Shown piece after piece: positions 1 to 64,000 of a DNA stretch of 64,000 nucleotides. Made by a program: the position numbers and the translations under genes. Source of the stretch: Solibacillus daqui (GTDB lineage Bacteria; Bacillota; Bacilli; Bacillales_A; Planococcaceae); contig NZ_CP114887.1 in assembly GCF_028747805.1 (NCBI RefSeq), positions 427,501-491,500 of the forward strand. The letters run 5' to 3'. Each line of letters begins with the position of its first letter. The first letter of the stretch is position 1. The notes beneath the pieces were generated by a model. The model was not told where the DNA came from. It saw only the letters and a program-made list of their open reading frames with translations, and made no database searches.

Positions 1-21
1 ATTTAAAAAAGGGGTGTTGTA

Positions 22-2124
22 ATGAAAAAATCTAGGAGTATTGCTTTAAAGCTATCTTCCCTAATTATCGGAGTATTTTTAGTATTATTTCTTGCTTATA
101 CTTTGTTATCAGGTGTTGTTTTAAAGAATCAGAGTGTTGATGATGCAGAAAGTGCAACACTTCAAACTGCTGAATATTCTGCAGCAATAATGAATGAACG
201 TTTCCAGAAAACAAACACTACATTACTGACGACAAAACGTATTATTGAGAGTATAGAGAAAAGAGAGCAACTTTCAGGAGAAACCATAATGAAAATTATG
301 GAAACTAATTTACTCAATAATGAAGATTTACTTGGAGTAGGGGCTGTATTTGAAGAGAACTCTGCAACGATAGAGCCAACAATTAGTGCTAAATTAGTAG
401 ATTCAAAAAATCGCTTTATCCCTTATTTAACTAAGGATGGAAGTTCGATATCAAAATCTTCTATTGAAGGTCTCGAAGATAAGAGTGTTTCAGAGTGGTA
501 TTGGGTACCAAAGGAAGAAAAACGAGCAGTTTTAACAGAGCCATATGAATATAATGTAAATGGAAAGACAGTACTAATGACTACGATTGCTGTACCTGTA
601 GTCAATTCTTCAGGAGCAGTTTTTGGCGTATTGACAGCTGATTTATCCATCGACTATTTAAATGGATTAACAGAGTCCGTAAAGCCAGATGGTGGCTATG
701 CCGCAATTATTACAAATAACGGTATTTTAACTACCAATAGTTTTGCTGAGGCACTAGACGGAATAAATATGCAGGATACTTTGGATTGGACAAGTATTAA
801 ACAAGCGATGGATAATGGCGAGCTAAAAAGTTTGTATATGGATTCCAAAGAGCTTAAGGAAAATTCGTTTAATGTTTTTGCACCGATGAAATTAGATGGC
901 ATTGATGAAACTTGGACCGTACAATTAGTGTTGCCGGAATCCAAAATACTAGAAACTTTTAATCAAGTACTTATCTATACGATTATAGCTTCAGTTATTA
1001 TGGTTATTTTAATGTCGGCTGCTAGTGCGATGTTTATCTACAAACAACTGAAGCCGTTAAAGATTTTACGTGCATCTATTGAAACGGCAGCAAAGGGTGA
1101 CTTAACTCACAAAGTAGATGAGAAATTTATTAAACCTGATGAGATTGGTGCTGTTGCATTAGCCTATAATAACATGCTAGATCAAACGAATAGTGCCATT
1201 CAATCGGTGTTAGATTCTACTACATTGCTTAACCAATCATCCAATAATGTTCATGAAGCTATTAACGAAATTGTTGTTTCAAGTGAAGAAGTCTCAACAG
1301 CAATTGATGAAATTGCTAAAGGGACTTCGAAGCAATCAGAGGATACAGAAGAGACAAATTATCGAATGATTGACTTATCTGATCAAATTGATGCTATTAC
1401 AAACCTATCGAATGAAATGGATGAGCTATCGAATAAAACAATAGCTACTACAGATAAAGGAATGCAAGAAGTGGAAAGCTTACGTGAACGTAATGAAGAA
1501 ACGAATGCAATGAATGGACGCATTCAACAACAAATGGAGTCATTGGCCTCTAATATTGCCAACATTAATCAAATTATCTCGTCAATTCAAGGTATTACAG
1601 AGCAAACAAATTTATTAGCGTTAAATGCTAGTATAGAAGCAGCTCGTGCGGGTGAACATGGGAAAGGTTTTGCTGTTGTGGCTGAGGAAGTACGAAAGCT
1701 AGCGGAGCAATCCAAAAAGGAAACAGAAGTTATTCAGAAAACGGTATCTAGCATTTTAGAGAATTCGCAGCAAACCGTTGCTGTAATTGCTGCAAACGCT
1801 GATTTAACGAGGGCTCAAAATGAATCTGTGCAAAGCACTGAACTAGCATTTAAAGAAAATAGCGAGCTTTCACGTTCTATTGCAGCATCAATCAATGAGC
1901 TAATGACTAAACTTTCTTCTATGTTAGAGCATAAAAATCAAGCGATTATGGCGATTCAAAGTATATCTGCTATATCAGAGGAGACTGCGGCCTCTGCTGA
2001 ACAAGTAAGTGCATCTGCTATAGATCAACAAGCAGAGTTACAAAAGGTGGCTGAATCGATCGATAATATGGAAAAGACTTCAAATGAATTACAAGAGGTT
2101 GTTAATCGATTTAAGCTTGTTTAA
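22..2124 (+). CDS. Methyl-accepting chemotaxis protein, dCache type
   Basis: This is a transmembrane chemoreceptor of 700 residues that signals through CheA/CheW. A first membrane helix (about residues 9-31) is followed by a large extracellular region (about 40-310) of the length and style of a dCache ligand-binding domain. A second helix (about 318-340), a HAMP region and a long cytoplasmic coiled coil follow. The highly conserved hairpin tip ([20 protein letters not shown] and onward) lies near residues 526-563. A GGGG ribosome-binding site stands just upstream. The ligand cannot be told. It is monocistronic, with a terminator directly after the stop. Confidence 0.95.
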
Positions 2125-2138
2125 TAATTTTTAAGAAT

Positions 2139-2181
2139 GACTGCTAGTTAGGTATGTAAATATCTACAGCAGTCTTTTTTT
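2139..2181 (+). terminator. Intrinsic terminator after the chemoreceptor gene
   Basis: The arms GACTGCT and AGCAGTC enclose about 22 bases and are followed by seven T residues. It lies 15 bases past the stop codon. Confidence 0.85.
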
Positions 2182-2301
2182 CTGTAAAGTTTATAGAAAA
2201 GGGTACATTGACCGAGTAGATGAACAGTACTATACGCCCATCATTCAAGGATGCTTTAAGCTCATCTGCCCTGTTCAATGTGTATTCTGACCGCTTAAGC
2301 T

Positions 2302-2335
2302 AGCTGGACCTCTTCATCAACACAGAGGTCCAGCT
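2302..2335. repeat. Perfect 12-bp stem hairpin
   Basis: AGCTGGACCTCT and its exact reverse complement enclose a 10-base loop, with no T-run on either side. It sits in the 286-base gap between two converging genes, just before a copy of dispersed element A. The rest of the gap holds no convincing gene. Confidence 0.7.
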
Positions 2336-2374
2336 AAGTAAAAGCATGGTAATTGAAAATAAGGTGCTTAATTA

Positions 2375-2431
2375 ACCGCATTTACTTATGATACGGCTCT
2401 CCGTAACTAGTTTAAGTACGGCTTTTTACTT
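2375..2431 (+). repeat. Dispersed element A, copy 1
   Basis: This copy carries the shared core ACTTATGATACGG, a short loop and CCGTAAC, flanked by outer arms (ACCGCATTTA on the left; TTTAAGTACGG and a T-run on the right). The inner TACGG/CCGTA hairpin sits inside the outer stem. It is adjacent to the 3' end of the acetyltransferase gene. Confidence 0.75.
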
Positions 2432-2885
2432 GTTCATTTATAGTTTTGATAACCGCCATCTCTTTACCGAATCGATTACCATAATCAATAAACCCTAAAC
2501 TTTCATATAAATTATGTGCATTTAAATTATTTGGATGATAACCAACAATGATTTTCCTTGCATTCGGTATTTTGGCTATTTCTGAAATCATTAATTGAGT
2601 GGCAGCTTTACCAATACCTTTACCTTGATAGTGCTTATCCACCATAATTCGATATATCCAATAACCATCCAATTCCTCAAGAATTGAATTAAACATTAAG
2701 AAACCAACTACTTTCCCCTCAAAATAAATAGCATAAGGTTTTAATGTAGTTTCAAACTTTGAATGAGCAATTGAAAACGCATTTGGCTCTAAAAAATTTT
2801 GTTGATCTACTGATACTTCAAGCGTACAGCATTCATACCAATTATCTGCATTGACTTCTACTAATTCCACATTACGAATTTCCAT
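2412..2885 (-). CDS. GNAT-family N-acetyltransferase
   Basis: This 157-residue protein has the GNAT fold hallmarks. The acetyl-CoA-binding loop QGKGIGKA falls at residues 87-94, preceded by the beta-strand segment YRIMVD and followed by the C-terminal NAHNLYESLGF segment. The family moves an acetyl group from acetyl-CoA to an amine. The N-terminal part (a valine/aspartate-rich strand, then PNAFSIA) reminds me of the polyamine acetyltransferase BltD, but the substrate is not proven. The ATG is preceded by GAGGGG at good spacing. A possible 17-residue leader peptide is encoded just upstream. Confidence 0.85.
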   Translation of the reverse strand: MEIRNVELVEVNADNWYECCTLEVSVDQQNFLEPNAFSIAHSKFETTLKPYAIYFEGKVVGFLMFNSILEELDGYWIYRIMVDKHYQGKGIGKAATQLMISEIAKIPNARKIIVGYHPNNLNAHNLYESLGFIDYGNRFGKEMAVIKTINEQVKSRT

Positions 2886-2926
2886 TCATTTTCCCCTCTC
2901 AAATTCGGGAAAACGCTAGCAAATTG

Positions 2927-2980
2927 TTAATTAGACGTTCTCCCTCTATAATGATTCATTGTTTTAATAATATTTTTCAT
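2927..2980 (-). CDS. Possible leader peptide upstream of the acetyltransferase gene
   Basis: A 17-codon frame encodes MKNIIKTMNHYRGRTSN. It starts with ATG eight bases after AGGGGG on the minus strand and ends about 40 bases before the acetyltransferase start. Its position and strong ribosome-binding site fit a translated leader of the kind that controls some resistance genes. Nothing else supports it, and it could be chance. Confidence 0.35.
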   Translation of the reverse strand: MKNIIKTMNHYRGRTSN

Positions 2981-3412
2981 AATGAACGCCCCCTAATAGT
3001 TACTGTCTAGAATAAATAGACTTTAATAGTATAGCATTTATATTAAATAAACCCAAAACATCCATAAAATAACATAATGCTTGTTCTCCACTTTTAATGA
3101 AAAAGGTGTAAGAGTGCTCAATGAACTGATCCCTGAATATTGGGAATAGTGAAAACTTTATAAAAAGTGTACCTATTCGGGGTTTTTCTAATTCTCTATT
3201 TATTCCCTCAGACCTATCTAAAATTATTCATTAATCATTTTTTTTGCTTTTTTAATAACTTTCTATTAACATCTCTATGACACCATTTTCAACAAAGCTT
3301 ATTTAAAAAAACTATGTACGGTTCTTTTTTATTAAATATGGACAAAATATTTATTACAATCACAAATAATTGAAACCCGCACATTATGTTTTATTTCATC
3401 AGGAGGTTACAT
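2981..3412. other. AT-rich intergenic region between divergent genes
   Basis: No gene was recognised here. The stretch must hold the promoter of the acetyltransferase transcript on the minus strand and that of the nucleoside transporter on the plus strand. It is strongly AT-rich. A weak hairpin-like stretch near 3135-3190 was noted but no riboswitch or clear operator could be assigned. Confidence 0.6.
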
Positions 3413-4594
3413 ATGCAATACGTTATTTCTATTTTAGGTATTCTTGTGGTATTGTTTTTGGCTTGGCTGGCAAGTTCCAATCGAAAAGAGATAAAATTCA
3501 AACCAATTATCACAATGATTGTCATTCAAATTCTTTTATCATTGTTATTGTTAAATACAGAATTTGGTTTAATCATCATCAAGGGAATTGCTACAGTTTT
3601 TAACAAGCTGCTCGAATATGCAAGCGAAGGAGTTTCCTTCGTGTTTGGTGGCATGGCGAATGAGGGAGAGGCTCCATTCTTTTTAACTGTATTACTGCCA
3701 ATTATATTTATTTCTGCATTAATTGGGATTCTTCAGCATTTAAAAATCCTACCATTCCTTATGAAAGGAATTGGCTTATTATTAAGTAAAGTAAATGGGA
3801 TGGGTAAACTTGAATCATATAATGCCGTTGCTTCATTAATAGTCGGACAATCAGAGGTTTTCATCACATTAAAGAAGCAACTCGGTCTGATTTCAAACCA
3901 GCGTATGTATACGCTATGTGCGTCGGCGATGTCTACTGTATCAATGTCCATTGTTGGGGCTTATATGACGATGCTGGAACCAAAATACGTTGTCACAGCT
4001 TTAGTATTAAATTTATTTGGCGGTTTTATCATAGCTACTATAATTAATCCTTATGAGGTTGACCCAAATGAGGATTTATTAGAGATTGAGGCGAATGAAA
4101 AACAATCCTTTTTTGAAATGCTCGGCGAGTATATCCTTGATGGTTTCAAGGTTGCCGTTATTGTTGGGGCCATGTTGATTGGGTTCATTGCGTTGATGGC
4201 GGGATTCAATCATGTGTTTGAGCTATTGTTTAATATTTCTTTCCAGAAGATATTAGGTTATATCTTTGCTCCAGTTGCCTTCATCATGGGGATTCCTTTC
4301 TCTGAAGCGGCAAGTGCCGGATCCATTATGGCGACAAAACTGCTAACTAATGAATTTGTGGCGATGTTGGATTTATCCGGAGGCAATTATCACTTTAGTG
4401 AACGAACAATGGGCATTCTTTCTGTATTCCTTGTTTCCTTCGCCAACTTTTCATCTATTGGTATTATTGTCGGGGCTGTCAAAAGTCTAAATGAAAAGCA
4501 AGGGAATTCTGTCGCTCGTTTTGGCTTGAAACTGTTATATGGTGCCACACTTGTAAGCGTACTTTCAAGTATCATCGTTAGTTTGATTCTATAA
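3413..4594 (+). CDS. nupC: Concentrative nucleoside transporter, NupC family
   Basis: This integral membrane protein of 393 residues imports nucleosides with a cation gradient (CNT family). The family core is visible: a hydrophobic N-terminal region, the [11 protein letters not shown] segment, the [12 protein letters not shown] segment, and the C-terminal [10 protein letters not shown] segment. The start was set at the ATG at 3413 because AGGAGG stands seven bases before it; an ATG nine codons upstream lacks a ribosome-binding site. A perfect hairpin terminator follows. It faces the MBL hydrolase gene and appears monocistronic. Confidence 0.93.
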
Positions 4595-4607
4595 AATCCT
4601 TACTTAA

Positions 4608-4637
4608 AAAAGGCAGTGGTGCGCACCACTGCCTTTT
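4608..4637. terminator. Bidirectional intrinsic terminator
   Basis: A perfect palindrome of 13-bp arms (GGCAGTGGTGCG type) is flanked by A residues on the left and T residues on the right. It can end both the transporter and the opposing hydrolase transcripts. Confidence 0.9.
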
Positions 4638-4640
4638 GAT

Positions 4641-5489
4641 TTAATAACCATTTACAAAGAAAGAAATCGTTTCTTTTTCGTCTTCTGTCAATTCCCTTTG
4701 TACATGTTTTTTATATTCCATCATTATTTTCTGTCCATCCCCACCACAAATATCTGTATATTTTGCAATCGTTCTAAGCTGGGCTACTTCTTGATTGAAT
4801 TCCTCTTTTGAAATTGGCTGTTGATGCGAAGGTATATATGTATCTGCATCAAATTGCTCTAACTCATCTAATAGCCGCAGCGTTTCCTTGATTGTATAGT
4901 TTTCTTTTACTGCATAAAGATTAGGGTAAATGCAATCAGCAAGGAAGAGAATCTTTTCTTCTTTAATATACACGATTGCTGAATCGGCAGCATGGTCCCC
5001 TCCAACATATTTAACAATACAGGTTACCCCGCCAAGGTCGATTTCCATTTGTTTTTCAAAAGTTACATCCGGCAAGACAATCTTGATATCTCGGTGATCC
5101 TTGAATTCTTCCTTAATGGCTTTGGCGCAAAATTCAATTTCCGTTCCCTCTTTCACTCGCTCATCTATTGCCTCGTCTGACCATGAAAATGGGATTAATT
5201 TCTCCATTTCTTCTTTTGTTTCTTTGGAAGCAATGGAAACTGTATTAGATAATGCTGAAAGGCCAAAGATATGATCCCAATGCCAATGAGTAAGAACAAC
5301 CATATCAGGATTGGGAACTCCTCTTTTTAAAAGTTCCTTCTGAAAATAATTAGCATGGGCTTCAGAGTTGCCTGCATCAATCATTAATGTCTTATTATTG
5401 CCGACCACCATTCCTAGAATAGGGCGATCGGTTACCGATATTGGAGTGATATACCAAAAACTGTTACCTATTTTGTTAATTGAGTGCAT
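4641..5489 (-). CDS. MBL-fold metallo-hydrolase
   Basis: This is a 282-residue protein of the metallo-beta-lactamase superfamily. The metal-binding HxHxDH motif is seen as THWHWDH with His68, His70, Asp72 and His73. Further ligands are probable in GGDHAADS, LADC and SHQQP. Such proteins are cytosolic Zn- or Fe-dependent hydrolases; the substrate cannot be told from sequence. There is no signal peptide. The ATG has a GAGG-type ribosome-binding site. It is monocistronic and converges with nupC. Confidence 0.9.
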   Translation of the reverse strand: MHSINKIGNSFWYITPISVTDRPILGMVVGNNKTLMIDAGNSEAHANYFQKELLKRGVPNPDMVVLTHWHWDHIFGLSALSNTVSIASKETKEEMEKLIPFSWSDEAIDERVKEGTEIEFCAKAIKEEFKDHRDIKIVLPDVTFEKQMEIDLGGVTCIVKYVGGDHAADSAIVYIKEEKILFLADCIYPNLYAVKENYTIKETLRLLDELEQFDADTYIPSHQQPISKEEFNQEVAQLRTIAKYTDICGGDGQKIMMEYKKHVQRELTEDEKETISFFVNGY

Positions 5490-5560
5490 AAAAGCTACCT
5501 CCTTTTTATAATATTTTAATTCAAATAGCGGTGATTTACCCTATTGGGGGAATTTTATAA

Positions 5561-5615
5561 AACGGTACTTATTTATGATTTGATACTCCGTAACTAATTT
5601 ATACGCAGTTTTTTA
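5561..5615 (+). repeat. Dispersed element A, copy 2 (degenerate)
   Basis: The stretch matches element A in order (CTTATTTATGAT, then CTCCGTAACTA, then CGCAGTTTTTT) but the left half of the inner hairpin is altered. It lies in the 357-base gap before the uracil permease gene. No purine riboswitch or other leader was recognised in the rest of this gap. Confidence 0.55.
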
Positions 5616-5846
5616 TTAATAATTAGTCTTTATTGATCTTAGCCAAATACCGCTTAATAGTTCCCATTATCATTAATACCATTATATAAGAAAAAAGCAT
5701 ATTAAACGATTACGTTTACTCTCCTTGTAATAATCAGCATCTACAGAAAACATGAAATATCAATCAGTATTATTCTTTAACTTTTATTCTAAAAATTAAA
5801 TAGGAGAAATATCATATAGCAAGACAATAGTAAAGGGGGGACACGT

Positions 5847-7013
5847 TTGAAAAATTTTTTTCGCGCGATACCATTATCTTTACAGCATTTGTTAGCAATG
5901 TTTGGTGCAACAGTTTTGGTTCCAGTACTAACCGGTCTTGATCCAGGAAGTGCACTTATTGCCAGCGGTTTAGGAACCCTGATTTTCCATCTTATTACAC
6001 GTGGAAAGGTTCCTACGTATCTAGGTTCATCCTTCGCTTTTATTGCTCCGCTAGCATTGTATGTGGGGGAGTTAAAATCACCAGGTCAAGCAGTTGCAGG
6101 TCTTATCAGCGTTTCCATTGTTTATGCCATTGTATCTATTATCATTTCAGTTGTCGGTTTTGAAAAAGTCAGAAAAGTAATTCCTGCAGTTGTCGTCGGA
6201 CCGGTTGTAAGTATAATCGGTCTTTCGCTGGCAACCACTGCGGTGACCAACATGGCTTCTACCCAATGGGATGTCGCTATCGTCAGCCTTCTTGCGGCGA
6301 TCATTGCTACGCTTGCGGGAACTAAGGTGATCCGCATCTTCCCACTCTTAATTGGTCTTGCAATAGGGTATGCCTATGCTGCGATGCGTGGATTTGTTGA
6401 TTTTGATACCATCGCCAGCGCACCTGCTTTTGCTCTTCCACATTTCGTCATGCCGGAATTCACGTGGGTTGTGATCCTTGGCATGGCGCCGATTGCCTTG
6501 GTTACCATCATCGAAGACCTTGGACATATGTTTGTACTAAATGAGATTACAGGAAAAGAAGTGACAAAGGATCCTGGATTTTCAAGCATCCTATGGGGAA
6601 ATGGCCTTGCAACATTAATCTCCGGCTTCATCGGTGGACCTGCACAAACTACTTACGCGGAAAATCTCGGGGTTCTAGCCATCACACGCCAGTATTCAAG
6701 TAGGATTATTCAGGGTGCTGCTGTTCTTGCGATTCTTCTTGGTTTGTTCGGTAAAGTTGGAGCTGCTATCCAATCCATTCCAGTTGCAGTGATGGGCGGC
6801 ATATGTATCTTGTTGTTTGGTATGATCGCAGGAATGGGGATCCGTCATATCATTGAAGAAAAAGTTAGTTTGGCTAATATGAAAAATTTAGTCATCGTCG
6901 CAATTATCTTTATCATCGGAGTTGGATATGCCCACGGTATCGCCTACGCAACAATTGCCGGATTGCTCATCCATTGGTTCGTACCTGATTTTACGACAAA
7001 GAACGAAAATTAG
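5847..7013 (+). CDS. Uracil/xanthine permease family transporter (NAT/NCS2)
   Basis: A nucleobase:cation symporter of 388 residues with about 12-14 membrane segments. The signature of the NAT family is present as [11 protein letters not shown], which is the uracil-permease form, and the substrate-site Glu-rich segment (IIEDLGHMF) is intact. It starts with TTG after a strong AAGGGGGG ribosome-binding site. Its third-position GC is visibly higher than that of its neighbours (many GTC, ATC, GCG and CTT codons), which suggests acquisition from another Bacillales lineage. No pyr or purine regulatory leader was found. Confidence 0.9.
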
Positions 7014-7437
7014 AATAAAAAGGCCATTCCACAATAATAGATAATATAGGGTAAATAGTATAATAAAATAAAACCAGACTTTATATTTAGAGGTTTTGAG
7101 TTTGATTATATATAATCAAACTTTGTATTTGTATATATGTAAAACTTTGAAATAAAGTTTGAGAAAACACCTCGTAAATCTTTATTTTACGATTAATAAG
7201 AAGAATCCATTTTGAAAAAAGATTGATCAAAATGGATTCTTCTTTTGCGTTTTTAAGTTTAGTTTTTATAAGTAAGTTTGAACATTTTCTACTAGCATTA
7301 CTCCATAAACGCGCCCGATTGTTGAATAACGAATGCAATTACAAGGTTATGTTTAGCAATACTCCCAAACACCGCTTTGGGAATGTTATAAAGATGACTT
7401 TTGAAACTTTTATAATTGAATTAATGTAAATATAGTA
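7014..7437. other. Intergenic region with palindromes
   Basis: No gene was recognised. It holds a perfect 24-base palindrome at 7099-7122 (AGTTTGATTATA and its complement), nearby short copies of the word AAACTTTG, and a strong 17-bp hairpin at 7198-7244. A later segment (7264-7420) has no visible feature. Confidence 0.6.
7198..7246. terminator. Strong hairpin, probable bidirectional terminator
   Basis: The arms AAGAAGAATCCATTTTG and CAAAATGGATTCTTCTT are exact complements around a 13-base loop, followed by TTTG. It probably ends the permease transcript. Confidence 0.75.
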
Positions 7438-7905
7438 ATGACTTATTGTAGGGAGGGGATTATTGTTTTTATTTATTATTTTTTATTTAGTTTAGGTGTG
7501 TTATTTGTTATAGGCAGTGCGATTTTTTTTATTCGTATGTATAGAAAGAGAGAAATTAAGTTTTGGTCGACGATTAAAATGCTGAGCGGTTTTCTAATGG
7601 CACTCCTAATTTTATGGATGACTGTTCCAAGTTTAAAATATGTAATAACGAAAGACTTTGATGTTGTTAATGGTAAATGCACGATAGAAATATCTTCATC
7701 TGGTCGTTCTTCTAATTCGATTTTCAATATGCTTCAAACAGACGAACAATTTAATTTCAATGAGATTCCTGAACTCGATGCTTATGGCAAATCAATTCCT
7801 TATTACTGTGAGGTTACGGTGACCAAAGACCGTATTTGGGCAATGGATTATAAAATTTACGATTTAAAGACAGGAAAGCTTATGGATTCACATACTGGTA
7901 AATAG
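7438..7905 (+). CDS. Uncharacterised membrane-anchored protein
   Basis: I do not recognise a family. The predicted 155-residue product has two hydrophobic segments near its N-terminus (about residues 9-30 and 44-63) and a hydrophilic, probably extracellular, C-terminal domain with two cysteines. The start is uncertain: the ATG at 7438 lacks a ribosome-binding site, while GGGAGGGG at 7451-7458 points to a start a few codons later, where only non-standard codons such as ATT are in frame. Low GC and position next to other unknown genes suggest accessory DNA. Confidence 0.6.
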   Translation: MTYCREGIIVFIYYFLFSLGVLFVIGSAIFFIRMYRKREIKFWSTIKMLSGFLMALLILWMTVPSLKYVITKDFDVVNGKCTIEISSSGRSSNSIFNMLQTDEQFNFNEIPELDAYGKSIPYYCEVTVTKDRIWAMDYKIYDLKTGKLMDSHTGK

Positions 7906-7918
7906 CTTATTCTTGGGT

Positions 7919-7966
7919 CCCGTCAGAAAAATGTGGAATTACAACATTAAGATTTTTTTCTGACGG
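7919..7966. terminator. Hairpin terminator after the membrane protein gene
   Basis: CCGTCAGAAAAA and TTTTTTTCTGACGG form a long stem with T-runs on the plus strand. It follows the stop codon by about 15 bases. Confidence 0.7.
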
Positions 7967-8230
7967 AATCACCTATTTTAACAATGTTAAGGAATTCGTA
8001 ATGGTCTAAGTTATGTTGGATTATGACTACTCTCTAACCCCTCACCTTGGTTTTGGCGGCGCGGGATCTGATTTAAACGATATAAACCGTCTATACCTGT
8101 TTGTCGATACGCCGCTCGCTAACTACTTAAACATTTGGATTGCATTCTAGTTGTTCCTGATCTTTTTTAGTAAAAAATTTTAAGTCATTTCTCATCCGCT
8201 CCAACATCTTTTTTTCTCATTAAAAGATAA
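7967..8230. other. Unassigned stretch, locally GC-richer
   Basis: No intact gene was found. Bases 8040-8160 (around GGCGGCGCGGGATC) are clearly richer in GC than the flanks. Both strands are broken by stops in every frame. It may be a remnant of foreign DNA, but I could not match it to a known element. Confidence 0.4.
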
Positions 8231-8277
8231 ATACCCTATACGATAGTCTTTTTTCAAAGTTTATATCGTATAGGGTA
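8231..8277. terminator. Bidirectional terminator-like hairpin
   Basis: ACCCTATACGATA and TATCGTATAGGGT enclose about 20 bases. On the minus strand it is followed by ATTTATCTTTT, so it can end the 9.4-8.3 kb operon. Confidence 0.7.
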
Positions 8278-8312
8278 CATTTTATAAATCAAGTCCACGA
8301 AGTGGTTTTTTA

Positions 8313-8492
8313 TTACTTATATTTCTTTGCTAAATACTTATAAGCATAATACAAAATTATGAAAAAAAGTATTCCGTAAATAAATTTATATAATAAGAAA
8401 AAGGTTTTATGTTCATCAGTTAGAACATAAAGAATAAATCCACTTAAAAGATAAAGAAATATAATTGAAATTAGTTTTAATTTTTCGTTCAA
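8313..8492 (-). CDS. Small membrane protein, possible immunity partner
   Basis: A 59-codon frame starts with TTG six bases after the stop of the secreted-protein gene and ends just before a terminator. The product has a short basic N-terminus, two hydrophobic segments (about residues 7-24 and 31-51) and a lysine-rich tail (YLAKKYK). No strong ribosome-binding site is present, so it may be translated by coupling to the gene before it. A small, two-helix basic protein after a secreted peptide gene is a typical layout for immunity to a self-made toxin. That role is inferred only. Confidence 0.55.
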   Translation of the reverse strand: MNEKLKLISIIFLYLLSGFILYVLTDEHKTFFLLYKFIYGILFFIILYYAYKYLAKKYK

Positions 8493-8498
8493 TTTTGA

Positions 8499-9116
8499 TT
8501 ACCACACAACATCGAAATATCCATTATTTGGTTTCGCATCTTTAGAATCAAGATATTCAGCTATTGCTCCCGCAGGATCAAGCACATAATTTAAATAACT
8601 AGCAATAACAGGAAGACTGATTCCTAAAGCTATTGCTGCTTTTCCGATAACTTTTGTTTTAATTGTATTGGTGAATATTCTTTTTAATTCTTCTGCTCCA
8701 TATTTTTTTAATGCAGCAGCTAATGTGCCTACTCCAGAGGCAATAAGGATTCCACTTATAATTGTATCAATTGCTCCTGCTACATATTTATTCTGAATAT
8801 GAATATCTGGAAGGTTAGGTGTCCAAATATCTCCAAGGTCAAACCCCATAGTAGATATCGAATCTGGTGGAATATTAGAAATATCGATGTTTTCAAGGTT
8901 TTCTCTAATACCAATCTCCATTTCTTTTCGTTCTTCGATATTATCAATCTCAGCCAATTTCATTTGTAATGCTTGCTCAATTCCTTTTTCTATCTCTTCT
9001 TCTGTTAATGATAATTTTTCAAAAGAACTTGTTTCCATAGCAGAAGTAGGAGCACTTAAACTGAATGCCATAGCTAAAACAATCAAAAAACTAGTAATCT
9101 TTGTTAAACATTTCAT
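8499..9116 (-). CDS. Secreted protein of unknown function in the Rgg locus
   Basis: The 205-residue product begins with a clear Sec signal peptide (basic start, hydrophobic core, then APTSA before a cleavage site near residue 26). Next comes an acidic helical pro-like region (about 27-90) and then a hydrophobic, glycine- and alanine-rich C-terminal part (about 105-175) with a segment such as TIISGILIASGVGTLAAALKK. That layout, signal then acidic region then amphipathic hydrophobic region, recalls secreted toxins such as SdpC and some larger bacteriocins, but I see no family match. The ATG at 9116 was chosen because AGGGGG stands before it and the signal peptide begins there; the frame is open upstream to 9260 without a ribosome-binding site. 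Confidence 0.75.
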   Translation of the reverse strand: MKCLTKITSFLIVLAMAFSLSAPTSAMETSSFEKLSLTEEEIEKGIEQALQMKLAEIDNIEERKEMEIGIRENLENIDISNIPPDSISTMGFDLGDIWTPNLPDIHIQNKYVAGAIDTIISGILIASGVGTLAAALKKYGAEELKRIFTNTIKTKVIGKAAIALGISLPVIASYLNYVLDPAGAIAEYLDSKDAKPNNGYFDVVW

Positions 9117-9276
9117 AAAATTAATCCCCCTTTTATTTTGTTTTACAGCTTTGAGAAGCTTCGCATTTACTTCTCTATGAATTTCTTGGGTGTAATTATC
9201 TGAATTTGCATAATGAGAAATCGTAGAAACAGATAATGTATTGTATTGCCCCCAACACATAACTTTAAGTATGCCA

Positions 9277-9308
9277 TTTGTAGTGAATGTTTATTATATT
9301 CTTACAAA
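9277..9308. promoter_or_regulatory. Inverted repeat at the 3' end of the peptide gene
   Basis: TTTGTA at 9277-9282 and TACAAA at 9303-9308 are paired, with inner GAAT and ATTC also paired. It overlaps the stop codon of the peptide gene and precedes the secreted-protein gene by about 160 bases. It may be an operator or a processing hairpin. Confidence 0.35.
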
Positions 9309-9370
9309 ACACCGGTTCCAGTTAGCCATACGTCTAATGTTTGAACAAAGTCCATTATAATTAAGACCAT
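9302..9370 (-). CDS. Candidate pheromone peptide gene beside the Rgg regulator
   Basis: This 22-codon frame starts with ATG six bases after AAAAGGAGGG, one of the best ribosome-binding sites in the window. The product is short and hydrophobic; its C-terminal part is LDVWLTGTGVL, with the acidic-aromatic mix seen in short hydrophobic peptides (SHP) that act on Rgg regulators. It is divergent from the regulator, the standard SHP-Rgg layout, and co-oriented with the secreted-protein gene. It lacks the usual basic residues near its start. The role is inferred from size, context and translation signal. Confidence 0.6.
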   Translation of the reverse strand: MVLIIMDFVQTLDVWLTGTGVL

Positions 9371-9418
9371 AACAATCCCTCCTTTTAAAATAGAATACAT
9401 CTTTTTACATTTTTGGAT

Positions 9419-9441
9419 TATAATTATTCACATATGAATAA
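9419..9441 (+). promoter_or_regulatory. Minus-10 element and operator-like palindrome of the Rgg gene
   Basis: TATAAT at 9419-9424 is followed by TTATTCA, four bases and TGAATAA (9424-9441), a perfect 7-bp inverted repeat. It lies between the probable minus-10 element and the ribosome-binding site of the regulator gene, in the divergent promoter region. That position suits autoregulation or control of the peptide gene. No good minus-35 element was seen. Confidence 0.5.
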
Positions 9442-9455
9442 CAAGGAGGATGTGT

Positions 9456-10313
9456 ATGACACTTTCGGATACAATTCGTGATATTCGATTATCTAAAGGC
9501 TTATCTCAAAAACAAGTATCTAACGGATTTCTTTCACAAGGAAATTACTCTAAATTTGAGAATGAAACTATCGAAATAAATGCCTCCACATTTATCGGAA
9601 TTCTAAATAATTTGAATATAGAACTTGAGGAATTCCTTTATATTAAAGATGGATATAGGTATTCAGATAAAGAAAGAATATTTAGAGACTTTTTTCGAGT
9701 ACCTGTAAATAGCCAGGCATTATTAGAAAATCTAGTTTTGAAATGCGAAATTTACTTAGAAACCAATGCAGATTCTCTTGTTTCACTCATAAAAAAAATA
9801 AGCTTATTTTTAATTGAATCAATTAAAAGTAGTGATATATATTTCAATAAAGAACAAGCAAAAGATTTATTGGAGGAATTTTCAAGGAAAGAACACCTTT
9901 ATATTAAGGATCTTTATTTAATAAATAGTATTTTTTTTTTATTTCCAATTGAGAGTGCAGATTTAACAATGGAATACATTGATAATACTTTAAAAAAATA
10001 TGGGGATTTTCAGTCAATTAATCGACTTGAAGTAAATTTGCGTATGAACTATAGCTTAATGCTTATAAAAGAGAACCTAGAAGAAAATGCACTGCAACAA
10101 ATAAATAGGACCTTACCCCTAGTAAAAAAATATAAATTAAGTGTACAAATGGGGATTCTTTATATTAGAATGGGGATTTGCCACAACAATCTTAAAATGA
10201 GTGAAGAGACAAATTACATTGAAAAGGGATTAGCAATACTAGCTGTATTAGAGGAAAACGACATATTGGCCAATATGAACAAAGAAATTAATAAATACCT
10301 ACAAGTCGAGTAG
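9456..10313 (+). CDS. Rgg/GadR/MutR-family transcriptional regulator
   Basis: This 285-residue cytosolic regulator has an N-terminal XRE helix-turn-helix (about residues 1-60) with the Rgg-type turn (LSQKQVSNG, then LSQGNYSKFEN and the LNIELEEF end). A long all-helical region of TPR-like repeats follows, where family members bind imported peptides. Length is normal for Rgg (about 285). The ATG at 9456 was preferred to one at 9450 because of its spacing from AAGGAGG. Rgg proteins usually control adjacent genes in response to a short peptide taken up by an oligopeptide permease; a candidate peptide gene lies divergently at 9302-9370. Confidence 0.88.
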   Translation: MTLSDTIRDIRLSKGLSQKQVSNGFLSQGNYSKFENETIEINASTFIGILNNLNIELEEFLYIKDGYRYSDKERIFRDFFRVPVNSQALLENLVLKCEIYLETNADSLVSLIKKISLFLIESIKSSDIYFNKEQAKDLLEEFSRKEHLYIKDLYLINSIFFLFPIESADLTMEYIDNTLKKYGDFQSINRLEVNLRMNYSLMLIKENLEENALQQINRTLPLVKKYKLSVQMGILYIRMGICHNNLKMSEETNYIEKGLAILAVLEENDILANMNKEINKYLQVE

Positions 10314-10331
10314 GAAGCTAATTATTATTTA

Positions 10332-10439
10332 ATGAGCCAACCTCTCACAACTGAACTTGATATTTTAGAAGCGACTATAGACAAGCATATTGATGTTTTT
10401 AAAGATTTTACGAAAGTCGTATTACAATTAGAGTGCTAA
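10332..10439 (+). CDS. Possible 35-residue protein
   Basis: An ATG-started frame encodes a 35-residue acidic peptide (beginning MSQPLTTELDILEATIDKH) that looks helical. It lies 15 bases before the next gene on the same strand. The upstream ribosome-binding site is weak (GGAAG at long spacing). It could be a small partner of the following gene or the remnant of a larger one. Confidence 0.35.
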   Translation: MSQPLTTELDILEATIDKHIDVFKDFTKVVLQLEC

Positions 10440-10454
10440 TTACGGAGGATGATT

Positions 10455-10868
10455 ATGTTAAATACACCTCTTGGACCTATTATGATATTGAACGGGCAAC
10501 AAAAAATACCTTACACCTTTATACCACTTCCTAAAACCGCTCATTGCCCAAATGTAAACGGTCGCTTTTCAATTACAGTTCCTATTGTAGAATCACCTGC
10601 AACTATTCAATGTATTATTGAAAATGAATTGCTCAATAGCTATCCAGAGACAGGAGAAAATCTAGAAGCCCTTTCATTTTATAAAGATGATGTAAAATTA
10701 ACAATTGGTATTACTGCAGATTTTACGACTACTGATGGCCAATTGCTGAAAAATGGGCTGGAAGTAAAAACAGCTTTTCCTATAGAATTTGGAGTTTGCT
10801 GGATTCAGCCAGTTACCGAATCAAATGATGTTGAAACGTTTTTTGGCGCTGATTTATTTTATAAATAA
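10455..10868 (+). CDS. Uncharacterised 137-residue protein
   Basis: I do not recognise this family. The product has no signal peptide or membrane segment and seems rich in beta strands, with three cysteines (in TAHCPN, IQCIIE and GVCWIQP). The start at 10455 is set by GGAGG six bases before it; an ATG at 10449 is too close. A hairpin terminator and element A copy 3 follow. It lies in the accessory region and may form a unit with the small frame before it. Confidence 0.65.
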   Translation: MLNTPLGPIMILNGQQKIPYTFIPLPKTAHCPNVNGRFSITVPIVESPATIQCIIENELLNSYPETGENLEALSFYKDDVKLTIGITADFTTTDGQLLKNGLEVKTAFPIEFGVCWIQPVTESNDVETFFGADLFYK

Positions 10869-10877
10869 ATGAAATAT

Positions 10878-10905
10878 GGCGCGGTCAATATTAATTGACT
10901 GCGCC
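10878..10905. terminator. Hairpin terminator
   Basis: GGCGC, GTCAAT, ATTGAC and GCGCC pair into one long stem; the T-run is poor, and the right arm of element A follows with its own T-run. Confidence 0.65.
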
Positions 10906-10913
10906 GTATTAAA

Positions 10914-10972
10914 AACCTCATTTACTTATGATACGGTTCACCGTAACAAATCTAAATGAGGTTTAACTTTTT
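10914..10972 (+). repeat. Dispersed element A, copy 3
   Basis: This is the best-formed copy: outer arms AACCTCATTTA and TAAATGAGGTT, an inner TACGG-TTCA-CCGTA hairpin, then a T-rich tail. It directly follows a terminator hairpin. Confidence 0.8.
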
Positions 10973-11125
10973 TACTAAATTGAGTTTATTTAGTGCTGTT
11001 AAAAATGCTATGACCCTTTTAAAACATTTCTAACATTCGGAAACCTTTATCTTTTCGGGGTGTATAAAATAAAAGCAATTGGTAACTGGCCAAGCTCAAA
11101 TCATTTGGGTTTTAACTAGTACTGC

Positions 11126-12088
11126 TTATGGGCAGTATAAGTATAATCTCTCTTGTAAACCTTCTAAAACTTCTTCTGGCATTTCCCTGACCTTGATATC
11201 CCTACCTAGGAAAAGTATCCAATTTGTTATTTCATTTAATTCTTCGGGATTATTAACATTGATAAAAGTCTTTAGAATGGCTGTGGCTTGGTACGGATTC
11301 GTATAGGAAATAGAAACTTTTAAAGGATGATATTTTTTGAACTGGGCAATCGCATTTGGACCTAGTTCAAGGACAAGGTTAATTACTTCTTCCTGCTTAC
11401 TTAGTTTTTCTAAAATCTTTTTCTTACTTAGTCTATTTTTCGTAAGGTATGGTTCGACATTGGTGAGATTGTCGACAGGGAAAATCTGCCTCTTTTCATC
11501 CTTTAAGTTGAAACCTTCTATCAGCCAAAGGCCTTTTTCATGATAAAGGTGCAAGAGATAAATTGAATAATGCTTTATTAAATTCTCTTCTTTGATAGTA
11601 ATTGATAAATAGCTATCCAAAAGAAGGATTTGGATGAGTTTTTCTAACATAGGATGGGGTAGGTCTGACATATCAAGTAAATCGGGATTATTCGGGTTGG
11701 TCCCTTCAAAAAGCAAGATTTGATTTAAAAGAATAAGGTCATCTTGCTGGTTTTCTGAGATGAGAAATAGTAATTTTTCAGCTAAAGACTGACGACTCTT
11801 TAGATAAGGGAGTTGTTTATTTCTTGTGGCCATAAAGGCAATAAAAAGAGCTTTAATCTCATTATCGGTAAAGCGAACAGTGGGCAGGACAGAGTTGTTC
11901 ATAACAAAATACCCGCCATCCCTTCCAACTTCAGCGACAAGTGGCATTCCCGTGGCCTCAATTTCTCTGATGTCTCTGATAGCTGTTGAACGAGAAATGT
12001 TGAATTCTCGCATGATTTCAGAAATTGTAAAATGGGCGCGATTGTTGATATACCGCATGATAATATTAATACGTTCAACTTTTTTCAT
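11126..12088 (-). CDS. HTH and WYL-domain transcriptional regulator
   Basis: A 320-residue DNA-binding regulator of the YafY/WYL type. The N-terminal winged helix (about residues 1-60) contains TISEIMREFNISRSTAIRDI, the usual recognition helix region. A WYL-like ligand-sensing part follows (WLIEGFNLKDEKRQIFPVDN), then a C-terminal WCX-like domain. The start at 12088 follows TTGGAGG; an upstream in-frame ATG lacks a site. It is divergent from the GyrI-like gene at 12197 and probably controls it. Confidence 0.88.
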   Translation of the reverse strand: MKKVERINIIMRYINNRAHFTISEIMREFNISRSTAIRDIREIEATGMPLVAEVGRDGGYFVMNNSVLPTVRFTDNEIKALFIAFMATRNKQLPYLKSRQSLAEKLLFLISENQQDDLILLNQILLFEGTNPNNPDLLDMSDLPHPMLEKLIQILLLDSYLSITIKEENLIKHYSIYLLHLYHEKGLWLIEGFNLKDEKRQIFPVDNLTNVEPYLTKNRLSKKKILEKLSKQEEVINLVLELGPNAIAQFKKYHPLKVSISYTNPYQATAILKTFINVNNPEELNEITNWILFLGRDIKVREMPEEVLEGLQERLYLYCP

Positions 12089-12196
12089 TGTTGCCTCCAA
12101 AACAGTATCATTTTTTGACATGATTTAAGGATATTATAAACTCATCAAGTGAAAAGACAAATCGTTTGATTAATAAAAACTAGGAGGATTTTGAAA

Positions 12197-12688
12197 ATGG
12201 CAATTTATAACCTAGAAGAAAAAGATAGTTTTACCGTATTTGGTATTGGAACTGAGCTAACGAGCCATTACACCGACTTTGCTGGTATAAACAAGGAAAA
12301 AGCAGACTTTTGGCAGGCCGTCAGCCAAGATGGAAGACTAGATTCTTTAAAAGCGATAGCCACAAACGACTACGTTTTTATCGTGAACGAAGCCGTGAAT
12401 AACAAGATGATGCATTATGCTGGCGTCATGACAGAGGCAGTAGCACCAGAACTAGGAGAAACAGAAACTAGAATTATCCAATTTCCTAAGGGCGAATACT
12501 TAGTTGTTAAAGGCGATGGGAATACGATTGATGAATTGTGTAATAAAGTGACAGGCATTGCTTTTGGTCAATCCTTACAAGAAGCAAACGATATTGCCTA
12601 TGTTGGTGGACCTAATGCAGCGGTTGTAATGGAGCAGCGAAACGGTGTCTTTTATGGTGAAATGTTGATTCCTGTAGTTAGGAAATAA
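12197..12688 (+). CDS. GyrI-like/AraC effector-binding domain protein
   Basis: A 163-residue single-domain protein of the GyrI-like (SOUL/effector-binding) superfamily. It begins with the short strand (AIYNLEEKDSFTVFGIGTEL) and contains the conserved aromatic pocket segment (FPKGEYLVVKGDG). Such proteins bind small hydrophobic or cationic compounds and may hydrolyse or sequester them. The start at 12197 lies nine bases after AGGAGG. It is divergent from a WYL regulator, and the next gene follows after 21 bases, so the two form an operon. Confidence 0.78.
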   Translation: MAIYNLEEKDSFTVFGIGTELTSHYTDFAGINKEKADFWQAVSQDGRLDSLKAIATNDYVFIVNEAVNNKMMHYAGVMTEAVAPELGETETRIIQFPKGEYLVVKGDGNTIDELCNKVTGIAFGQSLQEANDIAYVGGPNAAVVMEQRNGVFYGEMLIPVVRK

Positions 12689-12709
12689 AGAGAAAAAGGA
12701 AGGTTGGAA

Positions 12710-13174
12710 ATGGCCTATATCGTTGATTTTAAAAATATGTCCACAGTTGGCTTAGAGTCTTCTCCTGTAGCAGAAGCTCTAGCTGGTTTACGTGCTAATG
12801 AAGCCCGTTACTTTATGAACAAATACAAGCATGAATTTACGGTTGTACCAGCTAGCGAATCCTTCGAGTCCCTTGATTATGTGAACCGAATTTTGAAAGA
12901 AAATCGTGATATTGAGTTTGCGGCCAAACCTTTAGAAACTTCACGTTTTCAAGTAGAAAATATCAAATTTACTTACGTCTTTTATGAGGATGGTCTTTCG
13001 GTCAACGTCATGTATACGGTGGATGATCCTAAGAAGCGTGCTGTTGGTTTTAAGCTTTCTGAGGGGATGGAGGTACCTAAGGAATTAGAAGGAAAGTTTA
13101 AGTTTGCTAGGCAGAAGTCTAAGTTAGCTGGAACAATACGGGGCTCATATTTTGTAATTAAAGGTGAATATTAA
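12710..13174 (+). CDS. Conserved uncharacterised protein
   Basis: The 154-residue soluble product has no signal peptide. Its sequence is regular and well conserved in style (for example ALAGLRANEARYFMNKYKH and ENRDIEFAAKPLE), and it looks like a conserved Firmicutes family, but I cannot name a function. ATG at 12710 follows AAAGGAAGG. It is the second gene of the unit that starts with the GyrI-like protein, so it may share the same inducer response. Confidence 0.7.
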   Translation: MAYIVDFKNMSTVGLESSPVAEALAGLRANEARYFMNKYKHEFTVVPASESFESLDYVNRILKENRDIEFAAKPLETSRFQVENIKFTYVFYEDGLSVNVMYTVDDPKKRAVGFKLSEGMEVPKELEGKFKFARQKSKLAGTIRGSYFVIKGEY

Positions 13175-13226
13175 ATAAAGTAAAAACAACTATACATGCA
13201 ACAAATGTTCATCTAGGTATAACAAA

Positions 13227-13259
13227 ACAGCACCACTCCATCAGATTAGAGGGTGCTGT
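13227..13259. terminator. Intrinsic terminator
   Basis: ACAGCACC and GGTGCTGT pair around a 17-base loop, followed by a weak T-rich stretch. It ends the GyrI-like operon. Confidence 0.7.
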
Positions 13260-13271
13260 AACTTATTTTGC

Positions 13272-13318
13272 AAAAACCTCATTTACTTATGGTAAGGTTG
13301 GCTAAATGCGTTTTTTTA
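13272..13318 (+). repeat. Dispersed element A, copy 4 (shortened)
   Basis: The left arm AACCTCATTTACTTATGG is intact, but the inner hairpin is lost and the copy runs directly to TAAATGCG and a T-run. It follows a terminator, as other copies do. Confidence 0.65.
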
Positions 13319-13334
13319 TTGAAATAAAATTAGA

Positions 13335-13763
13335 CTATTCATGGATGAATTTTATATAAAATTTCTCATCTATATAAACTGATTGATGAACTACTTCATT
13401 TAAATTAAATTCTAAATTACCTTCAATAGAATCTATTTCTTCACCAATCCAGCAATAATAAAGCTCACAAATATCGCCCTTTGGAATAATCATTTTAAGT
13501 TGTTCACAAAAAGCATTGAAGGTAGCTTTAGCTTTTATAAAATTATGCGGCGAATATTTTTCATTATATTCTGTCATTTGCCAAATGCTTTCGTATCCAT
13601 AATTGAAATCAATTTCATAAGCAAATGGTGTTGAAAAAACATTTTTTTTAATAGTTAAACCTTCTTCTCTACAGTTATCTAATACAAATAAAGATTCTTC
13701 AATATTATCATTGTCGGCGATCCGTATTTCATTATTTGTACCTAAACATAAAATCATACTCAT
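13335..13763 (-). CDS. Uncharacterised 142-residue protein
   Basis: I do not recognise this family. The product is acidic, soluble, and lacks signal or membrane segments; it resembles the general style of small immunity-type or SMI1-like proteins in being acidic with conserved tryptophans (SIWQMTEYN, YYCWIGEE), but no motif proves this. ATG follows AGGAG at eight bases. Element A copies lie on both sides. Confidence 0.65.
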   Translation of the reverse strand: MSMILCLGTNNEIRIADNDNIEESLFVLDNCREEGLTIKKNVFSTPFAYEIDFNYGYESIWQMTEYNEKYSPHNFIKAKATFNAFCEQLKMIIPKGDICELYYCWIGEEIDSIEGNLEFNLNEVVHQSVYIDEKFYIKFIHE

Positions 13764-13779
13764 TTATTTTGCTCCTAAA

Positions 13780-13808
13780 AAAGTAGCACCAATACTAAAT
13801 CGATGCTA
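13780..13808. terminator. Hairpin upstream of the acidic protein gene
   Basis: AGTAGCA and TGCTACT pair around 14 bases and are followed by AAAAA on the plus strand (T-run on the minus strand is on the other side). It separates the acidic-protein gene from the MerR operon. Confidence 0.5.
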
Positions 13809-13810
13809 CT

Positions 13811-13872
13811 AAAAACACCTCACTTACTTATGATACGGTTCTCCGTTACACACCTAAGTGCGGTTTATTGAA
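13811..13872 (+). repeat. Dispersed element A, copy 5
   Basis: Outer arms CACTTA and TAAGTG enclose ACTTATGATACGGTTCTCCG, with the GCGGTTTATT tail. It again lies next to a terminator-like hairpin. Confidence 0.75.
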
Positions 13873-13912
13873 AGTAATTATTTTCTACAAATCTTTATTA
13901 AGCATAAAAATT

Positions 13913-14302
13913 CTAACCCTTATTTCTTTCTAATAGTTGCTCAATTTTATGATCTGCTTTTAGTAATACCTGTTTTATTTGCTTAATGTTATTTTCCCTT
14001 TGTACCATTTGTACATATTTGTTATGAAATATCTCTTTTATTTGAAGAACATTTTGAATTTCTTCTTGTGTTAATTTTTTATTTTGATCCGTATTTTTCG
14101 ACCACTCAAAAAGCATTTTAATTTCTAATAGTGAAAATCCAGTTTGTTTAAGTTTAATGATGGTTTCAATTAGAATGATTTCATTATTGTTATAGTCACG
14201 ATGTTTATTTTTAATTTCTGGATGTAATAAACCTATCTTTTCATAGTATCGAATAGTATCTTTACTAATACCGGTACGCTCTGCAAATTCACCAATTTTC
14301 AC
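13913..14302 (-). CDS. MerR-family transcriptional regulator
   Basis: A 129-residue MerR-type activator. The N-terminal winged helix is plain (KIGEFAERTGISKDTIRYYEKIGLL), followed by a coiled-coil dimerisation helix to the C-terminus (EIFHNKYVQMVQ and onward). The C-terminus is short, with no cysteine metal site, so a small organic ligand is more probable. The start is ambiguous among GTG at 14311, TTG at 14305 and GTG at 14302; the last fits the family N-terminus and the AGGTGG site. It is the second gene of an operon with a MerR-type promoter. Confidence 0.85.
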   Translation of the reverse strand: MKIGEFAERTGISKDTIRYYEKIGLLHPEIKNKHRDYNNNEIILIETIIKLKQTGFSLLEIKMLFEWSKNTDQNKKLTQEEIQNVLQIKEIFHNKYVQMVQRENNIKQIKQVLLKADHKIEQLLERNKG

Positions 14303-14314
14303 CAATACCACCTA

Positions 14315-14638
14315 CTATTTTATAAATTTATAAACCATTAGAAGGATTATACTATGGAAAATGAAACGAATGATATGGTGACCGTACTTAATTCGTCCAT
14401 TTGTTACTTTCCCTTGAATAATCGTCAATATATGTAGCAAAATAAATAGGAAAATTAGTAATATAAACAGCAAGTCTTTATTTGGTATAAATAAGATTAA
14501 AATTATACCTGTTGATATAATAACAAATAATAAGGCTCGTACATGATATCCTACATCTTTCCATTGTTTGATACCTGCTAATCCCGTTAAAAATGCATAT
14601 AATCCAATCAATATATACGTCACAATAGCCATTTCCAT
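14315..14638 (-). CDS. Small multi-pass membrane protein under MerR control
   Basis: The roughly 107-residue product has four hydrophobic segments and few charged residues, in the style of small DUF-type membrane proteins; no function can be named. Two ATG codons (14638 and 14632) and a GTG (14641) are possible starts. It ends immediately before the MerR gene, and both are read from a promoter with a MerR dyad, so it is probably the regulator's target. Confidence 0.7.
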   Translation of the reverse strand: MEMAIVTYILIGLYAFLTGLAGIKQWKDVGYHVRALLFVIISTGIILILFIPNKDLLFILLIFLFILLHILTIIQGKVTNGRIKYGHHIIRFIFHSIILLMVYKFIK

Positions 14639-14661
14639 CACTCCATTCTTTTAATATATTC

Positions 14662-14692
14662 ACTTTAAAAGATGGAGTTAACTCCATGTCAA
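14662..14692 (-). promoter_or_regulatory. MerR-type promoter with 19-bp spacer and dyad
   Basis: On the minus strand TTGACA (14692-14687) and TAAAGT (14667-14662) are separated by 19 bases, and the spacer holds the perfect palindrome ATGGAGTTAACTCCAT (14687-14672). An over-long spacer with a central dyad is the hallmark of promoters activated by MerR proteins. The membrane gene and the MerR gene follow, so this is a self-consistent autoregulated unit. Confidence 0.8.
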
Positions 14693-14696
14693 TACT

Positions 14697-14726
14697 AAAA
14701 AACAGCCTACCTTTTTCATAGACTGT
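14697..14726 (-). terminator. Terminator of the ATP-grasp gene
   Basis: On the minus strand AACAG-CTA and TAG-CTGTT pair and are followed by a run of T. It lies directly upstream of the MerR-type promoter. Confidence 0.6.
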
Positions 14727-14740
14727 TCTAAAACATATAT

Positions 14741-14786
14741 GAAACCGCACTTACTTATGGTACGGTTCACCTTATCTAATGCTAAA
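14741..14786 (+). repeat. Dispersed element A, copy 6
   Basis: AACCGCACTTACTTATGGTA, CGGTTCACC and a decayed right arm (TTATCTAATGC) match element A. It is the last copy seen in the window. Confidence 0.65.
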
Positions 14787-14873
14787 AACTACTCTATTTA
14801 AAAATCTCGCACATACGATCATACACTAGCCCACCCAAAACGAAACTTACTACGAAGCGTTTTTCAAGTCCGC

Positions 14874-15911
14874 TTAAACCCGTACCGTCTCGTTAATACA
14901 AGCCAAAATCTCCTCTGCCACATTATGCGCAAGTTCTAGCTCAGATGTGAAGCCCACGCATGAGCAGTTCATTTCGCCTAAGATGTATGTATCTTGGCCA
15001 TTTTCATCTGTATCTAATATGAAATCGGCTGTCCAAATCAGTGGTAAATCATAGCCTCCTAATAGGGAAGTGACTTCATCTAGCTGACCTAAAAAGCCGT
15101 GTACAAGCGTTACCCAATCATCTGGGCTATCATAACGGTATTGCGCGCCTGAGAACAATGTCGCGCTAAATGCGTCTGCATCTTCAGCGGGCTTTTTGTG
15201 TACCACATTAATCGGCTTGTCGCGCAGCATGAATAGACGAATTTCGCCTTCTTTAATGCGTGGTAGGAATGTCATATCCACAAGCATGCCGTTTACGCCA
15301 ACGATGTATTGCTCACAAAATGACATGAAGGCATCGAGCTCATGGTATTCTACATGATTGTCCTTTGCTTCCGTGCATTTAACTTTCGCGTTTAATGGCA
15401 CAACTAAATCGCCATCCTCTAACTCGTCTACTAACTGCACGCGCCAAATACCTTCACCCGTTGACCCACGATTTTGCTTTAACACGCGCTCACCGTTAGC
15501 AAGTGATTTCGGGAATGTTGCTTTAAATTCTTCAATTGTATAGTAGGCATACGTATCTTCAGGAACTAATGACGTATGACGTAGCTTCACTAGTGCATCC
15601 TTCGCACCGTAACCGATCATCGCATCAGGGTGTGGCATCCCAACAACACCTGCTGCACATAATTCACGTAGCATCTCGAAATACTCGGCTTCATGCGCTA
15701 AGTTCCCAGGGTTGATACGTGATACGTAAGCTATCGCATTGTCTTTAACGTAGTTAAAAATTTCATCGCGCTTTTCTAACTCAAAGAAAATAACTTCTGC
15801 ATCCTGCTCACGCTGTTTTAATGCTTCTACCATGGGCATCGTATCTGGACGATAACCATCTGGCCCTTTATCACTTCCACCTTGTACTTCAAAAAATATG
15901 ACTTTTTTCAA
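14874..15911 (-). CDS. ATP-grasp-like protein, Cj0069 family
   Basis: This 345-residue cytosolic protein resembles glutathione-synthetase-type ATP-grasp enzymes. It has an N-terminal FFEVQGGSDKGPDGY segment, a central nucleotide-binding region with LKQNRGSTGEGIWRVQ, and a C-terminal metal-binding part (WTADFILDT, then LGEMNCSCVGF). I recall it as the Cj0069 family, whose reaction is not known; a carboxylate-amine ligase activity is implied by the fold. The ATG is preceded by AGGAG. It is monocistronic. Confidence 0.8.
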   Translation of the reverse strand: MKKVIFFEVQGGSDKGPDGYRPDTMPMVEALKQREQDAEVIFFELEKRDEIFNYVKDNAIAYVSRINPGNLAHEAEYFEMLRELCAAGVVGMPHPDAMIGYGAKDALVKLRHTSLVPEDTYAYYTIEEFKATFPKSLANGERVLKQNRGSTGEGIWRVQLVDELEDGDLVVPLNAKVKCTEAKDNHVEYHELDAFMSFCEQYIVGVNGMLVDMTFLPRIKEGEIRLFMLRDKPINVVHKKPAEDADAFSATLFSGAQYRYDSPDDWVTLVHGFLGQLDEVTSLLGGYDLPLIWTADFILDTDENGQDTYILGEMNCSCVGFTSELELAHNVAEEILACINETVRV

Positions 15912-16470
15912 AATGTAATGCTCCTTTCGAATTATGGCTTACAGGTTCATCATAGCTTAAAAAAAGAAATAGTAATATTAAGAAATTATAGCGATATTGT
16001 TACAAAATGCTGTATTTACCTTAATATAGCTCGAATAAAGCAAAGGTAAATACTCGTCTTTAACAAAAAATAAAGTGTAAATGTATAGATTTATAGTAAT
16101 TTTTGAACTGTATAATAAATATTAATTTTAAGATTATCGAATGAATTATCGAATGAAAAACGAGAAATGAATAAATCTAAAAGAAAAAGCATGAAAAGTG
16201 CAAGAACAGTCCAAAATCAATAAATCATCAAAAATAGGCAAATCAAAATGCCAGCAATTAAAAATCTGCTCTAGTTAAAAATGCTAAAATTTTTGAATAA
16301 ATTGTGTCGGCATTGAATATAGTTTGAGGTTTGAAAATGTTAGAAAAATGGAAAAAAGAAAAGTTGGCGTACAACGATTGAATGAAATGTCATTTTGTTG
16401 TAGCATGTATTTTTACGTAAAAGTGCGAAATGAAAGTTTTTACTTTCCAAGCATTTGGAGGCGACCGAAG
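15912..16470. other. Long AT-rich intergenic region upstream of helD
   Basis: No gene was recognised in 559 bases between two divergent genes. An 11-bp inverted repeat (GTATTTACCTT at 16012-16022, its complement at 16043-16053) forms a hairpin with a 20-base loop. A short direct repeat of ATTATCGAATGAA lies near 16133-16160. An open frame joins helD from 16324, but it has no ribosome-binding site. Confidence 0.55.
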
Positions 16471-18690
16471 ATGGAACTAACGATTTGGCAGCAAGAACAA
16501 ACACATTTAAAAGAAATTAGTACGCTGTTAAAAAAACATATTGTGGATTTAGAAACGCAATTACAAAAACAAAAAAGCGAAATTGTTGAGGAACGCACAC
16601 AAGCTTCGGCGGAGTTTAATGATGTGTCGGGTGAAAACGCCATTCAATTTTCGCAGATGCTACAAACGATGCAGTTACGAGAGCGCGAATATTTGCAGCA
16701 AAGTGATCAGCTAGCAAAGGCGCAAATTTTATATAAAAGCCCTTATTTTGGCCGTATCTCGATTGAAAATGAACAGGGCGAGAAGGAACATTTATATATC
16801 GGACTTTCAACATTCCGTGAACAACAAACCGATGACGTCTTAATTTTTGACTGGCGTGCACCGATTTCGAGCTTGTTTTATGAAAATAAGGTCGGTATGT
16901 CACGCTATCAAATTCCGAATGGCGAATACATTGATGTTCTAATCGAGGGGCGCCGTCAATATAAAATAAAGTATGATGAGCTAATGCAGCTGTTTGATGC
17001 CGATATTTATGTAGGCGACGAAGTGTTACAGGGGTTATTAACGGATACGGCAAAAGAAAAGATGAAGTCCATTGTCGCAACAATTCAAAGTGACCAAAAT
17101 CTTGTTATACGCTCATCCAATAAGGATAATTTAATTGTACTTGGGCCACCAGGTAGTGGTAAAACCTCGGTAGCGATGCAACGAATTGCTTTTCTACTAT
17201 ATGAATATCGCCAGTCGATGAATGCACGCAGTATTTTACTCATTTCACCGTCAGACCTGTTCAACGACTATATTTCTAATGTATTACCTGAGCTAGGTGA
17301 AGAAAATGTGCAACATACGACGTACTTTCATTTAGCGAAAGATGTAAAGCTATCGCACTATAAAATCGAAACAAATTACGAAAATATCGAACGTCTCTAC
17401 ACAGCAAGCCCAGATGCGCGAGCAAGCTATGCCTTTAAAGGTTCACATGGCTATGTAAAGCAGCTGCTCCATTACATTGAAAGTGTAAAAAAAGCAGGGA
17501 TGCCGTTTTATAACTTAAAAATTGGCGAGGAGCTCTTCGCCTCTGCGAAAAAAATATCAGAGCTATTTTACACGCGCTTTGGCGGTTTAGATATTGATTT
17601 TCGCCTAAAGAAAATTCGTACACTGTTACTCGAAAAAATCACGCAGCGTAAAGTGAAGGATCGCAAAGCATTTATGAAGGAATTACAAGCGGTCACAACG
17701 TACATCGGTACGGATAAAGAAATCGAACAGCAAGTAAATGAGCGATTACAAAAGAAATACGGCAAACTTGAAATGACCATCCAGCAGCTCGGCTTTGTAA
17801 ATCTGAACAAAATGTATGTGCAATCACTGGCTTATCAAAAGGATGATTTATGGACACAATCTGTTTCGCAAGCGACAGCAGAAACATTAAAAAAGCGCAC
17901 AATCTATTATGAAGATTTAGCACCGATGATGTACTTGCAAGCGGTTGTCAAAGGCATGTACGCCGACAATACCATTAAGCATATCGTTATCGATGAAATT
18001 CAGGATTATTCGTATTTGCAGCTGCTAGCCATTAAAGCGATGCATCCCAAAGCGCATTACACATTACTGGGCGACAAAAATCAGCTCGTGCATCCACAAA
18101 TGAAGGATTCCCTTGCAGAACCATTAGCCAAGCATTTTAAAGTAATCGAGCTCAACAAATCGTACCGTTCTACAAATGAAATTACCGATTTCATGAGTGC
18201 GATATTAAATAATACAACAACGCTTTCACTGGGAGTCGCAGGAGACAAGCCACAAATCATTCAAACAAATGATTTGCTAGGAAAAATAAAAGACTTAGCA
18301 GAAACGCAGTATGAAACGAACGACAGTTTTGTCATCCTGTGCAAAAATAAAGCCGTATGTGAGCAGCTATACACAGATTTGAAGCCGTTCATTCCTGAGC
18401 TACAATTGATTACCGAAAAGCAAAAGGTCTATATGAAAGGACTGCTCATTATGCCCGGCTATATGGCGAAGGGCTTTGAGTTTACGACGGTTGTGTTAGC
18501 TGATGCAAATGCGCACGTTTATGCTGAAGATATGGACGCGTATTTGCTGTACACAATTGCTTCTCGTGCGACACGTAAATTATTTTTACTAACGGAAGGG
18601 ACATTACCAAAAGCGCTTGCACATATTGGTGAGCAGTATTTTCGTAAAGAAGTGAACATATTGGGGAATAAAGCGTCTAACAAAAGATAA
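16471..18690 (+). CDS. helD: RNA polymerase recycling helicase-like ATPase HelD
   Basis: A 739-residue UvrD/Rep-like superfamily 1 ATPase of the HelD type, which in Bacillus binds RNA polymerase and frees it from stalled complexes. An N-terminal coiled coil (about 1-75, IWQQEQTHLKEISTLLKKHI and onward) precedes the helicase core with Walker A GPPGSGKTS near residues 224-232 and Walker B HIVIDEIQDYSY near 504. C-terminal motifs (LNKSYRSTNEI, then PGYMAKGFEF) are present. The start at 16471 follows TGGAGG; upstream codons in the frame look non-coding. It precedes uppP by 21 bases. Confidence 0.92.
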   Translation: MELTIWQQEQTHLKEISTLLKKHIVDLETQLQKQKSEIVEERTQASAEFNDVSGENAIQFSQMLQTMQLREREYLQQSDQLAKAQILYKSPYFGRISIENEQGEKEHLYIGLSTFREQQTDDVLIFDWRAPISSLFYENKVGMSRYQIPNGEYIDVLIEGRRQYKIKYDELMQLFDADIYVGDEVLQGLLTDTAKEKMKSIVATIQSDQNLVIRSSNKDNLIVLGPPGSGKTSVAMQRIAFLLYEYRQSMNARSILLISPSDLFNDYISNVLPELGEENVQHTTYFHLAKDVKLSHYKIETNYENIERLYTASPDARASYAFKGSHGYVKQLLHYIESVKKAGMPFYNLKIGEELFASAKKISELFYTRFGGLDIDFRLKKIRTLLLEKITQRKVKDRKAFMKELQAVTTYIGTDKEIEQQVNERLQKKYGKLEMTIQQLGFVNLNKMYVQSLAYQKDDLWTQSVSQATAETLKKRTIYYEDLAPMMYLQAVVKGMYADNTIKHIVIDEIQDYSYLQLLAIKAMHPKAHYTLLGDKNQLVHPQMKDSLAEPLAKHFKVIELNKSYRSTNEITDFMSAILNNTTTLSLGVAGDKPQIIQTNDLLGKIKDLAETQYETNDSFVILCKNKAVCEQLYTDLKPFIPELQLITEKQKVYMKGLLIMPGYMAKGFEFTTVVLADANAHVYAEDMDAYLLYTIASRATRKLFLLTEGTLPKALAHIGEQYFRKEVNILGNKASNKR

Positions 18691-18711
18691 CTATTTTTTT
18701 AGGAGATGCAG

Positions 18712-19527
18712 ATGGAAAACTTCGATTTGATTTTAATTTTAAAGCATTTGATCATCGGCTTAGTGCAAGGTTTTACGGAGCCAATTCCAGTTTCATCAAG
18801 CGGCCATGTCATGATTGCTAGTGAGATTTTAGGAATGGGTGAGCAAGGCTTTACGTTCGCAATTTTAACAAACACCGCGTCACTAATTGCGATTATGTAT
18901 ATTTACCGTGAAGATATTATACGATTAATGACAGGCTTTTTGTTATTTATTAAAACACGTAAAAAGCGCTATCGAGCAGATTTCAACTTCGCTTTATATA
19001 TCATTATCGGCTCGATTCCAGCTGGTGTGTTAGGGATTTTGTTGAGCGATTATATTGCGGACAATGTGAGTATGACATTGATTGCGATGATGCTATTTGT
19101 GACCGGGATTGCCCTATGGTTAATTCGGAATATGCGCGGTACAAAACGGGATGGCGATTTAACTGCAAAAGATGCTTTTATCGTAGGTCTTGGGCAAGCG
19201 GTCGCTTTAACACCCGGGATTAGCCGTTCAGGTGCAACAATTATCTCGTCGATTGCAGTCGGCATGAAACAAGAAACCGCATTACGCTTTTCGTTTATGC
19301 TATACATACCAGTAAGCTTAGGCGGAGTTGTACTAGGAATTAGCGATTTTATCGATGAGCCAAACAAAATGGACTTGGCACTTCCGTATGCAGTCACATT
19401 CTTTGCGACATTATTCATGACCTACTTTGCCATGCGTTGGTTCATGGGCATTATGAAAAACGGAAAACTACATTATTTCACCTACTACTGCTTCCTAGTA
19501 GGTGCACTGCTGTTGATTTTCTTCTAA
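18712..19527 (+). CDS. uppP: Undecaprenyl-diphosphatase
   Basis: This 271-residue polytopic membrane enzyme (BacA/UppP) recycles the undecaprenyl pyrophosphate carrier of cell-wall synthesis and gives bacitracin tolerance. The two family motifs are visible: QGFTEPIPVSSSGH at residues 19-32 and TPGISRSGATI in the middle. The first motif has EPIPVSSSGH where EFLPISSTGH is usual, a mild variant. ATG at 18712 follows AGGAG. It may be read together with helD. Confidence 0.95.
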   Translation: MENFDLILILKHLIIGLVQGFTEPIPVSSSGHVMIASEILGMGEQGFTFAILTNTASLIAIMYIYREDIIRLMTGFLLFIKTRKKRYRADFNFALYIIIGSIPAGVLGILLSDYIADNVSMTLIAMMLFVTGIALWLIRNMRGTKRDGDLTAKDAFIVGLGQAVALTPGISRSGATIISSIAVGMKQETALRFSFMLYIPVSLGGVVLGISDFIDEPNKMDLALPYAVTFFATLFMTYFAMRWFMGIMKNGKLHYFTYYCFLVGALLLIFF

Positions 19528-19535
19528 ACCAATTC

Positions 19536-19578
19536 GAAGCATCATTTCTATTTAAGAAGGGAATGGTGCTTTTTTCTA
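19536..19578 (+). terminator. Intrinsic terminator of uppP
   Basis: GAAGCATCATTTC and GGAATGGTGCTT pair with one mismatch, followed by TTTTTTC. The remaining bases to 19841 hold only the promoter of the next gene. Confidence 0.75.
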
Positions 19579-19841
19579 ATTAAAACAACCGCTGTCTCGC
19601 TTAGCGTAGCAGAACGAATTTCATTAGATAAATCCACTTGAATCTAAATTTTGTATTGGAAAATACGTGTTATGAAGATTAAGTAAACGTTTTTTCAAAA
19701 ACTCTGTAAACACTAACGCATTCATGTCATAATTCTACTAACAGTCGGTAAGTATATGCTAAAAAGTGACATGCCTATTGTAACGTAAACTAAAAAATGA
19801 TAAAATTTTGAAAATTTAAAATAAAGGGAAGAGAACTCAAC

Positions 19842-21008
19842 ATGCAATATTCTGATAGTATTTTAAACACACCATCCTCATTCATCCGCAACATTTTGAA
19901 AGTAACGGATTCTGCGGATGTCATTTCATTTGCAGGTGGTTTACCGAATCCGATTTCATTTCCAATCGATGCGCTAAAAGCGTCAGTAAATCAAGCAATT
20001 GATGAGAGTGGTGCAAAGCTGTTCCAATATTCAACGACACAAGGTTATTTACCGCTGCGTCAGTATATTGCAGAAAAATACAATAAAAAACAACCCGGCT
20101 TAAACTACACAGCCGATGATGTATTAATTACAACAGGTTCACAGCAAGCGTTAGAACTGATTTCAAAAGTTCTTTTAAACAAGGGAGACGGCGTTGTTAT
20201 TGAAGAACCTGGCTATTTAGGGGCAATCCAGGCGTTCACATTACGCGAGCCACAATTTTATGGCGTGACGTTAGAAAACGAGGGCATTAATGTTGCCGAA
20301 TTAAAGACCGCATTAAAACAGCCAAATGTAAAAATGGTGTATACGGTACCGAACTTCCAAAATCCAACGGGGCTAACGTATACGAAAGAGCGTCGTGAAG
20401 CGGTTTATGAAGCCATTAAGGACGAAGATGTTATTTTCATCGAGGACGATCCATACGGTGAATTACGTTTTACTGGAGAGCATTTACCGTACATCGCAGC
20501 AGGGAAAATGACAAATAGCGTCGTGCTTGGTTCGTTTTCGAAAACGGTAACACCAGGTATGCGTTTAGGCTATGTTTTAACGAAAAATCATGAGCTACTA
20601 AATCATATCGAAACAGCCAAACAAGCGTCTGATTTGCATACGAACATTTTTGCACAATATATTTTACATGACTATTTAACAAACAATGCCTACGAAGAGC
20701 ATGTCGAAAAAATTATCGCACTCTATAAAGAACAGGCAAATGCGATGTTAGCGGCAATGGATAAATATTTCCCAGCACATGTTTCGTACACAAAACCAGA
20801 GGGCGGCATGTTCATTTGGGTAACGATGAACAACGGAGCCAACGCACTAGACAAATTCCACGAAGCAATGGAACAAAAAGTCGCCTTTGTACCGGGGAAT
20901 CCATTCTATACATCAAAATCAGACGTCAACACAATGCGTCTGAATTATACAAACGCTACACCTGAAATGATAGAAGAGGGCATTAAGCGCTTAGGTCAAA
21001 TTTTATAA
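19842..21008 (+). CDS. PLP-dependent aminotransferase, 2-aminoadipate/MocR-like class I
   Basis: A 388-residue fold-type I aminotransferase. The N-terminal segment ISFAGGLPNPISFP is typical of the LysN-like and MocR-derived group. The PLP lysine lies in LGSFSKTVTPGMRLGY (near residue 233), and the YTVPNFQNPTG and FIEDDPYGELRF motifs are present. It probably transaminates aromatic, branched-chain or alpha-amino-dicarboxylic acids. No DNA-binding domain is attached. The ATG has AGGGAAG upstream and a terminator follows. Confidence 0.9.
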   Translation: MQYSDSILNTPSSFIRNILKVTDSADVISFAGGLPNPISFPIDALKASVNQAIDESGAKLFQYSTTQGYLPLRQYIAEKYNKKQPGLNYTADDVLITTGSQQALELISKVLLNKGDGVVIEEPGYLGAIQAFTLREPQFYGVTLENEGINVAELKTALKQPNVKMVYTVPNFQNPTGLTYTKERREAVYEAIKDEDVIFIEDDPYGELRFTGEHLPYIAAGKMTNSVVLGSFSKTVTPGMRLGYVLTKNHELLNHIETAKQASDLHTNIFAQYILHDYLTNNAYEEHVEKIIALYKEQANAMLAAMDKYFPAHVSYTKPEGGMFIWVTMNNGANALDKFHEAMEQKVAFVPGNPFYTSKSDVNTMRLNYTNATPEMIEEGIKRLGQIL

Positions 21009-21016
21009 AGTGAAAC

Positions 21017-21047
21017 TTTGCTCGGTGGGTTTTTTATCCCCACCGAG
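21017..21047 (+). terminator. Intrinsic terminator
   Basis: GCTCGGTGGG and CCCACCGAGC pair around a TTTTTTAT loop. It directly follows the aminotransferase gene. Confidence 0.8.
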
Positions 21048-21073
21048 CATTAGCTTTCACCAATCGGGCTTTT

Positions 21074-21144
21074 AGGGACAGTTGATCGCCCAATTAGCTG
21101 TATCATTTCATTTGCCAAATTGAAGAGGGCGTCTTACTGTCCCT
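21074..21144. repeat. REP-like nested inverted repeat
   Basis: Outer arms AGGGACAGT (21074-21082) and ACTGTCCCT (21136-21144) enclose a second pair, GCCCAATT and AATT...GGGC. Short palindromes beginning AGGGACAG are common as REP-type elements in Firmicutes. Only one copy was seen here. Confidence 0.5.
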
Positions 21145-21170
21145 TAATGCGGGATAATACACATACGAAA

Positions 21171-21207
21171 AGCCATTGTCTTGAATTTACACAGGACAAT
21201 GGCTTTA
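21171..21207 (+). terminator. Terminator-like hairpin
   Basis: AAAGCCATTGTC and GACAATGGCTTT pair around 12 bases, followed by AAATTTG. It lies before the LytTR regulator gene. Confidence 0.65.
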
Positions 21208-21289
21208 AATTTGCATAAAATTCAAATATATGGGAATAAACGATATAATAGTGGTAATCGGATTTTCGACAGAGAAGGAGTGTATTGTT

Positions 21290-22222
21290 ATGCAATTAAA
21301 AATTGACGAAGTAATCGAATTAGGAGAATCACTTTTACCTCCGTTTCTATTGGATTTTCAACAAGCCATCACGAACATTTACACGGATGTGACAAAGCTA
21401 AACTTATTAAAAGATCAATTACAAAAGAAGAGGGAAATTTATATCCACACGCAACAGCTAGGGCATTATGAAAAGCTAACCGTTGCAGAGACATTTCGCT
21501 TTTATAACGATTTATATAATGGAAAGCAGTCGACGGAGCAGTTAATAAAAGAATTTGATTTTGAACAGCAGCGAAAAACGCGCGTTAGTGAACTTTCAAC
21601 GAATGAACGCCAAGTGTTAAGTTTTATCCAACCTTATTTAGAAGAAAAAAAGCACTATGTATTCATTGAGCCATTTCAAAATTTACAATCAAACGAACGA
21701 AAGTTGCTTTTACATTTAATGCTGCAGTTTAAGCAAGTGCATAAAAATGTTTTAATACTTTCGAATAATTTAGAGCATTTACTTATGGTAGGTGGCGACA
21801 TTTTTAGACTTGATACAGATGGCTTACATACGTTAGATGTAAAAGATGAACAACCTGACTCAGCCCCAATCGAAACAATCCAAATAAAAATTGAAAAAAT
21901 TCCAACGAAAGCAAATGACAAAATTATTTTATTTAATCCCCCTGAAATTGATTACATAGAAAGTGTGGAAGGGGAAGTTTACATATATGTTGCTGGAGAA
22001 GGGTATTCATGTGCGTGGACGTTAAATGAATTAGAAAAACGACTCACGCATTTTGGCTTTTTTAGATGCCACCGTTCTTATATCGTCAATTTGCAAAAGG
22101 TAAGTGAAATCATTTCATGGACACGCAACAGCTATAGCTTAGTTTTACAAGGGACTGCTAAATCAGAAGTGCGGCTTTCTCGAAATAAGTTAGCAGAACT
22201 GAAGGAGCTTGTCGGAATTTAA
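21290..22222 (+). CDS. LytTR regulator with a degenerate ABC-ATPase-like N-terminal domain
   Basis: The 310-residue product ends in a LytTR DNA-binding domain (about residues 205-310: DYIESVEGEVYIYVAGEGY, RCHRSYIVNLQKV, SRNKLAELKELV). Its N-terminal 190 residues follow the order of an ABC ATPase (LTVAETFRFYNDLYNG, SELSTNERQ in place of the signature, YVFIEPFQNLQ in place of Walker B, VLILSNNLEHL for the switch) but no Walker A is present. It probably no longer hydrolyses ATP. ATG at 21290 follows GAAGGAG. It precedes an ABC-2 transporter operon that it probably controls. Confidence 0.85.
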   Translation: MQLKIDEVIELGESLLPPFLLDFQQAITNIYTDVTKLNLLKDQLQKKREIYIHTQQLGHYEKLTVAETFRFYNDLYNGKQSTEQLIKEFDFEQQRKTRVSELSTNERQVLSFIQPYLEEKKHYVFIEPFQNLQSNERKLLLHLMLQFKQVHKNVLILSNNLEHLLMVGGDIFRLDTDGLHTLDVKDEQPDSAPIETIQIKIEKIPTKANDKIILFNPPEIDYIESVEGEVYIYVAGEGYSCAWTLNELEKRLTHFGFFRCHRSYIVNLQKVSEIISWTRNSYSLVLQGTAKSEVRLSRNKLAELKELVGI

Positions 22223-22368
22223 CGTATTTCCTGGGAAATTTCCTGTACCATTCATCGTCATATAACACGAAACAGTAACAAAAAGCTACAACTCACGTGC
22301 ATAATAATGCATGAGCTGACAGAGTCCTTTAAATTGATGATAACAACCGAATTAAAGGAGGCACCAAT

Positions 22369-23217
22369 ATGACAACGATTATTGATGTGCAAAACATGCG
22401 AATGAAATTTGGAAGCGAGGAAGCATTAAAGGATGTTTCGTTTTCCATTAAAAAAGGAGAGATTTTTGGCTTCTTAGGACCAAGCGGTTCAGGCAAGACA
22501 ACAACCATTAAAATACTGACAGCGCAATTAACGCAGTCAAGTGGCCATGCTTTTGTTTTCGGGCAGCCTGCGAGTGAAATGCATAAGCCACAGCAAAAAG
22601 CGAAAATAGGCTTACTTACGGATAATAGCGGACTTTATCAACGCTTAACGGTCGAAGAGAATTTATTATTATACAGTAATTTATACGGTATTTCGAATAC
22701 CGCTGTTGAAGAAGCATTACAATTTGTTAATTTGCAAAATCAACGTAAGAAAAAGGTCAACCAGCTTTCAAAAGGGATGCTGCAGCGTGTCATTTTAGCG
22801 CGAACAATTATGCATAAACCGCAGCTATTGTTTTTAGATGAGCCGACATCCGCGCTAGATCCTGTGAATGCGCAACATATTTATAGAGGCTTACGAAAAT
22901 TAAATGAATTAGGCACGACGATCTTTTTGACAACGCACAATATGGCAGAAGCAGAGCTACTTTGTGACCGCGTTGCCTTCTTACACAAAGGGGAAATTCG
23001 CGAATTGGATACACCCGCTGCCTTAAAGAAAAAGTACAGTGACCATTCATTTACTATTGAATTAGATACAGGGGAGCGACATGTTGTTGTGAATGGCGAG
23101 GAAGATGCCGTAAGCGTAATGAACTGGATGAAAAATGATCAAATCGCACGTATGCATTCAAATGAGCCATCATTAGGGGATATTTTTGTAAAATTAACAG
23201 GGAGTGATTTACTATGA
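22369..23217 (+). CDS. ABC transporter ATP-binding protein
   Basis: A 282-residue ATPase subunit. Walker A is GPSGSGKTT (near residue 39), the signature is LSKGMLQR (a common LSGGM variant with Lys), Walker B is LLFLDEPTSALD and the switch His is in TTHNMAE. The C-terminal extension (from about 215) is of the kind seen in drug or lantibiotic exporters. AAGGAGG lies ahead. The stop overlaps the start of the permease gene by four bases, so the two form a translationally coupled pair, probably under the LytTR regulator. Confidence 0.93.
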   Translation: MTTIIDVQNMRMKFGSEEALKDVSFSIKKGEIFGFLGPSGSGKTTTIKILTAQLTQSSGHAFVFGQPASEMHKPQQKAKIGLLTDNSGLYQRLTVEENLLLYSNLYGISNTAVEEALQFVNLQNQRKKKVNQLSKGMLQRVILARTIMHKPQLLFLDEPTSALDPVNAQHIYRGLRKLNELGTTIFLTTHNMAEAELLCDRVAFLHKGEIRELDTPAALKKKYSDHSFTIELDTGERHVVVNGEEDAVSVMNWMKNDQIARMHSNEPSLGDIFVKLTGSDLL

Positions 23218-23924
23218 ACGTATCATTAAAACGTATTCAAGCTATTTTCATGAAGGATTATAAAGAATTTTCTCGAAATTACGCAATTTCAATGGTAATC
23301 TTTTTACCACTTATTTTAGCCCTTATGTACCGCCAAACAGGTGCAGAATCGATACAAAGTTACTTTTTACCACTCAATATGACATTTTCGATGGTAACAG
23401 CATATGTACAATCGTGTTTAATTGCGGAAGAAAAAGAACGCAATACATTACGTAGTCTCATGATGTCACCTGCATCAATAGCGGATATTTTATTAGGAAA
23501 AAGCTTGCTTGTCTTTATCGTGACTGGGGTCATTTTAGCGGTAAGTGCGTATATTGTTGGGTACGCTCCGAGTCAAGTAGTCCCTATTGTTTTGGTTTTA
23601 GCGATTTCAACGGTATTTTATTTAGCTGTCGGAACAATTTGTGGCTTATTTACAAAGTCTGTAATGGAAGCATCATTAGCGGTTTTACCCATCATACTCG
23701 TGTTTTCGTTTGGTCCAATGGCCTTGAATTTAACTGAAACGAACGTTATGTATAAAATTGCACAATGGCTACCAAGTGCGCAGTTGGTAATTTTAGCAGA
23801 ACATTCGCAGCAGGGCGCTTCAGTGGGGGAGATTGTCCAACCATTACTACTGATTACTATTTGGACAGTGGTCGCAATTGTCATAGCAGTTCTTTTATTT
23901 AAAAAACGAACAAAAGATGAATAG
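23214..23924 (+). CDS. ABC-2 type transporter permease
   Basis: The 236-residue product has about six membrane segments with the ABC-2 layout, including the cytoplasmic LIAEEKERNTLRSLMMSPAS segment after helix 2 that contacts the ATPase. It is the exporter partner of the ATP-binding protein before it, with which it overlaps (ATGA). The substrate is unknown; regulator and size suggest an antimicrobial or membrane-stress exporter. Confidence 0.9.
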   Translation: MNVSLKRIQAIFMKDYKEFSRNYAISMVIFLPLILALMYRQTGAESIQSYFLPLNMTFSMVTAYVQSCLIAEEKERNTLRSLMMSPASIADILLGKSLLVFIVTGVILAVSAYIVGYAPSQVVPIVLVLAISTVFYLAVGTICGLFTKSVMEASLAVLPIILVFSFGPMALNLTETNVMYKIAQWLPSAQLVILAEHSQQGASVGEIVQPLLLITIWTVVAIVIAVLLFKKRTKDE

Positions 23925-23930
23925 ATTGAA

Positions 23931-24041
23931 CTTGTTTTTGCGGAAGCAAGTTAAAGCCTAGGCAGATGACATAGATTTTTGGATGCGTTTTTAGAGCCAA
24001 CTTGAAAAAAATCTGCATGCAGTTACGCCTCGGTGTAATTG
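23931..24041 (+). repeat. Dispersed element B, copy 1
   Basis: It begins with a hairpin ending GCAAGTTA and then has GATGACATAGATTTTT, CTTGAAAAAAATCTG and a GCAGTTACGCCTCGGTGTAA end. Order and spacing match the copies at 34908 and 50050 (the latter inverted). Confidence 0.7.
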
Positions 24042-24050
24042 TATGGACAT

Positions 24051-24118
24051 GAGGTTGGGACAACAGGTGAGATTTTAGCAGACCCGTTAAAATTTCGTTT
24101 TGTCCCAGCCTCTTTTTT
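24051..24118 (+). terminator. Long terminator hairpin
   Basis: GAGGTTGGGACAA and TTGTCCCAGCCTC pair and are followed by TTTTTTT. Words of the form GAGGCTGGGACA are common at Firmicutes transcript ends. Confidence 0.8.
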
Positions 24119-24173
24119 TATAGGGGCTTGCTGTTTTATCTAGAAATGAAAATAGCTATTTTACATAATAAAA

Positions 24174-24204
24174 GAAGCACACTCACAAAGAGTGTGCTTC
24201 TTGC
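24174..24204. terminator. Bidirectional terminator of the cold-shock gene
   Basis: AAGAAGCACACTC and GAGTGTGCTTCTT are exact complements around five bases. Confidence 0.85.
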
Positions 24205-24234
24205 AACTAACTATATGAACTTAATTCGTTAAAA

Positions 24235-24435
24235 TTAAAGTTTTGTAACGTTAGTAGCTTGTGGTCCGCGGTTACCTTCTTCAACGTCGAACTCAACTTT
24301 TTGACCTTCGTCTAAAGTTTTGAATCCTTCACCTTGGATAGCTGAGAAGTGTACGAATACGTCGTTGCCGCCTTCAACTTCGATGAAACCGAAACCTTTT
24401 TCTGAGTTAAACCATTTTACTGTACCTTGTTGCAT
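24235..24435 (-). CDS. csp: Cold-shock protein, CspA/CspB family
   Basis: The 66-residue single-stranded RNA/DNA-binding chaperone has the complete OB-fold signature: [20 protein letters not shown] (RNP1 KGFGFI) and VFVHFSAI (RNP2). Length is standard. AGGTTTT-type ribosome-binding sequence lies just before the ATG. A long structured leader upstream is typical of cold-inducible members, and a strong terminator follows. Which paralogue it is cannot be told. Confidence 0.97.
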
Positions 24436-24490
24436 GAGAGAAAACCTCCAAAAAATAAATTGTATAAATTGCTAAATGTATAAAAAAATT

Positions 24491-24537
24491 CACACATTAA
24501 AAAAGGGAGCGTAGACGTTCACTTTTTTAATATGTGA
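24491..24537 (-). promoter_or_regulatory. Hairpin in the cold-shock gene leader
   Basis: CACATTAAAAAAG and CTTTTTTAATATGTG pair, with an inner ACG/CGT step, about 55-100 bases before the start codon. Bacterial csp leaders often refold with temperature, and this may be such an element. The further 380 bases to the next gene hold no other visible feature. Confidence 0.5.
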
Positions 24538-24932
24538 ATTAATCGTTAACAGCTAAGCAATTTAATTATTCTCATTGTATAACAACTTTATCCAACTGTC
24601 TACAATATTTTAATGAAATAGCGAGAAAATTTTTGATTTTTCGTATAAATGAAGGAAGTAATGGAATTAAACAAGCAATTTGAATATTTTTGTACCACGT
24701 ACTTTTCTAAATAAAAGATTAAAAAATTATCCGATAATTTTATACAATTATTAGCTAGGTAAGCTCAAAAAATATTGTTGAAGTTGTTCATATACAATAA
24801 ATATACTATATTTTGATTTTTTGGGTGTACTAAGAATTAAGAATAATTCAAAATTTCTGCTGACTTTTTACCTAAGACATGTATATAATTTTGCTTGGAC
24901 AGTAAAAATTCTGAAAAATGGAGTGGTACGAG

Positions 24933-26615
24933 ATGAAATATTCAATTTCAAAAAAATTATGGCTATCCTTTTCAATTTCAATTGTACTTATTCTTCTTGT
25001 TAACGGTATTGGATCAGTGGCATTAAGTACTGTAAATAGTAAGTATGAAGATATTTTAGACCGTGAAATGCAACGTATAATTTATGCAAAGGATATAGAA
25101 ATTGCTCAAAAGGATTTATCAACAAAATTAACGGAATACGTTGTATTAAATAAAGCAACAGCAAAATCAAGTATTGCGAGTGAAATCGAAAAACAAGAGA
25201 AGGCTGTAGCAGGGTTGCTCGAATTAAATGATGACAAAGCTTCTGAACAATTGCTAAAGCAGCTACAAGAAAAACAAAGCTTGTTAGTTGAAGCCAATAA
25301 TACATTGATGGAATTGAAAGAAAAAGGACAAAGCATCTCTAAAGCGCAGCTTACTTCCATGAGTATTAATTCAGAAGTTTTGAATATTATTAGTGAACTT
25401 GTGGAAGTACAACAACAAAATATAGAGAATACGCGTGCAGAAATAGAGCGATTTCAGCGTATAGCCTTTATTACGATGCTGGCTTTAACGGTTGTTGCCA
25501 CTGCACTTGCGTTAGCTGTTTCGACGTATATGAGCCGTCATATCTCAAAACCGGTAAACAAGGTTACTACGGCACTTGAGGAAATCGCACAAGGTAACTT
25601 AATGATTCAACCACTACATATTAAGAACAAAGATGAAATCGGATTAATGGGGAAGAGCTTTAACAAAATGCTAGAAGATTTGCGAAATATTGTGTCCAAT
25701 GTAAGGGATTCTTCTAAGCAAGTGGCTTCGAATGCGGATGAGTTATCAGCGAGCTCGCAGGAAAGTTTAGCTTCTTCTCAAATGGTCGCAACTTCAGCGG
25801 AAAAACAATTAGCAACAAGTTCGGAGCAATCAAGCTTTATGAGTGCATCGATTGATTCGATGGAGGAACTACGTATAAGCGTTGACCAAATTTCAGGGGA
25901 TAACGAGCAAATGCTTCACGCAACGAATGAAGTGAAAACGTTAATCGGCCGAGGTGCAACATCGATTCAAAATGTCGTCACGCAAATGGAAATCATCCAT
26001 GAAACATTCGCCAACACAACAACTATGATGCATGAAATGGAGCAACACTCAACCGGCATTCAACAAATTACCGGGCTTATTACTGATATTGCAGATCAAA
26101 CCAATCTTCTAGCATTAAATGCGGCAATTGAAGCGGCACGTGCAGGAGAACATGGTAAAGGGTTTGCAGTTGTAGCTGATGAAGTTAGAAAACTTGCAGA
26201 GCAATCGAAAAACTCTGCTACTGAAATCGAGCGCATGGTGCAGCAAATTCAGCAAACATCAAGTGAGGCAACGAGAACTATTGTTAATGGTGGCACGAAG
26301 GTGAATGCAGGGATGGAAAAAACAACAGAATCGTTACAAGTGTTCCTAAAAATCGAAACAGGCATTGAAGATGTCGTGCACAGCGTCGAATCTGTATCGA
26401 CGGCAGTTGAAGCCATTCAAGCGATGACAGGAGCAGTCTCAGATAGTGCAAAGCGTGTGCAACTACTTGCAACTCAAACAGCAAATATCGCAAGTGACAC
26501 AAGTGCGGCAACTGAAGAACAGCTTGCATCAACCGAAGAAATTTCCGCAAATGCACAGGCATTATCGGAATTAGCCGAACAATTACAGCTCGAAGTAAAT
26601 CATTTCAAACTATAA
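24933..26615 (+). CDS. Methyl-accepting chemotaxis protein, four-helix-bundle type
   Basis: A chemoreceptor of 560 residues. Membrane helix 1 (about 8-29) is followed by a 150-residue helical sensor with many Lys/Glu residues, of the 4HB_MCP style. Helix 2 (about 171-194), HAMP (195-248) and the signalling coiled coil follow; the conserved tip begins near residue 387 ([20 protein letters not shown]). The start at 24933 follows GGAGTGG; an ATG five codons earlier is less well placed. Distinct from the dCache receptor at the start of the window. Confidence 0.93.
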
Positions 26616-26620
26616 TTAAA

Positions 26621-26662
26621 ATGCGCCATTAGCAGTTTGTTCGCTAATGGCGCATTTTTTTA
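26621..26662 (+). terminator. Intrinsic terminator
   Basis: AATGCGCCATTAGC and GCTAATGGCGCATT pair, followed by TTTT. Confidence 0.85.
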
Positions 26663-26778
26663 GCCCATAGTGAACGATACTTTACGAATGCGCTCAACAG
26701 TTCATTGCTCCCGAAATAGGTGCTCGTTTTGATGTGTGTTATAGTAAACACAACGATTGTTTGAAAGGGTGTAACACA

Positions 26779-28965
26779 ATGGCTAAAAGTATAGTATTAG
26801 CAGAAAAACCATCAGTAGCGCGCGATATTGCCAACGTGCTGAAGTGTACTAAAAAAGGAAACGGCTTTTTAGAAGGCGACAAATATATCGTGACATGGGC
26901 ATTAGGGCATTTAGTGACATTAGCGGATCCAGAAAGCTACGATGAAAAATATAAAAAATGGAATTTAGAAGACTTACCGATGCTGCCAGAGCGCTTAAAG
27001 CTAACGACAATTAAGCAAACGAGCAAGCAATACAATGCCGTAAAATCACAGCTAACGCGCGGTGATGTAAGTGAAATTATTATCGCAACAGACGCTGGAC
27101 GCGAGGGCGAGCTTGTGGCACGTTGGATTATTGATCGCGCGAAAGTAAATAAGCCTATTAAGCGCTTATGGATTTCGTCGGTAACCGATAAAGCCATTAA
27201 AGAAGGATTTGCCAATTTAAAACCAGGGAAAGCGTACGAAAATCTGTACTATGCTGCTGTAGCGCGTAGTGAAGCAGACTGGTATTTAGGATTGAATGCG
27301 ACTCGAGCGCTATCCACAAAGCATAATGCACAGTTAAATACGGGGCGCGTTCAAACGCCAGTTGTCGCAATGGTTGCGGCGCGTGAAGATGAAATAAAAC
27401 ATTTCCAAGCCCAAACTTATTACGGCATTGAAGCACAAACGAAGGATTTAAAATTAACATGGCAAGATGCAAATGGTAATTCACGTAGTTTTGCGAAAGA
27501 AAAAATAGATGCCATTGTAAATAAACTAGATAAAAAAGAGGCAACGGTTGTAGCCATCGACCGCAAGCCGAAAAAAACGTTCGCACCAGGGCTGTACGAT
27601 TTAACGGAATTACAGCGCGACGCCAACAAAATGTTCGGTTACTCAGCAAAAGAAACATTAAATATTATGCAAAAGCTTTATGAGTCACATAAGGTACTGA
27701 CATATCCTCGTACGGATTCACGCTATCTTTCAAGTGATATTGTTCCAACCTTGCCAGAGCGATTAAAAGCATGTGGGGTTGGTGAATATCGTCCCTTAGC
27801 CAATAAGGTATTAACAAAGCCGGTTAAAGCCAATAAATCGTTTGTTGATGACAGCAAGGTAAGTGATCACCACGCCATCATACCAACAGAAGAATACGTG
27901 AATTTCTCGGCATTTTCAGATAAAGAACGCAAAATTTATGATTTAGTTGTAAAGCGATTCTTAGCGGTATTGTTCCCGGCTTATGAGTATGAGCAATTAA
28001 CGCTTCAGGCTGAAATCGGTTCAGAAAAATTTATCGCACGAGGGAAAACAGTTTTAGCAATGGGCTGGAAGGAAGTCTATTCGAATCATTTTGAAGACGA
28101 AGAAACAGACGAAGTAAAAGAGCAGTTATTACCACGCCTTGAAAAAGGGCAAACATTAAAGGTGAACCTACTTGCACAAACTTCAGGTCAAACGAAACCA
28201 CCTGCACGCTTTACAGAGGCAACTTTATTATCTGCCATGGAAAATCCAACGAAGTATATGAATACACAAAACAAACAGCTTGCAGATACATTAAAGTCCA
28301 CAGGCGGATTAGGGACGGTAGCGACACGTGCTGATATTATCGATAAGCTATTTAACTCGTTCTTAATCGAAAAGCGTGGTAAAGATATTCATATAACATC
28401 AAAAGGTCGTCAGTTGTTAGATTTAGTACCTGATGAATTAAAGTCGCCTGAAACAACAGCTGAGTGGGAGCAAAAGTTAGAGTTGATTGCAAAAGGCAAA
28501 CTGAAAAAAGACGTTTTCATTAACGAAATGAAGCAGCATACAAAAACTGTAGTTGCTAACATTAAAAACAGCGATAAAAAATTCAAGCATGATAATATTT
28601 CTACAAAAACTTGCCCAGATTGTGGTAAGCCAATGCTTGAAGTGAACGGTAAAAAAGGAAAAATGCTTGTGTGCCAAGACCGTGAATGTGGTCATCGTAA
28701 AAACGTATCACGCGTAACGAACGCACGCTGTCCACAGTGTAAGAAGAAGCTAGAGCTACACGGGCAAGGTGATGGCCAAATTTTCGTATGTAAATGCGGC
28801 TATCGTGAAAAACTATCAGCCTTTGAAGCGCGTCGAAAAAAAGATGGCGGCGGAAAAGTGGATAAACGTAGCGTACAAAAATTTATGAAGCAGCAGGAAA
28901 AAGAAGCAGAGCCAATTAACAATGCGTTTGCAGATTTGTTAAAAGGCTTTAAGGTAGATAAATAA
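26779..28965 (+). CDS. topB: DNA topoisomerase III
   Basis: A 728-residue type IA topoisomerase that resolves single-strand crossings in DNA. The TOPRIM domain starts at the N-terminus (SIVLAEKPSVARDIANVLKC, then ATDAGREGE). The active-site tyrosine lies in LTYPRTDSRYLSS (near residue 309). Two C-terminal Zn-ribbons (CPDCGKPMLEV and CPQCKKKLELH) extend beyond the core. The start at 26779 follows AAAGGGTG; 15 upstream codons in frame are probably not translated. It is monocistronic. Confidence 0.96.
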   Translation: MAKSIVLAEKPSVARDIANVLKCTKKGNGFLEGDKYIVTWALGHLVTLADPESYDEKYKKWNLEDLPMLPERLKLTTIKQTSKQYNAVKSQLTRGDVSEIIIATDAGREGELVARWIIDRAKVNKPIKRLWISSVTDKAIKEGFANLKPGKAYENLYYAAVARSEADWYLGLNATRALSTKHNAQLNTGRVQTPVVAMVAAREDEIKHFQAQTYYGIEAQTKDLKLTWQDANGNSRSFAKEKIDAIVNKLDKKEATVVAIDRKPKKTFAPGLYDLTELQRDANKMFGYSAKETLNIMQKLYESHKVLTYPRTDSRYLSSDIVPTLPERLKACGVGEYRPLANKVLTKPVKANKSFVDDSKVSDHHAIIPTEEYVNFSAFSDKERKIYDLVVKRFLAVLFPAYEYEQLTLQAEIGSEKFIARGKTVLAMGWKEVYSNHFEDEETDEVKEQLLPRLEKGQTLKVNLLAQTSGQTKPPARFTEATLLSAMENPTKYMNTQNKQLADTLKSTGGLGTVATRADIIDKLFNSFLIEKRGKDIHITSKGRQLLDLVPDELKSPETTAEWEQKLELIAKGKLKKDVFINEMKQHTKTVVANIKNSDKKFKHDNISTKTCPDCGKPMLEVNGKKGKMLVCQDRECGHRKNVSRVTNARCPQCKKKLELHGQGDGQIFVCKCGYREKLSAFEARRKKDGGGKVDKRSVQKFMKQQEKEAEPINNAFADLLKGFKVDK

Positions 28966-28972
28966 CAAAACA

Positions 28973-29009
28973 CGCCTAGAGGATGTCATTCCTTTAGGCG
29001 TTTTTTAGT
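28973..29009 (+). terminator. Intrinsic terminator of topB
   Basis: ACGCCTA-AGG and CCT-TAGGCGT pair and are followed by TTTTTT. Confidence 0.85.
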
Positions 29010-29204
29010 GAAAAGTAGCATTATTACAAAGAATCTATTTTACAAATAAAAGGTAACAAATTGCAGGAAATTGTACTTCAAGTGTGATAACTAGTAACAT
29101 ACCAATATTAGTCCAAAAGATTCAAAATATGTATAATTAGTGAATGTTTTATTTTCCCATGCGATAATACCCTATATAAACTTTTAAAAAAGAGGTGAAT
29201 AGTT

Positions 29205-30035
29205 ATGAAAATTTCTAGTTTATTGCATGGTTATAATCCTGATTTAGAAGAAAGAAAACGCTCAGTCCAGCGCAAAGAGGTTGGCGATGCTTATAAAAAG
29301 CATGCGAAATATGCAAATGCAAGCAAAAACCCAATGCTCCAAGCGCTTGAAAATTTACTTTCTGGTAAAACAGAGAAGGAATTACACGAGGCAGATGCAG
29401 CTGCCCGTAAAGATTCGCAGCAGACTTTAGTGGAGTCAAAGGACGAGGAGCTAGCGCGTCCAAAAGGAAAAGAGGAACTTTCACAGTTAAAGCAAACCGA
29501 GCAAGAAGTCATAGCGCATGAAAATGCCCACAAATCGGCAGGGGCAGGTGTGACGGGCGCAATTACGTATACGCAAACAACAGGACCAGACAATCAGCGC
29601 TATATTAATGGCGGCGAAGTAGCGATTCAAATGCCGGCAACTAATGGAGAGTCAGATGAAACCATTGCGCTACTTGAAAGGGTACGTCAAGCCGCATTGG
29701 CACCAGCAGAGCCTTCCTCGCAAGATTTACGTGTAGCGGCAAGTGCTTCAGCACAAATTCAGCAAGTACGTGCCGATAAATACGGCGAAGTAATGGAAGA
29801 ACAAGAAGAATCGGCACCATTTGCAGATGAAGATTTCACATTTGAAATGCCGGAAAAATTCCAAAAGGATTTTAACCGTAATCCAGAAGAACAAACGATT
29901 TTTGGGAAAGATTTAGAAAAGCTGTTATTCCAACGTACATTTAACAACGCAGCACAAAAATATAGTTCCCATATTGCAATGGTGAAAAACGGCTACCGTT
30001 CTGTAACAGAACCGACCTTCTCACAAGTTGCATAA
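29205..30035 (+). CDS. Putative metalloprotease, SprA-related/CJM1_0395 family
   Basis: The 276-residue product has a probable zinc-binding HExxH in EVIAHENAHKSAGAG (near residues 106-110) followed by GAITYTQTTGPDNQRYINGG, the conserved pattern of this poorly studied family. The N-terminal third is charged and probably disordered. There is no signal peptide. RBS AGAGGTG is well spaced. Function is not established; its surroundings give no hint. Confidence 0.75.
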   Translation: MKISSLLHGYNPDLEERKRSVQRKEVGDAYKKHAKYANASKNPMLQALENLLSGKTEKELHEADAAARKDSQQTLVESKDEELARPKGKEELSQLKQTEQEVIAHENAHKSAGAGVTGAITYTQTTGPDNQRYINGGEVAIQMPATNGESDETIALLERVRQAALAPAEPSSQDLRVAASASAQIQQVRADKYGEVMEEQEESAPFADEDFTFEMPEKFQKDFNRNPEEQTIFGKDLEKLLFQRTFNNAAQKYSSHIAMVKNGYRSVTEPTFSQVA

Positions 30036-30160
30036 ATGAAAACTCGCTTTAGCCAATTCGTGCTACTGCGGGTTTTATTTTTGCCCACTTAAATGGAATG
30101 ATTCCAATTTCAATCAAAGGTGCTATACTAATTTTTAACGAAAACACAGGAGTGATAGTT

Positions 30161-30649
30161 TTGGCAAAGAAACATGTGAAGACAAATGCGATTCGATTGA
30201 TTGAACAGAAAAAAATTGTACATGAAATTTTTGAATACACGTCAGAAGATGGTAATGCGGTAGATGGTGTAACGGTCGCAGCAAAAATTGGTCAACCGGT
30301 TGAACATGTTTACAAAACATTGATTGCCACTGCGGGAAAGGGGGATTATTTTGTGTTCGTTATTCCGGTTGAAGCCGAGCTCAATTTAAAGGCCGCAGCA
30401 AAAGTGGTCGGCGAGAAAAAGGTAGAACTGATTGCGGTAAAAGAGCTGCTTGGTTTAACGGGCTATGTACGAGGTGGTTGTTCGCCAATTGGTATGAAAA
30501 AACTATTCCCAACGTATATCGAGCAAACAGCTGAAACGCTTGATTACATAATTGTCAGCGCAGGAAAGATTGGCATGCAAATGAAACTCGCACCGACAGA
30601 TTTGGCGAAAGCATCGAATGCGCAATTTGCCCAGCTTGTAACACAATAG
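30161..30649 (+). CDS. ybaK: Cys-tRNA(Pro)/Cys-tRNA(Cys) deacylase YbaK
   Basis: A 162-residue trans-editing enzyme that hydrolyses mischarged Cys-tRNA(Pro). The family segments are visible: [13 protein letters not shown] at the N-terminus, [20 protein letters not shown] in the centre and [14 protein letters not shown] at the catalytic side. The TTG at 30161 was chosen as start because CAGGAGTG stands seven bases before it and the family begins here; an upstream ATG has no site. It lies 14 bases before a membrane-protein gene and is probably co-transcribed. Confidence 0.9.
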
Positions 30650-30663
30650 AAAGAAGGATTTAT

Positions 30664-31281
30664 ATGTCGAAAAAATTTTGGTGGCAGTGGGGTAGCTTTT
30701 TTGTCGGACTGATGGTGATGGCACTCGGCATTACACTGACAATTAAGGGCAATGTCATTGGCACAAGCCCATGGGATGTATTCCATATCGGAATGTTTAA
30801 CCAATTTGGTTTGACGATCGGTATGTGGTCAATTTTAACAGGGCTATTCATTATTTGCGTAACGTCGATGTATCTTAAACGTGTTCCGAAATTAGCTACT
30901 TTTTTAAACATGCTATTAATCGGTTCGTTTATTGATTTATTTAACTGGCTATTACCAGAGGCGTCTCTATTTGTTTTTGAAATTAGCTATTTTATAGTAG
31001 GCTTTTTTGTCATGAGTATTGGCTGTGCGCTTTATATTGCGGCAAGTCTTGGGGAAGGACCACGGGATACGGTGATGATGATTATTGCGAGCAAGGGCTA
31101 TTCGGTAAAAACGGGGCGTATGGTGATGGAAGTGATTGCGGCAAGCATTGGCTGGCTACTTGGTGGACCGGTTGGCCTTGGTACGATTATTTTAGCGCTT
31201 GGAACGGGCTATATTATTCAACCCGCATTATTTTTCTTTAAAAACAAACTTGAAAAAATTATTGGTGAGCCACTCACGTAA
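30664..31281 (+). CDS. YczE/YyaS/YitT-like membrane protein
   Basis: The 205-residue product has five or six membrane segments. GNVIGTSPWDVFHIG after helix 1 and LGEGPRDTVMMI in the later half are typical of the YczE family. In Bacillus YczE is involved in bacillaene and surfactin production by an unknown mechanism; no function can be assigned here. ATG follows AGAAGGA. It probably forms an operon with ybaK. Confidence 0.85.
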   Translation: MSKKFWWQWGSFFVGLMVMALGITLTIKGNVIGTSPWDVFHIGMFNQFGLTIGMWSILTGLFIICVTSMYLKRVPKLATFLNMLLIGSFIDLFNWLLPEASLFVFEISYFIVGFFVMSIGCALYIAASLGEGPRDTVMMIIASKGYSVKTGRMVMEVIAASIGWLLGGPVGLGTIILALGTGYIIQPALFFFKNKLEKIIGEPLT

Positions 31282-31339
31282 AATATTGGCAACTTATGCT
31301 ACACTATAACTGATGTTGAATTTGAAAGGATGAACGAGC

Positions 31340-32530
31340 ATGTCAAACGTATTAAATACCTTTTTAGATGAAAATTTACAAGACCTACGCACTCAAGGTT
31401 TATACAACGAAATTGATCCTGTTGAAGGTGCGAATGGCCCGATCATTCAAGTAGCAGGCAAAAAATTAGTTAATCTATCATCAAATAACTACTTAGGTTT
31501 AGCGACAAATGATGAATTAAAGAAAATAGCACAAAACACAATCGAAACATATGGTGTCGGTGCGGGTGCGGTTCGAACAATTAACGGTACATTAGATTTA
31601 CATGTGAAATTAGAACAAACATTAGCAAAATTCAAAGGGACAGAAGCGGCGATTAGCTATCAATCTGGCTTTAACTGTAATATGGCGGCGATTTCTGCTG
31701 TTATGGATAAAAACGATGCCATCCTTTCAGATGCTTTGAACCATGCTTCCATTATCGACGGCTGCCGTTTATCAAAAGCGAAAATCATTCCATTTGCACA
31801 CGCAGACATGGAAGATTTACGTGCGAAAGCAAAAGAAGCGACAGAATCAGGCCTTTACAATAAAGTCATGGTTATTACTGACGGCGTGTTCTCAATGGAT
31901 GGTGACATCGCAAAGCTACCTGAAATCGTAGAAATCGCAAAAGAATTTGATTTGATTACGTATGTAGACGATGCACACGGTTCAGGAGTAACAGGTAAAG
32001 GTGCGGGTACAGTGAAGCACTTCGGGTTACAAAACGAAATCGATTTCCAAATCGGCACACTATCAAAAGCAATCGGTGTTGTTGGTGGCTATGTGGCAGG
32101 GAAGAAAAATTTAATCGATTGGTTAAAGGTTCGTTCTCGTCCGTTTTTATTCTCGACAGCATTACCACCAGGGGATGTTGCAGCCATTACACGCGCTGTG
32201 GAAATCATTATGGAATCAACAGAGCTGCATGACAAGCTTTGGAACAACGGTGATTATTTAAAGAAAGGCTTAAACGAGCTTGGCTTTAATATCGGGGAAT
32301 CAGAAACACCAATTACACCTTGTATTATTGGCGATGAAAAATTAACACAGCAATTCTCCAAACGATTAATCGAAGAAGGTGTGTACGCAAAGTCGATTGT
32401 ATTCCCAACGGTACCAAAAGGAACAGGTCGCGTGCGTAATATGCCAACAGCAGCACATACAAAAGAAATGTTAGATGACGCATTAGCCATTTACGCAAAA
32501 GTAGGTCGTGAATTAGGTGTAATTCAATAA
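31340..32530 (+). CDS. kbl: Glycine C-acetyltransferase (2-amino-3-ketobutyrate CoA ligase)
   Basis: A 396-residue alpha-oxoamine synthase. It cleaves 2-amino-3-ketobutyrate with CoA to glycine and acetyl-CoA, the second step of threonine breakdown. The substrate loop ([11 protein letters not shown]), the [13 protein letters not shown] segment and the PLP lysine in [14 protein letters not shown] (near residue 242) are all present. ATG follows AAAGGATG. The first enzyme of the pathway, Tdh, is encoded 3 kb downstream on the same strand, with mtnE and mtnU between them. Confidence 0.95.
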
Positions 32531-32656
32531 GAAAAGCATCATACCTGTTTAGCCCGTATAGACATTGTGGGATTGACGCAAAAGTAAACGCTTCACCACT
32601 TTTGCACGAGGGACCTAAATGACCGAGGGGCTGGTGTGAATGCCTAGACATAAACA

Positions 32657-32698
32657 AAAAGGCTCCGTACTACAATTTTAGTAGCGCGGAGCCTGTTA
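32657..32698. terminator. Bidirectional terminator between kbl and mtnE
   Basis: AAGGCTCCG and CGGAGCCT with inner TACTA and TAGTA pairing form a long stem. The stretch before it (32545-32650) has other imperfect hairpins but no gene. Confidence 0.8.
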
Positions 32699-33889
32699 TT
32701 ATTGTACTTTTACAGTAAATAGTTCTAATTTTGCAACACGTTGCATCGCTTCACGTAGACGGTTTTCATCAACGAGCAACCCTACGCGGATATAGCCTTC
32801 CCCGTATTCACCGAAACCATTGCCGGGAGCGACTGCGATATCTGCCTTTTCAAGTAATAGGTCGGCAAATTGCTCGCTTGTATAACCGTCAGCGACAGGT
32901 AACCATGCAAAAAACGAACCCTTTGGAGCGGTAATAGTCCAGCCAATTTTCTGTGCTTCTTCAACAAGCGTATTGCGGCGACTTTCATAGAGTGCACGCA
33001 AATTTTCAACACAAGTTTGTTCTTCATTTAGTGCCGTAGCAGCCGCATGCTGAATAGCTGGGAACTGACTGCAAAACAAATGGTCCTGAATGATGTTAAT
33101 GGCTTCAATCATTTTAGCATTACCAACTGCAAAGCCGATACGCCAGCCCGCCATGTTGAATGATTTTGACAGGGTATACAATTCAATACCGATAACCTTT
33201 GCGCCGGTTGCTTGTAAGAAGCTCGGTGGACGTTTGCCGTCAAAACCAATTGCTCCGTAGGCGAAGTCATGGGCAACAGCGATTTGGTTGTCTTTGGCAA
33301 ATAGAACTGTTTCCTCAAAAAATTCAGCCGATGCAACACCACCAGTTGGATTGTTTGGGTAGTTTAAGTACATTAATTTCGCGCGCTCTTTCACTTCGTC
33401 AGATAGAGCGTTATAATCCGGTAAAAAGTCGTTTTGTGCAGTTAATGGTAATGTATCAAATTTTACATCCGCAAGCGCAACGCCTGATAAATAATCAGGA
33501 TAGCCTGGGTCAGGAAGCAACATGTAATCACCGGGATTTAAAACAGCAAGGGGCAGTTCAACTAGCCCGACTTTTGTACCACCAAGTATTGCAACTTCGG
33601 TGTTTGGGTCAATGTCGACATTGTATTCACGCTTATAAAAGTCCGCTGCTGCTTGACGTAGCTCAGCAATGCCACGAAACGGTGAATATTTATGTGTTTG
33701 TGGATTGGTTGCCGCCACTTGTAAGGTTTCAATAATATGATCGGGTGTTGGCTGGTCAGGGTTGCCTTGCCCTAAATTAATCACATCACGCCCTTGTGCA
33801 AGTGCCTCGTTGACTTTCCCGACAAGCGTCGCAAAAAATTGTGGAGGTAGCTGTTGTAGTTTTTTCGAAAATTTCATGGTTTTGTTCAT
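32699..33889 (-). CDS. mtnE: Aminotransferase of methionine salvage
   Basis: A 396-residue class I PLP aminotransferase that closely fits my memory of Bacillus MtnE (YkrV), which makes methionine from 4-methylthio-2-oxobutyrate. Identifying segments are INLGQGNPDQPTP, HKYSPFRG, LMYLNYPNNPTG and the PLP lysine in IYTLSKSFNMAGWRIGF-like LYTLSKSFNM. The start is uncertain between 33889 and 33877, since AAGGG lies too near to one and too far from the other. It is divergent from mtnU. No SAM riboswitch was found upstream. Confidence 0.87.
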   Translation of the reverse strand: MNKTMKFSKKLQQLPPQFFATLVGKVNEALAQGRDVINLGQGNPDQPTPDHIIETLQVAATNPQTHKYSPFRGIAELRQAAADFYKREYNVDIDPNTEVAILGGTKVGLVELPLAVLNPGDYMLLPDPGYPDYLSGVALADVKFDTLPLTAQNDFLPDYNALSDEVKERAKLMYLNYPNNPTGGVASAEFFEETVLFAKDNQIAVAHDFAYGAIGFDGKRPPSFLQATGAKVIGIELYTLSKSFNMAGWRIGFAVGNAKMIEAINIIQDHLFCSQFPAIQHAAATALNEEQTCVENLRALYESRRNTLVEEAQKIGWTITAPKGSFFAWLPVADGYTSEQFADLLLEKADIAVAPGNGFGEYGEGYIRVGLLVDENRLREAMQRVAKLELFTVKVQ

Positions 33890-34074
33890 TCCCTTTTTTG
33901 TAGATTAGGAGAGTATAAGCTTTTCGATGTATGGTACATAAGAAAATATTTTAACTCGTACAATTTGTGTTTTTCAAAGATTAAAAATAAGCTTAGTACT
34001 TTTCTAGGTTTAAGTAAAGTGAAAATTATGATAATTTAAAGTGTAGTGAAATTTGTAGAGGACGGTGTTTACAT

Positions 34075-34863
34075 ATGAAAATCGGTTGTATCCAATTAAA
34101 TGTAGGTTTTGGCAAAGTCGACGAAAACTATGAGCGTGCCGAAAAATTGATTCGAGAGGCAGCTGCAGGGGGCGCGGAAATCATTGTGTTACCCGAAATG
34201 TGGAACACAGGCTATGCACTTGAGAAATTAGAGGAGCTAGCGGATGAAAACGGTGAGCGTTCGAAAGCGTTTTTAAGTACGCTTGCAAAAGAATTAGCAG
34301 TACATATTGTCGGTGGTTCAGTTGCGGTGAAGCGTGATGGCGAGTTTTATAATACGATGTACACGTATAATCGTGCAGGTGAATTAGTCGGCGAATATAG
34401 CAAAGTGCATTTATTCCGTTTAATGGATGAGCATTTGTATTTGCAATCAGGTGATGCGATGAATCGTTTTGCACTCGATGGTTTAGAAGCAGGAGGCGTA
34501 ATTTGCTATGACATTCGTTTCCCAGAATGGCTGCGTTCACATGCATTAGACGGCGCAAAGGTGTTATTCATTCCAGCACAATGGCCAACGCCACGTATTG
34601 ACCATTGGAAAATTTTACTGCAAGCGCGTGCCATTGAAAATCAGTGCTTTGTCATTGCGGTCAATCGTATTGCACGTAAAGTCGAGAATTTCAACGGGCA
34701 ATCGATGATTATCGGACCGTGGGGTGAAGTACTTTGGACAGGTGCGGAAGATGAGGAGTTAGCCATTGTTGATGTTGATTTTTCAACGGTAGACGAGGTG
34801 CGTGAACGTATTCCTGTTTACGATGATCGCCGTCCGAATCTTTATGAGAAGGTAGTTAAATAA
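34075..34863 (+). CDS. mtnU: Carbon-nitrogen hydrolase, omega-amidase MtnU-like
   Basis: A 262-residue nitrilase-superfamily amidase. The catalytic triad is complete: Glu41 in VLPEMWNTGY, Lys110 in YSKVHLF and Cys144 in GVICYDIRFPEW. MtnU hydrolyses the alpha-ketoglutaramate produced when MtnE uses glutamine, and the divergent mtnE gene supports that role. RBS GAGGACGG precedes the ATG. A terminator follows directly. Confidence 0.88.
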   Translation: MKIGCIQLNVGFGKVDENYERAEKLIREAAAGGAEIIVLPEMWNTGYALEKLEELADENGERSKAFLSTLAKELAVHIVGGSVAVKRDGEFYNTMYTYNRAGELVGEYSKVHLFRLMDEHLYLQSGDAMNRFALDGLEAGGVICYDIRFPEWLRSHALDGAKVLFIPAQWPTPRIDHWKILLQARAIENQCFVIAVNRIARKVENFNGQSMIIGPWGEVLWTGAEDEELAIVDVDFSTVDEVRERIPVYDDRRPNLYEKVVK

Positions 34864-34867
34864 TAAT

Positions 34868-34908
34868 TGTTGAAAGTGCGCCTACATTGATAAGGTGCGC
34901 TTTTTTTA
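34868..34908 (+). terminator. Intrinsic terminator of mtnU
   Basis: AGTGCGCC and GGTGCGCT pair around a 13-base loop, followed by TTTTTTT. Confidence 0.8.
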
Positions 34909-35000
34909 CTTGATTCAGCGGATGTCACAGATTTTTTAGAGGAGTTTTTCAAGTGAACTTAAAAAAATCTGGACCAAAGATAGCCGAGGCGCAATTGACT
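34908..35000 (+). repeat. Dispersed element B, copy 2
   Basis: TTCAGCGGATGTCACAGATT, TTTTTCAAGTG, AAAAAAATCTGGAC and GCCGAGGCGCAATTG align in order with the copies at 23931 and 50050. The inner CAAGTG loop and the AAAATCTG arm are shared. Confidence 0.7.
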
Positions 35001-35185
35001 TCAACTGTCTCTCCCGTAATAATCATCAATTTTTAAAATGTTTGTCATGGTGTTTAACAGTGCATACGCATCAAAATCGCATGTAATTGTTCCACTGTTG
35101 TTACTTGAATTTTATGCACAAAGACTGGCAATACAATGCAGCGCTCTATAATAGTCGAAGGCAAAAACAAGGGGAGTTGAATAAA

Positions 35186-35296
35186 ATGAATGGAGACAGA
35201 GGACAGTTTATAGCTGGTTGTGAACACGCCAATTTTATGAATCCCGTGCCACAATTTAAAAGATGCGCTTGCAAGCATGAATGCTATTGTCATTAG
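35186..35296 (+). CDS. Possible small Cys/His-rich protein
   Basis: A 36-codon frame starts with ATG after AGGGGAG at good spacing, with a TATAAT word about 40 bases upstream. The product ends in FKRCACKHECYCH, a cluster that could bind a metal. I do not recognise a family. The size makes chance possible, but the translation signal and the composition support a real gene. Confidence 0.45.
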   Translation: MNGDRGQFIAGCEHANFMNPVPQFKRCACKHECYCH

Positions 35297-35559
35297 TCGT
35301 TAAATTGGGATATTTTGAGGGATTTTTGTCCCACCGTAAGAAAGATAACACAATTCGCATATTTGAGACGGACAATTGTATTACTGAAAAAGAATTTTTA
35401 TGAAATATTGTATTTTATAAAAGAACACCCTATAATAAATCCGAGAAAAAGCTTTTCAAATTAGGTTTTGTCTTTAGTTGAATGTTTTTTTACAGAGGAC
35501 ATTTGTGTTAATAAATGTTTTATTGGAATACTTTTTTCGAGGATAGGGAGGCATTAAGT

Positions 35560-36510
35560 GTGAAAAAAATTATGGTGACCGGTGCTTTAGGTCAAATTGG
35601 TTCAGAATTAGTAGAGAAATTACGCCATACGTATGGCATTGACAATGTATTAGCAACAGATATTCGGAAAATTGATCAACATGAGGGACCGTTTGAAGTG
35701 TTGGACGTAACAGATGGGAAACGCATGCATACACTCGCACATGACTTCGGTGCGGACACGATGATTCACATGGCTGCATTACTATCTGCAACAGCGGAAA
35801 AAAATCCGGTATTCGCATGGAATTTAAATATGGGCGGCTTAATGAATGCACTTGAAGTAGCACGTGAATTAGACATGCAATTTTTCACACCAAGCTCAAT
35901 CGGCGCATTCGGCCCTTCAACACCAAAGGACAATACGCCACAAGATACACTGCAACGCCCAACTACAATGTATGGGGTAAATAAAGTTGCTGGTGAATTA
36001 TTATGTGACTATTATTACACACGTTTCGGTTTAGATACGCGCGGTGTTCGTTTTCCAGGGTTAATTTCGTATGTGACGCCTCCTGGTGGTGGAACGACAG
36101 ATTATGCGGTAGACATTTACTACAAAGCCATTGCAGAAGGTCGTTACACATCGTATATCGCAGAAGGTACTTTCATGGATATGATGTATATGCCAGATGC
36201 GCTGCAGGCGATTGTTGATTTAATGGAGGCAGACCCAGCGAAACTCGTACATCGCAATGCATTTAATATTTCAGCGATGAGCTTCGAACCATCACAAATC
36301 GCAGCAGAAATCAAAAAGCATATTCCAACATTTACGATGGACTATGAGGTAGACCCAGTGAGACAGGCAATTGCCGACAGCTGGCCAAACGCAATCGATT
36401 CGTCAGCGGCGATAGAAGAGTGGGGCTTTAAAGCAAGCTATAACTTAGAAAAAATGACAATAGATATGTTAGAAAAGTTAAAAGTACGTTTAGATCAAAA
36501 GGTAATTTAA
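35560..36510 (+). CDS. tdh: L-threonine 3-dehydrogenase, SDR type
   Basis: A 316-residue extended short-chain dehydrogenase/reductase. The NAD-binding motif GALGQIGSE stands at the N-terminus, and the catalytic Tyr-Lys pair lies in [10 protein letters not shown]. It oxidises threonine to 2-amino-3-ketobutyrate, the substrate of Kbl encoded at 31340. GTG at 35560 was chosen because AGGGAGG lies eight bases before it; the 15 upstream codons do not resemble the family. A decayed fragment of this gene lies at 41293. Confidence 0.92.
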
Positions 36511-36515
36511 TGCTA

Positions 36516-36552
36516 AAGCGAGCATGTAGATTAAATCTATGTGCTCGTTTTT
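36516..36552 (+). terminator. Intrinsic terminator of tdh
   Basis: AGCGAGCA-TAGATT and AATCTA-TGCTCGT pair and are followed by TTTTT. Confidence 0.85.
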
Positions 36553-36671
36553 CTGTTTTATAATATTTGTTGGAGTTATCGTACAAAATCACACTTTTTT
36601 ACATACTTGAATTGATGAGAACCAAGTAATCAATTGGTGTATTACTTAAGAGATTTAAAACAAGTAAATTA

Positions 36672-36710
36672 AAAAGGAGCTGTCCATTTTTCGGGCAGCT
36701 CCTTTTTAAT
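36672..36710 (+). terminator. Second terminator in the tdh-cueP gap
   Basis: AAAGGAGCTGTCC and GGGCAGCTCCTTTTT pair. No gene was found between the two terminators, so the second may be a relic of a lost gene or insulate the copper cluster. Confidence 0.75.
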
Positions 36711-36901
36711 GCTAAAGTAATTACTTTTGTCCGCACATAGTCAACTAAAAAACAAGAGTGGAAAACATTGTGACAATATATTTAGCGAATAAATCATCTG
36801 CATAATTTCTCCATATTTATTTCGTATACTAACATTGTCGATTGCTAAAGAACAAATATTTGTTAGTCAATAAAATCTAAAAAAACATGAGGTGAACGAA
36901 A

Positions 36902-37432
36902 GTGAAAATGCTTATTAGTACTATTTTTGCAGCTGTTCTATTAGTTGCTTGTAGTGAAGAAAATACGATTGAGGAAAACAATCCTATAAAAACTGAAACG
37001 GAAGAAATAAAGGAATTGGTTCAAGATTATAGTGTACGTAATATCACAGCTAAGTCAGTATCTATAACATCCAAACAACTATTTGTTACAGATAATGATG
37101 GAACAGAGCAAGTTTATAACCTTCCGAAAGATGAATTTTTTGTTTCAATTGCCCCATACATAAATGAAACACATCCTTGCGATAACCATAGTTTAACAGG
37201 ATGCCAAGGTGAAATGGTAAGTGAGCAGTTCAATGTATATATTGAGGATGCTGAAGGCAATGTCTTAGTAGATGATACATTAATAACAGAAGCAAATGGA
37301 TTTATTGATTTATGGTTACCACGTGAACAATCGTTTCAAATAAAAATTGAGCATCAAGGAAAAACGGTTGAATCCGAATTTTCTACATTTGAAAATGATG
37401 GTACTTGTATCACAACAATGCAATTGGTTTAA
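36902..37432 (+). CDS. CueP-family copper-binding lipoprotein
   Basis: A 176-residue exported protein. The lipobox ends in LLVAC (Cys17), so it should be anchored to the outer face of the membrane. The conserved CueP body is present: FFVSIAPYINETHPCDNH, LTGCQGEMV and the final DGTCITTMQL, which give the copper-binding cysteines. GTG at 36902 follows GAGGTGA. It is the first gene of a cluster with a CcdA-like protein and a multicopper oxidase. Confidence 0.88.
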   Translation: MKMLISTIFAAVLLVACSEENTIEENNPIKTETEEIKELVQDYSVRNITAKSVSITSKQLFVTDNDGTEQVYNLPKDEFFVSIAPYINETHPCDNHSLTGCQGEMVSEQFNVYIEDAEGNVLVDDTLITEANGFIDLWLPREQSFQIKIEHQGKTVESEFSTFENDGTCITTMQLV

Positions 37433-37506
37433 GCATTAAAAATAGTTCCAGTATGTGTCAACAGTAAATGAAATACCAATAAATAAGTAGAGAAGGTGAC
37501 AATAAA

Positions 37507-38241
37507 GTGTATAGTTTTTTGTCTCAAATAAGTCAAATAATAAGCGATCCCGTCTCTACTTTTTTACATTCATATGATCATTCTCCACTTTTTATAGCTC
37601 TTCTTCTTGGGGTAATTGGCGCAGTTGCACCATGTCAGCTGACAGGTAACATTAGTGCAATAACCCTTTATGGAAACCGAACAATTCAAATGGACAAAAG
37701 TTGGAGAGTAATTGCATCCTTCATTATGGGGAAAGTAATGGTTTATAGCGCCATCGGATTATTTGCGTGGCTTTTCGGTCAATCATTTGAAACAAAAATG
37801 ACGGAGTATTTTCCAGTATTCCGTAAAATAATTGGCCCCTTATTAATTATTACTGGTCTTGTACTGTTAGGCTTATTAAAGCTACGGTTTTTAGATCGCT
37901 TAACTCTTCGTATTCCAGAAAGATTCAAAAAGGGAAAGGTAGGTTCATTCCTTTTAGGCGCGAGTTTTGCAATTGCATTTTGCCCTACAATGTTTGTCCT
38001 CTTTTTCGTTTGGCTAATGCCTACTGTAGTATCTACATCTTATGGGCTAGTACTTCCCGCAATATTTGGAGTTGCAACATCTATTCCTGTAATCATTATG
38101 TTAGGCTTAATATGGTATTTTGATGTGAAAGGCTTAATTATGAAAAAGAGTATGAAGGTTGGAAGAGTCATACAAAGGATTGCTGGGATTGTGCTAATTT
38201 TCATTGGCTTCCTCGACACAATTACTTATTGGGGAATATAA
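37507..38241 (+). CDS. CcdA/DsbD-like integral membrane protein
   Basis: The 244-residue product has six membrane segments. Two cysteines in APCQLTGN and FCPTMF stand at the membrane positions used by CcdA/DsbD-type thiol carriers to pass electrons outward. Starts with GTG after GAAGGTGA. Between cueP and the oxidase gene, it may keep copper-protein cysteines reduced; a related name in databases may be TauE/SafE or UreH-like. Confidence 0.78.
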   Translation: MYSFLSQISQIISDPVSTFLHSYDHSPLFIALLLGVIGAVAPCQLTGNISAITLYGNRTIQMDKSWRVIASFIMGKVMVYSAIGLFAWLFGQSFETKMTEYFPVFRKIIGPLLIITGLVLLGLLKLRFLDRLTLRIPERFKKGKVGSFLLGASFAIAFCPTMFVLFFVWLMPTVVSTSYGLVLPAIFGVATSIPVIIMLGLIWYFDVKGLIMKKSMKVGRVIQRIAGIVLIFIGFLDTITYWGI

Positions 38242-38440
38242 AAGTAAAAAATATTGCTTGGTGGTATCCATTGCTCTAAGCATTAAAAAATATTTTTACT
38301 ATATGAATGAATGGAAGGTGCAACTTCAACAATCGATAGTACATATAGTAGATTACATCTCGACAACAGATGAAAAAGCAACCAATTATAATTAGATAAC
38401 TGAAAGGGAATTAGCTGCACAATAACATATCGTAAAAAGG

Positions 38441-38477
38441 AGATGCCTAATGGTCAATTGTGACATGGGCATTTTTT
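38441..38477 (+). terminator. Terminator-like hairpin in the copper cluster
   Basis: ATGCC and GGCAT with inner ATG/CAT and GTCA pairing are followed by TTTTTTT. The 333-base gap around it holds no supported gene; an open frame at 38306-38395 has no good ribosome-binding site. Confidence 0.6.
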
Positions 38478-38535
38478 TGATTTTGTCATATATACGTGTT
38501 TCCGTTAAACTGCATATTTTTTTCATATCTATTTG

Positions 38536-38552
38536 TTACAGTTTATTTGTAA
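38536..38552 (+). promoter_or_regulatory. Operator-like inverted repeat before the oxidase gene
   Basis: TTACA and TGTAA are separated by seven bases, 23 bases before the oxidase start. The spacing differs from the CopY box, so the binding protein is unknown. Confidence 0.3.
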
Positions 38553-38574
38553 TAAATCATAAGGAGGAAATAAA

Positions 38575-40101
38575 ATGAAGTTTAATTTGTTCGTTACTAC
38601 ATTATTAGCTAGTAGCGTAATTATTGCAGGCTGTAGTGCAACTAGTTCTGAAACTGACAAACATGAGACGATGGATCATTCGAACATGACTGATGAAGAA
38701 ATGGCAAATAGGGAAGGTATGGACCACTCAAACATGACCGATGAAGAAATGGATATGGAAAACGGTCATGCAAGTCATACAAACCTTGTTGCTCTAAATA
38801 ACTCAACTGGGGAAAATGAGTTAGCAATTCCACAATTAATTGAACCGAAAGATGGAATTGTTAATATTAATGCGCAACAAGGTACAACAGAAATTTTTAA
38901 GGGAGTTCAAACTCAAACATTCGGATATAATGGCTCGTTTTTAGGGCCGGTAATTCGGGTGAATGAAGGAGAAACGGTAATATTCAGAACAAAAAATGAA
39001 CTAGCTGAATCAACAACATTTCATTGGCACGGTGTAGATATACCAGGTGAAGGTGACGGCGGTCCGCATCAACTTTTAGAACCAGGCGAAATGAAAGATG
39101 TGAAGTTTACTGTCAGTCAAGGTGCTTCAACGCTATGGTTCCATCCCCATCCTGTAGGTGCTACAGCAGAACAAGTATATAAAGGTTTAGCAGGGTTAAT
39201 TTATATTGAAGATAATAACTCGAAAAATCTAGAATTACCGAAAGAATATGGTGTAAATGATTTTCCGTTAGTATTCCAAGATAGAGAATTCACGGACGAA
39301 AAACAGTTTGATTATCAAGCAGTACGTAACGATGATGGTACAATCGGAGATACGTTATTAGTTAATGGTACGTTAAATCCAAAACTTACAATAGGAAAGG
39401 AGAAGGTGCGACTTCGTTTATTAAACGGAGCGAATGCACGAAACTACACATTTAAATTAAATACTGGCGATAAATTCCAACAAGTAGCAACTGATGGTGG
39501 ATTATTAAATAAACCAACTGAGATGAGCGAAATTACACTAACACCGGGTGAGCGGGCAGAAATTATTGTCGACTTTTCAAAATACGATTCTGAAAGTGAA
39601 GTTGTACTATTGAATGAAGACGATGCAATTTTATTACAATTTATTATTGATGAACAAAAAGTAAATCCTATAGAAATCTCAAAAAATTTAAATGATTACG
39701 TAGTGACAGACGAAGAGAAAAACTTACCCGTAACGAAAAAACTTGAACTTTTTGGTATGGGGAAAATGGTATATATTAATGGCAAGCAATTTGATATGAA
39801 TCGAATTGATTTTTCACAGAAGCAAGGTGAAACAGAAATTTGGGAAATTTACAATAAACCAGATGCAATGGGAGGGATGATTCATCCATTCCATATTCAT
39901 GGTACTCAATTCAAAGTTGTTTCAATTGATGGAAATGAGCCACCAGTAAACTTACAGGGATGGAAGGATACAATTTCAATTGAACCTGGACAAGCTGTTA
40001 AATTAGCTGTCAAATTTAATCATAAAGGTATATACATGTTCCACTGTCATGTGCTTGAACATGAAGAAAACGGTATGATGGGGCAAGTAGAAGTAATCTA
40101 A
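38575..40101 (+). CDS. Multicopper oxidase lipoprotein
   Basis: A 508-residue laccase-like oxidase. The signal ends in VIIAGC (Cys20), a lipobox. Residues 30-65 hold two copies of MDHSNMTDEEM, a Met/His-rich stretch that may bind Cu(I). All four copper-ligand motifs are intact: FHWHGVD, LWFHPHPVG, HPFHIHGTQF and MFHCHVLEHEENGMMG. It probably oxidises Cu(I) or phenolics outside the cell. AAGGAGG precedes the ATG, and a terminator follows. Confidence 0.93.
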   Translation: MKFNLFVTTLLASSVIIAGCSATSSETDKHETMDHSNMTDEEMANREGMDHSNMTDEEMDMENGHASHTNLVALNNSTGENELAIPQLIEPKDGIVNINAQQGTTEIFKGVQTQTFGYNGSFLGPVIRVNEGETVIFRTKNELAESTTFHWHGVDIPGEGDGGPHQLLEPGEMKDVKFTVSQGASTLWFHPHPVGATAEQVYKGLAGLIYIEDNNSKNLELPKEYGVNDFPLVFQDREFTDEKQFDYQAVRNDDGTIGDTLLVNGTLNPKLTIGKEKVRLRLLNGANARNYTFKLNTGDKFQQVATDGGLLNKPTEMSEITLTPGERAEIIVDFSKYDSESEVVLLNEDDAILLQFIIDEQKVNPIEISKNLNDYVVTDEEKNLPVTKKLELFGMGKMVYINGKQFDMNRIDFSQKQGETEIWEIYNKPDAMGGMIHPFHIHGTQFKVVSIDGNEPPVNLQGWKDTISIEPGQAVKLAVKFNHKGIYMFHCHVLEHEENGMMGQVEVI

Positions 40102-40151
40102 ATCTAATTACTTGTGCCATTAATGAAAAAAGAAATACCACAATATAAGTA

Positions 40152-40200
40152 AATAAAAACACCTTCAAGTAATAGTTTGGGTAAACTTGAGGGTGTTTTT
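40152..40200 (+). terminator. Intrinsic terminator of the oxidase gene
   Basis: AACACCTTCAAGT and ACTTGAGGGTGTT pair (with one mismatch), followed by TTTT. Confidence 0.8.
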
Positions 40201-40245
40201 AGATACGTAATTTCAATTAATAAATAAAGCAAGGGAAGGGTCTAA

Positions 40246-41268
40246 ATGTCTCTTAAATTAACAGAAGATAAGAACAAAAGAAAGGGAAAGGAAAAGAATA
40301 GGGCAAAGCTATTTCTATATATTGCGATTTTCCTATTCCTTATCTGGGCGATGGCTACTATTTGGGTGGCAATGACCTATAAACTTAATGATAAAACGAA
40401 TGGAGAGAATGAATTAATAAATAATTTTTTAAATAAAGAAAAGCCCACTCTTAATATATCCATAGAAAATTCAGAAGAGGATAAAACTTTTGAAAACACG
40501 GATAGAGATGAATTAAAGCTACCTATGGAAATAGTATTAAAAGACAAAACGCTTCGATTAAAAAATATTGAGAAAATTTTTGGGGAAATGAAATCTCCAA
40601 AAGAAATTTCGGCTAACCATTCTACTTTTGGTAAAGAAGTTTTTTATATTTATCATTCCCATAGTAGGGAATCCTTTTTGCCCTATTTAAAAGATATAAG
40701 CAAGCCAGATGAAGCTTACCACTCGGTAGCGAACATAACGCTGGTAGGAAAAATGCTAGGGCGAGCAATGGAACAAAGAGGAGTAGGTACCAAAGTTGAT
40801 ACAACAGATATTGTACAGCTTGTAGATTCTAAAAACTTAGATTACACGAGCTCTTACAACGTTTCAAGGGAGCTAGTGCAACTATCACAAAAAGAAAATA
40901 AAAACCTTGAATACTTTATAGATATTCACCGTGATTCATTGCGAAAAGAGAATACTACTACTGAAATAAATAGAGCAAAATATGCAAATCTACTTTTTGT
41001 AGTTGGAACTGGGCATGCAGAATTTGAAAAGAATCTTCAATTTGCAAAGAATTTACATAGGCTATTAGAGAATAGATACCCAACATTGTCAAAAGGGATA
41101 CTACAAAAAAGTAGTATTCAAGGGAATGGCGTATACAATCAAGATCTTTCTCCTAACTCGATAATTATAGAAATTGGGGGTGTAGATAATACGGTAGAAG
41201 AACTTCATCGATCAACGGAAGCCCTGGCAGAAGTATTAAGTGATTATTATTGGAAAAATAAATTTTGA
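40246..41268 (+). CDS. spoIIP: SpoIIP-family sporulation amidase
   Basis: A 340-residue membrane-anchored peptidoglycan hydrolase. A basic start and one membrane helix (about residues 18-40) precede a linker and the amidase domain with the zinc-ligand segment FYIYHSHSRESF (near 137) and EYFIDIHRDSLRK, then the final IIIEIGGVDNT. SpoIIP cuts septal peptidoglycan during engulfment. The length is shorter than the roughly 400 residues of B. subtilis SpoIIP, so this may be a paralogue. GGAAGGG precedes the ATG. Confidence 0.87.
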   Translation: MSLKLTEDKNKRKGKEKNRAKLFLYIAIFLFLIWAMATIWVAMTYKLNDKTNGENELINNFLNKEKPTLNISIENSEEDKTFENTDRDELKLPMEIVLKDKTLRLKNIEKIFGEMKSPKEISANHSTFGKEVFYIYHSHSRESFLPYLKDISKPDEAYHSVANITLVGKMLGRAMEQRGVGTKVDTTDIVQLVDSKNLDYTSSYNVSRELVQLSQKENKNLEYFIDIHRDSLRKENTTTEINRAKYANLLFVVGTGHAEFEKNLQFAKNLHRLLENRYPTLSKGILQKSSIQGNGVYNQDLSPNSIIIEIGGVDNTVEELHRSTEALAEVLSDYYWKNKF

Positions 41269-41292
41269 ATCTCAGTGAAATTTATAACAATT

Positions 41293-41402
41293 GCTTGTAC
41301 ATGATTTTGGTGCAGATACGAAATTCATATGGCCGTATTATTATCAGCAATTGCAGAAAAAATCTAGTATTTGCGTGGAATTTAAATAAGGGTGGATAAT
41401 GA
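41293..41402 (+). pseudogene. Decayed fragment of tdh
   Basis: The stretch aligns over about 110 bases with the intact tdh gene at 35734-35848: shared words include CATGA-TT-GGTGC, GATACGA, GCAGAAAAAA and GCATGGAATTTAAATA (the relic has GCGTGG). It carries frameshifts and a TAG/TAA in the former reading frame. It codes for residues corresponding to the AHDFGADTM...NLNMGG part of the enzyme. Confidence 0.8.
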
Positions 41403-41431
41403 AAGAGTATTATCAGAAGCACTTTTAAATG

Positions 41432-41466
41432 TAAAAGGAGCAATGTCTTAAAAGACATTGCTTTAT
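41432..41466 (+). terminator. Terminator-like hairpin
   Basis: GCAATGTCTT and AAGACATTGC pair around two bases, then TTTATT. It lies after the tdh fragment and before the opposing VanZ-like gene. Confidence 0.7.
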
Positions 41467-41499
41467 TCGGTAAATTTAGTTTGGTTGCTATTTATCATT

Positions 41500-42087
41500 T
41501 TACTTTACTTGTAACTTTAATTGATATGAGCGAATTAGATTTTCTGCGCAGTTTACTAAAAATATTCCTAATACCCCACCAAGAATATTAAGTAACAAAT
41601 AGATCATATCCACATTACCATAGCCTCTCGATGTTAAACCAGCCCATCCAAATAAAAGACGAGCAAAGTCGATTACTAAACAACTTAAAATAACAATAGC
41701 AATTGCTTTCCTGTTGCTTAAATTGAAAAGGAGTAATAAAGAAATTCCTAACGGTACAAATAAAATTACATTATAAAATATAGCAGAATAACTCCAAATG
41801 GAAATATTAAAGTGCATCGTATCAAATATTCCAAACCAATCATTTGTTGAAATAAACCTGCTACTAGTATCTGCAGGATTTTGAGGGAGCGTGAATCCAC
41901 CAAATATAATTTGAATTAAGCTTATCAAGTAAAAGATAAAGCTATATAAAATAAATCGTTTCTTATTACTTTTTTCTACTTTTCTAAAATAATCAAGAAA
42001 TACATCAATAAAAATAGATATCAGCAAAATTAAGAACGCAAAGGGAACAATATTGTAAAGAACGTATGTTGAATTCACAATTAACAT
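41500..42087 (-). CDS. VanZ-family membrane protein
   Basis: A roughly 195-residue protein with five membrane segments and the VanZ-like pattern (a conserved NVILFVPLGISLLLLF segment and VLSCLVIDFARL followed by GNVDMIYLLLNILGG). VanZ gives low-level teicoplanin resistance by an unknown mechanism, and most homologues are unstudied. GGGAG lies directly before the ATG at 42087, so a GTG at 42078 is an equally good start. It abuts the broken acyl-CoA ligase gene. Confidence 0.82.
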   Translation of the reverse strand: MLIVNSTYVLYNIVPFAFLILLISIFIDVFLDYFRKVEKSNKKRFILYSFIFYLISLIQIIFGGFTLPQNPADTSSRFISTNDWFGIFDTMHFNISIWSYSAIFYNVILFVPLGISLLLLFNLSNRKAIAIVILSCLVIDFARLLFGWAGLTSRGYGNVDMIYLLLNILGGVLGIFLVNCAENLIRSYQLKLQVK

Positions 42088-42145
42088 CTCCCATCGTTTA
42101 TAAAATATTAAAGATACCATAATTTTACTTATTTTTACAGTATGA

Positions 42146-43333
42146 AGCAATACAACATTACCAAATGCGTATTCTTATGAAGCGTTATTAGCAGAAGCAG
42201 ATGAAACTTTTGCGTTTCCAGAAGACTTAGATGAAAATGCACCGGCAAGTATGTGCTATACAAGTGCTACGACAGGTAATCCTAAAGGTGTTGTATACAC
42301 GCACCGCTCACTTGTACTGCATAGCATGATGATTTCAATGATTGACACGATGGGGATTTCAGAGCGTGACGCCATTTTACCAATCGTGCCGATGTTCCAT
42401 GTAAACGCATGGGGAATGCCATTTGCTGCGGTGAATGTTGGGGCAACTCAAGTATTAATTGGGCCACAATTTACGCCGAGTTTAATTTTAGATTTCATTG
42501 AAAAATACGACGTAACAAAAACAGCAGGCGTGCCGACTATTTGGCTTGGTGCATTACAGGAACAAGAAAACAGAGCACGTGATTTATCGTCATTACAGGC
42601 GATTTTCTGCGGTGGTTCGGCATCGCCAAAAGGGCTTATTAAAAAATATGAAGAGCTTGGCATTAACTATATTGTGGTATACGGTATGACCGAGACGACA
42701 CCGATTGTTTCGCTATCACGCGATTTGTCGGATATGGATGGCTGGACTTTAGATGAAAAAATTGAAACGCGCGCCATGCAGGGGTTAACGGTGCCAGGTA
42801 TTGAATCGAGCATTGTTAATGAGCACGGTGAAGTACCATGGGACGGAGAAACGATGGGAGAGCTCCGCTTACGTGGTCCTTGGATTGCAGCGGAATATTA
42901 TAAAGATGAACGTACTGCTGAAGCGTTTAAGGACGGTTGGCTATACACAGGAGATATCGCGGTGCGTTCAAAAGAGGGCTTCATTAAAATTACGGACCGC
43001 ACGAAAGATCTTATTAAATCAGGTGGAGAGTGGATTTCATCAGTTGATTTAGAAAATGCCTTAATGTCACATGATGCCGTTTTCGAAGCAGCGGTAATCG
43101 CGATTCCGCACGCAAAATGGCAGGAGCGCCCACTTGCCTGTGTCGTATTAAAAGAGGATGCAGAAGTAACAAAAGAGGAGCTAATGGACTTTTTAGCAGG
43201 GCAATTTGCGAAATGGTGGCTACCAGATGATATCGTCTATTTGAAAGAAATCCCAAAAACATCTGTTGGTAAGTTTTTAAAGGCCAAGCTACGTGAAAGC
43301 GTACATGATTTTTATCCGCAGCTGTCATTTTAA
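42146..43333 (+). pseudogene. 5'-truncated acyl-CoA ligase gene
   Basis: The frame is open from 42146 and matches the C-terminal two-thirds of a long-chain acyl-CoA ligase (AMP-binding superfamily). The segments LPNAYSYEALLAEADETFAF, TSATTGNPKGV (phosphate loop), YGMTETTPIV, GWLYTGD, KDLIKSGGEWIS and the catalytic KTSVGKFLKAKLR are intact. About 150-160 N-terminal residues are missing, and the homology stops at the boundary with the VanZ-like gene. No promoter or ribosome-binding site is evident; ATG codons inside the frame would give a shorter protein lacking the N-terminal subdomain. It is probably not functional. Confidence 0.85.
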
Positions 43334-43354
43334 ATAGCTTTGAACTAAAAAAAT

Positions 43355-43430
43355 AACACCTTCTTATTGTGAAATGCTTGATGGTTATGTAAAAATGATG
43401 TCAAGTTGAACTCTAAAATAAGAAGGTGTT
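43355..43430 (+). promoter_or_regulatory. 14-bp inverted repeat covering the ribosome-binding site
   Basis: AACACCTTCTTATT (43355-43368) and AATAAGAAGGTGTT (43417-43430) are exact complements around 48 bases. The right arm contains AGAAGGTG, the ribosome-binding site of the response regulator, whose TTG start lies at 43436. The hairpin could block translation or end the ligase transcript, although T residues after it are few. Confidence 0.65.
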
Positions 43431-43435
43431 TTAAT

Positions 43436-44107
43436 TTGCGCATATTAGTTGCAGATGATGATAAAACGCTATGTGAAAACATCGCAAAAATATTAAATGT
43501 TGATTTATACGCGGTTGATACGGCATCTAGTGGAAACGAGGCGACCGATTTAATCGATTATTATACGTATGATTTATTGGTGCTTGATTGGATGATGCCA
43601 GGTGCGTTAGGCATTGAAGTGTGTCAGTATGCGAGAGGTAAAGGTTTTGATGGTGGGATTTTAATACTGACAGCTAAGGATGCAACAGAAAATATTATTG
43701 AAGGCTTAGATGCCGGTGCGGACGATTATATGGTGAAGCCGTTTAAAATGGAGGAGCTGCGCGCAAGAGTACGTGCAATATTGCGTCGTAAAAACAAAAT
43801 CGTTGAGGAAGAAATTATTGTAGGCTCATTAAAGCTCAATAAAAATAAACGAACGGTGTACATCGATAATTTCGAAGTAAACTTAACGAAAAACGAATTT
43901 TTACTATTGGAATATTTGATTGAAAATAAAGGGCAAATCCTAACGCATGAGCAAGTAATTGAATATGTATGGGGGATTGATGATAATGCCAACACCAACA
44001 CGCTCGCAGCACTTGTCCGTTTAGTTCGTAAAAAAATTGATGTTGAAGAGGAGCCGTCTTTTATTCAAAGTTTGCGCGGACTCGGCTATAAATTGAGGGA
44101 TAATTAA
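43436..44107 (+). CDS. OmpR/PhoB-family response regulator
   Basis: A 223-residue two-component regulator. The receiver domain has the acidic cluster VADDDK, phosphoacceptor Asp51 in VLDWMMPG and the conserved Lys in LTAKD. The C-terminal winged helix ends with [11 protein letters not shown] at 43436 was chosen because AGAAGGTG lies 8 bases before it and the receiver begins there. Its stop overlaps the histidine kinase start (TAATG). It is upstream of the CotH operon and probably controls it. Confidence 0.92.
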
Positions 44108-45351
44108 TGTTCAAAAAAATTCAAATGCGTTTGACGTGGATGAATGCTATTAGCTATTTCATTTTTCTCGTATTATTTTTAACGGTATTTTACGTGTCGT
44201 TTGCCCAAATTTTAAATAAGGTACAGGAAAATATGGTCGAAAGCTATGCGGCAAACAATACCGATAAGTTTTTCAATATATATAAAGGACCACCTAAGCC
44301 ACCGAATCGCTTTGAACTAGAAGTTGATCAAGTAAGCTTCTTTTATGTGATTTCGAAGGATTTAGAAATTTTATATGGTGAGGAATTGCATGAAGGCTTT
44401 AACAAAGTATTGCAAACTAATTTAACTCCCGTAGAAACGAAGCAATTTAAACGTTATGAATATGAAGGGGAAACGTTGCTTGTGATGACGCAGGCAGTTC
44501 GCATGAAGGGAGAAACACTTGGCTATATTGCGGTTGGTCAAAATGTAACGCTGTATGAAGCCTTGCTACAAAATGTGTTGATCCTGTTAGTGATGCTGTT
44601 AATTGTTTCGAGTATCGGCATAGGGCTATTAAGTTACTTCCTAGCAAAAAAATCGATGGCCCCGATTCAAATCTCATACGAGCAGCAGCGTCAATTTGTT
44701 GCCAATGCTTCACATGAGCTGCGCACGCCACTTGCTGTTATATATAGCTCGCTTGAATTATTTGAAGAGCAAATGAAGCAACAGGGTACGAATTATCCGC
44801 GAGATACAATGGATGATATGAAAAACGAAGCGAACTATATGAATGAAATGCTTTCAAGTTTATTGACGCTAACACGCTCCGATCAAAATCAAATTGAGCT
44901 GAATATTAACGAAGTGGATTTATCAAACGTTATCATCCAACGGACACGTCGCTTCGCCAAAACGGTGCAGCATTTAGCCTTCCAATTAGATGTTGCGGAT
45001 GAGTTAATGGTGGAAGCCGATAAAATTTTAGTGGAAGAACTGCTCTATATTTTATTAAAAAATGCAGTTACCTATACACAAGAAGGCACGGTGTCGGTGC
45101 GTGCTTATGAAGAAGTAGGATTAGCTAAAATTGAAGTAGCTGATACTGGAATAGGAATTGCCGAAGAAGATTTACCGTATATTTTCGAGCGCTTCTACCG
45201 TGCCGATAAAATCCGCAATAAATCAGGAACGGGACTAGGACTGGCCATTGGGAAAGTTATTACAGAATTACACAATGGTCAAATTTATGTGCAAAGTGAA
45301 TTAAGTAAAGGCACAACGTTTACAATTGAATTGCCGTTAAAGCACAAATAA
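44107..45351 (+). CDS. Sensor histidine kinase
   Basis: A 414-residue membrane kinase paired with the regulator before it. Two membrane segments (about 13-36 and 155-178) flank an extracellular sensor of about 120 residues of no recognised family. The phosphoacceptor His203 lies in [12 protein letters not shown], and the ATPase motifs ([42 protein letters not shown]) are intact. The start overlaps the regulator stop by one base, showing translational coupling. Confidence 0.93.
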
Positions 45352-45355
45352 AAGT

Positions 45356-45402
45356 TAAAACACAGCTTGTACGTTTATATGTACAAGCTGTGTTTTTTTT
45401 AC
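45356..45402 (+). terminator. Intrinsic terminator of the two-component operon
   Basis: AAACACAGCTTGTAC and GTACAAGCTGTGTTT pair, followed by TTTTT. Confidence 0.88.
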
Positions 45403-45505
45403 AAATAAAATATTTACTTCGTGTTGAATTTTTTATAATTCATTACGTTTTTCATTTTCATTTCATTTTTCACCTGTATTGTATGACTTGTAAGGAGGGA
45501 TGACT

Positions 45506-47407
45506 TTGAAAGTACGTACAATATGGCTTGTTGTGCCGATTGTGTTAGCGCTAGTTGTCGTGATTACATCGGTGTTTGCACTCAATTATTTTGACGTCGA
45601 AAAATCAACAGCAGGCTATGACTACAAAGAGCAATTGTTTAGTGAAGATGAAGTCGGAACAGTTGAAATTACGGTTAGTGATAGCAATTGGAGCAAAATT
45701 TTAGACAATCCTACAGCCGAGGAATACGTGGAAGCGAGCGTGACGATTAACGGTGAAACGTATGACAATGTCGGCATTCGTGCAAAAGGAAATTCATCTT
45801 TATCTAGTGTAGCAGGCAGTGATTCTGAACGCTACAGCTTGAAAGTCGATTTTGCACAATATGATTCGAATCAAACCTTTTATGGACTGGAGAAATTTAA
45901 TTTAAACAATAACTTTTCAGATACAACGCAAATGAAGGAATTCGTATCCTACGAATTAATGGAGCAACTTGGCATTGCAACCCCAGCGCATTCCTATGTC
46001 AAAGTGATGCTTAACGGCGAATATTACGGCTTAATGCTAGCAGTTGAAGAGATTGGGGAAGCGTTTGCGAAAACGAGCTTCAGTTCGACAGAAGGTTTTA
46101 TTTTTAAACCAGAAGGCAATGGCAGTGATTTAGCGTATGTGTCTGATGATGTGGCTGATTATGCTGGCATTTTTGATGAAGTAAAAATGAATAAAAAAAC
46201 AGCGGAAAATAATTCAAACATCATCAATATGATGAAGGAAATAAGTGAAGGTGATACGTCTTCGATTGATATCGATCAAATCGCACGCTATTTTGCACTA
46301 AATACTGCGCTTGTCAGTATGGATAGTTATCAAGGCTCATTTAAGCATAACTACTATTTATATGAAAATGGTGACGGCGTATTTTCTGTTATTCCTTGGG
46401 ATTATAACATGTCATTCGGTGGTTTTGCTGGTGGCGGAGGTGGTCGCCCAGAAGGACAAGAACAGCCAAATGCCGCAGACACCGAGCAAGAGCGAGCGAA
46501 AGAACAACCAAATACAGACAACGCACAACAAAAAGATAACGCAGCAACTGCAAACGGTAATAGGATGACACCACCAAATAATACGAATGGTCAACAAAAC
46601 GCAGAAGCTCAAAATACACAATCTAATAAAGAAATAATCACTAACGATAATGCCAACGTAGCAAATGATCTTCCACAAATGAACCGCGGCGGTATGGGTG
46701 GAGGCATGATGTTAAATGCCAACATCGTTACGGATTCAAATGTGAACTTTAGCATCACTGAGCCAGTTTCAGGTACAACAATCGATGCGCGTCCGCTACT
46801 AAAAATTATATTAGAAGATGAAGAAGCACGTGCACTTTATGATCGCTATTTAGAAAAAATAGCAACGGATATTTTAACAGAAGAAAATGTATTAGCAATT
46901 ACAACAAAATTGCATGATTTATTACTCGATGCAGTCGATGAAGATCCATCAAAATTCGCCACAACGGAACAGTTTGTAGCAGGGGTAAATGGTGAACAAA
47001 GCTTACCGGAATTCGCAAAACAGCGTAGCGAATCCATTTTAAAACAGCTTGCTGGTGAAATTGAAGGCGTGTCAGGAGCTGGCTCGTCAGGCTTTGGAGG
47101 CGCCGGTGGAGAAATGAACGGTGAAATGCCGAATTTCGAAAATATGCCAGAAATGAATGGACAGATGCCACCAAATTTCGAAAATGGTCAAAATGGCAAT
47201 ACCGAACAGAGACAACAAGGCAACCCACCTGAAATGAACGGAAACATGCCAAATATGGGCGATTTCCCAGGACAGCAAGGGGCAAATGCCAATAAAACAG
47301 GAAGCTCCAAGCAAACAATGATTAAATTAGTTGCTTCATTGGCAGTAGTAGTGCTCGCAATTGGCGCGGTATTACTACTAAGCAGAAAAAAATACAAAAA
47401 GGGGTGA
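45506..47407 (+). CDS. CotH-like kinase-fold protein with low-complexity insert
   Basis: A 633-residue exported protein. It has an N-terminal membrane anchor (about 5-25), a CotH-type domain (about 50-310: KFNLNNNFSDTTQMKEFVSYE, then HNYYLYENGDG, FSVIPWDYNMSFGG), a Gly/Asn/Gln/Pro-rich stretch (about 310-410), a helical part (about 420-510), a second Met/Asn/Pro-rich stretch and a C-terminal membrane helix (about 605-625). CotH is a protein kinase for spore coat proteins. TTG at 45506 fits AAGGAGG better than ATG at 45500. It heads a four-gene operon. Confidence 0.88.
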   Translation: MKVRTIWLVVPIVLALVVVITSVFALNYFDVEKSTAGYDYKEQLFSEDEVGTVEITVSDSNWSKILDNPTAEEYVEASVTINGETYDNVGIRAKGNSSLSSVAGSDSERYSLKVDFAQYDSNQTFYGLEKFNLNNNFSDTTQMKEFVSYELMEQLGIATPAHSYVKVMLNGEYYGLMLAVEEIGEAFAKTSFSSTEGFIFKPEGNGSDLAYVSDDVADYAGIFDEVKMNKKTAENNSNIINMMKEISEGDTSSIDIDQIARYFALNTALVSMDSYQGSFKHNYYLYENGDGVFSVIPWDYNMSFGGFAGGGGGRPEGQEQPNAADTEQERAKEQPNTDNAQQKDNAATANGNRMTPPNNTNGQQNAEAQNTQSNKEIITNDNANVANDLPQMNRGGMGGGMMLNANIVTDSNVNFSITEPVSGTTIDARPLLKIILEDEEARALYDRYLEKIATDILTEENVLAITTKLHDLLLDAVDEDPSKFATTEQFVAGVNGEQSLPEFAKQRSESILKQLAGEIEGVSGAGSSGFGGAGGEMNGEMPNFENMPEMNGQMPPNFENGQNGNTEQRQQGNPPEMNGNMPNMGDFPGQQGANANKTGSSKQTMIKLVASLAVVVLAIGAVLLLSRKKYKKG

Positions 47408-47412
47408 CTGAG

Positions 47413-48114
47413 ATGACAAAGCAAACTTCCTATAATCCAAACGGTCGCAGCGAAATGAAATTTGGGATTACTTATGTCGATTATCAAATTCTAAAAATGA
47501 AGATGCGCTATTTGATGAAGCTCGATCCACATTCAGGCGCTAACGGCCGCTATTCAATCCGCTCGTGCTACTTCGATAACTTTGACAACAAAGTAATGAA
47601 CGAAAAAAAAGAGGGCTTTATAAATCGTGACAAGTACCGCGTACGTATTTACAACAAAAGTGATGAAGTCATTCATTTAGAACGCAAATCGAAACGCAAT
47701 AACCAAACATTCAAATCAAAATGTAAGTTATCTAAAAAAGAATTTGAGCGTATGCGTGTCAATGATTTTGAATGGATGAAAGATGATGAACGCTCATTAA
47801 TTCGGGATCTATATAAAGACATCCAGCTTTATCACCTAAAGCCAATAACTGTGGTCGATTATGAGCGGGAGGCGTACCTTTATGAACATGGTAATGTACG
47901 TGTGACATTTGACTGCAAAGTACAAACAAGTATGCACAGTACCGATATGTTCAATAAAACATTACCAATGGTCGATGTACTCGAACAAAATGAAGTAATT
48001 TTAGAAGTGAAGTTTGACGAGTATTTACCAACTGTCATCAAAATGCTGTTGCAAGGCATTCATACGCGACACGAAGCGTATTCAAAATATCAATTAAGCC
48101 GAATGTTTGGCTAA
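47413..48114 (+). CDS. VTC-domain polyphosphate polymerase-like protein
   Basis: A 233-residue cytosolic protein with the tunnel-fold VTC domain, known from yeast to make polyphosphate from ATP. Characteristic parts are RYSIRSCYFDNFDN, KYRVRIYNKS, LERKSKRNNQTFKSK and the final ILEVKFDEYLPT, which supply the basic and acidic lining residues. It begins within six bases of the CotH-like gene stop and is followed by a DUF4956 gene. Substrate in bacteria of this type is not settled. Confidence 0.88.
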   Translation: MTKQTSYNPNGRSEMKFGITYVDYQILKMKMRYLMKLDPHSGANGRYSIRSCYFDNFDNKVMNEKKEGFINRDKYRVRIYNKSDEVIHLERKSKRNNQTFKSKCKLSKKEFERMRVNDFEWMKDDERSLIRDLYKDIQLYHLKPITVVDYEREAYLYEHGNVRVTFDCKVQTSMHSTDMFNKTLPMVDVLEQNEVILEVKFDEYLPTVIKMLLQGIHTRHEAYSKYQLSRMFG

Positions 48115-48134
48115 AACTTTAGGAGGAATTCATT

Positions 48135-48839
48135 GTGTTTACATTATTAACAGCTAATAATATCACCAATTTTGAGGATATTTTTAAGTCAAGTTTTTTA
48201 GAAAAGGCGTCTACGTTTTCATTAGTTGATGCTTGTATCGGCCTAGCAAGTGCCTTTTTACTTGGCATATTTATTTACTTCATTTATAAGAAAACATTTA
48301 ACGGAGTAGTCTATTCGCACTCATTTAACATTTCATTAATGATTATGACACTGGCAACAGCGCTTGTCATTATGGGGATTAGCCAAAATGTCTTGCTATC
48401 ACTTGGTATGGTTGGTGCATTATCAATCGTGCGTTTCCGTACACCGATTAAAGACCCAATGGATTTAATTTTCTTATTCTGGTCAGTAGTTGTAGGTATT
48501 TTATGTGGTGCTGGATTTATTCCATTAGCAGTGATCGGTTCTGTCATTATCGGACTTGTGATTATTGTATTCCAAAACAAAATTGTTATCGAAAACCCCT
48601 ATTTAGTCGTTGTGCGTTTTGAGCATGAAGAAACGAATGCAGAAATCGAACAATTATTAAAAGGTGCTTCTAAACGCTACTTACTGAAATCAAAATCAGT
48701 GATGAATGATGAGCAAATGGAAGTGACATATGAGGTACGTTTAAAAAGTGATGACGCAGCATTTGTATCGACATTATCAAAAGTAGCAGGTGTATCATCA
48801 GCTGTTATGCTAAGCTATGATGGCAATTTCACAGCATAA
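48135..48839 (+). CDS. DUF4956 membrane protein
   Basis: The 234-residue product has four membrane segments followed by a soluble C-terminal ferredoxin-like domain (about 150-234). The conserved MVGALSIVRFRTPIKDPMDL segment marks DUF4956. GTG follows AGGAGG at seven bases. This family is often encoded beside CotH and VTC proteins and may form a membrane complex with them; its role is unknown. Confidence 0.88.
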   Translation: MFTLLTANNITNFEDIFKSSFLEKASTFSLVDACIGLASAFLLGIFIYFIYKKTFNGVVYSHSFNISLMIMTLATALVIMGISQNVLLSLGMVGALSIVRFRTPIKDPMDLIFLFWSVVVGILCGAGFIPLAVIGSVIIGLVIIVFQNKIVIENPYLVVVRFEHEETNAEIEQLLKGASKRYLLKSKSVMNDEQMEVTYEVRLKSDDAAFVSTLSKVAGVSSAVMLSYDGNFTA

Positions 48840-48851
48840 ACGGAGGGGACT

Positions 48852-49718
48852 ATGAAAAAAACGATAATTGGTCTCGCGCTCACAGCATCACTTATGCTTG
48901 CAGCGTGCGGCAATTCACAAGATGAGGTCATCGTAACGACGGCTTCAGGTGATATTACAAAAGACGAATTTTATGAACAAATAAAAGAACTCGCAGGTAC
49001 ATCATTATTAGAACAAGTCGTAATCGAGAAAATTCTAAATGAAAAATACGATGTAACGGATAAAGAGGTAGAAGAGCAATTCAGCACGTACAAAGATATG
49101 TACGGTGATAGCTTTGAAACGGCTTTAGCATCGAACGGCTACACAGAAGAAACATTTAAAGATACTGTGCGCTTCCAACTCTTACAGCAAAAAGCAATGG
49201 AAGACGTTGAAATAACAGATGAAGAAATCAACACATATTATGAGCGAGGAAAATACGAGCTGCATACACGTCATATCGTAGCTGAAACCGAAGAAGAAGC
49301 ACAGCAATTTTATGATTTAATTGCTGAAGGAAATGATTTTGAAACGGTTGCAAAAGAAAAGTCTCAAGATAGTGCCACAGCAGAAAACGGTGGTGACCTG
49401 GATTGGTTAGCGGTAGCTGATATGGATACCGCATTTGCACAAGCAGCCTATGCGCTTGAAGCGGGTGAAGTGTCAAAAGTAATTGAAACCGCATCTGGCT
49501 ACGAAATTATTCAGCTAGTTGAAAAACGTGAAGTAGCAGATTACAAAGCTTTAGAAGATCAAAGAGACGAGGTCATTGCAGCAGTTAAAGACCAAAAAGT
49601 AGCAAATACGGAATGGTCAACAATAGAAGCTAAGCTGTTAAAAGAAATGAACGTTGAAGTGAAAGACGAAGATTTAAAAGAAGCATTTAGTGAAACATTA
49701 GGCACTAATGAAGAATAA
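48852..49718 (+). CDS. Parvulin-type foldase lipoprotein (PrsA-like)
   Basis: A 288-residue peptidyl-prolyl isomerase. The lipobox LMLAACG gives Cys19, so it is anchored outside the membrane. A helical SurA-like N-part (about 30-130) precedes the parvulin domain (about 132-225: YELHTRHIVAETEEEAQQFY, DSATAENGGDLDWL, SGYEIIQLVEK). CGGAGGGG precedes the ATG, 12 bases after the DUF4956 gene. It probably folds the CotH-like protein or other exported proteins. Confidence 0.9.
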   Translation: MKKTIIGLALTASLMLAACGNSQDEVIVTTASGDITKDEFYEQIKELAGTSLLEQVVIEKILNEKYDVTDKEVEEQFSTYKDMYGDSFETALASNGYTEETFKDTVRFQLLQQKAMEDVEITDEEINTYYERGKYELHTRHIVAETEEEAQQFYDLIAEGNDFETVAKEKSQDSATAENGGDLDWLAVADMDTAFAQAAYALEAGEVSKVIETASGYEIIQLVEKREVADYKALEDQRDEVIAAVKDQKVANTEWSTIEAKLLKEMNVEVKDEDLKEAFSETLGTNEE

Positions 49719-49721
49719 TAG

Positions 49722-49766
49722 AAAGAGGGTGTTACCGTGTAAAAACGTGTAACGACCCTCTTTTTG
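49722..49766. terminator. Bidirectional terminator
   Basis: AGAGGGTGTTAC and GTAACGACCCTCT pair, followed by TTTTT. Confidence 0.8.
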
Positions 49767-49770
49767 TGTG

Positions 49771-49992
49771 TTAGCTCTTTTGTTGTGTATTGCCAACAAA
49801 AAACTTTTTAATAAATGTTAATCCTAAATTGAACAGGAAAATAATGAGTGCGATGCGGAAAAATGCTACGCAATATTGCCAAATCGTTGTCGAGTCCGTA
49901 AATAACAATGACATATCCGTCACAAGCTCATACGTAAAATAACCTGCAACACCGATAAATAGTAACCCTGCGAAGAAATCTTTAATATTCAT
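49771..49992 (-). CDS. Small two-helix membrane protein
   Basis: The 73-residue product has two hydrophobic helices (about 6-28 and 41-63) and a polar tail. The ATG follows GGAGGCG. I do not recognise a family. It converges with the foldase gene and appears monocistronic. Confidence 0.7.
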   Translation of the reverse strand: MNIKDFFAGLLFIGVAGYFTYELVTDMSLLFTDSTTIWQYCVAFFRIALIIFLFNLGLTFIKKFFVGNTQQKS

Positions 49993-50049
49993 GTAGACGC
50001 CTCCATTCGATAATTTTACGATACCATATGAAGGAAATGGAAAATAGTA

Positions 50050-50150
50050 TCAATTACGCCTTCGCGTAATTGCGTCCAGATTTTTTCAAGCGCACTTGAA
50101 AAAATTCATTTAAAAATCTGTGACATCCACCGGAGGTATTAACTTGCTTC
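50050..50150 (-). repeat. Dispersed element B, copy 3
   Basis: Read on the minus strand it has GAAGCAAGTTA, GGTGGATGTCACAGATTTTT, a perfect TTTTTTCAAG-TGCG-CTTGAAAAAA hairpin, ATCTGGACGCAATTACGC and a GCGTAATTG end. It is the most complete of the three copies. Confidence 0.75.
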
Positions 50151-50182
50151 AGCTAGGGGGTGTCCCCTAGCTGAAACAAGTT
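50139..50182 (-). terminator. Long hairpin after trpA
   Basis: AACTTGTTTCAGCTAGGGG and its near-exact complement enclose four bases. It follows the trpA stop directly and merges with element B. It has no T-run, so its action as terminator is uncertain. Confidence 0.6.
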
Positions 50183-50960
50183 AAACCGCCTCTATTTTTT
50201 TCGTTGCTTGTACTAATTGCTCGATTGTTGACCAATCATCTTCTAATAGTGCAGTCACGATTTTACTGCCGACAATAACACCATCTGCAATTTCACAAAA
50301 GCTTTCCACATGCTCAGGTGTCGAAATACCAAAGCCGGCTAACACAGGAATCGAACTTGTCTGTGTTAACTCGGCAAAGTGCCCGGTTAATTGAGACGCG
50401 AAGCTTGCGCGTTCACCAGTAATACCGTTTACTGTAACGGCATAAATAAAGCCCTCACTTGCTTCTGCTAATTTTTTCACACGTTCAGGTGGACTCGTTA
50501 AAGACACGAGTTGAACTAGCGCGATATTTTGCTGCTTTAAAGCAGGGTGAATGACGTCACTTTCCTCATATGGCATATCTGGAACGATTAAGCCTTGAAT
50601 ACCAGCTAGTCGTGCATCCAGCGCGAAAGCATCAATACCATACGCTAAAATCGGATTTAAGTACGTCATCATGACAAGTGGTACGGTAATGTCATCGGCA
50701 AAGCTTGTTAATTGTGCGATGACTTTTTTTAATGTGACACCGTGACTAAGCGCACGTTCACCAGCTTTTTCGATTGTTGGGCCATCTGCAACAGGATCTG
50801 TAAAAGGAATGCCGACTTCGATTGCGGATACACCGAGTTGTTGTAACTTTAAAATCGTTGGTTTTAATGTAGTAAGTCCGCCATCGCCCGCCATAATGTA
50901 TGGGACGAATGCTTTATCACCTTTCGCTAATACTTTTTCAAGATGTACTTTTAATGTCAT
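50181..50960 (-). CDS. trpA: Tryptophan synthase alpha chain
   Basis: A 259-residue TIM-barrel subunit that cleaves indole-3-glycerol phosphate. The catalytic Glu48 and Asp59 lie in [16 protein letters not shown], and the phosphate site is formed by segments near GFGIS and [10 protein letters not shown]. It overlaps trpB by four bases and is the last gene of the operon. Confidence 0.97.
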
Positions 50961-52144
50961 ACGTTTTCACCTCCAAGCTTTTCAATTAATGTGTGTACGT
51001 CCTTATCGCCACGACCTGATAGGCAAACGACGATGAGCTCATCTTGCGGACGAGTTTTTGCATATTCAGCAGCATAGTAGACAGCATGCGCACTTTCTAA
51101 TGCTGGTAAAATACCTTCTGTTTCACAAAGTAGCTTTACTCCTTCTAATGCTTGGCTATCGGTAACAGAAGGGTACTTCGCGCGACCTGATTCATATAAA
51201 AAGCAGTGCTCAGGACCGACGCCAGGATAGTCCAGTCCCGCTGAAATTGAATGTGCCTCTTGTACGAAGCCATTATCATCCTGTAGTAAATACATGAAAG
51301 CGCCATGAAGGACACCTGTTTTTCCTACATGAATGGCTGCTGCATGCTTGTCGGTATCAACACCAGCACCAGCCGCTTCAACACCATATAGTGCCACATC
51401 TTTGTCGTTAACAAACGGATAAAACATACCGATTGCATTACTTCCACCACCAATACAAGCGATGACTGTATCCGGTAAGCGACCTTCTTGCTGTAAAATT
51501 TGTGCACGTGTTTCATCACCAATCACATGTTGGAAATCACGAACAATTGTGGGGAATGGGTGAGGGCCAAGTGCTGAGCCCAGAATATAATGGGTATCGT
51601 CAATATGCGTAACCCAGTGACGTAAGGCTTCATTTACCGCGTCTTTTAATGTTGCGGATCCTTTTTCAACCGCTACAACCTTTGTGCCAAGGAGCTCCAT
51701 ACGAAATACGTTTAGTTGCTGGCGGCGAACATCTTCTGCGCCCATGTAAACGATACATTCCATATCGAGTAGTGCACAGGCAGTTGCTGTGGCGACGCCA
51801 TGCTGACCGGCACCCGTTTCTGCGACTATTTTCTTTTTCCCCATTCGCTTAGCAAGTAGTGCTTGACCGATTGCGTTATTAATTTTATGAGCGCCTGTAT
51901 GATTTAAGTCTTCGCGTTTTAAGTATATTTTCGCGCCACCCATTTTCTTAGTTAAACGTTCCGCATAGTATAGTGGTGTTTCGCGGCCTACATATTGTTT
52001 TAAATAATAAGCTAGTTCTTCTTGAAATTTCGGGTCATTTTTTGCCTGTTCATAGGCTGCTTCAAGCTCGGCCAGTGGTGTCATTAATGTTTCAGGAACA
52101 AATTGACCACCGAATTGTCCGAAGCGTCCTTTTACTTCTGTCAT
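50957..52144 (-). CDS. trpB: Tryptophan synthase beta chain
   Basis: A 395-residue PLP enzyme that joins indole and serine. Lys87 in [10 protein letters not shown] binds PLP, and the [13 protein letters not shown] and [10 protein letters not shown] motifs are intact. It overlaps both trpF and trpA by four bases, so the genes are translationally coupled. Confidence 0.98.
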
Positions 52145-52758
52145 AAAATAATTTCTCCTTTCGCACGTTCCACAAAGCTTTTTATTTTTTTGGAGTCTTT
52201 ACGTCCATCAATTTCAACACCGCTCGATACATCGACTGCAAATGGTTCGACTAACATCGTTGCAATGCCGACATTTTCTTCTGTTAAACCACCGGCTAAA
52301 ATGACTTTGTCTAATGGAATATTCACATCATCTAGTAGCGTCCAATCGAATGATTCCCCACTGCCACCGCGAAAATCTGTACCCGGTGCATCAAATAGGT
52401 AGTAATCAATACTATAAGTAGCTGCACGTGTTACATCGGCTTTTGTACGAATCGAGAATGCTTTTATGGCTGGAAGTCCAATCGCAGCAATTTGTTCGGC
52501 CGATTCATCTCCATGATATTGAATAAAGTCCAGTCCAACTTGAGCGGCGATTTCCTTAACTGTTTCAGAATCTTCGTTTACAAATACTCCGACTTTTTTA
52601 ACATCTGACGGGATATGCGCAGTAAGCTCTACTGCTTGTTCTACCGTAATTCGGCGTTTACTTGGTGCAAACATTAATCCGATAAAATCTGCACCAGCTT
52701 CAACTGCTGCTTTTACGTGTTCCACTTCTTTTAAACCGCAAATTTTTACTTTAGTCAT
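52141..52758 (-). CDS. trpF: Phosphoribosylanthranilate isomerase
   Basis: A 205-residue TIM-barrel enzyme for the third step of tryptophan synthesis. The catalytic Cys7 lies in [11 protein letters not shown] and the phosphate-binding segment in [10 protein letters not shown]; the final VDVSSGVE is typical. It lies three bases after trpC and overlaps trpB. Confidence 0.96.
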
Positions 52759-52761
52759 GTT

Positions 52762-53550
52762 TTATTCGCCAACCTTTGTTGAAAGTTCGATTTGTAGTGC
52801 TTGCAAAGCCGCTTGTACATCACCGCTACGCATGAGCGATTCGCCAACTAACACACCTTTAGCGCCAGCATTGGCAACATACGCAGCATCGTCACGATTC
52901 CAAATACCGCTTTCGCTAATAAAGGCAATTTTTGACGATGGAAGGTGCTGAGCAATTTCGCGTGTTTTCGTCAAAGAAACATCAAATGTCTTCAAATTTC
53001 GATTGTTTACACCGATAATTTTTGCTCCGATGTTCCCGGCACGTTGTAATTCTTCTATATCATGCACTTCAACAAGTACTTCTAAATCTAGGTTCGTTGC
53101 GTACGTATAAAGTGCTTGTAGCTGTGTGTCAGTTAATGCCGAAACGATAAGTAAAATGACCGAAGCGCCTGCCGCTTTTGCATAATCGATTTGCACGTCA
53201 TGGATGATGAAGTCCTTACATAAAACAGGGATGGTAACTGCTTGTGCAACGGCGTTTAAATCATTGAAGCTACCTTTAAAAAAGGCTTGCTCCGTTAAGA
53301 CCGAAATACAGGCAGCTCCTGCAGCCTCATATTGTGTTGCTTGTTCAACAGGATCAATATGTGTGGCGATATCTCCTTTGGAAGGAGAGGCACGCTTCAT
53401 TTCGGAAATGACTTGTAGGGTGTTACTCGTCATTAATGTTTCGTAGAGAGAAGGGCGTACTTTTGTAACTGCTGGAAAGCTTGGGTCTTGTGCAAGTAAC
53501 CCAGGTAATTCTGATTTTTTTTGCTCAATAATTGTATCTAAAATCGTCAT
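52762..53550 (-). CDS. trpC: Indole-3-glycerol phosphate synthase
   Basis: A 262-residue TIM-barrel enzyme. The catalytic Lys lies in EMKRASPSKG, the second in VLCKDFIIH, and the ESGIWNRDDA segment closes the phosphate site. Length and N-terminus (ILDTIIEQKKSEL) are standard. It overlaps trpD by four bases. Confidence 0.97.
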   Translation of the reverse strand: MTILDTIIEQKKSELPGLLAQDPSFPAVTKVRPSLYETLMTSNTLQVISEMKRASPSKGDIATHIDPVEQATQYEAAGAACISVLTEQAFFKGSFNDLNAVAQAVTIPVLCKDFIIHDVQIDYAKAAGASVILLIVSALTDTQLQALYTYATNLDLEVLVEVHDIEELQRAGNIGAKIIGVNNRNLKTFDVSLTKTREIAQHLPSSKIAFISESGIWNRDDAAYVANAGAKGVLVGESLMRSGDVQAALQALQIELSTKVGE

Positions 53551-54584
53551 TTTGCTGATTCCTCCTGAGCGACTTGCTTACTATAAGCAACGATATTTTC
53601 AAGTTTTTCAAGTGCACGGCCCGATAAGATGCTGTCCTTTGCCATGTCGATGCCTTCTTTCATTGTGTCAGCTAAGCCATATGCGAAAAAGCCAATGCCG
53701 GCATTTAGCACAACCGTATCGAAATAAACGCTGCGCTTTCCTTTTAAGAGGTCTCGCATAATTTCAGCGTTTTCAGCTGGCGTACCTCCACGAATGGCCG
53801 AAAGTGGCTGCCGTGTTAACCCAACATCTTCTGCACGTAATTTAAAGGGAATAATATCGCCTTGATCGAGCAAGACAAATGTATTTTCGCCATCAAGTGA
53901 CGCTTCATCCATGCCTTGTGAGCCAGATACAACAATCGCGCGTTCACGTCCGAGCATGTGCAGCACTTCCGCATAATCGGTAGTAAAGTTTGGACGATTA
54001 ATACCGACAAATTGCGTTTTTAATGGCACTGGATTTGTTAATGGGCCAACTAAGTTGAAAATCGTTGGCTTTCCAAGTGCTTGGCGAACTTCACCAATAC
54101 GCTTTAATTTTGGGTGCATATTTGGTGCGTGTAAGAAGGCGATTCCATGTAATTTTAAAAGTTCAGTTGTTTGCGCAGTATTGGGTAGGAGTGTGATGCC
54201 TAGTGCCTCTAATACATCAGAGCTACCAGAGGCACTTGAGATTTTACGATTACCATGCTTTGCGACTAAAATGCCACCACCGGCTAAGACGAATGCAGAT
54301 GTTGTACTAATATTGAAGCTTTGCAATCCATCACCGCCTGTACCGCAGTTGTCGATATAAATGCCTTCGGGTGTATCAACTGCAACGGCATGGGATTTCA
54401 TCACATGTGCTAATCCAGCCACTTCATGTGCGGTTACGCCTTTGTCATTCATTGCTAATAAAAACGAGGCAATTTGCTCCTTTGGTGTTTGTTCATTAAA
54501 TATCATTTGCGAGGCCTGCAGCATTTCCTCAAAAACTAAATGCTCCTGCCGCGAAATTTGTTCAATATATGGAATTAATGACAT
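53547..54584 (-). CDS. trpD: Anthranilate phosphoribosyltransferase
   Basis: A 345-residue enzyme that joins anthranilate to PRPP. The PRPP loop GTGGDGLQSFNIST and KHGNRKISSASGS (both conserved) and the LLHAPNMHP-like FLHAPNMHPKL segment are present. It begins eight bases after the stop of the trpE-like gene. Confidence 0.97.
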   Translation of the reverse strand: MSLIPYIEQISRQEHLVFEEMLQASQMIFNEQTPKEQIASFLLAMNDKGVTAHEVAGLAHVMKSHAVAVDTPEGIYIDNCGTGGDGLQSFNISTTSAFVLAGGGILVAKHGNRKISSASGSSDVLEALGITLLPNTAQTTELLKLHGIAFLHAPNMHPKLKRIGEVRQALGKPTIFNLVGPLTNPVPLKTQFVGINRPNFTTDYAEVLHMLGRERAIVVSGSQGMDEASLDGENTFVLLDQGDIIPFKLRAEDVGLTRQPLSAIRGGTPAENAEIMRDLLKGKRSVYFDTVVLNAGIGFFAYGLADTMKEGIDMAKDSILSGRALEKLENIVAYSKQVAQEESAK

Positions 54585-54591
54585 TGTGAAA

Positions 54592-55572
54592 TCATCCTTT
54601 CAAAAGCGTCGCAAATGGTACGCCTGTAGTTGAATCTGTTCGAATTTGTGCGGTATCGCCAGTAATGGTAATCGCATTTTCAGGTGTTGTGAAATCCACT
54701 TGACCGTTAAAGCCAATATAGCCAATTAACCCCTGTGCAGGCTTCAATGCTTTTACGACATCAATCGCATGGAATGTTGGATTGAGTTCACCGTTTTGTA
54801 CATCGTTTGTTGTATAATTCGAGCTTTGGCAAAAACGCTCGATTGATGGCGCTTCATTTGTTGCAGAAAGTGTGCCATCACGTACTTGCAAATAGTTATG
54901 ATCGGATGTACCAACAACCGTGCAATCATCGAATTCCATGTAGTACATATAAGGTGCGGCGTGCTCGATACGTAGTTTACGATAAAGTGCAAAAGCATCG
55001 CCTGAAAATTGTGCAGTGTATTGGCCATCTACTTGAGGTTCAATGGTATGAAGGGTGTACGACGTTTCCTCCGCTATTGGATTGGCAAATAACTTGTCGA
55101 TAATAGCATCGATATTTGGCTCTACTTGCTCAGCTTCAATATTTGTATGGAACACGGCAATTTCATCTGTTAAATGGTCGAAAATTACGAGCGTATCATA
55201 GACATGAAACTGTAATTTAGGTAATCGGTCAGGCAAAGCTTCAATATAACCAATACCCCCACCTGTGAACGGATATTCCGTATGTGACGAAACACGGGGC
55301 ATCACTTGTTTTAATAAGGCAATAAGTTCGCCTTCATACGTATATTGTTTATTTGTTAAATGTGATAGATCGATTAATTGTTCCTGCTCGCCGCGATATG
55401 TTTTTCGAGGATTGACGCCAATAAACGAGTAGCGCCCGTGACCCTCATATTTCATTGAACTCTCTAATAAAAATTTTCGTTCACCTTGCAAACGTTGAAA
55501 AATCGAAATCGGTGTTAACAAATCACCGTTTACTTTTTTCATTGACGTGCGAAAACGCTGTTTAATGGACAT
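54592..55572 (-). CDS. TrpE-like protein lacking the catalytic core
   Basis: The uninterrupted 326-codon frame heads the trp operon where trpE should be, but TrpE usually has 460-510 residues. The N-terminal domain is kept, with the tryptophan-site word LLES (residues 35-38) and GRYSFIGVNP. Of the chorismate-binding domain only islands remain: DAFALYRKLRIEHAAPYMYYM, VGTSDHNYLQV and LIGYIGFNGQ. The GTR-RG loop, the DL-RND motif, the HI-S-V segment and the PAGT-GAPK motif are all absent. With trpD only eight bases away, a frameshift cannot hide them. It should be unable to make anthranilate. No trpG is present here, as is usual in Bacillus relatives. Confidence 0.88.
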   Translation of the reverse strand: MSIKQRFRTSMKKVNGDLLTPISIFQRLQGERKFLLESSMKYEGHGRYSFIGVNPRKTYRGEQEQLIDLSHLTNKQYTYEGELIALLKQVMPRVSSHTEYPFTGGGIGYIEALPDRLPKLQFHVYDTLVIFDHLTDEIAVFHTNIEAEQVEPNIDAIIDKLFANPIAEETSYTLHTIEPQVDGQYTAQFSGDAFALYRKLRIEHAAPYMYYMEFDDCTVVGTSDHNYLQVRDGTLSATNEAPSIERFCQSSNYTTNDVQNGELNPTFHAIDVVKALKPAQGLIGYIGFNGQVDFTTPENAITITGDTAQIRTDSTTGVPFATLLKG

Positions 55573-55604
55573 CTGTATACACTCCTTCTAAATGAAATAA
55601 AAAA

Positions 55605-55637
55605 AGTCCCCAGCAAAAGAATCACTTTTGCTGAGGA
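55605..55637 (-). terminator. T-box terminator of the trp operon
   Basis: On the minus strand GTCCTCAGCAAAAG and CTTTTGCTGGGGAC pair and are followed by TTTTTT, the alternative to the antiterminator. Confidence 0.9.
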
Positions 55638-55830
55638 CGATATAAGACCGCGTTGCCACCTCGATTGAAGTAAAGAAAAATTACTTCCACTCTACCTGAT
55701 AACGGCAGGGAACCGTCCGCTGACTCATGCCAGCAGCTTTCATAAGGCCCATTCATATTGTACTTTCGACGCATTTCCACCAACCATGCGCTCTCTTAGC
55801 GAAAGTATCAATATTACTCTTCTTACTCGA
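55605..55830 (-). promoter_or_regulatory. Tryptophan-specific T-box riboswitch
   Basis: Read on the minus strand it has stem I (ATATTG-TACTTTCG paired with CGAAAGTA-CAATAT), AAGAGAGCGCATGGTTGGTGG, the specifier TGG at 55751-55749, the T-box sequence GAGGTGGCAACGCGG (55662-55648), then the terminator. Uncharged tRNA(Trp) pairing to TGG should allow read-through into the trp genes when tryptophan is scarce. Confidence 0.93.
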
Positions 55831-55836
55831 CAATTT

Positions 55837-55860
55837 ACTCAACTCAACTTAACTTAACTA
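55837..55860 (-). repeat. Short tandem pentamer repeat upstream of the T-box
   Basis: On the minus strand TTAAG occurs twice and is followed by TTGAG twice. It lies just before the start of the T-box RNA and might affect the promoter. Confidence 0.55.
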
Positions 55861-55964
55861 AAACGGTGGTCATGCTCTCACAACCTGCTACCGTGGATAT
55901 CAAAATAGAATAAACTTATTCTAACATCGAAAATTTAAAAGTCAAACAATTATAAAAATGCGGA

Positions 55965-55998
55965 AATAAAAAACCAGCAAGCAAAAACTAGCTGGCAA
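55965..55998 (-). terminator. Intrinsic terminator of queT
   Basis: On the minus strand CCAGC and GCTGG pair around a T-rich loop and are followed by TTTTTTATTT. Confidence 0.7.
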
Positions 55999-56044
55999 AA
56001 CGAAAAAGTTGTCACAAAATTACGCAGAGGCATAATCAATCATG

Positions 56045-56533
56045 TTAAATTAACTTTTTAAAATCAAGACGTTTATTTAATGTGTACATGATCGGCGCGC
56101 CGACAATTAATACGACAAATTCACCTACAGCAACTGTTAGCCAAGTCCATAAAAATGGCAACTCTAATGCTAAGTTTAACTCAAACGCAATGATGAACAT
56201 CGTAAAGGTAAATAACAATGAGTTAATAATCAGACGTGCGACAATGTTTTTCACAAATTTGCAGATAAAAATAAAGATACTGATTGTGACAATAGAATGG
56301 ATTACCCCAAACACCAAGTCATACCAGCCCAGCGGTGAGAACATATTCGAAATGAATACGCCTAATATAATACCACCTGCAAAGCGTGGGTTAAATGCCA
56401 CTAAATGGTTAAACATTTCAGAAACACGAAATTGTACCTCCGTAAATCCGAATGGTGCAACAAGCATTGTAACAGCAATATAAAGCGCCGCAATAATACC
56501 AGTCGTCGCTAAAAATTTGACTTTCATATTCAT
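56045..56533 (-). CDS. queT: Queuosine-precursor transporter QueT
   Basis: A 162-residue ECF-type S component with five membrane segments that imports a queuosine precursor. Family markers are APFGFTEVQFRVSEMF, FNPRFAGGIILGVFISN and the C-terminal VGEFVVLIVGAP. A preQ1-I riboswitch covers its ribosome-binding site, which strongly supports the assignment. Confidence 0.95.
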   Translation of the reverse strand: MNMKVKFLATTGIIAALYIAVTMLVAPFGFTEVQFRVSEMFNHLVAFNPRFAGGIILGVFISNMFSPLGWYDLVFGVIHSIVTISIFIFICKFVKNIVARLIINSLLFTFTMFIIAFELNLALELPFLWTWLTVAVGEFVVLIVGAPIMYTLNKRLDFKKLI

Positions 56534-56535
56534 TT

Positions 56536-56577
56536 CCTCCTAGTTTTTTTACGTGGGATGGTTACGAACCACGCGAA
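56536..56577 (-). promoter_or_regulatory. PreQ1-I riboswitch
   Basis: On the minus strand CGTGG and CCACG form the stem, followed by TAAAAAAACTAGGAGG. The A-rich tail and CTAGG fold back into the loop in this class. The AGGAGG ribosome-binding site is part of the 3' tail, so control is probably translational: bound preQ1 hides the site. Confidence 0.92.
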
Positions 56578-56664
56578 GCAACTGCAATCATAGCAATATT
56601 GCATGCGAATGTAAATAAAGCAGCTTAAAATATAAATAGTAGAAATTTTTTTACAATTAGATAG

Positions 56665-56804
56665 CACAATGATTTCAAGAGTTTAGTGAAATCATCGATG
56701 GATTAAGCAGCTTAAGTAAAGAAATGAAAGTATTCATGCATAACGGATTGAAATAACATGTTCAGCGAATGAGCGTAAAATCCGTTCATTCGTTTTTTTG
56801 TTCA
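56665..56804 (+). ncRNA. Possible small RNA ending in an orphan terminator
   Basis: A hairpin (ATGATTTC and GAAATCAT around 11 bases) is followed 70 bases later by a strong terminator: CGAATGAGCG, CCGTTCATTCG and seven T residues (56764-56804). No plus-strand gene lies upstream that it could end. No promoter was confirmed. Confidence 0.4.
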
Positions 56805-56904
56805 TGGGATTGACAAATAACAGATTAATTTTGAAAGTACGCCGGATTTTCTTCAAATTCACTACTAAATTCTAAATATTGAATTCAGAACATTCTAAAT
56901 GTTA

Positions 56905-56933
56905 TTGACTATCTGAAAACGAAGGGGTAATAT
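56905..56933 (+). promoter_or_regulatory. Sigma-A promoter of the TrpXYZ-like operon
   Basis: TTGACT (56905-56910) and TAATAT (56928-56933) are separated by 17 bases. No T-box or riboswitch was found between it and the first gene. Confidence 0.8.
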
Positions 56934-57009
56934 ATTTTTAATTCAGACTTTATCCAAATGAAGTATGACGCTTTAAATCGACAGAGAAAAAATAGGGGGA
57001 TTATTCATA

Positions 57010-58017
57010 ATGAAACGCAATTTACTGAAGCTATCATTCGTATTATTCGGGCTTCTGTTTGTATTAGCAGCGTGTGGAGGAGAAGAAAAAGATAACGCTT
57101 CAAACGACACAGCAAATAGCGGTGCTGGAGGAACAGAAGAAACAAAAACATTTAAAATCGGTACAACTCAAATCGTAGAGCATCCATCTTTAGATGCAGC
57201 TACAGAGGGTTTTAAAAAGGCAATTGAAGATGCCGGTATTAAAGCGGAGTATGTTGATAAATCAGCAAACGGTGATAACAGTGCAAATATGACGATTGCA
57301 CAACAACTTGTAAGTGAAAACGTAGATTTAATTTTTGCTAACTCAACACCATCAGCACAGGCTGCAAAAAGTGCAACAGCTGACATTCCAATTATCTTTA
57401 CTTCGGTAACAGATGCAGTAGGGGCAGAGTTAATCGCTTCTATGGAGAAACCAGGTGCAAACGTTACAGGTACAATCGATTTACACCCAGAAACAATGCC
57501 AAAAACAGTGGCATTCTTAAAAGAATTAGGTGCGAAAAATGTTGGGATGATTTACAACGCTGGTGAGCAAAACTCAGTAGCACAAATCTCAGCGGTAAAA
57601 GAATTAGCTGCAAAAGAAGGCGTAACAATCGTGGATGCAGCAGTATCAGCTTCTTCAGAAGTGAAGCAAGCAGCTGAATCATTAATCGGTAAAGTAGACG
57701 CATTCTACGTAGTTACAGATAACACAGTTGTTTCTGCATTAGAATCTGTAATAGATGTAGCAAACGCAAACACATTACCATTAATCGTTGGTGAGTTAGA
57801 TTCTGTTGAGCGCGGTGGTTTAGCAGCATATGGCTTCGACTACTACGATATCGGTTATGAAGCAGGTCAAATGGCAGCACAAATTTTATTAGAAGGTAAG
57901 TCACCTGCTGAAATTCCAGCGGCTTACCCTGCAAACTTAAAACTAGTAATTAATAAAGCAGTTGCTGACAGCTTAGGTTTAGACGTAAAACCTGAGTGGG
58001 GAGCAGAAGTACAATAA
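57010..58017 (+). CDS. ABC transporter substrate-binding lipoprotein, TrpX-like
   Basis: A 335-residue lipoprotein (lipobox LAAC, Cys22) of the family often annotated as BMP-like or TrpX. FKIGTTQIVEHPSLDAATEG, ANSTPSAQAAKSAT, and FTSVTDAVGAELI are typical. Streptococcal relatives bind tryptophan, which would fit the nearby trp operon, but no T-box is seen here. It is separated from the permease by a branched structured element. AGGGGG stands before the ATG. Confidence 0.88.
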   Translation: MKRNLLKLSFVLFGLLFVLAACGGEEKDNASNDTANSGAGGTEETKTFKIGTTQIVEHPSLDAATEGFKKAIEDAGIKAEYVDKSANGDNSANMTIAQQLVSENVDLIFANSTPSAQAAKSATADIPIIFTSVTDAVGAELIASMEKPGANVTGTIDLHPETMPKTVAFLKELGAKNVGMIYNAGEQNSVAQISAVKELAAKEGVTIVDAAVSASSEVKQAAESLIGKVDAFYVVTDNTVVSALESVIDVANANTLPLIVGELDSVERGGLAAYGFDYYDIGYEAGQMAAQILLEGKSPAEIPAAYPANLKLVINKAVADSLGLDVKPEWGAEVQ

Positions 58018-58023
58018 TTTTTC

Positions 58024-58120
58024 ATTCGCGCTTGTGTCCTGAAGAGGAAGTCAGCCGTTGTTGCTTATTGCGACGAAGGCTGGCTGACCCATATCATGTG
58101 GGTCCTAGCGCGAATGCTTA
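58024..58120 (+). promoter_or_regulatory. Branched structured RNA element between transporter genes
   Basis: An outer stem CATTCGCGCT/AGCGCGAATG encloses three more hairpins: TCCT-gaag-AGGA, a long GTCAGCC/GGCTGAC stem with an inner TTGTTGC/GCGACGA helix, and GACCCATA/TGTGGGTC. It lies directly after the binding-protein gene, so it may stabilise the upstream message and lower expression of the permease. Confidence 0.7.
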
Positions 58121-58150
58121 TTTAAAGAAAATATTAGGAGATGATTCGAG

Positions 58151-59191
58151 ATGTTTATAGCTTTGTTTGGTTCAGTCGAGCAAGGAATCATCTATGCAAT
58201 TATGGCACTGGGTGTGTATTTAACATTCCGTGTGTTAGATTTTCCGGATTTAACCGTTGATGGAAGCTTTGTAACGGGTGCAGGAACAGCCGCGATGATG
58301 ATCGTACTGGGCTACAATCCGATACTTGCAACATTAGTGGCAACAATTGCTGGATTTATTGCTGGATGTATGACTGGGATTTTACACACGAAAGGAAAAA
58401 TTAATCCATTATTATCAGGGATTTTAATGATGATTGCGTTATATTCTATCAACCTACGTATTATGGGATTAAGTTCAGATTCAGGTGTAACACGTCCAAA
58501 TATTCCACTGTTAAATTCAGATACAATTTTCTCAATGTTCAGTAGCTATTGGTCGGGACTTGGCATTGATGGTGCCTTATCAAGCATGGTGAAATCAATG
58601 GGGGCAAAAACAATTCCATCTACATGGGGTATTTTAATATTAATGATCCTTGTGACAGTCATCATTAAATTAATTGTGGATTGGTTCTTAAAAACAGAGG
58701 TAGGTCTTGCAATTCGTGCCACAGGGGATAACAAGCGCATGATTCGTAGCTTCTCTGCTAATACCGATTCTTTAATCATTTTAGGTTTAGGGCTATCAAA
58801 TGGTATGGTGGCATTATCAGGGGCGTTAATTGCACAATATACAAAATTTGCGGACGTTGGTTTAGGGATTGGGATGATTGTTGTCGGCTTAGCTTCGGTT
58901 ATTATTGGGGAAGCGATTTTTGGTACAAAATCCATTGTACGTGTAACATTTGCAGTTATTGCTGGTGCGGTCATTTACCGTATGATTTACGCGTTAGCAT
59001 TGCGTGTAAAGTGGTTAGATTCGGGGGATATGAAGCTGATTACGGCATTTATCGTCATTTTAGCGTTGGTTATTCCTCAAATCGTTAGCAGATATAAAGA
59101 AAAGAAACGTAAAGCACGTCGTTTAGAAGAACGTATGGCAGCGCAAAAAGCAAAAATAGAAGTAGAGCAGGGAGGGAAGGGCCTTGCTTAA
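58151..59191 (+). CDS. ABC transporter permease, TrpY-like
   Basis: A 346-residue permease with about nine membrane segments; ATRATGDNKRMIRSFSANTDSL-like AIRATGDNKRMIRSFS is the loop that contacts the ATPase. It is the partner of the TrpX-like binding protein. AGGAGATG precedes the ATG. Its end overlaps the ATPase gene by eight bases. Confidence 0.88.
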   Translation: MFIALFGSVEQGIIYAIMALGVYLTFRVLDFPDLTVDGSFVTGAGTAAMMIVLGYNPILATLVATIAGFIAGCMTGILHTKGKINPLLSGILMMIALYSINLRIMGLSSDSGVTRPNIPLLNSDTIFSMFSSYWSGLGIDGALSSMVKSMGAKTIPSTWGILILMILVTVIIKLIVDWFLKTEVGLAIRATGDNKRMIRSFSANTDSLIILGLGLSNGMVALSGALIAQYTKFADVGLGIGMIVVGLASVIIGEAIFGTKSIVRVTFAVIAGAVIYRMIYALALRVKWLDSGDMKLITAFIVILALVIPQIVSRYKEKKRKARRLEERMAAQKAKIEVEQGGKGLA

Positions 59192-59978
59192 ATTAGATGG
59201 CATTAACAAAGTATTTAACGAAGGTACGCCTGACGAAAAAATTGCCTTAGACAATATTAATTTACATTTAGCACCTGGTGATTTCGTAACAATAATTGGC
59301 AGTAACGGTGCAGGTAAATCAACGATGATGAACATGATTTCGGGTGCACTTACACCGGATTTTGGTTCAGTTATTATTGACGGGAATGATTTAACGCGTT
59401 TACCAGAATATAAGCGTGCTGTGCATATTGGACGCGTATTCCAAGATCCAATGGCCGGTACAGCCCCAACGATGACGATTGAAGAAAACTTAGCGATTGC
59501 GTATTCGCGTAATGCAAAGCGTGGTTTACGTTTTGGGGTTGATAAAAAGCGCCGCGAGTTTTTCAAAACGTCATTAGAAAAGCTACACTTAAATTTAGAA
59601 AATCGTTTATCTGCAAAAGTCGGATTGCTATCAGGTGGGGAACGCCAAGCATTAAGTCTACTAATGGCAACCTTTACAAAGCCATCGATCTTACTGTTAG
59701 ATGAGCATACAGCGGCGCTTGACCCATCACGTGCCGAGCTAATTACAAACTTAACAAAAGAGCTTGTTGAAGAAAGTAAGCTTACTACACTAATGGTAAC
59801 GCATAACATGCAGCAAGCACTAGATTTAGGGAATCGTTTAATTATGATGGACAAAGGTCAAATCATTTTAAAAGTAGAAGAAGACCGTAAGCCACATTTA
59901 ACAATTCCAGATTTAATGGCAGAGTTCGAGAGTATCCGCGGAGAAAAAATGAACTCTGACCGCGCATTACTAGGATAA
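59184..59978 (+). CDS. ABC transporter ATP-binding protein, TrpZ-like
   Basis: A 264-residue ATPase. Walker A is GSNGAGKST, the signature is LLSGGERQA, Walker B is ILLLDEHTAALD (His in place of the usual Pro) and the switch is in VTHNMQQ. It starts with TTG inside the permease gene, after GGGAGGG. It is the last gene of the three-gene operon, followed by a terminator. Confidence 0.92.
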   Translation: MLKLDGINKVFNEGTPDEKIALDNINLHLAPGDFVTIIGSNGAGKSTMMNMISGALTPDFGSVIIDGNDLTRLPEYKRAVHIGRVFQDPMAGTAPTMTIEENLAIAYSRNAKRGLRFGVDKKRREFFKTSLEKLHLNLENRLSAKVGLLSGGERQALSLLMATFTKPSILLLDEHTAALDPSRAELITNLTKELVEESKLTTLMVTHNMQQALDLGNRLIMMDKGQIILKVEEDRKPHLTIPDLMAEFESIRGEKMNSDRALLG

Positions 59979-59983
59979 TTTTA

Positions 59984-60021
59984 AAATCTTTAGCTGACGA
60001 TATGACGGCTAAAGATTTTTT
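59984..60021 (+). terminator. Intrinsic terminator of the TrpXYZ-like operon
   Basis: AAAATCTTTAGC and GCTAAAGATTTT pair, followed by TTT. Confidence 0.85.
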
Positions 60022-60036
60022 TATTTGAGCAAAAAA

Positions 60037-60064
60037 TACCCGCTACTAATAAAGTAACGGGTAA
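60037..60064 (-). terminator. Intrinsic terminator of ilvA
   Basis: On the minus strand TACCCGTTAC and GTAGCGGGTA pair and are followed by TTTTTTG. Confidence 0.85.
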
Positions 60065-60069
60065 TGATA

Positions 60070-61338
60070 TTAGACGAGTAGTGCAAATAATGTACTGTCT
60101 TTATTGACCTCTTTATAATCAAAGCCGTTTTCATGCATACGCTCTACTAAACCGGCATGATCATCCGGGTGCCCAATTTCGATACCAACGAGTGCAGGGC
60201 CACTTTCCTTGTTATTTTTCTTCGTATATTCAAATGTAGTAATATCATCATTTGGTCCAAGTACCTCTGTTAAAAACTGACGAAGTGCACCTGAACGCTG
60301 TGGGAAGTTCACGATATAGTAATGTAGCAAACCTTCATAAATTAAAGAGCGCTCTTTAATTTCCTGCATACGTCCGATGTCATTATTGCCTCCAGAAATA
60401 ATAATGACAACCGATTTGCCCCGAATTTTATCAGCATAAAAGTCAAGCGCCGCCACAGATAATGCTCCAGCAGGCTCTGCAATAATTGCATGTTTATTAT
60501 ATAAATCTAAAATGGTTGTACATACTTTGCCTTCAGGTACTGATACGATATCGTCTAAATAGGTACGACATACTTGGTAAGTATCATTGCCAACGCATTT
60601 TACCGCAGCACCATCAACAAATTTGTCAATCCAGTCAAGTGTAATAGGACCTTCATTTTCAAAAGCCGATTTCATACTTGCCGCGCCAGCAGGTTCTACA
60701 CCAATGACTTGACTATGTGGCGATAAATTTTTCACATAAGCGGAAACACCAGACATTAAGCCGCCGCCACCAATGCTACCGAAGATATAGTCAATAGGTT
60801 CTTCGATATCATTCATAATTTCCACCGCAACCGTACCTTGACCTGCCATAACGTCGTAATCGTCAAATGGGTGAATGAAAATACGATTTTCCTCTTCGCA
60901 ATAAGCAAGTGCACTTGCAGCAGAATCATCAAATGTATCTCCAGCTAGGATGATTTCAACAAAGTTACGCCCAAACATACGAACCTGATCGATTTTTTGC
61001 TTTGGTGTTGTTTTTGGCATGAAAATCGTTGCTTGAATTTCAAGCTTCGCACAAGCGTAGGCAACACCTTGTGCATGATTGCCAGCACTAGCGCAAGCCA
61101 CACCTGATGCACGAGCTTCGTTTTCGATTTTTTTTATTTTATAGTAAGCACCGCGCAATTTAAATGAACGGACATGCTGTAAATCTTCACGTTTAAAATA
61201 AATCTTTGCGCCATACTTTTCTGATAAATATTCATTCAATTGCAGTGGTGTATGCACGACAACATCCTTTAAAAAATGGTGTGCAATTAATACGTTTTCC
61301 ACCGCAATGGTTTTAGGTTGAGCAACTTCCATCTCCAT
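60070..61338 (-). CDS. ilvA: Threonine dehydratase
   Basis: A 422-residue PLP enzyme that deaminates threonine to 2-oxobutyrate for isoleucine synthesis. Lys60 in FKLRGAYYKI binds PLP, and SAGNHAQGVA and GGGGLMSGV are intact. The C-terminal ACT-like regulatory region (about 335-422) is present in the single-domain form, so feedback by isoleucine is likely. GGAGG precedes the ATG. Confidence 0.95.
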   Translation of the reverse strand: MEMEVAQPKTIAVENVLIAHHFLKDVVVHTPLQLNEYLSEKYGAKIYFKREDLQHVRSFKLRGAYYKIKKIENEARASGVACASAGNHAQGVAYACAKLEIQATIFMPKTTPKQKIDQVRMFGRNFVEIILAGDTFDDSAASALAYCEEENRIFIHPFDDYDVMAGQGTVAVEIMNDIEEPIDYIFGSIGGGGLMSGVSAYVKNLSPHSQVIGVEPAGAASMKSAFENEGPITLDWIDKFVDGAAVKCVGNDTYQVCRTYLDDIVSVPEGKVCTTILDLYNKHAIIAEPAGALSVAALDFYADKIRGKSVVIIISGGNNDIGRMQEIKERSLIYEGLLHYYIVNFPQRSGALRQFLTEVLGPNDDITTFEYTKKNNKESGPALVGIEIGHPDDHAGLVERMHENGFDYKEVNKDSTLFALLV

Positions 61339-61499
61339 GTAACCTCCATCGTCTGTGTAAAGATTACATTATTTTATCATAAAACCACTAATGAATGTTG
61401 TAAAAATTCAGTAAATTAAGAAAATTTATTAAAACACCGTAATGAAAGCGGTTTAATGTAGAGGAGGAATTAATTTAGAATTTATTCTTTTGGCAATAA

Positions 61500-61537
61500 T
61501 AAAAAACCCGCATTTTGCAAAATACAAAATGCGAGCT
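61500..61537 (-). terminator. Intrinsic terminator of the YjiH-like gene
   Basis: On the minus strand CGCATTTTG and CAAAATGCG pair and are followed by GGTTTTTT. Confidence 0.8.
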
Positions 61538-61541
61538 CTGT

Positions 61542-62894
61542 TTAGAATAATAAATGCGTAATCACTGCGATGATTGGAATTGAGATAACTGTTCGGATTA
61601 AGAAAATCACGAATAAATCCCATAATTTTAATGGAAGCTTTGTGCCTAAAATAAGGCCACCAACTTCAGACATGTAAATTAATTGTGTTACCGAAACCGT
61701 TGCGATGAAGAATCGCGTCATCTCAGATTCAATACCAGCACCTAAAACTGAAGGTAATAGCATATCCGCAAAACCGACGATCATCGTTTGTGCCGCTTCA
61801 CCAGCTTCTGGAATTTGTAATAGGGCTAGAATTGGTTCGAATGGCATCCCTAAAATACGGAAGAAGCTTGTGAATTCAGCTAATACTAACGCGATTGTAC
61901 CAAATGCCATGATAATTGGCGTTACAGCAAACCACATTTCTAATACGTTAATAAAGCCGTTTTTCACCATTTTACCTAAGTTACGATTTGAATCGGCTTT
62001 CGAAAGTGCATTGTGTAGACCGTAAGAAACGACGTTATAGCCTTCTTGTACAACTTCACGGTTGATAGAAGCTTCAGAACCATCGATTAACGTATCCGCT
62101 TTGTTCTTTAACGGATAAATACGTGGCATAATGACTGCTAAAATTAAACCACAGAAAATTACGGATGCATAAAACTCAAGGAAGTACGCTTCAATTCCAA
62201 TTGTCTCAACAACAACTAAGCAAAATGTAATCGAAACAACTGAGAACGTTGTGGCAATCGTTGCCGCTTCACGTCCTGTGTAGTTCTTTTCCTCGTATTG
62301 CTTACTTGTTAATAATACGCCGATTGTACCGTCTCCAACCCATGACGCTAAACAGTCAATCGCAGAGCGTCCAGGAATTTTGAAAATCGGGCGCATAATT
62401 TTTACCATCATTGAACCAAAAAATTCAAGTAAACCGAAGTCTGTTAATAATGGAAGTAACAGACCCGCAAATAAGAACAATATGAACATGAATGTAACAA
62501 GACCACTAGCAGGGTCAATTAAAATCCCAGATGTTACATCACTTTTTAGACTTTCAGGACCTACCTGAAATAAAAATGCGCCCGCAAATACAACGGCCAA
62601 TACGCGCATAGTTGTCCAGAACCAGTGAACACGGAATAATGAATCCCAAATATTACGTGGTCCACGTTGTGGAATAACGTGCATTGCAATCGAACCTAAC
62701 GCTGCAATAATAAAGACAATAAATGCGAACCAATGAATATAAGGCTCAACATAACCAGCTAACCAGTTAGCAAGTAACGCGATTGGAACTTTCATACCAG
62801 CATCTGTACTAATTGGTGTAATGAAAATGAACACACCAAGAGCAGACAGGGCTAAAAATAAAAACCACGTGTAAAACGAAAATTTAGTTTTCAT
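61542..62894 (-). CDS. YjiH-family membrane protein
   Basis: A 450-residue protein with about ten membrane segments and the Gate-like domain also seen in nucleoside-recognition and spore-maturation proteins (WVGDGTIGVLL, MIVGFADMLLPSVLGAG). No substrate is known for the family. A TTATAGATG-type weak ribosome-binding region precedes the ATG. It is monocistronic, with 270 bases of AT-rich gap before bshB2 that holds only a terminator. Confidence 0.83.
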   Translation of the reverse strand: MKTKFSFYTWFLFLALSALGVFIFITPISTDAGMKVPIALLANWLAGYVEPYIHWFAFIVFIIAALGSIAMHVIPQRGPRNIWDSLFRVHWFWTTMRVLAVVFAGAFLFQVGPESLKSDVTSGILIDPASGLVTFMFILFLFAGLLLPLLTDFGLLEFFGSMMVKIMRPIFKIPGRSAIDCLASWVGDGTIGVLLTSKQYEEKNYTGREAATIATTFSVVSITFCLVVVETIGIEAYFLEFYASVIFCGLILAVIMPRIYPLKNKADTLIDGSEASINREVVQEGYNVVSYGLHNALSKADSNRNLGKMVKNGFINVLEMWFAVTPIIMAFGTIALVLAEFTSFFRILGMPFEPILALLQIPEAGEAAQTMIVGFADMLLPSVLGAGIESEMTRFFIATVSVTQLIYMSEVGGLILGTKLPLKLWDLFVIFLIRTVISIPIIAVITHLLF

Positions 62895-63123
62895 CTATAA
62901 TAACCTCAGTAAAATGTAATATTGAATATTTATACACTATAAAATGTAGAAATAGTCCTTGTCTACCGTTTTGCATAAAGATTAATATTTCAGAAAAATT
63001 TCAATGAGTAAGAAATTGAATAAATTTAAGCGAAATATCTTTAATGAGCAAATAAATACTGATTAAGTAAAGGATTTCAATTTGAAAGAGAGTGAATAAA
63101 AATACGGTATTTTGAATTTGGGC

Positions 63124-63166
63124 AAAAAAAAAGATGCTTCGCGAAATGACGCATGCATCTTTGTAA
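63124..63166 (-). terminator. Intrinsic terminator of bshB2
   Basis: On the minus strand AAAGATGCATGCG and CGAAGCATCTTT pair and are followed by TTTTT. Confidence 0.8.
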
Positions 63167-63168
63167 AT

Positions 63169-63846
63169 TTAATCATTAAACGTAAAAGTATAAAATCTTT
63201 CAACATTTAGCCAGCTATCTGACATGACCTCGCCATCATCAACGCGCTTAGCAGTTTCTTGCATCATCCAAGCCGTTTGAGAGGCATGGGCTTGTAGTGC
63301 CTTTATCTTGTCGTTTTTTACAGAACGAATGTCCACAATTACATCTGGTTCACCGTTTTTCTCAACGGTATCATTTGCAAATGCACAGGCTAAAATGCGT
63401 GGACGCTTTTCAGGTGCCATACGACGAACTGCTTCAATAACCGCTTTTGCTGTTGCTTCATGGTCTGGATGGACTGCAAAGCCCGGTAAAAACGTGTAGA
63501 TTAATGATGGATTAAGCTCGTTGATTAAATCCGTCACAAGCTGAACCATTTTTTCATCATCTTCAAATTCAACCGTTTTGTCTCGAAGACCCATCATACG
63601 TAAATCTTCAATGCCCATCGCAGCACAAGCAGCAATCAGCTCTTTACGTCGAATTTCTGGTAATGATTCACGCGTCGCAATTGGGGGATTTCCTAAGTTA
63701 CGACCCATTTCACCTAATGTTAAGCAAGCGTATGTAACGGGTACGCTCATATTACGGTGCATACGAATAACACCCGCAACAGAAAAAGCTTCATCATCTG
63801 GGTGGGGGTAAACGACTAATACGTGACGTTCTTGTTGTAATGTCAT
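63169..63846 (-). CDS. bshB2: Bacillithiol biosynthesis deacetylase BshB2
   Basis: A 225-residue zinc-dependent LmbE-like deacetylase that converts GlcNAc-malate to GlcN-malate for bacillithiol. The zinc motif HPDDE is at residues 15-19 and the second site is in PHP-like AVHPDHEATA. The start at 63846 follows AAGGAGG. It lies 14 bases after yojF, as in B. subtilis. Confidence 0.93.
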   Translation of the reverse strand: MTLQQERHVLVVYPHPDDEAFSVAGVIRMHRNMSVPVTYACLTLGEMGRNLGNPPIATRESLPEIRRKELIAACAAMGIEDLRMMGLRDKTVEFEDDEKMVQLVTDLINELNPSLIYTFLPGFAVHPDHEATAKAVIEAVRRMAPEKRPRILACAFANDTVEKNGEPDVIVDIRSVKNDKIKALQAHASQTAWMMQETAKRVDDGEVMSDSWLNVERFYTFTFND

Positions 63847-63859
63847 GAATAAGTCCTCC

Positions 63860-64000
63860 TTAATAAGCAAATGGCGATTCGCTAATTTCTAGTGCAACCG
63901 CTAGCTTCCCTGTATAGTCTAAGCCCGCCATAAGTAAGCGACCTTGATCGTCTAGTTCATAATGTGTAATACCTTGTGCATATACCCAGCCATGCGGCAA
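63860..64000 (-). CDS. yojF: YojF-family protein, C-terminal part
   Basis: The last 46 codons of a gene that runs off the window are seen, including GWVYAQGITHYELDDQGRLL and the final LEISESPFAY. YojF (DUF1806) is usually encoded directly before bshB2. The start lies outside the window. Confidence 0.75.
   Translation of the reverse strand: MPHGWVYAQGITHYELDDQGRLLMAGLDYTGKLAVALEISESPFAY

Follow-up and report, generated by a model that had tools for sequence, protein, structure and literature searches.

In the window, the 64,000-nucleotide stretch of Solibacillus daqui DNA analysed here, we identified a 22-codon open reading frame that is a real and conserved gene, overlooked because it is very short. 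Its product is very probably a pheromone precursor, giving the short hydrophobic signal of an SHP/Rgg-like (RRNPP) quorum-sensing pair that would control a secreted-looking protein. The features of the locus are collected in Table 1.

Table 1. Features of the locus, with positions counted from the first letter of the window.
Feature	Position	Strand	Details
Predicted pheromone precursor gene	9302..9370	-	22 codons plus stop, MVLIIMDFVQTLDVWLTGTGVL, ATG...TAA
Ribosome-binding site AAAAGGAGGG	9377..9386	-	spacer ATTGTT, 6 bases, then ATG
Sigma-70-like peptide promoter	9417..9444	-	TTGTTA (9444-9439), 16 nt, TATAAT (9422-9417)
Inverted repeat TTATTC-ATATGT-GAATAA, putative receptor operator	9424..9441		inside peptide promoter
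RRNPP-type regulator, presumed pheromone receptor	9456..10313	+	HTH_3 and TPR; divergent from peptide
205-aa protein, presumed target	8499..9116	-	signal-peptide-like N-terminus by eye
59-aa ORF	8313..8492	-	TTG start, two hydrophobic stretches; directly after 205-aa gene
Strain-variable segment with locus	7035..10428		129 bp instead in G001, listed as same species

A sequence-only reading of this DNA had proposed an unannotated 22-codon gene with a near-perfect ribosome-binding site six bases before its ATG, stronger than the sites of most longer genes, and both points were borne out, with the frame running from 9370 to 9302 on the minus strand. Among all ATG, GTG and TTG starts of the window, four, the peptide's included, display an SD match of at least 8 at a spacing of 5–9, and the remaining three open frames of 259–282 codons. 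For comparison, such a match is found for 3 of the 78 stop-to-stop frames that reach 110 aa or more, a list that was compiled mechanically and includes spurious frames. The peptide promoter agrees with the consensus at 10 of 12 positions, while the scan for sigma-70-like promoters yielded 13 sites overall vs 14.1 in shuffles and is thus not above chance level. A plus-strand reading of the same interval was rejected, since the interval has stops on that strand. The C-terminal part of the peptide is DVWLTGTGVL, within which the mature signal would be predicted to lie; the Asp and Trp that the sequence-only reading had placed in the presumed mature part belong to D-x-W-h, the conserved part of the family, and the lack of basic N-terminal residues was likewise observed, the peptide having no N-terminal Lys. 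From its family it departs by the end TGTGVL, which closes on VL without a final G, and by the Thr after WL.

The genus search covered 16 genomes, 14 of which gave a regulator match, one of them weak. Among 261 Planococcaceae genomes (the order-level search comprised the same 261), 84 had a regulator match at E 1e-15; stretches were taken around most of the better matches, several broken, partial and weaker ones being left out, and 85 distinct regulators were defined by profile at E 1e-30. A divergent short ORF with a ribosome-binding site is present at the same place for 54 of these 85 regulators, mostly 80–120 bases from the regulator start. By a hand count the 54 loci are spread over 41 genomes and 8 genera, including Lysinibacillus, Sporosarcina, Psychrobacillus and Solibacillus; the window's genus contributes 11 of its 16 genomes, G002 and G005 hold three peptides each, and the Viridibacillus locus L070 showed no such peptide. 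The automatic peptide rule missed the frame at L009, which was named by hand before counting, and settled on a different start or frame at L023, L046, L047, L059, L061, L076, L079, L085, L087 and L112, which were hand-set before the counts. A candidate at L082, 443 bases off, was excluded, and L115, a fragment of uncertain start, was counted as peptide-free.

The 54 loci encode 44 distinct peptides of 14–23 residues, apart from one at L009 whose frame extends to 32, and 35 of the 44 measure 14–19 aa. The motif [DE]hW is found in 36 distinct peptides, [DE]W only in 3 more and neither in 5. Trp followed by a hydrophobic residue occurs in all 44, where the Trp itself belonged to the detection rule; G after the Trp is seen in 42 and K or R at residues 2–6 in 3. 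The regulator nearest to the window's, 68% identical, is that of L050 and is accompanied by the peptide MASVLVDLVQALDVWLIGTGVL; further members are MEILMSLVEALDVWLIGIDVF (L005), MVDLLITTLELWIIGTGGG (L007), MLDFIISMLDIWFIGGG (L051) and MEIFQILIDIWIIVGG (L079). Variants with a C-terminal Cys, MELIKIILDWMLGC and MNLIKSLIDWMIGC, were noted at L100 and L101. A class-level search of 398 genomes gave a regulator match in 12 genomes outside Planococcaceae, and in the 13 loci from there, for which ORFs of 10–60 aa with a ribosome-binding site were listed, the [DE]hWh motif was absent. One of these outside loci, L132, carries MFSPDIIWAIRPSR with a full ribosome-binding site. At L139, also outside the family, a divergent 29-aa ORF, VKKITIYLFFVASLPLFNLLDIWRWWGFH, lies beside a related regulator and ends in LLDIWRWWGFH; with its basic N-terminus, double Trp and the same LDIW it is a possible bridge to the streptococcal double-tryptophan peptides.

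For 31 of the 85 regulators (one being the fragment L115) the search for an ORF with a ribosome-binding site returned no peptide. In a tree of 84 rows the window falls into a 38-row clade (SH-aLRT 98), in which 35 rows have a peptide and L014, L016 and L048 are peptide-free. Its four-row group joins a long branch (L061), so that its exact place inside the clade is unsure. Whole distant groups are peptide-free, e.g. 12 rows with L024.

The sequence AAGGAGG runs up to 9449, which favours the ATG at 9456, rather than 9450, as the start of the regulator. The protein has an HTH_3 match above cut-off, and its AlphaFold2 model, built from 13 sequences, reached a pLDDT of 87.9. In the structure comparison, the top 12 rows all match over the whole length and comprise Lmo0325 (Z 19.4, rmsd 5.5, 279 aligned), S. 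salivarius NrpR (19.3), Rgg144 (19.3), Rgg3 (18.1), Rgg2 (17.7) and PlcR (17.5). RopB was matched with Z 16.2 over 215 residues, and PrgX (14.7), Rap (13.2), NprR (12.9) and ComR (12.9) scored no better than unrelated TPR proteins (13–14). The sequence profile search agrees (Lmo0325 3.8e-20, Rgg3 2.5e-10, PlcR 8.5e-9), and the window's regulator is predicted from the model to have a pheromone-receptor fold. Against TIGR01716 (RGG_Cterm) no family was listed for it at a maximum E of 10, in a search whose HMMER filters drop most matches above about 0.1, while 8 of the 13 alignment members matched this family, the best at 2.9e-8. We therefore do not file the regulator as Rgg proper. The SHP-type signal beside an Rgg-type regulator that the sequence-only reading had proposed is supported, with the caveat that the window's regulator itself gave no TIGR01716 match.

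In the profile alignment, with the position counted by hand, N197 aligns with residue 201 of PlcR, an Asn which we take to be the peptide-anchoring residue. All 53 aligned regulators that have a peptide carry Asn at this position, and of the 31 peptide-free ones 25 have Asn and 6 Asp; Arg237 is conserved in 52 of 53 and 24 of 31, respectively. A key Asn is described as anchoring the peptide in Rap, PlcR and PrgX (PMC3601992) and is called unclear for ComR (PMC5131902). The marks of an RRNPP receptor, namely the HTH and TPR arrangement, the groove Asn and an adjacent short peptide gene, are all found here.

The inverted repeat between the two genes overlaps the peptide's -35 element and the spacer before its -10 element, and it immediately precedes the ribosome-binding site of the regulator. 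Its pattern, TTATTCN6GAATAA, has its sole exact copy in the genome at this place, but the reversed control pattern has 3 copies, so that the genome count of the operator alone shows nothing. No second site was found by the genome-wide pattern search, and hence no distant regulon is indicated. Over the family, six-base inverted repeats are present in 26 of 49 distinct promoters, where shuffling predicts 4.1. Many of these 49 belong to close relatives, and neither promoters nor peptides that are related count as independent samples. A single operator consensus common to all loci was considered and rejected, TATTC-N4-8-GAATA occurring in 16 of the 54 peptide loci and 6 of the 31 peptide-free ones; another subgroup carries AGTC...GACT in the promoter (by eye). 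The repeat inside the promoter would fit peptide-relieved repression as well as activation.

In the mechanism that we favour, the 22-residue precursor would be made and then cut before or near the Asp, and the cut peptide would be exported, re-enter through an oligopeptide permease and settle in the TPR groove of the regulator encoded divergently from it. This regulator would bind the inverted repeat between the two genes, and the peptide would in this way alter transcription of its own gene, as feedback, and of the downstream 205-residue secreted-looking protein with its small membrane partner. In this scheme we infer the cleavage site, exporter, import, binding, expression, the direction of regulation and what the 205-residue protein does. 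The window's genome encodes an EcsB-family protein (365 bits), an M50 protease (242 bits) and 13 SBP_bac_5 matches, one under cut-off and two being pieces of one frame; since these proteins are general, their presence simply permits the model. PptAB, Eep and Ami are described as acting on SHPs (PMC7564271), which are usually processed just before an Asp or Glu (PMC12445099); it is by analogy with them that the mature signal is placed within DVWLTGTGVL. A transporter of the PptAB/Ecs type is no more than a plausible exporter here. It is unlikely, though the conservation evidence would look identical, that the peptide is instead a ligand of the regulator inside the producing cell, acting without export as a private timer or autoregulatory ligand and not as a quorum signal. 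Such a role would agree with the absent basic N-terminus and the rarity of early K or R in the family, but SHPs, also without Sec signals, are reported to be exported by PptAB and reimported (PMC7564271, PMC10075063), and the genome holds the EcsB, the M50 protease and many peptide-binding proteins just named.

The hydrophobicity of the peptide, its length of mostly 14–23 residues and the adjoining XRE regulator would also suit a peptide that is itself the effector, either membrane-active or resembling a type I toxin, and is repressed by its divergent neighbour. We regard this as very improbable, since what is conserved is a short D-x-W-h-x-G tail and the regulator has a predicted pheromone-receptor fold.

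Under the favoured pheromone reading, the presumed target is the 205-aa protein, whose gene lies on the same strand as the peptide, 185 nt beyond, with no terminator found between them by script. It matched no Pfam or NCBIfam family at cut-off, its AF2 model has a pLDDT of 50, and it is bacteriocin-like by layout only; the 59-aa ORF behind it is immunity-like by position. Homologues of both ORFs occur in the same order in the congener G012 (L031), the larger one being 59% identical; upstream of them no regulator was found within 1.5 kb and no peptide within 580 bases, so that the secreted-looking protein also occurs apart from the pair. Secreted-looking proteins are located downstream of many family peptides (signal peptides by eye), and 22 secreted-looking or neighbouring proteins were considered, 10 of which were compared with each family library. 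The neighbour at L026 is EntV-like (4.6e-16, 59.2 bits, under the cut-off of 130), Peptidase_C92 was matched over cut-off at L116 and just under it at L051, and Peptidase_C39_2 and Ntox44 neighbours were found at L056 and L079; several further neighbours, with 10 compared per library, gave no family at cut-off. Elsewhere, no secreted-looking gene lies within reach, or a terminator-like hairpin stands behind the peptide. At 5 of 6 loci in one group of Solibacillus, the peptide is followed by a hairpin (loop 25–26 nt) whose tail is T-rich, and the peptide there may therefore be a separate unit.

The arrangement in the window, with a secreted gene on the same strand 185 nt on and no terminator between, could in principle make the peptide a leader ORF that acts 5' of this gene by attenuation or translational coupling. 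This is scarcely credible, however, given that the peptide is kept where the downstream gene differs or is distant, that a terminator-like hairpin follows it at 5 of 6 loci of the Solibacillus group, and that codons vary while residues stay. The last point is part of the evidence for coding. With the strict rule, [DE]hWh together with an SD match of at least 5, an ORF is found at 42 of the 85 regulators, as against 0 in 3,400 dinucleotide shuffles (40 per locus) and none on the opposite strand at any of the 85; the motif was drawn from the same loci, so that the shuffle test argues against chance, yet is not independent of the discovery. Substitution bias is support for coding separate from the motif test: comparing the window with its nearest relative L050, pS is 0.73 and pN 0.18, corresponding to 11.5 synonymous and 8.5 nonsynonymous differences. 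By group, pN/pS amounts to 0.12, 0.28, 0.24 (window vs L050), 0.15, 0.17 and 0.23, and to 0.54 for one pair, which has 3 differences in all; the groups were hand-picked among close relatives, and one had a single distinct sequence. The alignment of the same short frame in relatives, proposed as a check with the sequence-only reading, gave a divergent frame at 54 of 85 regulators in which the C-terminal D-x-W-h is kept and changes are mostly synonymous, and a search for frameshifts and stops in the three nearest homologues (L050, L005, L006) found none. The early judgement that such a frame is unlikely to be random thus holds, and a chance ORF, to which nothing but the very short frame would point, has next to no probability left and is in our view already refuted by the conserved family.

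In G001, of the same listed species, neither the regulator nor the 205-aa gene found a close match, and the segment is replaced by 129 bp, as judged from flanks that match exactly over 35 bp at one end and over 496 bp at the other end; the locus is thus strain-variable. Within the variable segment, a 155-aa ORF (7438-7905) is matched at 97% on the DNA level by another part of G001 (C1:1382801). Beyond the segment, a repeat of about 54 bp (10911-10964) has many copies elsewhere in G001, G007 and G012. Remnants of a close regulator copy, with a 76-aa ORF, were noticed at G000:C1:2643648-2643839 (L002) and in G007 (L025), with identities of 69% (64 query residues) and 66% (73 query residues) and a sigma-factor-like gene nearby in both. 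A loss within the family is displayed by L029 when compared with its sister L027 (G005:C2 near 285213; G002:C25 near 108403): a clean 610-bp deletion takes the peptide and the secreted gene, which is EntV-like by eye only and has no family match, and leaves the regulator, the inverted repeat and a 90-aa membrane protein. L029 thus looks like an immunity-only cheater.

We lean slightly towards a broader picture of an unannotated peptide language across Planococcaceae, in which leader-poor, mostly single-Trp pheromones and Rgg-like receptors would form a cassette that is combined with interchangeable secreted effectors (EntV-like proteins, peptidases C92 and C39, Ntox44 and others without a family) as well as with immunity-like genes, some strains such as L029 dropping signal and effector and keeping receptor and presumed immunity in a cheater-like manner. 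If true, SHP-like quorum sensing would be present in at least 8 of the 19 Planococcaceae genera searched, carried by peptide genes of fewer than 30 codons, a size at which annotation readily passes over them. As the signals can be predicted from DNA, synthetic peptides could be tested at once. The peptides furthermore point to unknown secreted proteins beside them, the multi-pair genomes G002 and G005 represent a natural set for signal specificity, and losses such as that of L029 offer material for cheating studies.

Among known systems, PlcR/PapR shares the receptor fold and the aligned Asn; PapR is longer, carries a Sec signal and is encoded downstream of PlcR in the same direction. ComR/ComS and other double-tryptophan peptides have Trp in the signal and a related receptor, but in contrast to double-tryptophan ComS the Planococcaceae peptides usually have one Trp and a Gly-rich end, and the window's regulator compares with ComR at Z 12.9 vs 17–19 with Rgg2, Rgg3 and Rgg144. 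With the leaderless peptides of the RopB/LCP type, as described in PMC10518010, the present ones share that they are very short, hydrophobic, aromatic, preferably divergent and found by a similar logic based on ribosome-binding sites. LCPs are, however, mostly 8–10 aa and leaderless, in contrast to 14–23 aa, with one of 32, and a conserved C-terminal part here. The same paper extends leaderless peptides to several families, Bacillaceae included, and reports a Lysinibacillus sphaericus LCP pair with eight extra C-terminal residues. A search that covered main-text passages found no paper on such peptides in Planococcaceae, and of LCP pairs only that of L. sphaericus; the main texts of PMC10075063 and PMC9765709, as far as covered, leave these genera unnamed.

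Common to the present pair and the streptococcal SHP/Rgg systems of groups I and II are a divergent short gene, a receptor with the Rgg fold, here predicted, and a peptide in which a hydrophobic C-terminal part, frequently with Gly, comes after Asp or Glu (PMC13361665, PMC12445099, PMC3150281). The L079 peptide ends in DIWIIVGG, close to the SHP3-C8 sequence DIIIIVGG (PMC3150281). With 22 aa the window's peptide fits the SHP length of 20–26 aa, while most of its relatives are shorter, often 14–19 aa. Unlike SHPs, every counted Planococcaceae peptide has a Trp, which was part of the detection rule, the window's peptide has no N-terminal Lys, and the host family is Planococcaceae. On present evidence, we consider the system a new variant within known SHP/Rgg-like signalling.
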